NCBI GenBank assembly: GCA_902779185.1
Contig: CACZAM010000018.1
Location: 1 to 35,708 of the forward strand
From: an uncultured Eubacteriales bacterium
GTDB lineage: Bacteria; Bacillota; Clostridia; Peptostreptococcales; Anaerovoracaceae
DNA: 35,708 bases
Direction of reading: 5' to 3'
Positions 1 to 35,708 of the stretch are shown piece after piece. Position 1 is the first letter of the stretch. Each line of letters starts with the position of its first letter. The notes under the pieces are model-generated. The model made no database searches. It saw only the letters and a list, made by a program, of their open reading frames with translations, and had not been told where the DNA came from. The translations under genes were made by a program, and so were the position numbers.

Positions 1-32
1 GCAGATTCAAAATCGATATTCACGCAATGAAA

Positions 33-75
33 AACTGGGATCCACATATTCTGCAGTTCCCAGTTGATTCTTTTT
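33..75 (+). terminator. Possible intrinsic terminator or hairpin at left edge
   Basis: An 8-bp inverted repeat (AACTGGGA at 33-40, TCCCAGTT at 58-65) encloses a 17-base loop and is followed by a T-rich stretch (GATTCTTTTT). It could end transcription from a gene left of the window. The loop is long for a strong terminator, so the call is tentative. Confidence 0.35.
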
Positions 76-93
76 GTCATTAACTTAATGACA
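75..93. repeat. 7-bp inverted repeat, possible operator
   Basis: TGTCATT (75-81) and AATGACA (87-93) form a perfect inverted repeat around AACTT, about 80 bases upstream of the promoter for the glycosyltransferase gene. It may be a regulator site or part of the upstream transcript end. No family-specific match is claimed. Confidence 0.25.
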
Positions 94-171
94 TTGGGCC
101 TGAGCCGGTTTTTTATTGTCTGCAATCGTCGATTCGCCATGACACCTTAACCTAATATTGCTGCGCCCTTA

Positions 172-180
172 TGGTATAAT
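172..180 (+). promoter_or_regulatory. Extended -10 promoter for the glycosyltransferase gene
   Basis: TGG followed by a perfect TATAAT (175-180) is an extended -10 element. No good -35 lies at the usual distance, which extended -10 promoters tolerate. It is the only promoter-like sequence seen between the left edge and the first clear gene and leaves a leader of about 80 bases. Confidence 0.55.
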
Positions 181-268
181 TATTCATATAGTAAAACATT
201 TGGATCTGAAGGAAAAATACTGTAATGGATTAGATGGACAGATCCAGTTAGATAGGGAGAAATGACAG

Positions 269-1429
269 ATGAAAATCGCATGGTTCTGTATTCCGGCGCA
301 CGGACATACCAACCCGACGCTCGGGCTCGTAAAGACGCTTACTGATGCCGGCCATCAGGTATGGTACTTCTCGTTTGAAGACTTCAGGGAGAAAATAGAA
401 AAGGCCGGCGCAACATTCATAGGCTGTGATGGCTACGATTTTGAAATGGAAGACAAGGAAAACGCGGATCGTGTCGGCAAGGATAAAGTCTTTGCGACCG
501 AACTTCTCGTTTCATCTACACTTGCACTTGATGAAATGACTACCCGCGTTATAGGGGAGATACAGCCTGACGTTGTCGTATCTGATTCTGTGGCATTCTG
601 GGGCAAGCTCGCAGCGATGAAGCACGGCATTCCGTATGTTTCATCGACCACGACTTTCGCTTTTAACCGGTATTCGGCAAAGTACATGCAGGAGAGCGCC
701 TGGGACATTGCCAGAATGCTGATGGCAATGCCGCGCATAAACAAACAGCTGAAGCGCCTTCGCGAAGCAGGCTATCCTGTCAAAAGCCTGCTCGATATCG
801 TACAGAATGACAACGACACCAATACCATCGTTTATACATCAAAGTACTTCCAGCCATGCTCGGATACTTTTTCTGACAGGTATCATTTCATAGGCCCGTC
901 CATAAGACCGGTCACAGATCCTGTAGAAAAGACCTCGGATAAAACCGTATATATTTCCATGGGAACGGTGAATCAGAACCGCGAGTTTTACCGGAACTGC
1001 ATCAACGTGCTTGCGCCTACAGGCTGGCAGGTCATCATATCAATGGGAACGAATACCGATCATTTTGATGGTCTTCCTGAAAACATACAGGTATATGAGT
1101 CAGTGGATCAGATGGCGGTATTGTCGATAGCCGATGCATTCATCACTCACTGCGGCATGAATTCCGCTTCTGAGGGGCTGTATTTTGGAGTGCCGCTCGT
1201 GCTTTTCCCTCAGACTCCGGAGCAGGATGCCGTGGCAAAAAGAACAGAAGAGCTCGGTGCCGGAGTCAGACTGAAATCTATTTCAGAGGAAGATGTCCTT
1301 GACGCGCTGACAAAGGTCATAAATGAGCCGCAGTATAAGGCGGGTGCTGAAAGAGTATCCGACAGCTTCAGGAGCTGCGGAGGTATGGCTGAAGCAAAGG
1401 AATTTCTTGAACAGGTGAAAGGCAAATGA
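269..1429 (+). CDS. GT1-family (MGT/YjiC-like) glycosyltransferase
   Basis: This 386-residue protein resembles the GT-B fold macrolide/UDP-glucosyl transferases of family GT1. The N-terminus has the typical acceptor-domain opening WFCIPAHGHTNPTLGL (about residues 5-20). Near residues 290-320 is the donor-site signature THCGMNSASEGLYFGVPLV followed by PQTPEQDAVAKR, matching the GT1 consensus that binds a nucleotide sugar. Length fits the family (about 390-400). There is no signal peptide, so it should be cytoplasmic, acting on a small hydrophobic acceptor or lipid. AGGGAG at 254-259 supports the ATG at 269. The next gene, a histidine phosphatase, starts 2 bases after the stop, so the two are probably co-transcribed. 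Donor and acceptor cannot be read from the sequence. Confidence 0.87.
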   Translation: MKIAWFCIPAHGHTNPTLGLVKTLTDAGHQVWYFSFEDFREKIEKAGATFIGCDGYDFEMEDKENADRVGKDKVFATELLVSSTLALDEMTTRVIGEIQPDVVVSDSVAFWGKLAAMKHGIPYVSSTTTFAFNRYSAKYMQESAWDIARMLMAMPRINKQLKRLREAGYPVKSLLDIVQNDNDTNTIVYTSKYFQPCSDTFSDRYHFIGPSIRPVTDPVEKTSDKTVYISMGTVNQNREFYRNCINVLAPTGWQVIISMGTNTDHFDGLPENIQVYESVDQMAVLSIADAFITHCGMNSASEGLYFGVPLVLFPQTPEQDAVAKRTEELGAGVRLKSISEEDVLDALTKVINEPQYKAGAERVSDSFRSCGGMAEAKEFLEQVKGK

Positions 1430-1430
1430 A

Positions 1431-1943
1431 ATGATATACGTTGTAAGGCACGGAGAGACTGAATGGAATGCCATCAATAAGGTTCTGGGACGAACGGACA
1501 TACCTCTTAATGACCGGGGAATAGAACAGGCAGAGGAGATGGCCCGTTCCCTGAAAGACGTAAAGATTGATGTCTTTCTTTGCTCGCCGTTAAGCAGAGC
1601 AAGGCAGACAGCTGATGCTATTTCAGATGTAACCGGCATTCCGTATAAAACCGATGACAGGCTGATCGAGCATGACTTCGGGATCTTTGAAGGGGTCAAC
1701 AGATTTGACGAGGGATATCAGAACGCGAAGAGAGAATACTTTGTCAGATATCCCGGCGGAGAATCATTCTTTGATCTGGCTGCCAGAGTCTATCCTCTGA
1801 TAAAGGAGCTGGAAGGGAAAAACGCGCTTCTGGTTACACACGGCGGTATATGCAGAATAATCCGGAGCTATTTTGAAGATATGGGCAATGAGGAATTTGT
1901 ACAATTCTCTCAGGGAAACTGCGAGATCAGAATGTATCCCTGA
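1431..1943 (+). CDS. Histidine phosphatase family protein (phosphoglycerate mutase-like)
   Basis: This 170-residue protein begins MIYVVRHGETEWN, the RHGE signature of histidine phosphatases in which His7 is the phospho-acceptor. Further hallmarks are CSPLSRARQTAD (about residues 51-62), the acid-bearing LIEHDFGIFEG segment, and LLVTHGGICR near residue 140 carrying the second catalytic His. The protein is shorter than true dPGM (about 230-250) and fits the small CobC/GpmB-like phosphatases, whose substrates range from sugar phosphates to cofactor precursors. The start overlaps the end of the glycosyltransferase gene to within one base, suggesting translational coupling. The glycolytic mutase role is more likely served by the gpmI gene at 28836. 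Substrate unknown. Confidence 0.88.
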   Translation: MIYVVRHGETEWNAINKVLGRTDIPLNDRGIEQAEEMARSLKDVKIDVFLCSPLSRARQTADAISDVTGIPYKTDDRLIEHDFGIFEGVNRFDEGYQNAKREYFVRYPGGESFFDLAARVYPLIKELEGKNALLVTHGGICRIIRSYFEDMGNEEFVQFSQGNCEIRMYP

Positions 1944-1961
1944 TCATCTACCAAGCGTAGG

Positions 1962-1990
1962 TTGTTACTTATGAATTCACATATTATTCT
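1962..1990 (+). promoter_or_regulatory. Candidate promoter for the XRE-SOR fusion gene
   Basis: TTGTTA (1962-1967) and TATTCT (1985-1990) are separated by 17 bases and lie in the gap after the phosphatase gene. A strong ribosome site (AGGAGG, about 2000-2005) follows. The -35 and -10 each depart from consensus, so this is moderate evidence. Confidence 0.4.
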
Positions 1991-2013
1991 GTTCCCAAAA
2001 GGAGGAATCAGAT

Positions 2014-2622
2014 ATGAATCAGTATGTAACAGGAACAATGATAAAGCGCCTTCGGGAAAACAAAAGGATGACCCAGCAGCAGGTGGCAGAGGAGATCGGC
2101 GTAAGTGATAAGGCGATATCCAAATGGGAGACCGGCAGGGGATATCCTGACATTTCCCTCATTGAACCGCTGGCAGAAGCTCTGGGAGTATCGATAATAG
2201 AGCTTTTTTCCGGTGAGGATGTAGTGAACACAAACAGATCCTTTAATATGCAGAGGATAAATCTTCATGTATGCCCTGTCTGCGGAAACTTCATTCAAAG
2301 TACGGGAGAGGCTGTAGTCAGCTGCTGCGGTATAGTTTTGCCTCCGCTGGAGGCGGAACCGGAGGACGATGCCCATCATCTTCATTTCGAAAAAGTCGAG
2401 GATGAGTATTATGTCACGATCCCGCATGAGATGAGCAAAACCCATTATATCTCGTTTATTATGGCACTGCAGGATGACGGGAGCGAGATCCGCAAGCTTT
2501 ATCCGGAAGGGAATGCCGAGGCGCGTTTCAAAATAAGCAGAACAAAGTGCTTCCTCTACTATTGCAATCAGCATGGATTGTTCAAAGCAGCGGTCAGAAA
2601 AGGAAGTGAGCATCACACTTGA
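2014..2622 (+). CDS. XRE-family regulator fused to a superoxide reductase-like (desulfoferrodoxin) domain
   Basis: Residues 6-65 of this 202-residue protein are an XRE helix-turn-helix (LRENKRMTQQQVAEEIGVSD, then KAISKWETGRGYPD). From residue 85 the protein aligns with the genuine superoxide reductase encoded at 8338-8715. Cys87, Cys90, Cys104 and Cys105 match the four desulforedoxin-type cysteines. His121, His138, His144, Cys184 and His187 match the five ligands of the catalytic iron, keeping the 6-residue His-His and 3-residue Cys-His spacings. The usual active-site Glu before the first His is Asp119 here. Known: superoxide reductases reduce superoxide to peroxide at a His4-Cys iron. Inference: this is a DNA-bound sensor of superoxide, peroxide or iron, or an enzyme that reports its own activity. 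The stop overlaps the TTG start of the next gene. Targets unknown. Confidence 0.85.
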   Translation: MNQYVTGTMIKRLRENKRMTQQQVAEEIGVSDKAISKWETGRGYPDISLIEPLAEALGVSIIELFSGEDVVNTNRSFNMQRINLHVCPVCGNFIQSTGEAVVSCCGIVLPPLEAEPEDDAHHLHFEKVEDEYYVTIPHEMSKTHYISFIMALQDDGSEIRKLYPEGNAEARFKISRTKCFLYYCNQHGLFKAAVRKGSEHHT

Positions 2623-3092
2623 TATACAGAGAACTGAAACCAGGTGAATATGAGCTTCTGAAGTATTTCACATATGAAGCGATATTTATTCCGGAAGGCG
2701 TGGAGCCGCCGGAATTCTCTGTAATAGAGCTGCCTGAGCTTTCACTTTATTATGATGCTTTCGGCAGCCGGGAAGACGATTACTGTATGGCAGCAGAGGA
2801 TGAAGGTATTGTAGTTGGCGCTGCATGGACACGCGTCATGGACGACTATGGTCATGTCGATGACCGTACGCCATCACTTGCCATATCTGTCCTGAAGGAA
2901 TACAGAGGTAAGGGCATAGGCACACGGCTTCTTCAGGCGCTGCTTGAAAGCCTGAAACGCAAAGGATATGAGAGAGTATCGCTCGCGGTCCAGAAGGAGA
3001 ATTATGCGGTCCGCATGTACGAACATGCCGGATTCAGAACGATAAGCGAAAATGAGGAAGAATACATAATGGTGTGCGATTTGAACGAATAA
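2619..3092 (+). CDS. GNAT family N-acetyltransferase, TTG start
   Basis: A 157-residue GNAT-fold acetyltransferase. The acetyl-CoA pyrophosphate-binding motif A is clear at about residues 93-107 (KEYRGKGIGTRLLQAL), followed by the typical C-terminal strand-helix (VSLAVQKENYAVRMYEHAGF). The only sensible start is TTG at 2619, which overlaps the TGA stop of the XRE-SOR gene; the next in-frame Met is too far downstream to keep the fold. This overlap argues for translational coupling, so acetyltransferase output should follow the regulator's. Substrate cannot be inferred; GNATs of this size act on amines of small molecules, antibiotics or protein N-termini. Confidence 0.85.
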   Translation: MIYRELKPGEYELLKYFTYEAIFIPEGVEPPEFSVIELPELSLYYDAFGSREDDYCMAAEDEGIVVGAAWTRVMDDYGHVDDRTPSLAISVLKEYRGKGIGTRLLQALLESLKRKGYERVSLAVQKENYAVRMYEHAGFRTISENEEEYIMVCDLNE

Positions 3093-3135
3093 TATGGAAT
3101 GGACATGTTCCGAAGTACAAGTATTGACTGAATGA

Positions 3136-3144
3136 TGTTATACT
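3136..3144 (+). promoter_or_regulatory. Extended -10 promoter for the SPFH gene
   Basis: TGT-TATACT at 3136-3144 is an extended -10 element. A TTGACT lies at 3124-3129 but only 9 bases upstream, too close to act as its -35. The ribosome site GGGAGG (about 3164-3169) precedes the ATG at 3178. Confidence 0.45.
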
Positions 3145-3177
3145 ATATGTCATAAGAAAATACGGGAGGATAAAAGC

Positions 3178-4338
3178 ATGAGCAATACACCAAGAAATAT
3201 CAGCAGGCCGGTAGCTGCAAGTCCATCGGTGAATTCCTCGGCGGCTTCATCATTTTTTATCGGCATTTTAGCAGTAGCCGGAATGGCCGCTTCGATCATG
3301 AAGGGAATGTGGTATCTGGCGATCGCGGTACTTGTCCTGTGGGCGATAGTTGCGAATATCAGGATCGTTCCTCAGGAGCACGCATACATCATAGAAAGGC
3401 TCGGAAAGTTCAAGTCCGTCTGGTATGCAGGGCTCCACGTGAAGATCCCTATCATAGACAATATCGTAAACAGGATCTCCCTGAAAGAGCAGGTATTTGA
3501 CTTCCCGCCTCAGCCGGTGATCACAAAGGATAACGTATCGGTAAAAGTGGATTCCGTAGTATTTTCCAAGGTGTTTGATCCTCAGAAATATACTTATGGA
3601 GTTGAGAATCCGATCGCGGGACTGCAGAACCTTTCGGCAACAACACTGAGAAGCATCATCGGCGGAATGGAACTTGACACGACTCTTTCGTCAAGAGAGT
3701 CCATCAACAGTCAGATGGAAGCGATACTCGACGAGGCAACGGATCCGTGGGGGATCAAAGTCAACAGAGTTGAGCTGAAGAATATCGATCCGCCTCCGGC
3801 AATAGAGGAGGTCATGACCAAGCAGATGAGGGCTGAGCGTGAAAGACGTCAGACGGTTCTTGAAGCGCAGGCTCATCAGGAATCAGTCGTATCAAGGGCA
3901 GAGGGCGACAAGAGGGCCAAAGTCCTTGCCGCGGAGGCTGAAAAGGAGGCAAAGATCGCACTCGCTCAGGGTGAAGCTGAATCCATCAGACTGGTCTATG
4001 AAGCTCAGGCGCAGGGACTTGAAAAACTCAGAGAAGCTCATATCGATGAAAGCGTTCTCAGGCTCAAGGGCCTTGAAGCGCTTAGGGATGTTGCAGACGG
4101 AAGAGCTACGAAGATTTACATGCCTACGGATATAAGCAAGGTAGTTTCGACACTCGGAGTGGTTTCGGAATCCCTCGGGATAGGTGATTCGACCCCTGTC
4201 GACAAGTCAGCAAAACCGGTCAAAAAGCCGGAAATCGATCCTTGCCTGAATGAGGAAACCAGCAAGGAAGGCCGCGCGGCGGCTCATACGGGCGACGCCA
4301 TAAGAGTTGATGTGGAAACCCACAAGAGCGTGATTTAG
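3178..4338 (+). CDS. SPFH/Band 7 domain protein (stomatin/slipin-like)
   Basis: A 386-residue membrane-anchored SPFH protein. After a Ser/Pro/Asn-rich N-terminus (1-25), residues about 26-62 are hydrophobic and could form one hairpin or two membrane passes. The Band 7 domain starts at IRIVPQEHAYIIERLGKFKS (about 61-80), with the family-typical GLHVKIPIID, DPWGIKVNRVELKNIDPP and MTKQMRAERERR segments. Residues about 215-300 are an Ala/Glu/Lys-rich coiled coil of the kind that oligomerises SPFH rings. The last ~60 residues are polar and probably disordered. Known: bacterial SPFH proteins organise membrane microdomains and often pair with NfeD or FtsH-like proteases. No NfeD gene lies next door, so the partner is unclear. 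Confidence 0.9.
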   Translation: MSNTPRNISRPVAASPSVNSSAASSFFIGILAVAGMAASIMKGMWYLAIAVLVLWAIVANIRIVPQEHAYIIERLGKFKSVWYAGLHVKIPIIDNIVNRISLKEQVFDFPPQPVITKDNVSVKVDSVVFSKVFDPQKYTYGVENPIAGLQNLSATTLRSIIGGMELDTTLSSRESINSQMEAILDEATDPWGIKVNRVELKNIDPPPAIEEVMTKQMRAERERRQTVLEAQAHQESVVSRAEGDKRAKVLAAEAEKEAKIALAQGEAESIRLVYEAQAQGLEKLREAHIDESVLRLKGLEALRDVADGRATKIYMPTDISKVVSTLGVVSESLGIGDSTPVDKSAKPVKKPEIDPCLNEETSKEGRAAAHTGDAIRVDVETHKSVI

Positions 4339-4372
4339 TCTGTTGGTCGAGCGGGAACAGAGGAGGACTGCG

Positions 4373-5002
4373 ATGAACGAAATGATAACAAAGAGAAATG
4401 ATCTGCTCTCGCAGAAAATCATAAAAGGACTTGAAGCCAGGAATATGAAGGGCTTCTACGCGCACAGCAAGGCGGAAGCGCTGCAGATAGCTCTCGGACT
4501 CATTCCGGAGGGAAGCTCGGTCACCATGGGAGGATGTGTAAGCGCCAGAGAGATCGGACTTGTTGACACGCTGAAGGTAGGGGATTACTCATTCATAGAC
4601 AGGGACCTGGCGGACAATAAGCGTGCGGCGGCCCTGGCTGCCTATGACGTGGATGTTTTCCTCGCGAGCTGCAACGCGATGACGGAGGATGGCGTGCTTG
4701 TAAATATCGACGGCAACGCCAACAGAGTATCGGCCATCGCTTACGGACCGAGAAAGGTCATATTCATTGTAGGCATGAACAAAGTCTGCAAGGATGTCGA
4801 CAGCGCAATGAAGAGGGCGCGCAATATTGCAGCTCCGGTCAACGCACAGAGATTCGGTCTTGACACGCCTTGCTGCAAGACTGGCTCGTGCATGGACTGC
4901 AAGTCGCCTGACACGATATGCTGTCAGTTCCTGATCACAAGATACTCAAGACACGATGACAGGATCTTTGTGATCCTTGTCGATGATTATCTTGGGTTCT
5001 GA
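4373..5002 (+). CDS. LUD domain protein (LutC/YkgG-like)
   Basis: A 209-residue LUD-domain protein. The frame stays open to a TTG at 4343, but AGGAGG at 4361-4366 sits 6 bases before the ATG at 4373, so I use that start. Family features are the N-terminal helix ending in GFYAHSKAEALQIALGLIPEGSSVTMGG, the DRDLADNKRAAALAAYDVDVFL segment, and a Cys-rich C-terminus (about 172-190, CCKTGSC...CKSPDTICC). Known: LUD proteins such as LutC belong to lactate-utilisation systems, but stand-alone clostridial members are mostly uncharacterised. No LutA or LutB partner is nearby. The Cys cluster may bind metal or an Fe-S cluster, which fits the metal-flavoured fusion protein encoded just downstream. Confidence 0.85.
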   Translation: MNEMITKRNDLLSQKIIKGLEARNMKGFYAHSKAEALQIALGLIPEGSSVTMGGCVSAREIGLVDTLKVGDYSFIDRDLADNKRAAALAAYDVDVFLASCNAMTEDGVLVNIDGNANRVSAIAYGPRKVIFIVGMNKVCKDVDSAMKRARNIAAPVNAQRFGLDTPCCKTGSCMDCKSPDTICCQFLITRYSRHDDRIFVILVDDYLGF

Positions 5003-5023
5003 TAAACAAAGGAGGATCTTTGA

Positions 5024-5896
5024 ATGAAAATAGCTGTCACTTATGATAACGGAAATGTTTTTCAGCATTTCGGAAGAACTGAGAATTTCAAAGTATATGA
5101 GGTAGAAGGCGGAAGAGTGGTTTCGTCAGAGGTGATGAACTCCAATGGAGTGGGGCATGAGGCTCTTGCGTGGCTGCTCAGGGACAGTGCCATCGACGTT
5201 CTGATCTGCGGCGGAATGGGCCAGGGAGCTCAGGACGCGCTTGCCGAAGCGGGCATCGAGGTCTGCGCAGGCGCTGAAGGAAACACTGATGAAGCAGTCG
5301 CGGCATACCTTGCCGGTGAGCTCGTTAACACGGGGGTCAACTGTGACCACCACGATCACGAACACGGACATGACCACAGCCACGGAGAAGAAGGCTGCAG
5401 CCCTCAGGACTGCGCCGGATGCGCGGGATGCGGAGGAATGCCTCAGTTTGAGCCTTTCTATTTCTTTGAAGGCACGAATGTCGGAAAGAAAGTTAAAGTA
5501 CACTACAGAGGAACGTTCGATGACGGAACGCAGTTTGATGCTTCGTATGACCGCAATATGCCGCTTGAATTCGTATGCGGTGCCGGAGACATGATCAGGG
5601 GCTTTGACCGCGCTGTAGCAGAGATGGCGGTAGGCGACATAATCGATGTCCATCTTGAGCCTGAAGAAGCATATGGAATGCCGAATCCTAACATGGTAAT
5701 TACTGTGCCAAAGGCTTCTATACAGGGGCTGGACGGGATAGAGACCGGTGATAAGGTAATGCTTCAGGACGAACTCGGAAGACCGTTTGACGCGCTTGTA
5801 ACAGCTCAGGATGAAGATAATATAACTTTCGACTGCAATCACGAGATGGCGGGCAAGCCTCTCAACTTTACTATCGAAATGCTGGAGATCTTATAG
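5024..5896 (+). CDS. NifX/NifB-type Fe-Mo cofactor-binding domain fused to a SlyD-like FKBP prolyl isomerase
   Basis: A 290-residue fusion. Residues 1-105 match the small NifX/NafY/NifB C-terminal superfamily that binds iron-molybdenum cofactor or related clusters (MKIAVTYDNGNVFQHFGRTE, later LICGGMGQGAQDALAEAGIEV). Residues 107-121 form a His-rich run (H109, 110, 112, 114, 116, 118, 120), followed by a Cys cluster (C125, C130, C133, C136). Residues about 152-290 are an FKBP-type isomerase of the SlyD class with its insert-in-flap domain (KVKVHYRGTFDDGTQFDASY, later GAGDMIRGFDRA and EPEEAYG). SlyD is a metal-binding chaperone in nickel-enzyme maturation, but its His-rich tail is C-terminal. 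Inference: a cluster or metal insertion chaperone. No nitrogenase or hydrogenase genes are in view. AGGAGG precedes the ATG. Confidence 0.87.
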   Translation: MKIAVTYDNGNVFQHFGRTENFKVYEVEGGRVVSSEVMNSNGVGHEALAWLLRDSAIDVLICGGMGQGAQDALAEAGIEVCAGAEGNTDEAVAAYLAGELVNTGVNCDHHDHEHGHDHSHGEEGCSPQDCAGCAGCGGMPQFEPFYFFEGTNVGKKVKVHYRGTFDDGTQFDASYDRNMPLEFVCGAGDMIRGFDRAVAEMAVGDIIDVHLEPEEAYGMPNPNMVITVPKASIQGLDGIETGDKVMLQDELGRPFDALVTAQDEDNITFDCNHEMAGKPLNFTIEMLEIL

Positions 5897-5908
5897 AGGA
5901 TAACTAAT

Positions 5909-6844
5909 ATGGGGAAAAAATATCTGGGAATAGACATAGGCGGCACCTTCATTAAGATCGGCATCGTAGATGATGCCGGCAATGTCAGCATGCGGCGCGA
6001 AGTGCCTATAGACAGAAGCGGCAGTGAGACTGTAATGGAAACACTTATGCGTGGAATAGACGCACTTCTTGCAGATTCGGGTCTTGAAGCCGGTGCTTTC
6101 GAAGGGATCGGTGTTTCGGCAGCGGGATGTATCGATACCAGAAAAGGATGTGTAGCCGAAAACGGAGGCAATGTTCCGAACTGGTCATTTACTTCGGTTA
6201 CCGGACCGCTCTCGGAAAGATACGGAATCGGGGCAACCATAGCAAATGACGGCAACTGTGTTGCTCTTGCGGAGGCATGGATAGGAGCCGCAAAGGGACT
6301 GAGGGATGTCATCTGCGTAGTGCTGGGCACAGGTGTAGGCGGTGGCATCATTTCCGGAGGGAGGCTCATAGAGGGGTCACACGGATTCGGCGGCGAGATC
6401 GGTCATTTCCCTACACATGCTGACATGTTAATGACCGGAGAAGGTAAGTGGAGCTCGCATTATGAGACATTCGCGTCTACAGGCGCGCTGGTCAGAATGG
6501 CTGCGGCAGCAGGCAAGGACTGGAGAGGCGGAAAGGAGATCTTTGAAGCGGCGGCATCCGGTGACGCCGATGCTTTAGAGATACTCGATGGCTGGACAGA
6601 TGAGATAACGGCCGGAATAACCGGGATGGTGCATATTTTCGATCCTGAAGTTGTGCTCATAGGCGGAGGCGTTTCGGCTCAGGATGACCTGCTCATAAAA
6701 CCGGTGCGTGATAAAGTGCTCAAAACTGTTACGCCTGATATGGCAGCCGACCTTCAGCTCAGAGCTGCTGAGCTTGGTAACAACGCCGGTATGGTAGGCG
6801 CGGTTAAATATTTCATTGACAGCATTGCCGGGAGAACTGCGTAA
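5909..6844 (+). CDS. ROK family sugar kinase (glucokinase-like), zinc-motif cysteines absent
   Basis: A 311-residue ROK protein with the N-terminal phosphate loop YLGIDIGGTFIKIGIVDDAG, the NDGNCVALAEAWIGAAKG active-site Asp region, VVLGTGVGGGIISGGRLIEG, and GGEIGHFP. Usually the His of GEIGH is followed by the zinc-binding CxCGxxGCxE; here the equivalent stretch is HADMLMTGEGKWSSHYE, with no cysteine. That points to a ROK subgroup without structural zinc rather than a pseudogene, since the frame is intact. There is no N-terminal helix-turn-helix, so it is a kinase and not a repressor. Likely reaction: ATP-dependent phosphorylation of glucose or a related hexose, upstream of the phosphoglucomutase at 16331. 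The stop overlaps the thioesterase ATG by one base. Confidence 0.87.
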   Translation: MGKKYLGIDIGGTFIKIGIVDDAGNVSMRREVPIDRSGSETVMETLMRGIDALLADSGLEAGAFEGIGVSAAGCIDTRKGCVAENGGNVPNWSFTSVTGPLSERYGIGATIANDGNCVALAEAWIGAAKGLRDVICVVLGTGVGGGIISGGRLIEGSHGFGGEIGHFPTHADMLMTGEGKWSSHYETFASTGALVRMAAAAGKDWRGGKEIFEAAASGDADALEILDGWTDEITAGITGMVHIFDPEVVLIGGGVSAQDDLLIKPVRDKVLKTVTPDMAADLQLRAAELGNNAGMVGAVKYFIDSIAGRTA

Positions 6845-7575
6845 TGAGCAAAGTGAACTGCAGCCTCACTGTTGAGATGAGAGCGATGCCGAGCATGTGC
6901 GATGAAAACTCGCTCATGAGCATACCGGCTATCCTTGACATGTTTCAGGATATAGCAGGCATTCATGCGGAATCTGTCGGCATAGGTGCTCTTGAACTCG
7001 AAGAGAGAGGCCTTTTCTGGATCGTTTCAAAGCTCAGGCTCAGGATCAGCAGCAGACCGCAGGTACAGGATATGCTTGAGGCTGCAACATGGATTCAGCC
7101 TGCGGAAAGGGTCAGCTGCGAGAGAGACTGGTCGCTCAGCAAAGACGGTGAGCAGCTTGCCTATGTCAGAAGCATATGGGCGGCGCTCAGAAGAGAAAAC
7201 TTCAGGCCCGGTCACATGGCGGATTTCTATCCGGATTCGGATTTCAGCATAGCGCCGCCCGATGACATACCTTTCACCAGAATGGGGAAGAACTTCGACA
7301 GCGCTGAGCCTATAGGAGAATACAGGATACGGTCTGTGGATATTGACAGGGGCGGTCACATGAACAATGTAAATTACGTGAGGGCCATGCTCGGATGCTT
7401 AAGTTGTGCGCAGCTTGCGGAAATGAACATAAAAGAGCTGGATATGCAGTTTCTTCTTCAATGCTACGAGGGTGATACGATAAGATTCGTGAAGCGCCCA
7501 TCGGAGGACGGTCTTATGGAAGTCGGCGCCCTTAATGAAGAGGGAAAGGTCTGTTTCATGGCAGCGGTAAAATAG
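6844..7575 (+). CDS. Acyl-ACP thioesterase (FatA/FatB-type double hotdog)
   Basis: A 243-residue protein of the bacterial acyl-ACP thioesterase family, which hydrolyses acyl-ACP to release free fatty acid in the cytoplasm. The N-terminal hotdog has the typical MLDIFQDIAG-like helix (IPAILDMFQDIAGIHAES) and RGLFWIVSKLRLRI; the second hotdog opens with RIRSVDIDRGGHMNNVNYVR (about residues 164-183). The catalytic Asp and His of the D-x-N-x-H-N-N region are present, but the Asn usually two residues before the His is Gly here (GGH). Length is typical of bacterial members (about 240-260). ATG overlaps the ROK stop, so it is co-transcribed. A terminator follows directly. Confidence 0.87.
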   Translation: MSKVNCSLTVEMRAMPSMCDENSLMSIPAILDMFQDIAGIHAESVGIGALELEERGLFWIVSKLRLRISSRPQVQDMLEAATWIQPAERVSCERDWSLSKDGEQLAYVRSIWAALRRENFRPGHMADFYPDSDFSIAPPDDIPFTRMGKNFDSAEPIGEYRIRSVDIDRGGHMNNVNYVRAMLGCLSCAQLAEMNIKELDMQFLLQCYEGDTIRFVKRPSEDGLMEVGALNEEGKVCFMAAVK

Positions 7576-7580
7576 GCAAC

Positions 7581-7608
7581 AAAAGAGCGGGCGATATGCC
7601 CGCTTTTG
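7581..7608. terminator. Bidirectional intrinsic terminator
   Basis: AGCGGGC (7586-7592) pairs with GCCCGCT (7598-7604) around a GATAT loop, flanked by AAAA on the left and TTTT on the right. It sits between the convergent thioesterase and acetyltransferase genes and can end transcription from both sides. Confidence 0.85.
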
Positions 7609-7613
7609 TGATG

Positions 7614-8171
7614 TCAGAATTCCTTGCGCAGTATGTAGCGGCGCTTTCCGCCATACAGCTCTCTTTCATCGACTATGTCGAAGTTGAGAACCAGGAAGTT
7701 CCTGTAGCTGTAAGGATTGTCAGGGGAGATGGTAGTCAGCGCTTCCGTAGCGCCCATCTCCGAGGCCATGCCTAGACGCAGTTTGTTGAAAATGCGCTGT
7801 ATGCCGCGGCCTCTGTATTTAGGAGCCACCATTGTAAGGTCCATGGATACGGTCTTTGCCAGCTGATCTCTGTCATAGTTGAAGTATTTGCCATAGTTTT
7901 CCGGGTTGTCAGGGTCATTCGGTATCATAACGGAATAACCTGCGACCTCTCCGTCACACTCTGCGATAATGCAGATATCATGCTCAAGCTGACCCAGGGA
8001 TTCTTCTCTGGTGAAAGTAGCGTACAGATCCTTGTCAGGCAGAGCCTCAACTATTTCGTTCTGAAGAGCGATCACCTTGTCAAGGTCATCTACCGTAGCT
8101 CTCCTGAAATCTATGAAAGTCGGCTCGCCCTTGCCGTCCATAACTTCGTATTTGAAAGGTAAAGTCTTCAT
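7614..8171 (-). CDS. GNAT family N-acetyltransferase
   Basis: A 185-residue acetyltransferase on the minus strand. A substrate-binding N-terminal part (FRRATVDDLDKVIALQNEIVEAL) precedes a GNAT core with VAGYSVMIPN and the acetyl-CoA motif APKYRGRGIQRIFNKLRL at about residues 115-135. The C-terminal strand NPYSYRNFLVLNFDIVDE is typical of the fold. GGAGGA lies 7 bases before the ATG. The gene is alone on its strand, has its own promoter facing away from the superoxide reductase operon, and ends at the shared terminator. Substrate not inferable. Confidence 0.85.
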   Translation of the reverse strand: MKTLPFKYEVMDGKGEPTFIDFRRATVDDLDKVIALQNEIVEALPDKDLYATFTREESLGQLEHDICIIAECDGEVAGYSVMIPNDPDNPENYGKYFNYDRDQLAKTVSMDLTMVAPKYRGRGIQRIFNKLRLGMASEMGATEALTTISPDNPYSYRNFLVLNFDIVDERELYGGKRRYILRKEF

Positions 8172-8217
8172 TCTGCAGTCCTCCGTCTGTTTCTTTTCCG
8201 TGTCCGTTCAATATATT

Positions 8218-8247
8218 AATCTAACACGCTAAATCGACAGGCGTCAA
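8218..8247 (-). promoter_or_regulatory. Candidate promoter for the minus-strand acetyltransferase gene
   Basis: On the minus strand, TTGACG (complement of 8242-8247) and TAGATT (complement of 8218-8223) are 18 bases apart, and the -10 is preceded by TGT, an extended -10. It points into the acetyltransferase gene and is back to back with the superoxide reductase promoter. Confidence 0.45.
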
Positions 8248-8266
8248 CAAAAAAGCTCTCCTGTAA

Positions 8267-8295
8267 TTGCCCGTTTTGCCGCTCTATGCTAAAAT
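8267..8295 (+). promoter_or_regulatory. Promoter of the superoxide reductase-flavodiiron operon
   Basis: TTGCCC (8267-8272), a 17-base spacer and TAAAAT (8290-8295), with TGC directly before the -10, form a well-built promoter with an extended -10. Transcription should start near 8302. Confidence 0.6.
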
Positions 8296-8312
8296 TATCA
8301 AGATGAAATAAA

Positions 8313-8325
8313 GGTAACTGTTACC
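8313..8325. promoter_or_regulatory. Perfect 13-base palindrome in the superoxide reductase leader
   Basis: GGTAAC-T-GTTACC lies about ten bases after the expected transcription start and abuts the ribosome site (GGGAGG, 8326-8331). Its position suits a repressor operator or a small RNA hairpin limiting ribosome access. The binding protein is unknown. Confidence 0.45.
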
Positions 8326-8337
8326 GGGAGGATAATT

Positions 8338-8715
8338 ATGGAAATGAAATTCTATCAGTGCGCACATTGCGGACAAATCGTAGCAATCGTAAAGAAGACA
8401 GGCGTTCCTGTGATCTGCTGCGGAGAGCCTATGAAAGAGATCGTGGCCGGAACCACAGACGCTGCAGTTGAAAAGCACGTCCCTGTATTTGAAGTTAAGG
8501 GTGATGTTGTAGAGGTAAAGGTAGGAGCTGCGGAGCATCCGATGGTTCCTGAGCACTTCATCGAATGGATCGCTCTGAAGACAAAGCAGGGCAATCAGAG
8601 AAAAGCTCTCAACCCGGGTGAAGCACCTGCTGCCTGCTTCAAAATCTGCGACGGTGACGAGGTGGAGGCAGTATACGCTTACTGCAACCTGCATTCGCTC
8701 TGGAAAGCTGAATAA
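8338..8715 (+). CDS. dfx: Desulfoferrodoxin / superoxide reductase (2Fe type)
   Basis: A 125-residue class I superoxide reductase. The N-terminal desulforedoxin-like iron site uses Cys8, Cys11, Cys27 and Cys28. The catalytic site has Glu45 and His47 (EKHVP), His67 and His73 (HPM...EHFIEWI), Cys116 and His119 (CNLH), numbering almost identical to the Desulfovibrio enzymes. Known: it reduces superoxide to hydrogen peroxide without making oxygen, taking electrons from rubredoxin or similar, in the cytoplasm of anaerobes. The flavodiiron protein gene follows 24 bases downstream, forming a two-gene oxygen-defence operon. GGGAGG precedes the ATG. The regulator encoded at 2014 carries a second copy of this domain. 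Confidence 0.96.
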   Translation: MEMKFYQCAHCGQIVAIVKKTGVPVICCGEPMKEIVAGTTDAAVEKHVPVFEVKGDVVEVKVGAAEHPMVPEHFIEWIALKTKQGNQRKALNPGEAPAACFKICDGDEVEAVYAYCNLHSLWKAE

Positions 8716-8739
8716 TATAACTAAGGAGAAGATTCAAGA

Positions 8740-9921
8740 ATGAAGATTTCAAATGATATCCTGTATGTAGGTGTCAACGATCATGACATCGACCTCTTTG
8801 AAGGCCATTATATCGTTCCTGAGGGAATGGCATACAACTCATATGTAGTAAAGGGAGAAAAGACGGCCGTTATGGATTCTGTTGACGCTCATTTTACAGA
8901 TGAGTGGATCGGAAAGGTAAAGGAAGCCGCAGGCGCTCCTGATTACCTTGTTATCCAGCACATGGAGCCTGATCACTCCGGATCCATCATGGGATTCATG
9001 GAAGCGTTCCCTGAGGCAAAGATCGTTTCCTCGCAGAAGGCATTTGTGATGATGGCAAATTTCTTTGAGGGTGAAGACTTCGCTGACAGAAGAGTCGTTG
9101 TAAAGGAAGGCGATACTCTCGACCTCGGCGGACATGTACTGAACTTCATCGCAGCACCGATGGTACACTGGCCTGAGGTCATCATGACCTATGATGCGAC
9201 AGATAAAGTACTGTTCTCGGCAGATGGCTTCGGAAGATTCGGAGCACTTGATAAGATCGGCGAAACCAGCGAAGAAGATGACGACTGGGCATGCGAGGCA
9301 AGACGTTATTATTTCGGTATTGTTGGAAAGTATGGCCCGCAGGTGCAGGCAGTACTGAAAAAGGCTGCAAAGCTCGATATAGAGATCATCTGCGCACTTC
9401 ACGGTCCGGTACTCGTTTCAGACCTCGGATACTATCTCGGCCTTTATGACACATGGTCAAAGTATGAATCAGAATCGAAAGGCGTAGTGATCGCATATAC
9501 TTCCGTATATGGCAATACGAAAAAAGCTGTTGAGCTCCTTGCAGAGAAACTCGAAGCAAAGGGTGTGCCTGAAGTAGAAGTCACCGACCTTGCCAGAGAT
9601 GACATCGCTGAAGCAGTTGAGGACGCATTCAGATATGATACAGTCGTATTTGCTACAACGACATTCAACAACGGTATCTTCCCGTTCATGAGAGAATTCA
9701 TTGATTCACTGGTTGAGCGCAACTATCAGAATAAAAGGCTCGCGTTCATCGAGAACGGTTCCTGGGCTCCTCAGGCTGCAAAGGTCATGAAAGGCATGCT
9801 AGAGGGTTGCAAAAACATGACATACTGCGAGAACGATGTAAAGATCGTATCTGCTCTCAACGACGACAGCAGGGCTCAGCTCGAAGCACTTGCTGAAGAA
9901 CTCGCGGCAGCATACAGATAA
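8740..9921 (+). CDS. fprA: Flavodiiron protein (FprA-type oxygen/NO reductase)
   Basis: A 393-residue class A flavodiiron protein. The metallo-beta-lactamase half carries the diiron ligands His74, Glu76, Asp78 (HMEPDH, with His79), His143, Asp162 (FSADGFGRFG) and His221 (ALHGPV). The C-terminal flavodoxin half starts near residue 248 with the FMN phosphate loop AYTSVYGNTKKA and has TTFNNGIFP and ENGSWAP flavin contacts. Known: these cytoplasmic enzymes reduce oxygen to water or nitric oxide to nitrous oxide, fed by rubredoxin. Being co-transcribed with superoxide reductase indicates a joint response to air exposure. AAGGAG precedes the ATG; a strong terminator follows. No rubredoxin gene is in the window. 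Confidence 0.96.
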   Translation: MKISNDILYVGVNDHDIDLFEGHYIVPEGMAYNSYVVKGEKTAVMDSVDAHFTDEWIGKVKEAAGAPDYLVIQHMEPDHSGSIMGFMEAFPEAKIVSSQKAFVMMANFFEGEDFADRRVVVKEGDTLDLGGHVLNFIAAPMVHWPEVIMTYDATDKVLFSADGFGRFGALDKIGETSEEDDDWACEARRYYFGIVGKYGPQVQAVLKKAAKLDIEIICALHGPVLVSDLGYYLGLYDTWSKYESESKGVVIAYTSVYGNTKKAVELLAEKLEAKGVPEVEVTDLARDDIAEAVEDAFRYDTVVFATTTFNNGIFPFMREFIDSLVERNYQNKRLAFIENGSWAPQAAKVMKGMLEGCKNMTYCENDVKIVSALNDDSRAQLEALAEELAAAYR

Positions 9922-9943
9922 ACCGTAAAGCAGCAAAAACTAT

Positions 9944-9976
9944 AAACGGAGCATCACGGTGATGCTCCGTTTTTCT
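9944..9976 (+). terminator. Intrinsic terminator after the flavodiiron gene
   Basis: ACGGAGCATCA (9946-9956) pairs perfectly with TGATGCTCCGT (9960-9970) around a CGG loop, with AA before and TTTTT after. The near-symmetric flanks could also serve the convergent csoR gene. Confidence 0.9.
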
Positions 9977-9995
9977 GTACCAGCAAATAAATTAT

Positions 9996-10400
9996 TTACC
10001 TGATGAACTTGTCGATTGCCTTATTCAGTTCTTCGATGGTGTCGAGATCGTCCTTCTTTACGGCATCGATGATGCAGGTCGACATGTGCTCCTTCAGTAT
10101 CACCCGGCTGACCGACTTAATGGCTGATTCGATAGCCGAAAGCTGTATCAGCACCTCGGAACAGTCGCGGCCGTCTTCCACCATGCGCTTGGTGGATTCC
10201 ATGTGACCGATTATGCGGCTCATTCTGTTGAGTACGGATTTTGTATGCTCAGGCGAGTGAACGTGGCCATGTTCGTGATGGTGGGAACCGTCGCCATGTA
10301 CATGTGTATGCGTATATTCGTGACCTGCCTCGTCTACATGTGTGTGCTCATGAAAATGCTCATGTGTATGTGTGTGACCGTGTTCGTGATTATCTGACAT
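9996..10400 (-). CDS. csoR: CsoR/FrmR-family metal-sensing repressor with His-rich N-terminal extension
   Basis: The frame is open further upstream, but the minus-strand ATG at 10398-10400 has GGGAGG just before it and starts MSDNHEHGHTHTHEH, so I call 134 residues. Residues 1-52 hold 20 histidines. Residues about 53-134 are the all-helical CsoR fold (DUF156). Cys80, His105 and Cys109 have spacings of 25 and 4, the same as Cys36-His61-Cys65 of the copper sensor CsoR. Known: metal binding releases the repressor from DNA. The His tail could collect nickel, zinc or copper. A C-tract/G-tract inverted repeat in the upstream region is a candidate operator, implying autorepression. No copper or nickel exporter gene is adjacent, so its other targets are unknown. 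Confidence 0.87.
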   Translation of the reverse strand: MSDNHEHGHTHTHEHFHEHTHVDEAGHEYTHTHVHGDGSHHHEHGHVHSPEHTKSVLNRMSRIIGHMESTKRMVEDGRDCSEVLIQLSAIESAIKSVSRVILKEHMSTCIIDAVKKDDLDTIEELNKAIDKFIR

Positions 10401-10437
10401 TTCAGCCTCCCGGGTATCTGCTTTTCTGATTAAATGC

Positions 10438-10466
10438 ATTGTAACAAAAGAGCCGGAGAAAGTTAA
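10438..10466 (-). promoter_or_regulatory. Candidate csoR promoter
   Basis: On the minus strand TTAACT (complement of 10461-10466) and TACAAT (complement of 10438-10443) are 17 bases apart, with TGT before the -10. It is directly downstream of the inverted repeat at 10467-10479, so bound repressor would cover its -35. Confidence 0.55.
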
Positions 10467-10479
10467 CCCCGTGCCGGGG
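10467..10479. promoter_or_regulatory. Candidate CsoR-type operator
   Basis: CCCCG-TGC-CGGGG forms a perfect 5-bp inverted repeat inside A/T-rich flanks (TTAA before, ATTATA after). C-tracts facing G-tracts between A/T edges are the known architecture of CsoR/RcnR family operators. It abuts the -35 of the csoR promoter. Assignment to this repressor is inferred from position and pattern. Confidence 0.5.
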
Positions 10480-10511
10480 ATTATACCGCACATCTTTAAT
10501 AAAGAGCCGTT

Positions 10512-10537
10512 TTGATGTACAATTAAATAACTATAAT
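10512..10537 (+). promoter_or_regulatory. Candidate glsA promoter
   Basis: A perfect TATAAT lies at 10532-10537. TTGATG at 10512-10517 is only 14 bases away, shorter than ideal, so the exact -35 is unsure. The leader to the ATG is about 60 bases and contains a small inverted repeat (CGCT-TCCGG-AGCG). Confidence 0.45.
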
Positions 10538-10602
10538 CTGATATTGCAAAGCATTTACGCCCGCTTCCGGAGCGGAGCGGTGACCGTAACAGGGAGGTCA
10601 AA

Positions 10603-11676
10603 ATGGCTGATAATACAAACGAAAAACTGCAGGCAAGAGAAACGATGACAATTGAACCTGTAATCGACAAGCACTATCAACTGATAGAAACGAAGAAGGC
10701 AGAGGAGATAATCGAAAGGGCAATGAACCTTGCCAGGGAGGAGATCCCGAAAGGCGCTGTGGCGACATACATTCCGGAGCTGGGCAAGATGGATCCGCAT
10801 CAGCTTGGAATATGCCTTTATCCTCTCAAGGGCGAAAAGATCTGCATCGGCGATTACGACACAAGATTTACGATACAGTCTGTTTCAAAAGTAATAATGC
10901 TTATAGTCGCTCTCGAAGTGTGCGGGCTGAAGTCTGTGTTCAAAAAGGTAGGCATGGAACCTTCCGGAGAAGCTTTCGACTCTCTCGTAGAACTCGACGT
11001 GAGCAATTCGAAACCTTACAACCCGCTGATCAATTCGGGAGCCCTGGCAGTATGCGGACTTCTTCTGCCTGAGGTATCGTTCCAGGATATGATCAGATAC
11101 ACGAGAAACGTTTGCTCAGACATGGGCATAGAGCTGAACGAGGCGGTGTTCGACTCAGAGATGAAGACATGCTCCCGTAACCGCTCCATTGCTTATCTTC
11201 TCGAGAGCAAGGGTATAATCACAACAGATGTGGAGGACACGCTGAGGTTTTACACTAAGATGTGCTCCATGAATGTCACTGCCGAATCACTTGCAAATCT
11301 CGGAAAGAAACTTGCAAATGACGGTGTATGCAGCATCGACGGAAAGAGATACATGTCCTCTCGCACTGCCCGTATCGCAAAGACGCTCATGCTGACATGC
11401 GGCATGTATGACGGCTCCGGAACCTTTGCCATCAAGGTAGGCATACCTACAAAGTCCGGAGTGGGCGGCGGACTGCTGTCAGTCTCTGACAAGCGCGCGG
11501 GCATCGGAGTATTCGGACCTGCGCTCGATGCTCAGGGCAACAGTATCGCCGGATGCAAGCTCCTCAGAGAGATATCCAACAAGCTCAGGCTTAACCTCTT
11601 CTATGACCCTGAATGGGACAAGGAAAACTCGGAAGATACTGTGCTGAAGGATATGCAGGCAAGATCAGTAATGTAA
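10603..11676 (+). CDS. glsA: Glutaminase A
   Basis: A 357-residue glutaminase of the serine-dependent beta-lactamase-like family, converting glutamine to glutamate and ammonia in the cytoplasm. Ser93-x-x-Lys96 (QSVSK) is the catalytic pair. Other hallmarks are NPLINSGALAVCGLL (substrate Asn), CSRNRSIAYLLES, and the glycine-rich PTKSGVGGGLLSV with FGPALDAQGNSIAG near the C-terminus. Bacterial GlsA is usually about 305-330 residues; the excess is an N-terminal extension of roughly 25-30 residues. GGGAGG lies before the ATG. It heads a run of genes with gaps of 0-18 bases reaching phosphoglucomutase at 18037. The divergent neighbour is csoR, but no metabolic link to metals is evident. Confidence 0.93.
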   Translation: MADNTNEKLQARETMTIEPVIDKHYQLIETKKAEEIIERAMNLAREEIPKGAVATYIPELGKMDPHQLGICLYPLKGEKICIGDYDTRFTIQSVSKVIMLIVALEVCGLKSVFKKVGMEPSGEAFDSLVELDVSNSKPYNPLINSGALAVCGLLLPEVSFQDMIRYTRNVCSDMGIELNEAVFDSEMKTCSRNRSIAYLLESKGIITTDVEDTLRFYTKMCSMNVTAESLANLGKKLANDGVCSIDGKRYMSSRTARIAKTLMLTCGMYDGSGTFAIKVGIPTKSGVGGGLLSVSDKRAGIGVFGPALDAQGNSIAGCKLLREISNKLRLNLFYDPEWDKENSEDTVLKDMQARSVM

Positions 11677-11677
11677 G

Positions 11678-12262
11678 ATGAATATAACGGTTTATTGCGG
11701 AGCAGCGGAAGGAAAGGATCCTGAATTCATAGCGCGTGCCAGAGAACTTGGTGCGTGGATGGCAGCCAAGGGTCACACACTCGTCTACGGAGCAGGCAAC
11801 TCCGGAATGATGGGTGCTGTTTCGGATGCTCTGATCGAAGGCGGCGGCGAGGCTATCGGAGTCACGCCGCGGTTCTTTATTCTGGCTGAAGAGACGCGCG
11901 ATGATCTCGCTGAAGTCGTGATCTCAGATGATATGTCAACAAGACGCAACTGGATGATAGAAAACGGGGACGCCTTTATTGCTCTTCCGGGCGGAATGGG
12001 CACACTCGATGAGATCACTGAGGTAATGACATACAAGAGACTCGGGCTTCTCGGCAAGGTCAATAAGCCGGTGATGATCTATAACGTTAACGGATATTAT
12101 GACCGCTTCTTCAGCTTTCTGGACGACATGCTGGAGCAGGGTTTCTGCAGGCAGATTGACCGCGATAATGTAATAGAGGTCACATGCCTGGAGGATATAG
12201 TGCGAGCACTCGAGTGCGTCGGCAGCATAGATGAAACAAGGACTTCAAAGTACGACGGATAA
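11678..12262 (+). CDS. LOG family protein (TIGR00730, nucleotide 5'-monophosphate nucleosidase-like)
   Basis: A 194-residue Rossmann-fold protein. GAGNSGMMGAVSDALIEGGGEAIGV (about 35-60) binds phosphate, and LPGGMGTLDEITEVMTYKRLG (about 104-124) contains the PGGxGTxxE signature of LOG/lysine-decarboxylase-like proteins. R88 in STRRNWM is the conserved Arg before it. Despite the old lysine decarboxylase label, characterised members are cytokinin riboside 5'-monophosphate phosphoribohydrolases; in bacteria that do not make cytokinins they likely cleave purine nucleoside monophosphates. One base separates it from glsA, and the next ATG abuts its stop, so it belongs to the glsA transcript. Confidence 0.9.
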   Translation: MNITVYCGAAEGKDPEFIARARELGAWMAAKGHTLVYGAGNSGMMGAVSDALIEGGGEAIGVTPRFFILAEETRDDLAEVVISDDMSTRRNWMIENGDAFIALPGGMGTLDEITEVMTYKRLGLLGKVNKPVMIYNVNGYYDRFFSFLDDMLEQGFCRQIDRDNVIEVTCLEDIVRALECVGSIDETRTSKYDG

Positions 12263-14395
12263 ATGAAGAATCTCTTCAGAACGCTTATACCTTATAAATG
12301 GACTGCATTGCTTGTTCTGCTTCTTATGGCAGGACAGGCTTTTTGTGAGATGAATTTGCCTCAGTATACGCAGGCGCTTATCGACACGGGCATCCAGAAC
12401 AGGGGAATAGAGCACATAGTACCTGAAGCGATAACGGGAAGGGAGTTCAACGCTGCTGAAATCATGATGACAGAGGATCAGAGCGCGCTGTGGTATGACG
12501 CGTTCAGCATCAGCAGCGCGGAGTCTGATGAGGTGTACTACAGGAGGGAGATGTCTGAGGAAGAGCTCGATTCGCTCGATGAAGCGCTTCTGACGCCTCT
12601 GGTGATGCGCTACGCTGAGAAAAACGGAGAGACTTTGTCTGACGCGGAGGCTGCGGCCGGCAGCGGAAGCGGGAACGTCACCGCCATCAGCGGAAAAAGC
12701 AGGGAGATAAACAGCAACATGCTCGCGATGGGCATTGCGTACGCCGGAGACTGCGATCAGGAAGCCGGCCTCGATCTTCTGGCCATACAGAATTCGTTCA
12801 TGTTCAGATGCGGCGGCCTTATGCTGCTTATGTCTGTTTCCGTAATGGTATTCACCACTTTGATATCACTGCTGGCAGCAAGAGTAGGAGCCAGCATAGG
12901 ACGCGATCTGAGGTCACGCCTTTTCGCGAACGTAATGTCTTTTTCAAACGCGGAGATGACAGAGTTCAGGACGTCCTCTCTGATCACACGTGCTACTAAC
13001 GACATACAGCAGGTGCAGATGACATCTACGATGATGCTGCGAATGATGCTCTTTGCTCCGTGTATCTGCACGTGGTCAATCATAAAGGTGTATCAGACCC
13101 ACGCGCATATGAACTTTGTTATAGTGACGGGTGTCATAGCCATATTGCTCATGGCAGGAGCCATGTTCGTGATAGCGATGCCTAAGTTCAGGATCATGCA
13201 GTCGCTCATAGATGCTCTTAACGCGGTATCCCGCGAGATACTGACGGGCATACAGGTTATCCGCGCTTTCGGAAGGGAAGAGACCGAGGAAGAGCGCTTT
13301 GACAAGGCAAATACCGATCTGTACAGGAATCAGCTCTTCGTAAACAGGGCGATGATCTCGATCACTCCTATACTGATGATCATCATGTACGGACTGTCCA
13401 TATGGATCACCTGGGTAGCTGCAGGCCGCATCGACGCGGGCGGTCTTCAGGTAGGAACGATGACAGCGTTCATCGCTTACTCGATGGAGATAGTGTTCTC
13501 CTTCCTTATGATTGCCAGCATGGCGATATTCATTCCGAGAGCGGGCATAGCTGCGGACAGAGTCTATGAAGTGCTGAATACAGAGACTTCGATCAAAAAC
13601 AGGGAGGACGCGGCGATCCTGCCTGCTGAAGGGGAGCGCGGTCACAGGACAGGTGCAGAGATCAGGTTCGAGCATGTTACATTCAGGTATCCGGACGCGG
13701 AAGAGGACGTTCTGACTGACATCGATTTCACCGCGAAGCCGGGCGAGACGACCGCGATAATCGGAGCGACCGGCTGCGGAAAAACTACGCTCATAAACCT
13801 GATACCGAGATTCTTCGATGTCACTGAAGGCCGGGTCACGGTCGGCGGCATCGATGTAAGGGATATCAGTCTTGAATCGCTGAGAGACGCGATAGGATAT
13901 GTGCCTCAGAAGGGAATGCTCTTCTCCGGTACGGTTGCTGAGAACATACGCTGGGGCGACGAGGACGCCAGTGAAGAAGAAGTAAGATTTGCTGCTGAGA
14001 TAGCGCAGGCGACTGAATTCATAGATGAAAGACCTGAAGGCTTTGACAGAGAGGTGTCACAGGGAGGAGCCAATGTATCAGGAGGTCAGAAACAGAGGTT
14101 GGCGATCGCAAGAGCGGTGGTCAAAAAACCTGCGATAATGATTTTTGATGACTCATTCTCGGCCCTGGACATGAAAACAGACGTGACTCTCAGGAAAGCG
14201 CTGGCGGAGCATATTACAGACAGCACGCGTATCATAGTGGCGCAGAGAGTAGGAACCATACTTCACGCGGAGCAGATCATCGTGCTCGATGAGGGGAAGA
14301 TAGTAGGAAAAGGTACTCATACGGAACTTATGAAGACCTGTGAGATATACCGGGATACGGCGGTATCCCAGCTGTCGGAGGCAGCGCTCGCATAG
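12263..14395 (+). CDS. ABC half-transporter (exporter), degenerate catalytic site, large extracellular insertion
   Basis: A 710-residue membrane-fused ABC exporter subunit. TM1 (about 12-30) is followed by a long polar region (about 48-170) before TM2 (about 173-195), an extracellular insert also known in BmrC-type subunits. In the nucleotide-binding domain Walker A is at 501-508 (GATGCGKT), the signature VSGGQ is canonical, but the residue after Walker B is Asp630 (IFDDS) instead of Glu, and the H-loop His is Gln661 (VAQR). This subunit cannot hydrolyse ATP normally at its own site. With the partner at 14399 it should form a BmrCD/TM287-288-like heterodimer. ATG directly abuts the stop of the LOG gene. 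Substrate unknown; drugs or lipids are usual. Confidence 0.92.
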   Translation: MKNLFRTLIPYKWTALLVLLLMAGQAFCEMNLPQYTQALIDTGIQNRGIEHIVPEAITGREFNAAEIMMTEDQSALWYDAFSISSAESDEVYYRREMSEEELDSLDEALLTPLVMRYAEKNGETLSDAEAAAGSGSGNVTAISGKSREINSNMLAMGIAYAGDCDQEAGLDLLAIQNSFMFRCGGLMLLMSVSVMVFTTLISLLAARVGASIGRDLRSRLFANVMSFSNAEMTEFRTSSLITRATNDIQQVQMTSTMMLRMMLFAPCICTWSIIKVYQTHAHMNFVIVTGVIAILLMAGAMFVIAMPKFRIMQSLIDALNAVSREILTGIQVIRAFGREETEEERFDKANTDLYRNQLFVNRAMISITPILMIIMYGLSIWITWVAAGRIDAGGLQVGTMTAFIAYSMEIVFSFLMIASMAIFIPRAGIAADRVYEVLNTETSIKNREDAAILPAEGERGHRTGAEIRFEHVTFRYPDAEEDVLTDIDFTAKPGETTAIIGATGCGKTTLINLIPRFFDVTEGRVTVGGIDVRDISLESLRDAIGYVPQKGMLFSGTVAENIRWGDEDASEEEVRFAAEIAQATEFIDERPEGFDREVSQGGANVSGGQKQRLAIARAVVKKPAIMIFDDSFSALDMKTDVTLRKALAEHITDSTRIIVAQRVGTILHAEQIIVLDEGKIVGKGTHTELMKTCEIYRDTAVSQLSEAALA

Positions 14396-14398
14396 CGG

Positions 14399-16312
14399 AT
14401 GAGCGAAGAAAAGAAGCCGAAAACAGAATACGAAGAACAGACTTTACAGGAGACTGAAGAATCGCAGACCGGACAGGGCGACGGAAAACGTCAGAGAAGG
14501 CGCGGAGGCGGCCCGAGCAGCATCCTTGCGCCGGGTGAAAAGCCTAAGGATTTCCGCAAGGCGGTAGGAGACACGCTCAGATACATGGGCGGGTACAAAT
14601 TTGCCGTGGCGGTGGTTATTGTAGTGTCTGCAATTGCCACAGTCTTCGAGACGGTCGGCCCGAAGGTGATGGGACGCGCGACCACTCTGCTTGCAGAGGG
14701 AGTAATGAACAAGATCCACGGCACGGGAGGGATCGATTTTGAAGCTGTTGCGCATGTCCTTCTGCTGACCATGGCGCTCTACTTCATAGGCGCAATCGCC
14801 CAGTACATACAGGCCCTCATCATGACGAACATAACTCAGAAGATCGTCTACAGGATGAGACGTGACATCTCGGAAAAGATAAACCGCATGCCTATCGGAT
14901 ACTTCGAGCGCGTCCAGACCGGAGAGATACTCTCCAGGATCACCAACGACGTAGATACGCTCGGACAGTCACTAAGCCAGAGCATTTCCAACTTCATCTG
15001 GGCTATAATAAGTATGCTGGGGATCATCATAGTCATGCTTACCATCAATGTCACAATGACGCTGATAGCTCTAATGGTGATACCTCTTTCCGCGCTCGTT
15101 ATGGGCATGCTCATAAAAATATCGCAGAAGCATTTTGCCGCTCAGCAGAAATACCTGGGCATCATAGACGGGCAGGTCGAGGAAACATTCTCGGGCCATC
15201 TGGTAGTAAAGGCTTTTAACAGGGAAGCCGCAGTCACAGAGGAATTCAACGAGTCAAACGAAAAACTGTATGAATCCGCATGGAAGTCGCAGTTCCTCTC
15301 CGGAATGATGCGGCCTCTGATGAGGATAGTGAGCAACCTCGGGTACGCCGCTGTCGTAGTCGCGGGAGGCATCTTCTGCGTACGGGGCGCGATAGGGGTA
15401 GGCGACATACAGGCATTCGTTCAGTACGTCAAAAACATAGGCCAGCCTATACAGGACATCGCGCAGATAATGAATCAGGTGCAGTCAATGGCGGCTGCCG
15501 CGGAAAGAGTCTTCGAGTTCCTGAATGAGGATGAAGAGATAGATTCTCCTGGAGCAGACGAGGAGATGGGAGAAATAAAAGGCGCTGTTGAATTCAGACA
15601 TGTGAGATTCGGATATAAGAAGGATCATCCTGTAATCAAGGACTTCAGCGCGAAAGTCGAGCCGGGTCAGAAGATCGCAATTGTAGGTCCTACGGGCGCA
15701 GGCAAGACAACTATGGTAAAATTACTTATGAGGTTCTATGATGTAGATGGAGGAGCAATTCTTATTGACGGCCACGACATCAGAGGATTCACACGGAAGG
15801 AGCTGCGCGACAACTTCGCGATGGTGCTCCAGGATACATGGCTGTTCAGCGGCACTATCAGGGAGAATATAGCTTACGGCAGGGAAGGCGCAACAAACGA
15901 GGAGATAATCAGGGCTGCAAAGACAGCCAAGGCGCATCACTTCATAAAGGCGCTGCCGGGCGGCTACAAAATGATGCTCAATGAAGACGCTACCAATATT
16001 TCCGAGGGGCAGAGGCAGCTCCTTACGATAGCGCGTGCTGTGCTGGCAGACAAAAGGCTTCTGATACTCGATGAAGCGACATCATCAGTAGATACACGCA
16101 CAGAAGAGGAAATACAAAAGGCGATGGATGCTCTTACTGAAGACAGAACGAGCTTCATCATCGCGCACAGGCTCTCGACCATACGGAATGCCGACCTGAT
16201 CCTCGTAATGGATCACGGCGACATCGTGGAACAGGGCACACATGAGGAACTGCTCGCAAAGGGCGGTGCCTACGCAGAATTATATAACTCACAGTTTGAA
16301 GAAGTAGGTTAA
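14399..16312 (+). CDS. ABC half-transporter (exporter), catalytically complete partner
   Basis: A 637-residue ABC exporter subunit that complements its neighbour. A charged N-terminal region (1-60, Glu/Lys/Arg-rich) precedes six membrane segments. Walker A is at 430-437 (GPTGAGKT), Walker B ends in the catalytic Glu559 (LILDEATSSVD) and the H-loop His590 (IIAHRLST) is intact. Its signature is SEGQ (535-538) instead of SGGQ. In heterodimeric exporters the degenerate site is built from one subunit's faulty Walker B/H-loop and the other's faulty signature, and that is what these two proteins show together. Three bases separate it from the upstream gene. Plausible roles: multidrug or lipid export. 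Confidence 0.93.
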   Translation: MSEEKKPKTEYEEQTLQETEESQTGQGDGKRQRRRGGGPSSILAPGEKPKDFRKAVGDTLRYMGGYKFAVAVVIVVSAIATVFETVGPKVMGRATTLLAEGVMNKIHGTGGIDFEAVAHVLLLTMALYFIGAIAQYIQALIMTNITQKIVYRMRRDISEKINRMPIGYFERVQTGEILSRITNDVDTLGQSLSQSISNFIWAIISMLGIIIVMLTINVTMTLIALMVIPLSALVMGMLIKISQKHFAAQQKYLGIIDGQVEETFSGHLVVKAFNREAAVTEEFNESNEKLYESAWKSQFLSGMMRPLMRIVSNLGYAAVVVAGGIFCVRGAIGVGDIQAFVQYVKNIGQPIQDIAQIMNQVQSMAAAAERVFEFLNEDEEIDSPGADEEMGEIKGAVEFRHVRFGYKKDHPVIKDFSAKVEPGQKIAIVGPTGAGKTTMVKLLMRFYDVDGGAILIDGHDIRGFTRKELRDNFAMVLQDTWLFSGTIRENIAYGREGATNEEIIRAAKTAKAHHFIKALPGGYKMMLNEDATNISEGQRQLLTIARAVLADKRLLILDEATSSVDTRTEEEIQKAMDALTEDRTSFIIAHRLSTIRNADLILVMDHGDIVEQGTHEELLAKGGAYAELYNSQFEEVG

Positions 16313-16330
16313 AAAGAAAGGCGGACAGAA

Positions 16331-18037
16331 ATGAGAACTTACAGAGAAGAGTACGAGTATTGGCTTGCGTCAGACGTAGTTGATGAAAAGACAAAAGAAG
16401 AGCTCAGGGCGATCGAAGGCGATGACAAAGAAATAGAGGGCAGGTTCAAGGCCATGCTTACTTTCGGCACTGCGGGTCTGAGAGGAATCATGGGAGCGGG
16501 CATCGGCATGATGAACGTATATACCGTAAGATACGCCACTCAGGGTCTGGCCAATCTCATAATCGCCAAAGGCGGACAGATCGGCGGGGATTCCCCTGAA
16601 GGAAACGGTGTAGCGATCGCTCATGACTCGAGAAACAATTCGAGACTGTTCGCTGAGGAAGCTGCAGCTGTACTTGCCGCAAACGGGATCAAGGCATATA
16701 TCTTTGACGATATGCGTCCGACTCCTGAGCTTTCATTCGCAGTTAGAGAGACCGGATCGATCGCAGGCATCAACATCACAGCAAGCCACAATCCTAAGGA
16801 ATACAACGGATATAAGGCATACTGGGCAGACGGGGCCCAGCTCGGACCTGAACATGCGGACGTGGTATCTGCCGAGATAGCAAAGGTCGACATCTTCAAG
16901 GATGTAAAGACTATGGATTACAACAAGGCTCTTGAAGAGGGATTCGTTGAGATCCTCGGTGATGAGATGGATGAGACATACATCGGCAAGGTAATGGAGA
17001 CTTCGATCACGCGCAAGTACATCGATCAGGTAGCAAAGGACATGAAGATCGTCTTCACACCTTTCCACGGAGCGGGCTACAAACTGGTTCCTGAGATCCT
17101 CAGAAGACAGGGCTACGGAGCAATTATCCCTGTAGAGGAGCAGATGGTACCGGACGGAAACTTCCCTACTGTAAAATCACCGAATCCGGAGAACACTGAG
17201 GGCTTCGCACTCGCCATCGAGTACGCAAAGAAGAATGACGCAGAGCTCGTCATCGGTGTAGACCCTGACAGTGACAGATGCGGTGCGGTCGTAAAGGCTA
17301 AGGATGGATATAAGATCCTTTCCGGAAATCAGGAAGCATGTCTCATGCTCGACTACATTTTCACAGTCAGAAAAGAGCTCGGCAAAATGCCTGAGAAGCC
17401 TTTCGTTTGCAAATCCATCGTTTCGACAGTAATGGCAGACAAGATCGCTGCTGACAACGGAGTAAAGATGTATGACGTGCTGACCGGATTCAAGTTCATC
17501 GGCGAGAAGATCAAGGATCTCGACGAGAACGGAGACGAGCACTTCCTCTTCGGATTTGAGGAGAGCATCGGATTCCTCGGCGGCTCATACGCGAGAGACA
17601 AGGACGCAGTCTACGCAGCTATGATGATGGCCGAGATGGCCTGCTACTACAAGGCACAGGGAATGTCAGTCTATGATGGACTCATGGCTCTCTATGAGAA
17701 GTACGGCTACTTTGTTGAGAATACTGAATCCACAGTATTTGCCGGATTTGATTCTGCTGAGAGAAGAGAAGCCGTGATGGCGCGCATCAGAGAGAATGCT
17801 CCGGAAGAGATCGGACTTAAGGTAGAAGGCGTTACAGACTACCTCGGAGATGTTCCTGGATTTACAAAGAGCAATGTTCTTTTCTACAAGCTTGCAGACG
17901 GCTGCGCGGTAGCGGTCAGACCATCGGGAACCGAGCCTAAGATCAAGACTTATGTAATGGCTCAGGGAGCAACGGCTGAAGAGGCAGAGAAGAACCGCAA
18001 GGCTGTAAGGGAGGCTGTCGACGAGCTGCTTTCATAG
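16331..18037 (+). CDS. pgcA: Phosphoglucomutase/phosphomannomutase (alpha-D-phosphohexomutase)
   Basis: A 568-residue four-domain phosphohexomutase, the size of Bacillus PgcA. The catalytic Ser152 lies in TASHNPKEYNGYK, the Mg-binding loop is DPDSDRCG, the sugar-specificity loop is FGFEESIGF and the C-terminal phosphate-binding loop is RPSGTEPKIK. It interconverts glucose 1-phosphate and glucose 6-phosphate in the cytoplasm, supplying UDP-glucose for glycolipids and cell wall or feeding glycogen breakdown; this fits the ROK kinase and GT1 glycosyltransferase in the window. RBS is AAAGGCGG upstream of the ATG. It is 18 bases after the ABC gene, probably the end of the glsA operon. Confidence 0.94.
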   Translation: MRTYREEYEYWLASDVVDEKTKEELRAIEGDDKEIEGRFKAMLTFGTAGLRGIMGAGIGMMNVYTVRYATQGLANLIIAKGGQIGGDSPEGNGVAIAHDSRNNSRLFAEEAAAVLAANGIKAYIFDDMRPTPELSFAVRETGSIAGINITASHNPKEYNGYKAYWADGAQLGPEHADVVSAEIAKVDIFKDVKTMDYNKALEEGFVEILGDEMDETYIGKVMETSITRKYIDQVAKDMKIVFTPFHGAGYKLVPEILRRQGYGAIIPVEEQMVPDGNFPTVKSPNPENTEGFALAIEYAKKNDAELVIGVDPDSDRCGAVVKAKDGYKILSGNQEACLMLDYIFTVRKELGKMPEKPFVCKSIVSTVMADKIAADNGVKMYDVLTGFKFIGEKIKDLDENGDEHFLFGFEESIGFLGGSYARDKDAVYAAMMMAEMACYYKAQGMSVYDGLMALYEKYGYFVENTESTVFAGFDSAERREAVMARIRENAPEEIGLKVEGVTDYLGDVPGFTKSNVLFYKLADGCAVAVRPSGTEPKIKTYVMAQGATAEEAEKNRKAVREAVDELLS

Positions 18038-18075
18038 AAAAGAAAAAAGGGTATTCAAAGGAGACCTGATCTCAC

Positions 18076-19158
18076 ATGAAAGAAGATAAAGCAATAACTG
18101 CTGTAGGGATCCTTGCCGTCATACTGGCTCTGCTCATGATGTCAACCGGAAGGTTCATCATGGGCGGGATCACTCTGCTGCTCGCTTTTGGTATATTCTG
18201 GAACCGCGGCGGAGGGACACGGAACGACCGCAGCATTTATGAAAAGATCGTAAAGACCGACATGAGCATCGCTGAGATCTACGAAAAACTCAGGGATCTC
18301 GATACTCCTCTCGGCAGGCCATGGTTAGCTGAGCACAAAGGCTTCTCCGGAGACAGCATCGTATTCGGACCATGCAGTTTCAAGGACTGTGTAGTCATAT
18401 CGCGGGAGAAAAACTGCGTTGACATAAAACATGTCACAAGGCTGGAGACCATCATAAGAAAAGAAGAGGATGAGCACAGGTTTGAGAACCTTGTGAATCC
18501 GCAGGAGGCGGAGGTGACTCCTGAAAGATACGCTGTATTTGCCGGGTTCAAGCTGGCTTCAGTGATGCTCGTAAGGCATCTGGCGGAGCTTATAGAAAAA
18601 CTCCATGAGGACAGAAACACGAAAGTACCTGAGACTCTCGACTTTTACAGGTTTTATTACCACAATTCAGTCGAGGGATACTTCAGGGATTCGGACGGTA
18701 ATGATGTGCTCAGGGTAGAGACTTCGCTGAAGCCTTTTACTGCAAAAGTGTTCGACACTGACGGCAATGAGATGGCGTCCGTGGTTCCGCATGCCTTTGA
18801 CAATAAAGGGTATCCTTCTGAGTCCGCGGGCTTTGAGCTGTTCTCAGACGGCGAACATTTCGGGGAGTTCAGGAGATTCAGGGATTCCCGCGGAGAGGGT
18901 TTCGAAGCGGATACCGATGCCGGCGTTTTCGTGATAAAACTCTTCCCGTCCTGTATGAAGGCCAAGATCTCATGCAACTACATGATAGAGCACGAAGGGA
19001 AGCTTAAAGCAGTCATCGGAGGTTCGCCGAATCTTCTCTTTGATCAGCATGGAAGGTGCAGAAATGACATCGTCAATTCATATGACGACGACTATCTTGT
19101 GCTTTACGCAATCGCTGAAGTTTTCATATTGACGCTCAACAGCAAGTTCCTTAAATAG
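18076..19158 (+). CDS. Membrane-anchored protein of unknown function, possible Tubby/LURP-one-like C-terminus
   Basis: I do not recognise this 360-residue protein. Residues about 7-26 and 27-42 are hydrophobic, separated by a short STGR turn, giving a hairpin anchor near the N-terminus. Residues about 50-190 are mixed and charged with helical stretches (MLVRHLAELIEKLHE). Residues about 205-360 are strand-rich, with FTAKVFDTDGNEMASV, FELFSDGEHFGEFRRFRD and a final hydrophobic helix DDDYLVLYAIAEVFILTL. That order (barrel-like strands then buried helix) recalls the Tubby/LURP-one fold, but this is a weak visual resemblance. It follows phosphoglucomutase by 38 bases; AGGAGA precedes the ATG. No metabolic role inferred. 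Confidence 0.75.
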   Translation: MKEDKAITAVGILAVILALLMMSTGRFIMGGITLLLAFGIFWNRGGGTRNDRSIYEKIVKTDMSIAEIYEKLRDLDTPLGRPWLAEHKGFSGDSIVFGPCSFKDCVVISREKNCVDIKHVTRLETIIRKEEDEHRFENLVNPQEAEVTPERYAVFAGFKLASVMLVRHLAELIEKLHEDRNTKVPETLDFYRFYYHNSVEGYFRDSDGNDVLRVETSLKPFTAKVFDTDGNEMASVVPHAFDNKGYPSESAGFELFSDGEHFGEFRRFRDSRGEGFEADTDAGVFVIKLFPSCMKAKISCNYMIEHEGKLKAVIGGSPNLLFDQHGRCRNDIVNSYDDDYLVLYAIAEVFILTLNSKFLK

Positions 19159-19168
19159 AATTAATAAA

Positions 19169-19183
19169 ATTGATAATATCAAT
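19169..19183. promoter_or_regulatory. Perfect 15-base palindrome over the stress-protein -35
   Basis: ATTGATA-A-TATCAAT overlaps the whole -35 hexamer of the promoter at 19170-19199. A protein bound there would block polymerase, so this is a candidate operator. A/T-rich palindromes also occur by chance. Confidence 0.4.
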
Positions 19184-19199
19184 ATCAGCGTGCTACAAT
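19170..19199 (+). promoter_or_regulatory. Promoter of the universal stress protein gene
   Basis: TTGATA (19170-19175), 18-base spacer, TACAAT (19194-19199), with TGC before the -10. Good match and well placed 41 bases before the ATG. Confidence 0.6.
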
Positions 19200-19240
19200 T
19201 AAACAGTTAAAATATTGGGAATAAAGAAGAGGATAAACTT

Positions 19241-20359
19241 ATGAAAAAGATACTTATCCCAATCGAAGAAACACAGCGCAGCCTGAAGTCACTCGCATAC
19301 GTGAAGAAGCATTACACTCCTGAAGAAGCTGAACTCGTACTCATGATGATTGATGAGAGGCTCGGCTATTCCGTAAGGACAGATGTTGAGAGTGCTGCCA
19401 TAAAGGAACTTGATGAAAAGCTCGACCTTATAGCTGAAGCACTCGAGGGGTATAAAGTGACAAAACTGTCAGCTGTAGGCAAGGCAGGCGTCAGGATCAC
19501 CAGAGCGGTGCGTGAGACCGGAGCTGATCTCATTATCATGACAAAGTCTTCCAAGGATGACATGCTGAACTCAGTCGGATCGACAGCCGAATACGTGATA
19601 AATAACTCGCCGTGTGACGTTATAATAGTGAGTGAGCAGGCAGGCTCCCGCAATGAATACAGAGGCCTTGTATACAGAACCGCAAGAGGCACTGTCAATC
19701 TCAGGGGACAGCTTGGAGACAAACAGAGTGAATGTCTGCTTCCTAGCGTCAATCAGGACTGCATCTATCACATAAATGTTACGGTCGGAAAAATCAGATT
19801 CTTCCATACCGCATACAATCCGGATACCAGAAACTGGGATCTCCCGCCTATCCCTGGTCAGGAGGTAACTCTGGATATCGCGGCAGGAGAGGCAAGAGAT
19901 ATTCTTGTCAAAGCTGACAGCACTGAAGGAAAGGCTGACAGAATCAGGATAGTCAACAGGGACATGAGAAAAGAGGCCGTGTTCGATTTCAGGATCACAG
20001 CCGCTCCTGCGAATCATGAACCTAAGCCTGCTTCTGAAGAGAAAAAGACGCCGTTCGAGAACCGCGATACGCTCGAAGTCCCGAGGACAGGTATCCCTAA
20101 GAATTTTGAAGCTCCGGAAGTTCCTACATTCATTGCTGAGGCTAAAGCCGAATTCGATGCTCTTGAGAAAGAAATCGCTGAAGCAGCTGTAGCGTCAGTA
20201 GATGCTGTTACCCATGCAGAGAAAGGGACTTCTGAAACAAAGGTTTACGAAGCATCGAGTTTCGTGGATTATCTGGTGGAAGAGACCGGGGATGAGAAAA
20301 CTGAAGCTAAACCGTTAAGTGATTCAGATACAGGATTTTCAGTTGAAATAAACAACTAG
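19241..20359 (+). CDS. Universal stress protein with long C-terminal extension
   Basis: Residues 1-135 of this 372-residue protein are a UspA domain: MKKILIPIEETQRSLKSLAY at the start, an ADLIIMTKSS strand and VGSTAEYVINNSPCDVIIV at the end, the last matching the ATP-binding G(S/T)-x-AE-V signature in part. UspA proteins are normally about 140-150 residues. Here residues about 140-252 add a strand-rich segment with FHTAYNPDTRNWDLPPIPGQ, possibly a beta-sandwich, and residues about 255-372 are acidic, Pro/Glu/Ala-rich and probably disordered. The extension is unrecognised. The gene has its own promoter and ends 88 bases before the SCIFF peptide gene. Cytoplasmic, since no signal or membrane segment is seen. 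Confidence 0.82.
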   Translation: MKKILIPIEETQRSLKSLAYVKKHYTPEEAELVLMMIDERLGYSVRTDVESAAIKELDEKLDLIAEALEGYKVTKLSAVGKAGVRITRAVRETGADLIIMTKSSKDDMLNSVGSTAEYVINNSPCDVIIVSEQAGSRNEYRGLVYRTARGTVNLRGQLGDKQSECLLPSVNQDCIYHINVTVGKIRFFHTAYNPDTRNWDLPPIPGQEVTLDIAAGEARDILVKADSTEGKADRIRIVNRDMRKEAVFDFRITAAPANHEPKPASEEKKTPFENRDTLEVPRTGIPKNFEAPEVPTFIAEAKAEFDALEKEIAEAAVASVDAVTHAEKGTSETKVYEASSFVDYLVEETGDEKTEAKPLSDSDTGFSVEINN

Positions 20360-20385
20360 CATACCGCTAAGCCACCTGCCTCAGA

Positions 20386-20414
20386 TTGACAGAAGCGTGG
20401 CATAATGGTATCCT
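20386..20414 (+). promoter_or_regulatory. Strong promoter of the SCIFF peptide gene
   Basis: A perfect -35 TTGACA (20386-20391), 17-base spacer and TATCCT (20409-20414) preceded by TGG. It gives the small precursor gene a transcription start about 25 bases before the ATG. Confidence 0.65.
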
Positions 20415-20447
20415 ACATATGGATCAATACAGACGGAGGGCGACAAA

Positions 20448-20597
20448 ATGAAGAGAATCAAAACTATCACAACAAGAGATATGGCTGAGTCCAGGGTCAC
20501 AGGCGGATGCGGTGAATGCCAGACTTCATGCCAGTCTGCAAGCAAGACTTCCTGCAGCGTTGCTAATCAGCATTGCGAGCAGCGCAAGGAAAAGTAA
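20448..20597 (+). CDS. scfA: SCIFF ranthipeptide precursor, five-cysteine variant
   Basis: A 49-residue peptide preceded by GGAGGG (20435-20440). The leader MKRIKTITTRDM and the core from Gly19 (GGCGECQTSCQSASKTSCSV) are unmistakably SCIFF, a nearly universal clostridial peptide modified by a radical SAM maturase. Canonical SCIFF peptides have six cysteines; this one has five (Cys21, 24, 28, 36, 43). The fourth, in the usual SACKTSCT block, is Ser32, and the Thr after the fifth cysteine is Ser37. In the Clostridium thermocellum homologue CteA these two positions (Cys32, Thr37) are reported to form the thioether. Any crosslink here must use other residues or Ser37. It lies directly before its maturase gene. 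The cellular role of SCIFF is unknown. Confidence 0.95.
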   Translation: MKRIKTITTRDMAESRVTGGCGECQTSCQSASKTSCSVANQHCEQRKEK

Positions 20598-20607
20598 GAT
20601 GCTTACG

Positions 20608-20638
20608 GCGGCGCTGCGTGATGCAGCGCCGCTTTTTT
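20608..20638 (+). terminator. Terminator or attenuator between scfA and scfB
   Basis: A perfect 10-bp GC-rich stem (20608-20617 with 20623-20632) around GTGAT is followed by six T. It sits 11 bases after the scfA stop and before the scfB ribosome site, with little room for another promoter, so scfB probably depends on read-through and the precursor is made in excess. Confidence 0.92.
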
Positions 20639-20663
20639 CTTTTGCCTCACTTAGGGGAGAGTA

Positions 20664-22088
20664 ATGATACACAAATACAAATTAAACGGATTCAATATGG
20701 TGGTCGACGCGGCGAGCGGTGCCGTTCACTCTGTCGATGAGGTCGCTTATGACGCAATTGAGATGCTGGATGAAGCGGTGTGCAGATCTGACGGCGGTGC
20801 CGGAGAGACTTTTGAAGACAGCAAAATCCTTGAAACTGTTGCGTCGGATATAGCGCATAAGTATGGCATAACTTCAGAGGACGCAAAGGAGACTCTGGAT
20901 GACATAGCCGGATTACATTCAGCAGGACTGCTCTGGTCAGAAGACCCGTTTGAGCAGGCTGCCGATGAGATCAAGATAAAGCAGTCTGTGCTCAAGGCGA
21001 TATGTCTCCACGTTGCACACGGATGTAATATGGACTGCGAATATTGCTTTGCAGGCAAGGGTGATTACAGCGGAAAGAGCGGGATCATGAGCGCTGAGGT
21101 CGGAAAGCGTGCTCTGGATTATCTTGTGGAGAATTCCGGCACCAGAAGGCATCTGGAGGTGGATTTCTTCGGAGGCGAACCTCTTATTAACTGGGATGTG
21201 TGCAAAGAGATAGTCGCATACGGAAGAGAGCTTGAAAAGAAGTATAATAAGATCTTCAATTTTACTCTTACCACAAACGGAGTACTGATCGATGATGATG
21301 TTATAGACTTCACGAACCGCGAGATGGGCAATGTTGTCCTGAGCATGGATGGCAGGCGTGATACTCATGACAGGATGAGACACAGCAAGACCGGAGGCGG
21401 CACATACGACATGATAATGGGCAATTTTAAGGCACTGGTCGATTCCCGCCTGAAAAATGCAGAAAGATCTTCTGAGTATTATATGCGCGGCACATACACC
21501 GCATATAATAAAGACTTTGCAGCTGACGTGCTGGCCATGGCAGATCTCGGCTTCAGAGAGACATCGATAGAGCCCGTAGTGTCAGATCCTGAAGTCCCGT
21601 ACGCCCTTCACGAGGAGGACCTGCCTCAGCTGTATGAGGAGTATGAGAAGCTTGCTCTTGAAATGCTTGCAAGAGAGGAAAAGGGTGATGGCTTCAGCTT
21701 TTACCACTATACGGTCGATCTTACGGGAGGCCCGTGCATTTATAAGAGAGTAGCCGGTTGCGGAGTCGCGACAGAATATCTCGCGGTAACCCCAACAGGA
21801 GATCTCTATCCATGTCACCAGTTTGTAGGTGATGATGACATGATAGTCGGCAATATTTATGACGGAATAACCCATCCTGAGACCGTTGATATATTCAGGA
21901 GCGGCAACAATATCTACACGCGCGACGACTGCAAAGACTGCTGGGCAAGGCTTTATTGCGCGGGAGGATGCGCGGCAAATAATTATCACTCGAACGGCGA
22001 CATCAACAAGGTTTACCGCTTCGGATGCAAACTGCACAGAAAGCGCATTGAATGTGCTCTGATGATGGCAGCCGCACGCGAAAAATGA
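20664..22088 (+). CDS. scfB: SCIFF peptide maturase, radical SAM/SPASM thioether-forming enzyme
   Basis: A 474-residue radical SAM maturase. Residues 1-95 form the RiPP recognition-type N-terminal region (MIHKYKLNGFNMVVDAASG is typical of the family). The radical SAM cluster cysteines are Cys121, Cys125 and Cys128 (GCNMDCEYCF). The C-terminal SPASM region is Cys-rich: ACGVATEYLAVTP-like strand, LYPCHQF, then CKDCWARLYCAGGCAAN and FGCKLHRKRIECAL, expected to bind two auxiliary 4Fe-4S clusters. Family role: reductive SAM cleavage abstracts a hydrogen from the precursor so that a cysteine sulfur bonds to carbon. GGGGAG precedes the ATG. Nothing in the catalytic motifs looks degraded, so the enzyme seems active despite the altered substrate upstream. 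Confidence 0.95.
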   Translation: MIHKYKLNGFNMVVDAASGAVHSVDEVAYDAIEMLDEAVCRSDGGAGETFEDSKILETVASDIAHKYGITSEDAKETLDDIAGLHSAGLLWSEDPFEQAADEIKIKQSVLKAICLHVAHGCNMDCEYCFAGKGDYSGKSGIMSAEVGKRALDYLVENSGTRRHLEVDFFGGEPLINWDVCKEIVAYGRELEKKYNKIFNFTLTTNGVLIDDDVIDFTNREMGNVVLSMDGRRDTHDRMRHSKTGGGTYDMIMGNFKALVDSRLKNAERSSEYYMRGTYTAYNKDFAADVLAMADLGFRETSIEPVVSDPEVPYALHEEDLPQLYEEYEKLALEMLAREEKGDGFSFYHYTVDLTGGPCIYKRVAGCGVATEYLAVTPTGDLYPCHQFVGDDDMIVGNIYDGITHPETVDIFRSGNNIYTRDDCKDCWARLYCAGGCAANNYHSNGDINKVYRFGCKLHRKRIECALMMAAAREK

Positions 22089-22103
22089 TACAATTAAATG
22101 ATT

Positions 22104-22760
22104 ATGAGAACAGCTATACTTGCATCACAGAACAAGAATAAGATCAAGGAAATAAGGGCCATTCTGGAGAAGTACGGGCTCGATGTCATCACGCGTGATG
22201 ACGCGGGGATCCCGACTGACGACATAGAAGAAACAGGCACCACCTTTGAAGAAAACTCACATCTGAAGGCGAGCGTCATAATGGACATGATCGCCGGCGA
22301 TCCTTCACTTGCAAAATACCTTGACAGCCCTGTCATAGCGGATGATTCGGGGCTCATGGTAGACGCTCTCGGCGGAGATCCTGGAGTCTACAGCGCCAGA
22401 TATGCAGGCGAGGGCTGCACTTATGATGACAACAACACGAAGCTGCTCGCCGCTCTTGACGGTGTGCCTGAAAGCGAAAGAACAGCAAAATTCGTTACGG
22501 TGATCACTCTGATCTATCCTGACGGTAAAGATGTTCCGGCTGAAGCGGTGCCTCAGGGTGACAGGTACGTACTTGTCGCGCGCGGAGAGTGCAAAGGCCA
22601 CATCGCAGACTGCAAAATGGGTGAAGGCGGCTTCGGATACGATCCGGTATTCATACCGGAAGGATACAGCAATTCCTTTGCTGAACTCGGAACAGATTTC
22701 AAGAACACCATAAGCCACAGGGCGAAAGCTCTTGCTGAACTGGAGAGACTGCTCGGCTGA
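22104..22760 (+). CDS. rdgB: XTP/dITP diphosphatase (non-canonical purine NTP pyrophosphatase, RdgB/HAM1)
   Basis: A house-cleaning enzyme that hydrolyses dITP and XTP to monophosphates. The start region AILASQNKNKIKEI is the family signature, followed by ETGTTFEENSHLKA, VIADDSGLMVDALGGDPGVYSARYAG, and C-terminal GEGGFGYDPVFIPEG and SHRAKAL. I place the start at the second ATG (218 residues) because the family begins with Met-Arg/Lys; the ATG at 22098 is equally possible and no clear ribosome site separates them. It begins 15 bases after scfB, so it may be expressed with the maturase, though the functions seem unrelated. Length about 220 against about 195-205 for most homologues, from a short internal insertion around YPDGKDVPAEAVPQGDRY. 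Confidence 0.93.
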   Translation: MRTAILASQNKNKIKEIRAILEKYGLDVITRDDAGIPTDDIEETGTTFEENSHLKASVIMDMIAGDPSLAKYLDSPVIADDSGLMVDALGGDPGVYSARYAGEGCTYDDNNTKLLAALDGVPESERTAKFVTVITLIYPDGKDVPAEAVPQGDRYVLVARGECKGHIADCKMGEGGFGYDPVFIPEGYSNSFAELGTDFKNTISHRAKALAELERLLG

Positions 22761-22779
22761 TGCCGGCAAGATTGAACGT

Positions 22780-23919
22780 ATGAGTGAATTCTGGGACAGT
22801 ACATCTGATAATCCTGAACAGAAGAAACTCCATCTTACATGGAAAAGAGTTCTGAAGATCGGCTTCCACCTGTGGAGGCAGTTTGACGACCAGTATTATG
22901 CGGGATTTGCTGCGCAGATCGCGTATTTCTTCTTTATGGCGTCGGTTCCTATGCTCATAGTACTTACGCAGGTGCTTGGTATCTTTGATGTGTCAATGGA
23001 CTTCATCAGGGACTGGCTCGAGTCGCATCTGTCGACCGAGATGGGAAGCGTGCTCCAGAGACTGTTCTCGGCATCATCCACCGCGTTAAGCAGCTTCTTC
23101 ATGATAATCCTCGCTCTATGGGCAAGTTCATCATTAGCGTTCTCACTTTCCAGACTGACGACATACACCATCAGCTACGGAAGATACAGGTTCAGCTTCT
23201 TTACGGAAAGGATCAAGGCCATTCCTATCGCGGCGCTGTCGATCCTGGCGGTCGCTGTCACGCTGGTAGGATATGTGTACGGAGAGCTTATCGCAAAGAG
23301 GGTACTGCAGAATACATATATCGAGGGACTCATTTCAGGACTGAAAACTCCTGTCCTGGTGTTCATGTTTTTCATCGTAATACTCGCGAATTACTACCTG
23401 CTGCCGCGCATACGCGTGCCGGTTGCAGCTGTTCTCCCGGGAGCCGTTTTTGCTACTATCGGCATATTGATAGTTACATGGATATACTCCCTGTATATTC
23501 CGAGAGCTGCCAAGTACAACGTTCTGTATGGAGCTTTCTCAAACATCGTAGCCATGATGCTGTGGTTCTATCTGATAAGCTGGGTGCTCTGCATCGGAAT
23601 GATGTTCAACAAATCATGGGATATACATATGAGGCGGGGGAGACTCACTCCGGCTAAAATAAAGGCGTATCTCATAAAGCAGTACGGCGCGAACGGTGAG
23701 GAGATGTGGCACAAGCTCATCATAGGTGAGTACGACATGGTGGACAGATCGCTCGACAGCCTTGCCGTGAGAATGTCGAGGAAATTCGATCCGGGCTACG
23801 ATGAGAAGCGTGAAAGGGAGATCGCGGAACTTATCGAGACCAAGCAGGTCAGAGAGCGGATCGAGCTTGAGATAGAGACACGCCGGGCTGAACTTGAATC
23901 GGGAGATGATGATGAATAA
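22780..23919 (+). CDS. YihY/BrkB family inner-membrane protein
   Basis: A 379-residue polytopic membrane protein. The frame extends to a TTG at 22732 inside the preceding gene, but the ATG at 22780 gives the usual start. The family signature AGFAAQIAYFFFMASVPMLIVL is at about residues 43-63, followed by roughly five more hydrophobic helices up to residue 290 (LWFYLISWVLCIGMMFN). The last ~85 residues are soluble and charged, with a predicted coiled coil at the very end (EIAELIETKQVRERIELEIE). BrkB was once called ribonuclease BN, but that activity belongs to another protein; the role of the family is unknown. No obvious ribosome site, so translation may be coupled to rdgB. Confidence 0.88.
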   Translation: MSEFWDSTSDNPEQKKLHLTWKRVLKIGFHLWRQFDDQYYAGFAAQIAYFFFMASVPMLIVLTQVLGIFDVSMDFIRDWLESHLSTEMGSVLQRLFSASSTALSSFFMIILALWASSSLAFSLSRLTTYTISYGRYRFSFFTERIKAIPIAALSILAVAVTLVGYVYGELIAKRVLQNTYIEGLISGLKTPVLVFMFFIVILANYYLLPRIRVPVAAVLPGAVFATIGILIVTWIYSLYIPRAAKYNVLYGAFSNIVAMMLWFYLISWVLCIGMMFNKSWDIHMRRGRLTPAKIKAYLIKQYGANGEEMWHKLIIGEYDMVDRSLDSLAVRMSRKFDPGYDEKREREIAELIETKQVRERIELEIETRRAELESGDDDE

Positions 23920-23951
23920 AACCGGATTCTTTTACAGGAGGAGATGGGGCA

Positions 23952-24857
23952 ATGAGTGATAGAAAAAAGCTGCTGTTCATTATGAATCCGAAAGCGGGAC
24001 TCATGCAGGCACCGAAGTACATGGCTGAAATAATTGAGAGCTTCTCAGGAGCGGGCTATCTGACTCAGGTGCTGATGACTAGAGGCATGGGAGATGCAAG
24101 AGATTTCGCGGCTGAATATGGCGGAACGGTCGATACCGTGGTGGTATCAGGCGGAGACGGCACTCTTAATGGGGTCATAGACGGACTCATCAGCGCAGGA
24201 CTTAAGACGCCGATCGGATACATCCCGGCCGGTTCAACAAATGATTTCGCAAACTCCATAGGGCTTCCTAAATCCATACCTGCCTGTGTTGAAAGAATAA
24301 TCAACGGAACGATTCAGCCAATAGACATAGGCAGCTTCAACGGCAGATATTTCAGCTATGTTGCAAGTTTCGGCGCGTTTACATCCACCACATATTCAGT
24401 ACCGCAGAATATAAAGAACATTCTGGGGCATTCAGCATATGTGATGGCAGGTATAAAAGAGCTCGCACACATAAAATCGATACATGCCAGGATAACTCTC
24501 GAGAAGGGTACGCCGGACGAGGAGATACATGAGGGAGATTATATTCTCGGAGGAGTATGCAACTCAAGATCGATAGGCGGCATAGTCAACCTTGAGAAAC
24601 TGGATGTAGACATGAATGACGGTCTTATGGAAGTCCTGCTGATCAGGATGCCAAAGGATCTGATCGAACTCAGCGATACGACTGCATCCATACTCGGCGG
24701 AACATTCAAGTCGCACCAGATAGAAAAGTATTCGGCGAAAAATATTACATTCGAGATAGAAGAAGATACTCACTGGACGCTGGACGGAGAGTACGAAAAG
24801 GGTAGCAGGGTATGCGAGATAAAGACGCTGGAATCGGCAATCTCGCTCATAAAATAA
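23952..24857 (+). CDS. Diacylglycerol kinase family lipid kinase (DagK/YegS-like)
   Basis: A 301-residue lipid kinase of the DAGK catalytic family. FIMNPKAGLMQ opens the protein, and VVSGGDGTLNGVIDGLI (about 62-79) is the nucleotide-binding GGDGT motif. IGYIPAGSTNDFANSIGLP (about 90-108) carries the second conserved loop. The C-terminal beta-sandwich includes FTLDGE-like HWTLDGEYEKG. It phosphorylates diacylglycerol or a similar lipid at the membrane face, returning it to phosphatidate. AGGAGGAG precedes the ATG. It follows the YihY gene by 32 bases in a likely membrane-lipid operon. Confidence 0.92.
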   Translation: MSDRKKLLFIMNPKAGLMQAPKYMAEIIESFSGAGYLTQVLMTRGMGDARDFAAEYGGTVDTVVVSGGDGTLNGVIDGLISAGLKTPIGYIPAGSTNDFANSIGLPKSIPACVERIINGTIQPIDIGSFNGRYFSYVASFGAFTSTTYSVPQNIKNILGHSAYVMAGIKELAHIKSIHARITLEKGTPDEEIHEGDYILGGVCNSRSIGGIVNLEKLDVDMNDGLMEVLLIRMPKDLIELSDTTASILGGTFKSHQIEKYSAKNITFEIEEDTHWTLDGEYEKGSRVCEIKTLESAISLIK

Positions 24858-24870
24858 TAAGGAGAATGCC

Positions 24871-25539
24871 ATGATAATTAAATATGTAGGACATGCGTGT
24901 TTCAAGATTCTTGATGAAGAAACAGGGTATTCGATCGTTTTTGATCCGTATAAACCTCTGTCGGTCAAAGGTTTCGGGAAGATCAAGGATGCGGCAAGTG
25001 AAGTGCTTTGCTCACATGAGCATTCCGACCACAATTACAGAAGGGGAATAACCATTGAGCCTAAAGACGAAAGTCCGTTTGAGGTTCAGTGGATAGATAC
25101 GTTCCACGATCCGAAGAAAGGCGCTCTCAGAGGAAAAAACAGGATATACGTGGTAACACACAAGGCAACCGGAGAGAAGCTCATTCATTACGGTGACATC
25201 GGTGAAGTGCTTGATGATCTCCTGACGGAGGACAATCTTAAACTCCTCTCGAACGCAGATATCGCTCTTGTACCGGTAGGCGGTGTTTATACATATGACC
25301 GCCATGAGGCGCTCGATCTCATCGAAAGGACGAAGCCAAAACTGGTGCTTCCGATGCACTACAGGTCGGAGTCCGCTGGGTTCGGATTACCTAACATTGA
25401 CAGCATTGAGAATTTCCTTAAGGAAGCTGCTGGCAGAGGGCATGGAATAAGCCTGGGACAGGTGTGGTTCATCAACACGGCAGAGTATGATCTGGACGCG
25501 GATATACTTGTACTGCGCCCGCAGAATATGAAATATTGA
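24871..25539 (+). CDS. Metallo-beta-lactamase fold hydrolase (UPF0173-like)
   Basis: A 222-residue MBL-fold protein. The metal-binding H-x-H-x-D-H is seen as SHEHSDHN (about residues 48-55). YVGHACFKI at the start and GDIGEVL, ALVPVGGVYTYD (about 130-142) and VLPMHYRS (about 167-174) are the later conserved blocks that complete the metal site. This pattern is characteristic of the UPF0173/YtkL metal-dependent hydrolases, whose substrate is unknown. AAGGAG precedes the ATG, 13 bases after the lipid kinase stop. Confidence 0.9.
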   Translation: MIIKYVGHACFKILDEETGYSIVFDPYKPLSVKGFGKIKDAASEVLCSHEHSDHNYRRGITIEPKDESPFEVQWIDTFHDPKKGALRGKNRIYVVTHKATGEKLIHYGDIGEVLDDLLTEDNLKLLSNADIALVPVGGVYTYDRHEALDLIERTKPKLVLPMHYRSESAGFGLPNIDSIENFLKEAAGRGHGISLGQVWFINTAEYDLDADILVLRPQNMKY

Positions 25540-25573
25540 TATAGGACTGGGACAATTATTAAGGAGGACGTAT

Positions 25574-25837
25574 ATGTTTAAATTACTGGTTGTACTCGCA
25601 ATTGCTTACGTCGTGCTCAAGGTGCTGAATACTAGAGCAAAATTTGCGGAGGCGGATGCCAGACGCGAGGCCGAAGAGCAGCGTCTCAGAGAGGAAGCAG
25701 AGTCTGAGGCTGAGGATGAAATTACACGCGAAACAGCAGTTGACGTAGATGCTGAAGTGATCGAAAACGCAGCTGAGGATGCCGGTGAGGTGATCGATGC
25801 CGCGGCTGAAGCTGTTGCGGAAGAGATCGAAGAATAA
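25574..25837 (+). CDS. Small membrane protein with acidic tail, unknown function
   Basis: This 87-residue protein has one N-terminal hydrophobic helix (about residues 2-17, FKLLVVLAIAYVVLKVL) and then a strongly acidic, Ala/Glu-rich tail, helical in its first half (EADARREAEEQRLREEAESE) and with repeated ED/EE/DA steps to the end. It lacks recognisable motifs and looks like a small scaffold or membrane-tethered acidic helix. AAGGAGG before the ATG and the same orientation as its neighbours support it being real. Low-complexity makes family assignment impossible by eye. Confidence 0.75.
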   Translation: MFKLLVVLAIAYVVLKVLNTRAKFAEADARREAEEQRLREEAESEAEDEITRETAVDVDAEVIENAAEDAGEVIDAAAEAVAEEIEE

Positions 25838-25857
25838 AACGACGGAGTTTGGACGAC

Positions 25858-26751
25858 ATGATAAGAAGCATGACGGGATTCGGCAGAGGCGAGTACTCTG
25901 ACGAGATCAGCAAGGTAACAATAGAGATAAGATCCGTAAATCACAGATATCTGGATATTTATGTAAAAATGCCGAGGCGCTATTCATTCGCCGAGGAAAC
26001 GATAAAGTCCGCAATCAAGGAAAGAGTCCACCGCGGCAAGGTGGAAGTCAGCGTGAGCGTTGACAACATCGGAAAGAGCGACAGCGATGTAAGGCTCGAT
26101 AAAGAGCTCGCTGCCCGTTATTACAATGTGCTCTCGGAGCTAAGGGACAGCTTCGACTTCGGAGAGGAGTCGCGTGTTTCGCTGAGTCTTCTTTCAAAGA
26201 TGCCGGATGTGATAGTCACAACACCGGCTGCTGAAGACGAGGAAGCCATGGCCGGAAGGCTTCTTGGCGCCACTGCAAAAGCGCTTGACGATTTCTGCGC
26301 AATGAGAGAGGCAGAAGGAGAAAAACTCGCTGCTGACCTTTCCGTAAGGGCGGACACCATACAGAAGATCAGGGACCACATAGAGAAAAGAGCTCCCGAG
26401 ATCGAAAAGGAATACGCCGCAAAATTCAAGGCGAGAGTCGAGGAGATACTCGGCGGTGTCTATGAGGTTCCTGAAGAGCGGATCGCTCTTGAAGCGGCGA
26501 TCTTCGCCGATAAGGCAAACATCACGGAAGAACTCGTAAGGCTGGGCAGCCACATAAGCCAGCTCAGAGGCTTCCTGAATTCGGACGGCAGAAATGCCAT
26601 CGGTAAAAAGATAGACTTCCTGATCCAGGAGATGAACCGTGAAGCCAACACGATAGGCTCAAAGTCAAACGACAGGGAGATCACGTCAGACATGCTCGAG
26701 CTCAAGGCTGAGATCGAGAAGGTAAGAGAGCAGGTACAGAACATAGAGTGA
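25858..26751 (+). CDS. yicC: YicC family endoribonuclease
   Basis: A 297-residue YicC protein, starting at the ATG giving MIRSMTGFGRGE, the family hallmark; a TTG at 25849 would add three residues. Later blocks are EIRSVNHRYLDIYVKMPR (about 23-40), VSVSVDN, and the C-terminal HISQLRGFL, GKKIDFLIQEMNREANTIGSKS. Members are hexameric RNA endonucleases that degrade small RNAs. CGGAG at 25843-25847 is the ribosome site. In most Bacillota yicC is followed by remA, gmk and rpoZ; here a symporter gene stands in place of remA. The stop overlaps the next start by 4 bases (GTGA). Confidence 0.93.
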   Translation: MIRSMTGFGRGEYSDEISKVTIEIRSVNHRYLDIYVKMPRRYSFAEETIKSAIKERVHRGKVEVSVSVDNIGKSDSDVRLDKELAARYYNVLSELRDSFDFGEESRVSLSLLSKMPDVIVTTPAAEDEEAMAGRLLGATAKALDDFCAMREAEGEKLAADLSVRADTIQKIRDHIEKRAPEIEKEYAAKFKARVEEILGGVYEVPEERIALEAAIFADKANITEELVRLGSHISQLRGFLNSDGRNAIGKKIDFLIQEMNREANTIGSKSNDREITSDMLELKAEIEKVREQVQNIE

Positions 26752-27959
26752 AGACTGTCTTCAAAAAAGAGAATCTGTTCATTAGGATAGCTATTGGCTT
26801 CGGAGCCGGGATCCTGCTGGGAACCTTGGCTCCGCAGTTTTCTATTGATGCAAAAATCGTAGGAGATGTATACCTGAATCTCTTAAAGATGATGGTCATA
26901 CCGGTGATCATCTGCGCTGTGATGAAGGGCATCATCAACTCCGCAAACATGTCATCACTAAAGCGTGTAGCCGCCAAAACAGTGCTGCTCTATGTGGTTA
27001 TGTTTCTGGCCTCCTTTGCGGTCGCATTCACGGTGGCGATGATATTAAGACCGGGCATAGGGATCGTATTTGAGAACCAGCCGGTTTATGAGGGGGAAAT
27101 AGGAGGAACAGTACGCATTTCCGAGGTTCTTCTTGGAATTCTGCCGCACAGCTTTTCGGATATTCTGTCGGCAAAATGCATACTCCCTGCGCTGATCCTC
27201 GCCCTGATCCTGTCCGCTGTGATAGTTGCGATGGGAGAGAAGGGAAAACCGGTCACGGAATTCATAAACAGGCTGACGGAGCTGGTTTTCCGCCTGCTTT
27301 CGATAATAATGGAAACATCGCCTATAGGCGTCATGTCGCTGATGGCATTCTCGATCGCGCAGTACGGAACGGGCCTTTTCATGGCCATTGGCAAATACAT
27401 TCTGTGCTGCTGGCTGGCATGTATCGCTGTATTCATAATCGTATTTTTCATCCCGGTACGCCTTTACACGAAGAAAGACGCAGGGACATTCCTGTCCGCA
27501 TGCGGTAAGGTAGCGCTGATGACGCTCTCCACAACGAGTTCGGCGGCTGCTCTTCCTACCACCATCAGGGTGAGTGTTGAAGAACTGGGAGCTCCGGCTG
27601 AGATCAGCAACTTTACACTTCCGCTGGGATGCACCATAAACATGTGCGGAGGAGCCTGCTCATTCTGCTGTCTTGCCGTATTTGTTTCAGACTTCTATTC
27701 TCTCGACCTGACGATCGCTCAGTATGCCGCAATGGCTGTCATTGCAACGCTTCTGAACATGGCAGCTCCGGGCATACCGGGAGGAGGAATAATACTGATG
27801 ACATCATATCTCACCATATTCAATCTGCCGCTCGATCTTATCGGTCCTATAGCAGCGTTCTACAGGCTGCTCGACATGGCATTCACAACAATAAACGTTG
27901 AGGGTGATGTTGCTGCTAATCTGATAATTGCTAAATCAGAAGAAAACATGATACAATAA
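26748..27959 (+). CDS. Dicarboxylate/amino acid:cation symporter (DAACS family)
   Basis: A 403-residue transporter with about eight hydrophobic segments and two re-entrant loops. MMVIPVIICAVMKGI (about 46-60) and TLSTTSSAAALPTTIRVSVEELG (HP1 region) are characteristic, as is PGIPGGGIILMTSYL in HP2. The sodium-binding NMDGT motif of glutamate/aspartate carriers is replaced by NMCGG (TINMCGGACSF). That argues for a different cation or substrate, as in cystine or serine/threonine subtypes. GTG start overlaps the yicC stop (GTGA), implying translational coupling. The gene breaks the common yicC-gmk arrangement and may be an insertion into that cluster. Confidence 0.9.
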   Translation: MKTVFKKENLFIRIAIGFGAGILLGTLAPQFSIDAKIVGDVYLNLLKMMVIPVIICAVMKGIINSANMSSLKRVAAKTVLLYVVMFLASFAVAFTVAMILRPGIGIVFENQPVYEGEIGGTVRISEVLLGILPHSFSDILSAKCILPALILALILSAVIVAMGEKGKPVTEFINRLTELVFRLLSIIMETSPIGVMSLMAFSIAQYGTGLFMAIGKYILCCWLACIAVFIIVFFIPVRLYTKKDAGTFLSACGKVALMTLSTTSSAAALPTTIRVSVEELGAPAEISNFTLPLGCTINMCGGACSFCCLAVFVSDFYSLDLTIAQYAAMAVIATLLNMAAPGIPGGGIILMTSYLTIFNLPLDLIGPIAAFYRLLDMAFTTINVEGDVAANLIIAKSEENMIQ

Positions 27960-27980
27960 TAAGTCAGCGGGGAGGTGTAT

Positions 27981-28604
27981 ATGAGCCGCAAAAAGGGCAG
28001 GTTATTTGTAATATCCGGTCCGTCAGGAACGGGCAAGGGAACGGTATGTGCTGAACTTCTCAAAGAGATCGGCAACGAGTTTTCGGTTTCGATGACCACT
28101 CGCGAACCGCGCGAGGGAGAGGTTCACGGCAGGGATTATTTCTTTGTCACAAGAGAACATTTCCTTGAGAACATCGAGGCAGGTAATTTCCTCGAGCACG
28201 CGACCGTATTTGACAACCTTTACGGAACGCCGAAAGACATGGTGATAAACCGTCTTGAAAAAGGCCGCAACGTGATACTCGATATTGACGTGCAGGGAGG
28301 CCTTCAGGTGAAACGTGCCATGCCTGAGGCAATACTCATATTCATACTTCCGCCGAGTCTCGCGGAGCTCAGACGGCGTCTCGAGGGCAGAGGCACCGAG
28401 ACCGCGGAGAAGATCGAGAAAAGACTCGGTCAGGCTCTGAACGAAATCAAACTCATCGGAGAATATGATTATTACATAGTAAATGATGATCTGGAAGATG
28501 CAGTTGCCCTTGCAAAATGCATCATGGCTGCTGAAGCAGCAAAGGTGCCTGAAGCAGTCAAGCCTATCATCAGAGAATACGAAAATGAGTCTAAACAGAA
28601 GTAA
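27981..28604 (+). CDS. gmk: Guanylate kinase
   Basis: A 207-residue guanylate kinase making GDP from GMP and ATP in the cytoplasm. The P-loop GPSGTGKGT is at about residues 13-21, followed by SMTTREPREGEVHGRDYFFV (GMP-binding), DIDVQGGLQVK and the lid IFILPPSLAELRRRLEGRGTE. A GTG at 27975 lies inside the ribosome site (GGGGAGG, 27969-27975), so the ATG at 27981 is the start. Adjacent to rpoZ as in most Bacillota. Confidence 0.97.
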   Translation: MSRKKGRLFVISGPSGTGKGTVCAELLKEIGNEFSVSMTTREPREGEVHGRDYFFVTREHFLENIEAGNFLEHATVFDNLYGTPKDMVINRLEKGRNVILDIDVQGGLQVKRAMPEAILIFILPPSLAELRRRLEGRGTETAEKIEKRLGQALNEIKLIGEYDYYIVNDDLEDAVALAKCIMAAEAAKVPEAVKPIIREYENESKQK

Positions 28605-28628
28605 TCAAAGAAAGGGGAAAAACCAGAA

Positions 28629-28832
28629 ATGCTTCTTTATCCATCCATAAACAAACTCAGAGATAAGACCGACAGCAGGTATTCACTCGTCATCCTTACT
28701 GCAAAGAGAGCAAGGGATATCGTTGACGGAAAGCCTGCTCTCACAGAAGAAGAGAGCGAAAGACCTGTCAGCCAGGCAGCGAAAGAAATCGCAGCAGACA
28801 TGATCACTTACACAAGAAGAGAAGAGGAGTAA
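28629..28832 (+). CDS. rpoZ: RNA polymerase omega subunit
   Basis: A 67-residue omega subunit. LYPSINKLRDKTDSRYSLVI and LTAKRARDIVDGK match the Bacillota family; the C-terminus ends in an acidic helix. It binds beta-prime and aids polymerase assembly. Position after gmk with a 24-base gap is conserved. GAAAGGGG precedes the ATG. Confidence 0.95.
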   Translation: MLLYPSINKLRDKTDSRYSLVILTAKRARDIVDGKPALTEEESERPVSQAAKEIAADMITYTRREEE

Positions 28833-28835
28833 GTC

Positions 28836-30350
28836 ATGAAACACAAACCGACCATGCTGATGATCCTTGACGGATTCGGCTACAGAGAAGAATTTTACGG
28901 AAATGCTATTATGAAGGCCAGGACGCCTGTGCTCGATGAGATCTTCGACAATTATCCGTTCATAACGATTTACGCAAGCGGTGAACCTGTCGGTCTTCCT
29001 GCAGGCCAGATGGGCAACTCCGAGGTAGGACATCTTAATATTGGCGCCGGAAGTGTCATATATCAGAACCTTCTCAAGATCTCGAGATCCATAGATTCCG
29101 GAGAGTTCTATGAGAATGAAGCCCTGATGGCTGCCATGAAGAACGCAGCTGAAGGACACACGCTCCACATTATGGGACTCGTTTCAGACGGCGGCGTACA
29201 CAGCCATATGAAACACCTCATGGCCACGATAAACATGGCTAAGAAGAACGGCGTCAAGGACGTGGCAGTTCACTGCTTCCTCGACGGAAGAGACGTTCCG
29301 CCGAAGAGCGCCATGACATGGCTCGGACCTCTCGAAGAATACCTTAAAGAGAACGAAGCCGGAAAGATCGGTGTCATCTCGGGCAGATTCTACGCGATGG
29401 ACAGAGATAATAGATGGGAACGTCTTGTAAGAGCATATGACGCGCTCACTCTCAGCGAGGGACTTACTGCATCAAGCGCTCAGGAGTGCATGGACAACTC
29501 CTACGCAAAGGATGAAGTGGATGAGTTCGTACAGCCGACAGTTATCAATCCTGTTCCTATCAAGGACGGCGATTCGGTGATTTTCATCAACTTCAGACCT
29601 GACAGGGCAAGAGAGATCACCCGCGCGCTGGTCGATCCTGCCTTCGACGGATTCGAAAGAAAATCCGCTCCTAAGGATCTTACTTACGTATGCATGGCTG
29701 AGTACGATGCGACAATGCCTAACGTACTGGTTGCGTTCCCGCCGCAGGATGTAGATCCTACACTGGGCAAGACCATTGCCGACCTCGGACTGAAACAGCT
29801 CCGTATTGCTGAGACAGAGAAGTATGCTCACGTAACATTCTTCTTCAACGGAGGCGTTGAGGAACCGAATGTAAATGAGGACAGGATCCTTATCCCTTCG
29901 CCTAAGGTCGCTACATACGACCTGCAGCCTGAGATGAGCGCTCCTGAAGTCGCGGCAACTGTTATCGACAGGATCAATAAGGACATGTATGATCTTATTA
30001 TCCTGAACTTCGCAAACCCTGACATGGTAGGACACACAGGCGTGTTCGAAGCTGCAGTTCAGGCAATCGAAGCACTGGACGGACTGATCGGACAGATCCG
30101 CGATGCTGTATTTGAGAAGGATGGACAGATCCTGCTCACAGCTGACCACGGCAACGCAGACACCATGCTCGATGAGAGAGGCGAGCCGGTAACGAAGCAC
30201 TCCACTTCCAAGGTTCCGCTCTGCCACATCTGCAAGGAGCCTGTTCCGTTCAAGAAGAGCTCGGGCAAGCTGGCAGACATCGCGCCTACACTCCTGACTC
30301 TTATGGGACTGGAAGTTCCTGCAGGAATGGAAGGCGATGTGCTCGTATAA
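28836..30350 (+). CDS. gpmI: Cofactor-independent phosphoglycerate mutase
   Basis: A 504-residue iPGM interconverting 3- and 2-phosphoglycerate, manganese-dependent. LMILDGFGYRE (metal-binding Asp near the start), GNSEVGHLNIGAG with the catalytic Ser, HCFLDGRDVPPKSA, SGRFYAMDRDNRWERL, NFRPDRAREI and TADHGNADTMLDE are all present, in family order. Length is typical (about 510). It starts 3 bases after rpoZ, so glycolysis and the gmk-rpoZ transcript are linked here. A terminator follows. Confidence 0.97.
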   Translation: MKHKPTMLMILDGFGYREEFYGNAIMKARTPVLDEIFDNYPFITIYASGEPVGLPAGQMGNSEVGHLNIGAGSVIYQNLLKISRSIDSGEFYENEALMAAMKNAAEGHTLHIMGLVSDGGVHSHMKHLMATINMAKKNGVKDVAVHCFLDGRDVPPKSAMTWLGPLEEYLKENEAGKIGVISGRFYAMDRDNRWERLVRAYDALTLSEGLTASSAQECMDNSYAKDEVDEFVQPTVINPVPIKDGDSVIFINFRPDRAREITRALVDPAFDGFERKSAPKDLTYVCMAEYDATMPNVLVAFPPQDVDPTLGKTIADLGLKQLRIAETEKYAHVTFFFNGGVEEPNVNEDRILIPSPKVATYDLQPEMSAPEVAATVIDRINKDMYDLIILNFANPDMVGHTGVFEAAVQAIEALDGLIGQIRDAVFEKDGQILLTADHGNADTMLDERGEPVTKHSTSKVPLCHICKEPVPFKKSSGKLADIAPTLLTLMGLEVPAGMEGDVLV

Positions 30351-30385
30351 AGACCGGTTTTTTACCCATATAAGATGATATCGTT

Positions 30386-30420
30386 GGCACAGGGAAAATC
30401 TCCCTGTGTCACTTTTTATT
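30386..30420 (+). terminator. Intrinsic terminator after gpmI
   Basis: A stem of ten pairs (one G-T) from 30386-30395 to 30401-30410 encloses AAATC and is followed by a T-run at 30413-30417. It closes the yicC-gpmI transcription unit, so addA downstream needs its own start or read-through. The rest of this 100-base gap holds no convincing promoter. Confidence 0.75.
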
Positions 30421-30453
30421 GATAAGATCACCTATGGCGGATAAAATAAAACT

Positions 30454-33400
30454 ATGGCAAACAGATTTACTGATGAACAGCTTAAAGCGATAAAGACGCT
30501 CGACAAGTCAGTGCTCGTATCCGCGGCGGCGGGCTCGGGCAAGACTTCGGTGCTTATTGAACGCATAATAAGGATCATCCTCGAAGGCAGGGCCAATGTG
30601 GATGAGATGCTTGTCGTGACCTTCACGAATGCAACGGCTTCCGAGATGAAGCTGAGACTTGCGGCTGCTATAAGAAAGAGGATGGAGGAACATCCGGAAG
30701 ACATACCGCACATGAAGGATCAGCTGTCAAGACTGTATAAAGCGTACATCTCGACTATCGACAGCTTTGCGCTCAGGGTCATAAAGGAATTCTTCCATAT
30801 GACAGACATGGAGCCGTCATTTGGCGTTGCTGACGAAGTGCAGTGCGAGCTGCTCAGACGTGAAGCCCTGAGCGAGCTCTTTGAAGAGGGATTCGAAAAA
30901 GATGATCTTATTGAAGGAGGGAGCTTCAGGTCTTTTCTGAGGCTCTACAGCGAAGAACGCAGCGATGACAATTTCATGGACGGAATGCTGGATGCGTATT
31001 CTAGTCTCAGAACGATGCCTGACTACTTTGAGTGGGCGTTCAGGAAGGCTGAACAGCTGAAAGTGACCCCGGAAACATTCGAGGGATCGGACTTTCAGAA
31101 GATGATGTTTGCAGACGCTGAAGTGGCATTCAGAAGCGTGAAGGGCGCTTTCGCGCAGCTGAAGGAGCTGTTTGAGGGAGCCGGGATCCCTGAGATGTAC
31201 GAGGCAAAGCTGTCTGCGCAGGAGGCAGCAGTAAACGCGGTATATGGTGCATTGATCTCAGGCCGGGCAGGCATGGAAGTGACAGATGCGATCGAAGCGA
31301 TACCATCTACAAGGCTTGCGGTCACTAAGGCCCAGAAAGGAGCTTATGAGGCGATAAAACCTGAAGTCAAGGCGCTCAATGATGCCCTTAAGAAAGAGAT
31401 AGGCGATTTCAAAAAGAGATATCTGATACCTGATCTGGAGACCCGTCTGTCCGAGATGAACGCCACATATGAATATACGGTCTACTATCTTCGCTTGCTT
31501 GAGGAGTTCGAGAAAAGATACGATGCAAAGAAGCGTGAGAAGAGGGTCATAGACTTTGCAGACATGGAGCACATAGCGGTTCGCATACTGAAGAATGACG
31601 AGGCGGCAGACACGCTCCGCAGGAGATTCAGGTTCATCTTTGTCGATGAATATCAGGATACAAATAACATACAGGAAAACCTGATCAGCCGCGTTGCACG
31701 CCCGGACAATGTTTTCAGGGTGGGTGATGTGAAGCAGAGCATATACAAATTCAGACAGGCTGAGCCTGAGATATTTGAGCGGCTTTACGCGCGATATGCT
31801 TCCGGAAGCGAACCGGACGGTATTGCCATAGATCTGGGACGTAATTTCAGAACGAACGATGCTACGATCAGATACATCAACCATGTGTTCAGCAATATCA
31901 TGGAAGGCTACGATGAGCGTTCCATGCTGTATACCGGCATTGATTGTCTGCCCGAATACGACTTCATACCTGAAGTACATGTCCTTTTCGATGATAACGC
32001 AGAGGAAGAAAATGACCCTGATGATGCTGAAGAGGGCGGAGCCGATGAAGAGATCGAGGAGCTTAGCAAGGAAGAGGCAGAAGCAGAGTATATTGCCAGG
32101 CTCGTACAGTCGATCATAGGCACTGAATTCTACGATACTGCTGCCGGTGTTGTGAGAAAGGCCGGCGCAAGAGATATAGCGATTCTTTTCAGGGCAGTCA
32201 AATACAGAGGTGAGATCATGAGCCGCGCGCTGAGAGAGCGTGCCATAGAATCCCATGTTGAAGAGACTGAAGTTTTTTTCGATACTATAGAGATAGAAAT
32301 AGCTCTTGCCCTGCTGACATGCATCGACAACATGAAGAGAGATGTACAGCTTATTTCCGTGCTCCACTCGGAAGTGTTCGGGTTCAGTCCTGATGATCTT
32401 GCCCGCATAAGAATAGAACACAAAAAAACAGTCAGGAATCGCCCGGCATACTGGGAAGCTTTCAGGTGGTATGCGGAAAAAGGTCCGGAAGGCGATTTGA
32501 AGGAAAAGGCATCCGCTGCGCTGAACGCTCTTATGGAATGGCGCAGGCTGTCACGCATACTCCCTCTTGAAGACTTCGTGTGGAAGGTGCTTGTAGATTC
32601 CGGCTATTACAGGATGGCAGGCGCTATGCCGGGTGGTGCGGCCAGACAGGCAAATCTGAGGACCCTCGCAGACAGAGCAGGCAGATTCAGCAAAGATACG
32701 ATCGCGACCCTGAGTTCGTTCATTACTTTCCTCGAGCTTCTGAAGAGCAAGAAGCTAAGGAATGGACAGGCTTCGATGGTAGGCAGGGACGACGATGTGG
32801 TACGTATATCCACGATCCACAAGAGCAAGGGACTGGAATACCCGTTTGTCATAGTCGGCGGTCTCGGACACAAATTCCGGTACGACACAAACAGCAAGGA
32901 TTTCAGCTTTGATCCTGATGGCGGAGTAGGCCTTCCGTATGTGGATCCGGCGCGCAGATACTGGAGAAACACCGTACTGCAGCGAGCCATAAACTCAAAA
33001 TCAAAGAATGACTCATATAAAGAAGAACTGAGACTCCTCTATGTCGCCATGACAAGAGCCCGCAACAAGCTCTATATGGTCGGCACATGCAGGAATGAAG
33101 AGGAACTTGCCAGATACCAGCTTCGTCCGGCAAACTTTCTGAAAGCCATGCAGGGCGTTCTCAGGAGCGGATTCAACAGATTATATGTATCGCCACTGAT
33201 ACTGACAAAATGTGCAGACAGCACCGGTGCAGACAGCAGGATAAGTTCATACTTTGATAGACCTCTCAACGCAGAGGAGCAGGCTATATATGATGAGATC
33301 GACAGAAGGTTCAGCTACAGATATCCTGATGAGGAACTTCTTACAGAAAAGGCCAAGTACTCTGTCAGCGCCATCAGGAGAGAAGAGCTTGAGAAGGAGC

Positions 33401-34014
33401 GCATGCTGAAGAAAGAAGCTGTAGTGACATCGGACGATGAAGTAACGCATCTCCGTACGGGAATAGAGAAGGACAAGCGGGCATCCGCTGCAGATATCGG
33501 AATAGCGTATCACCGCATCATGGAATTCATCGACTTCTCAAGAGCCATGGATCCTTCCGGCAGTATCGATTCAGAATATATCGAAGAACGCGCCGCATTC
33601 CTGAGGGAGCATGACGCAATAGATGCAGATGTATATGAAGCTCTCGATCTCAACCGCATAGCTGCATTTTTCGGCAGTGATCTGGGCAGAAGGGCAGCAG
33701 TTGCTGCTTTAAAGGGAACGCTTATGCGGGAAAAGCCGTTCACTCTCCGCACCGTACGCGGCGGACACGAGATGCTGGTTCAGGGTGTGATCGACTGTTG
33801 CTTCGAAGAAGACGGAAAAATGATACTCGTTGACTATAAGTCGAATTTCATAAGACCGGACAGACCGCACGAGGCAGAACTTGAGCGCATAAGAGATGAA
33901 TACAAAGTCCAGACAGACCTTTACAGTGAAGCGGTAGAAAAGGGTACAGGCAAGGAAGTAGGCGAGGCATATCTTTACCTCTTCGCAAGCGGCGAAACAA
34001 TAAATATGATGTGA
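30454..34014 (+). CDS. addA: AddA helicase-nuclease subunit (ATP-dependent nuclease)
   Basis: A 1186-residue UvrD/Rep-type helicase with a C-terminal nuclease, the size of Bacillus AddA (about 1230). The Walker A loop is LVSAAAGSGKTSVL (about 21-34). FVDEYQDTNNIQ is the Walker B/DExQ motif, and VRISTIHKSKGLEYPFVIVGG and LLYVAMTRARNKLYMVG are helicase motifs V-VI. The PD-(D/E)XK nuclease appears at about residues 1107-1132 (VQGVIDCCFEEDGK, then LVDYKSN). Known: AddAB processes double-strand breaks for RecA. AddB, normally encoded just upstream, is absent from this window; gpmI is there instead. The ribosome site is weak. The 5'-nucleotidase gene follows 25 bases later. Confidence 0.95.
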   Translation: MANRFTDEQLKAIKTLDKSVLVSAAAGSGKTSVLIERIIRIILEGRANVDEMLVVTFTNATASEMKLRLAAAIRKRMEEHPEDIPHMKDQLSRLYKAYISTIDSFALRVIKEFFHMTDMEPSFGVADEVQCELLRREALSELFEEGFEKDDLIEGGSFRSFLRLYSEERSDDNFMDGMLDAYSSLRTMPDYFEWAFRKAEQLKVTPETFEGSDFQKMMFADAEVAFRSVKGAFAQLKELFEGAGIPEMYEAKLSAQEAAVNAVYGALISGRAGMEVTDAIEAIPSTRLAVTKAQKGAYEAIKPEVKALNDALKKEIGDFKKRYLIPDLETRLSEMNATYEYTVYYLRLLEEFEKRYDAKKREKRVIDFADMEHIAVRILKNDEAADTLRRRFRFIFVDEYQDTNNIQENLISRVARPDNVFRVGDVKQSIYKFRQAEPEIFERLYARYASGSEPDGIAIDLGRNFRTNDATIRYINHVFSNIMEGYDERSMLYTGIDCLPEYDFIPEVHVLFDDNAEEENDPDDAEEGGADEEIEELSKEEAEAEYIARLVQSIIGTEFYDTAAGVVRKAGARDIAILFRAVKYRGEIMSRALRERAIESHVEETEVFFDTIEIEIALALLTCIDNMKRDVQLISVLHSEVFGFSPDDLARIRIEHKKTVRNRPAYWEAFRWYAEKGPEGDLKEKASAALNALMEWRRLSRILPLEDFVWKVLVDSGYYRMAGAMPGGAARQANLRTLADRAGRFSKDTIATLSSFITFLELLKSKKLRNGQASMVGRDDDVVRISTIHKSKGLEYPFVIVGGLGHKFRYDTNSKDFSFDPDGGVGLPYVDPARRYWRNTVLQRAINSKSKNDSYKEELRLLYVAMTRARNKLYMVGTCRNEEELARYQLRPANFLKAMQGVLRSGFNRLYVSPLILTKCADSTGADSRISSYFDRPLNAEEQAIYDEIDRRFSYRYPDEELLTEKAKYSVSAIRREELEKERMLKKEAVVTSDDEVTHLRTGIEKDKRASAADIGIAYHRIMEFIDFSRAMDPSGSIDSEYIEERAAFLREHDAIDADVYEALDLNRIAAFFGSDLGRRAAVAALKGTLMREKPFTLRTVRGGHEMLVQGVIDCCFEEDGKMILVDYKSNFIRPDRPHEAELERIRDEYKVQTDLYSEAVEKGTGKEVGEAYLYLFASGETINMM

Positions 34015-34039
34015 TAATGATCCGAAAAAGATAAGACTT

Positions 34040-35569
34040 ATGAGTGATGATCTGACAAGAATAACCATATTTCATTCGAATGACATTCACGGAAAATTTA
34101 CCGGCGAGACCGGTGAAGACGGAAAGCTCAGGGGCAGCATGGCGCAGGTCGCCGGCCTTGTGGCGCAGACAAAGAAAGAGAATCCTAACACGCTCTACTG
34201 CATTGCCGGTGATGTATTCCAGGGCTCTCTGATAGACAGCGATTATCAGGGGCTTTCAACGATCGACATACTGAATCTTATAGACATAGATGTAATGTCA
34301 CTCGGAAACCACGAGCTGGATTACGGGATATCTCACATGCTGTTCGCGGGCAGATATGCGAACTTTCAGGTGATAAACGCCAACTTCCTTGTTAAATCCA
34401 ACAGAAAGCATCTGTTCAAGCCATACTATATGGCCGAGATCGATGGCGTCACAGTGCTCTTCATAGGCTTGTTGACTGAGGCTATTATTGACCAGACACG
34501 GGCAGAGGGCCTGGTAGGCAGATATGTGACAATTGCAGACGCAAAGGATGAGATCAGAAGAACATACAACAGGCTGAAGAAAAAAGGCCGTAAAGCAGAC
34601 GTTGTAATACTGCTTACCCATATCGGCTGGGAGGCTGATCTTGAGCTTGCCAGATCACTTGATAAGGATCTCGATGTGGACATCATAATCGGAGGGCACT
34701 CGCATACATACATTGATGAGCCGGCAGTGGAGAACGGGATACTGGTGCTCCAGTGCGGATTTGAGAACACACATATCGGAAAGCTCGACTTTATCTACAA
34801 TAAGACAACGGATACAGTAGAGGATTGCAGCTGGGAGATGATACCCGTAGACGAGGACCACTGCCCGGCGGATAAATATGTCAGCGCCATGATCAGCACT
34901 TACGCGTATGATATAAACAACAAGTACAGTAAGCTGGTCACGAGACTTAAGATGCCGCTGGACAATTACGGAAGAGGCAATCCTACTGAAGTAGGGCAGC
35001 TGTTTGCAGATGCTTTTGCTGATGCTCTGGGCCTCGATGTCATGACCATGGCCGCTTCCAGCCTGAGGTGCTACAGCCTGGACACGGAAGTTACCCTGGA
35101 AGCTCTGAAAGAGGCTTACCCGTATAACGGCAGGATATACACGGTGATGCTGAGCGGTGAGCGGCTTAAGCAGGGAATAATGCGCATGCTGAGATCGGAG
35201 GTGCTCGAACAGTGGCAGGAGGCGTTTTTCCACTTTTCAAAGCGTCTGAAGATAGATTTCGACTTTGACAGCAAGGAGCTCAAGGTCTACTTTGACGGAG
35301 AGCCTCTTGAGGACGACAGGATACTGAAGACGGGAATGCAGGAATACTATCTCATCAACACAGCGATAGGATTCGGCATCAGTCCGGAGGAACTGATCGC
35401 GAATAAAGATATCATATCAGTCGCTACGGCGGATGCGTACCAGACGCTGGAGGATTACTTCTACCAGCATCAGGGTCTCGGCGGTCCTATGGACGACAGA
35501 TGCATCATTAGAGGAAATGTAGGAGGCCTGGCCCTCGAGGTCAAAAAAAGAAGGGGAGAAAAGGAATAG
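34040..35569 (+). CDS. 5'-nucleotidase/metallophosphatase family protein (UshA-like), no signal peptide
   Basis: A 509-residue two-domain enzyme. The N-terminal calcineurin-like domain has Asp15 and His17 (SNDIHG), GDVFQGS, LGNHELDYG, THIGWEAD and GGHSHTYID, the full dimetal set. From about residue 315 the 5'-nucleotidase C-terminal domain is seen (NPTEVGQLFADAFADALGLD, MLSGERLKQGI), which holds the substrate base. Known members split nucleoside 5'-monophosphates or UDP-sugars outside the cell and have signal peptides. Here the protein starts MSDDLTRITIFHSND, directly at the first strand, so a cytoplasmic role is likely, as in YunD-type proteins. Start 25 bases after addA; a terminator follows the stop. 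Confidence 0.9.
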   Translation: MSDDLTRITIFHSNDIHGKFTGETGEDGKLRGSMAQVAGLVAQTKKENPNTLYCIAGDVFQGSLIDSDYQGLSTIDILNLIDIDVMSLGNHELDYGISHMLFAGRYANFQVINANFLVKSNRKHLFKPYYMAEIDGVTVLFIGLLTEAIIDQTRAEGLVGRYVTIADAKDEIRRTYNRLKKKGRKADVVILLTHIGWEADLELARSLDKDLDVDIIIGGHSHTYIDEPAVENGILVLQCGFENTHIGKLDFIYNKTTDTVEDCSWEMIPVDEDHCPADKYVSAMISTYAYDINNKYSKLVTRLKMPLDNYGRGNPTEVGQLFADAFADALGLDVMTMAASSLRCYSLDTEVTLEALKEAYPYNGRIYTVMLSGERLKQGIMRMLRSEVLEQWQEAFFHFSKRLKIDFDFDSKELKVYFDGEPLEDDRILKTGMQEYYLINTAIGFGISPEELIANKDIISVATADAYQTLEDYFYQHQGLGGPMDDRCIIRGNVGGLALEVKKRRGEKE

Positions 35570-35580
35570 TAAGGATAATA

Positions 35581-35609
35581 AAAGAGACCGCTCCGGCGGT
35601 CTCTTTTTT
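35581..35609 (+). terminator. Intrinsic terminator and group II intron target site
   Basis: AAAGAGACCGC (35581-35591) pairs perfectly with GCGGTCTCTTT (35596-35606) around TCCG, and the T-run ends at 35609. It ends the addA/5'-nucleotidase transcript. The next base but one begins an intron-like sequence, the usual insertion position for group IIC introns. Confidence 0.9.
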
Positions 35610-35610
35610 G

Positions 35611-35708
35611 GTATGACGGGCATGCCGTCAGTCTGTGGTGAAAGTCCACAAGGGGCGTAGTTGCCGACGAACCCCATAGCGAGCTGCAAGGTTTGCATCG
35701 TGAGGTGC
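35611..35708 (+). mobile_element. 5' end of a group II intron (probably class C), cut by window edge
   Basis: From GTATGACGGGCATGCCGTCAG the sequence follows domain I of bacterial group II introns: a GTxTG-type 5' end, a short hairpin (GACGG/CCGTC), then GTGGTGAAAGTCCAC, GAACCCCATAGC and GCAAGGTTTGCATCGTGAGG, similar in order to the class IIC intron of Oceanobacillus (memory of published structure, not an alignment). It starts one base past the terminator T-run, a typical IIC site. Only 98 bases are visible, so the intron-encoded reverse transcriptase and catalytic domain V lie beyond the window. Boundary is inferred. Confidence 0.75.

Follow-up and report, generated by a model that had tools for sequence, protein, structure and literature searches.

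The precursor peptide encoded in the DNA studied here has given up the cysteine that is reported to donate the thioether of its family: Cys32 has been replaced by a serine and was then held as serine, and both the maturase and the remainder of the core are under strong selection. Since position 32 is a serine, it follows that the Cys32-Thr34 (or Cys32-Thr37) thioether cannot form here as reported, and the enzyme in this Mogibacterium-related group is probably doing something other than making the reported crosslink. In this work, we establish the state of the sequence, its spread, the integrity of the maturase, and the covariation of the peptide with residue 368 of the maturase.

A five-cysteine precursor next to an intact maturase

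The window, i. e. the whole stretch of DNA that was analysed, comprises 35,708 nucleotides and is the entire contig 18 of a draft genome that is 79% complete. The open reading frame at 20448-20597 on the forward strand encodes MKRIKTITTRDMAESRVTGGCGECQTSCQSASKTSCSVANQHCEQRKEK, a peptide with five cysteines at positions 21, 24, 28, 36, and 43 (Table 1); position 32, now serine, is where the fourth of the canonical cysteines would stand. Its scores exceed the cut-offs of both the SCIFF precursor profile TIGR03973 (77 bits, cut-off 50) and PF13165 (75.8 bits, cut-off 27). We assign this ScfA/ScfB (SCIFF) locus to a ruminant-gut bacterium resembling Mogibacterium. The closest named relatives among the matches listed are ruminant-gut genomes, many of them titled Mogibacterium sp., and their peptides are up to 100% identical. 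Its profile matches, its position, and its partner gene place the peptide in the ScfA family as a homologue. Taken literally, the name SCIFF does not apply, because it refers to six cysteines in about 45 residues and the peptide has five.

The peptide resembles ScfA/CteA, the precursor of thermocellin, in length, in the leader, in the CGECQTSCQSA-KTSC core with Cys21, Cys24, Cys28, Cys36, Cys43, and Thr34, and in its position directly before scfB, whereas it differs in that serines stand at positions 32 (the donor cysteine) and 37 (Thr37) and that the cysteines number five rather than six. This likeness rests on family profiles, with CteA itself lying outside the alignment; a phmmer search with the window precursor gave two chance matches and did not recover the CteA fragment of 5WGG. 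Measured against the two published versions of the thermocellin ring, the donor Cys32 is absent, the acceptor of the revised assignment, Thr34, is present, and the acceptor of the older assignment, Thr37, is a serine.

Table 1. Features of the scfA-scfB locus, with positions in the window
Feature	Position	Strand	Basis
Sigma-70-like promoter match TTGACA-17-TATCCT, 5' of scfA	20386..20414	+	Motif scan
Ribosome-binding site GGAGG of scfA	20435..20439	+	Direct read
scfA, five-cysteine SCIFF-family precursor, 49 aa	20448..20597	+	TIGR03973 77 bits, PF13165 75.8 bits
Codons Cys24-Gln25-Thr26, retained C-x-T triplet (candidate site of a relocated crosslink)	20517..20525	+	Conservation of Thr26
Codon 32, Ser AGC replacing the donor cysteine	20541..20543	+	Direct read; AGC/AGT in 86/86 distinct Ser32 sequences
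Codon 34, Thr ACT, revised acceptor	20547..20549	+	Thr in 294/294 distinct core DNAs
Codon 37, Ser AGC, acceptor of the older assignment	20556..20558	+	Direct read
Intrinsic-terminator-like hairpin followed by T-run, scfA/scfB spacer	20607..20633	+	Terminator scan, folding
scfB, radical SAM/SPASM SCIFF maturase, 474 aa	20664..22088	+	TIGR03974, CteB 5WGG
Radical SAM motif CxxxCxxC (Cys121, 125, 128)	21024..21047	+	All three in 250/250 maturases
SPASM auxiliary-cluster Cys358, 366, 384, 423, 426, 432, 436, 455	21735..22028	+	Conservation, motif spacing
Val368, two residues past Cys366 (presumed Aux I ligand); marks Ser32 maturases	21765..21767	+	Column comparison

The maturase gene follows directly at 20664-22088, and its product matches both TIGR03974 (669.8 bits, cut-off 425) and CteB, the Clostridium thermocellum enzyme of solved structure (5WGG; 506 bits, E 1e-150). 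The likeness to ScfB/CteB (TIGR03974; PDB 5WGG, 5WHY) extends over the full length, includes all cluster cysteines, and leaves the N-terminal region aligned throughout; the differences are Val368, where CteB has serine, and Gly120 beside the radical SAM motif, where CteB has aspartate. The enzyme carries the CxxxCxxC motif as well as the seven-cysteine SPASM motif. The latter, C-x12-G-x4-C, is defined together with the Aux I ligands of anSME in PMC6231123; its first cysteine is Cys366, and the spacing from there onwards fits the published motif. Among 281 loci in relatives, a near full-length scfB was present in 226, in each case no more than 272 bases away and in the orientation of scfA, and no scfB was found in 21, two of which were Ser32 loci that both end at a contig border. 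Thus, the description given in an earlier note on this DNA, a peptide with five cysteines, Ser32, and Ser37 beside an intact maturase, is confirmed by the translation and by the matches to TIGR03973 and TIGR03974.

On the revised assignment, only the donor of the crosslink is lost

For Tte1186a and CteA, in vitro work of 2016/2017 assigned the thioether to Cys32 and Thr37, and later co-expression work (Hudson 2019) moved it to a link between Cys32 and the gamma-carbon of Thr34, as related in two reviews (PMC8326336, PMC8172795). Reviews credit two groups with identifying Cys32 as the donor, and one review calls the active form of SCIFF an open question. The earlier note took Cys32-Thr37 as the known crosslink, which holds for the 2016/2017 assignment but not for the one that the reviews report for 2019. 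Its statement that both crosslink residues are lacking has to be corrected: Thr34, the revised acceptor, is retained, and therefore only the donor Cys32 has been lost. Supported, with the donor Cys32 replaced by serine, is the proposal that the product has to be something other than thermocellin in its reported form.

The relatives speak to the acceptor as well. A group of SCIFF peptides from 17 family codes has Thr26 fixed, as is the case with the Ser32 peptides, and its maturases form a clade with those of the Ser32 group (100/100), but it keeps the donor Cys32 and has at position 37 a glycine, to which no link could be made through a side chain. All 80 distinct DNAs of this type combine Gly37 with Cys32, which argues against the side chain of residue 37 as a general acceptor and rules out Thr37 as the family-wide acceptor. 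The Ser32 group, which has cultured members, also bears on the dispute between Thr37 and Thr34, and it dispenses with the reported donor altogether.

Core variation and spread of Ser32

For the comparison of the cores, we took codons 19-41 of the first unit of each locus and removed identical DNA, which left 294 distinct sequences. Positions 32 and 37 are Cys/Thr in 128 of them, Cys/Gly in 80, Ser/Ser in 85, and Ser/Ala in one, and the combinations Cys/Ser, Ser/Thr, and Ser/Gly do not occur among the 294. Position 32 is either cysteine or serine in every case (294/294), never alanine, threonine, or glycine, and it is cysteine in all 208 distinct sequences outside the Ser32 group. Cys21, Cys24, Cys28, Gln29, Ser30, Ala31, Lys33, Thr34, and Ser35 are identical throughout (294/294), and Cys43 is present in all 280 cores that are long enough to include it. 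Thr26 is found in 86/86 Ser32, 80/80 Cys32/Gly37, and 105/128 Cys32/Thr37 sequences. Within the 86 distinct Ser32 DNAs, the codons for positions 21-36 vary and the sole amino acid change is Cys36Ser, in three of them.

This latter change belongs to one genus (code g42), in which Cys36 has become serine in three of four genomes (L275, L364, L365; L361 keeps Cys36). Two types of serine codon, TCA and AGC, are used, four core cysteines are left beside an intact maturase, and the maturases of this genus score 683-699 bits. Elsewhere, an additional Cys46 in a CEQC or CEKC tail restores the number of six cysteines (e. g. in L102, L109, L117, and L263). It occurs in 17/83 Ser32/Ser37, 2/71 Cys32/Gly37, and 0/126 Cys32/Thr37 distinct sequences, and in none of the 42 readable tails of the window's genus (one further tail is cut). 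A compensating sixth cysteine is therefore not the general answer to the loss of Cys32.

In the genus of the window, the peptide is present in 43 of 47 genomes, and all 43 have Ser32, together with Ser37 in 42 and Ala37 in one. The four genomes without the peptide, drafts that are 68-94% complete, also lack the maturase. The alignment of relatives thus identified Ser32/Ser37 as the clade-wide pair that had been considered in the earlier note; the opposite outcome, relatives with Cys32 and Thr37 and errors in the present sequence, was looked for in the relatives and did not occur. Sequencing or assembly error and drift as causes of Ser32/Ser37 are ruled out by this clade-wide conservation. The wider idea that the serines are such errors or that a second peptide with Cys32 exists in the same genome draws some force from the incompleteness of the draft (about 79% complete), but with a single SCIFF match and no second one in the window's genome, with 18 genera and 78 whole genomes that carry Ser32, as do isolate records, and with its error part already refuted, its chance is vanishingly small.

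These 18 genera are among the 74 genera read of the window's family (f1), i. e. all genera with a match in the draw from this family. The other families were represented by at least one genome per family with a match in a draw of 391 genomes of the class, and additional low scorers, additional relatives, and 80 named loci were also read, giving 79 family codes, the window's included. None of the 78 further family codes covered showed Ser32. By the group codes, the Cys32/Gly37 type occurs in 17 families and the Cys32/Thr37 type in 65, and SCIFF is widespread, with matches in 322 of the 391 sampled genomes of the class Clostridia. The window peptide was the query that recovered the 80 named loci, a set skewed towards its own type (77 Ser32, 3 Cys32) and overlapping with the other genomes read. 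All searches rest on one profile, which very divergent peptides would escape, and the draws are samples.

Isolate records with Ser32 include Mogibacterium pumilum ATCC 700696 (chromosome), M. timidum ATCC 33093, Baileyella intestinalis, and Gallibacter intestinalis. In the part of the literature that was searched, we found no report of Ser32 SCIFFs; Ser32 ScfA is an apparently unreported variant in the known SCIFF family. Standard annotation labels all these peptides as 'six-cysteine' and in this way masks the variant. In a pig-gut survey, all sactipeptide-like precursors are said to have the six-cysteine motif (PMC7738495). Both Baileyella intestinalis and Mogibacterium kristiansenii (L095, L102), the type strains of which are described in that paper, are without Cys32: the former has five cysteines, the latter has six only by virtue of a cysteine in the tail. 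The 24 strains counted in PMC7738495 do not necessarily include these two.

Covariation with residue 368 of the maturase

We compared 250 near full-length ScfB proteins, of which 94 belong to Ser32, 70 to Cys32/Gly37, and 86 to Cys32/Thr37 peptides. The cluster cysteines from Cys358 to Cys436 are kept in all 250, and Cys455 is kept wherever the locus reaches that far, with the one exception of a Cys32/Thr37 enzyme that has valine. All cluster cysteines are kept in all 94 Ser32 maturases, save for ends cut by locus borders. Valine at position 368 is found in 94/94 Ser32 maturases, in 0/70 Cys32/Gly37 maturases, and in 3/86 Cys32/Thr37 maturases (L220, L245, L246), i. e. in 3 of 156 enzymes outside the Ser32 group. 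The residue is otherwise serine, alanine, or cysteine, both in the Cys32/Gly37 enzymes (70/70) and in the Cys32/Thr37 enzymes (83/86). Position 368 is the only column in which one residue reaches at least 98% within the Ser32 group and no more than 4% among the other enzymes. By the same measure, the Cys32/Gly37 group has no such column, and neither have 41 of the 46 clades of at least 15 sequences. Of the five clades that do, four lie within the Ser32 group and have up to three such columns each, among them a clade of 55 members with three. Hence, fixation of a column is not unique to position 368. Moreover, Val368 alone does not dictate the state of the peptide, because three Cys32/Thr37 maturases also carry it.

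Cys366 is presumably a ligand of Aux I, which would place residue 368 near the Aux I site. In CteB, this cluster has an open site that is bound by a substrate cysteine, as stated in PMC6231123.

A second residue of the maturase varies with the peptide: Asp120, directly before the radical SAM motif, is present in 86/86 enzymes with Thr37 peptides and in 0/70 with Gly37 peptides, and the residue is mixed with Ser37 peptides. In the window, codon 120 is located at 21021-21023.

One or two historical events

The maturases of the Ser32 and the Cys32/Gly37 types form one clade with full support (100/100) in a careful tree of 85 sequences. In this tree, the Ser32 maturases are a grade basal to Cys32/Gly37 (supports 80/65, 76/47, 88/77), which would mean that Cys32 was lost and then regained. 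However, these branches are weak, a constraint for monophyly of Ser32 was not rejected (p-AU 0.211), and in a FastTree of all 250 sequences Ser32 is a clade with a local support of 0.918, while the Cys32/Gly37 clade of that tree has a printed value of only 0.122. Historically, Ser32 arose in one event or two, and the number of genomes does not translate into a number of events; as the change may have happened once, the covariation counts reflect ancestry.

This has consequences for the argument in the earlier note that positions 32 and 37 changed in separate events and are therefore coupled. The argument is weak, since both positions may have changed on a single branch, in one or two events at most; what stands is that the state of the peptide follows the type of maturase. 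This can be seen in the genus coded g69, which has both types of cassette: two with Ser32 and Val368 (L294, L344) and seven with Cys32 and serine or alanine at position 368. The latter cassettes, of the Cys32/Gly37 type, are L337-L342, except L343, and L351. Residue 368 tracks the state of the peptide in this genus, in line with a joint transfer of the two genes, and the sequences suggest that scfA and scfB may be exchanged as a unit.

What the maturase may do without Cys32

Given the near-invariant core and the retention of all cluster ligands, the locus should still perform radical chemistry. The selection on scfB appears to be strong, with a dN/dS of about 0.038 relative to the closest usable relative, a value that comes from the 2 usable pairs of 231, both involving one genome that apparently carries two locus names; the remaining pairs are saturated or nearly so. 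A maturase that no longer crosslinks in the Ser32 group, with peptide and enzyme persisting as a binding pair or decaying, would account for the absence of the reported donor. This idea is a long shot in view of the radical SAM and SPASM cysteines, which are all kept, the nearly invariant core, the low dN/dS from the one usable comparison, and the joint absence of both genes in the four draft genomes that lack either.

We tentatively favour, as possible though somewhat short of probable, that ScfB is still active and that the crosslink is made from a retained cysteine, for which Cys24-Gln-Thr26 is the best candidate. In such a scenario, ScfB would bind the leader and form a radical at one of the core residues, and the thiolate would come from a retained cysteine in place of Cys32. 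The spacing and the direction of Cys24-Gln-Thr26 match those of Cys32-Lys-Thr34. The next candidates would be links from Cys28 to Thr34 or from Cys36 to Thr34; Cys36 cannot be a general donor since it has also been lost in three of the four g42 genomes. The spread of Ser32, the near-invariant core, the low dN/dS, the cluster cysteines, the joint absence of the two genes, Val368, the cassettes of genus g69, and Thr26 (86/86) all speak for a relocated crosslink. On the other hand, Val368 in three Cys32/Thr37 enzymes, the fixed columns in subclades of the Ser32 group, the possibility of a single event, and the grade formed by the Ser32 maturases in the careful tree speak against it. The C24-x-T26 triplet is no special gain of the Ser32 peptides, as it is equally fixed in the Cys32/Gly37 group, and the invariance of Thr34 without the reported donor fits a link from Cys28 or Cys36 to Thr34, or an ether, just as well.

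Radical SAM/SPASM maturases like that of the window also act in the freyrasin (PapA/PapB) and NxxcA ranthipeptide systems, the cores of which are unlike SCIFF and which contain Cys-Asp and Cys-Asn links. In NxxcA, the link joins Cys23 to Asn20, and the donor can thus follow the acceptor, according to a review. The behaviour of the related maturase PapB can be used on both sides: It modifies altered spacings, some of them incompletely (PMC9413430), which counts for a relocated crosslink, and it was strict about spacing in earlier work, as a review has it, which counts against.

A different possibility, rather unlikely in our judgement, is that the Cys32 thioether is nowhere physiologically essential, that the function rests on Cys21, Cys24, Cys28, and Cys43, perhaps as further crosslinks or as a metal or redox site, and that Cys32 and Cys36 are dispensable extras, with the Cys32 ring formed in vitro or in E. 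coli only. The cysteines in question are indeed those that never vary (294/294 for Cys21, Cys24, and Cys28, and 280/280 for Cys43), Cys32 has been lost in one group, and Cys36 has also been lost in three of the four g42 genomes, with two serine codons and next to maturases of 683-699 bits. The disagreement between the two published crosslink assignments points in the same direction. Yet Cys32 is present in all 208 sequences outside the Ser32 group and must matter there, and two groups found it to be the donor, according to the reviews. The Ser32 relatives show that selection can maintain the locus even when the Cys32 ring is missing.

Finally, the oxygen of Ser32 might take over the role of the sulfur: ScfB would then join Ser32 by an ether bond to Thr34 (or residue 37), giving an oxygen analogue of the thermocellin ring. 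This is quite improbable. That position 32 is only ever cysteine or serine (294/294) would be in agreement with an ether, but the exchange of cysteine for serine is the easiest conservative change, requiring one base, and Cys36, though no known donor, has become serine in g42 as well. We know of no ScfB that makes an ether, and this counts against the idea. Similarly, Val368 lies near the presumed Aux I site, where binding of a thiolate would no longer be needed, but a thiol would be more strongly activated by binding to Aux I than a hydroxyl. The more specific version, that the Ser32-group ScfB swaps the thioether for a Ser32 ether and that Val368 reshapes the thiolate-receiving Aux I pocket, is marginally less probable still. 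Radical SAM maturases of RiPPs do form C-O bonds in the cases of rotapeptide (PMC9062424) and darobactin (PMC9055067), as described in the two papers. The precursors and maturases of these two differ from ScfA/ScfB, and they serve as a functional model for the ether alone. If the ether were true, one maturase family would have switched the bridging atom from sulfur to oxygen by way of a cysteine-to-serine exchange in the substrate.

Organization of the locus

Upstream of the gene pair lies a gene for a universal-stress-domain protein, and downstream of it one for a Ham1/RdgB protein. Homologues of these are present in 53 and 18, respectively, of the 83 distinct Ser32/Ser37 loci, most of which end before reaching the latter, and neither is found in the 71 Cys32/Gly37 or the 126 Cys32/Thr37 loci. 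No additional RiPP enzyme was noticed among the listed frames of the window, with four proteins scanned. Sigma-70-like sites occur three times in the region 20200-22200 versus 2.5 times (sd 1.9) in shuffled sequences, which is not significant alone. Likewise, the count of terminator-like sites in this 2-kb region (1 versus 1.4 in shuffles, sd 1.3) is not significant by itself; the 66-nt spacer between scfA and scfB has a folding energy of -31 kcal/mol (z -4.56). The spacer hairpin probably sets an excess of precursor over maturase. In a crude scan, a terminator-like hairpin was detected in 94/94 Ser32, 43/70 Cys32/Gly37, and 61/86 Cys32/Thr37 loci.

Several loci depart from the simple arrangement of one peptide and one maturase. 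In L101 and L325, the tail of scfA past Cys43 is unlike that of the relatives (CDRGAACRAAPLF), perhaps due to a frame change close to the stop. Two separate scfA loci, both Ser32/Ser37, are present in the isolate RGIG2439 (L103 and L137) and in G136 (L321 and L336); the pair L103/L137 has the same peptides as the pair L321/L336, and RGIG2439 and G136 may be one genome. In L036, L191, L242/L253, and L243, two complete SCIFF units are joined head to tail in one frame of 95-112 aa, and all of these double units are of the Cys32/Gly37 type.
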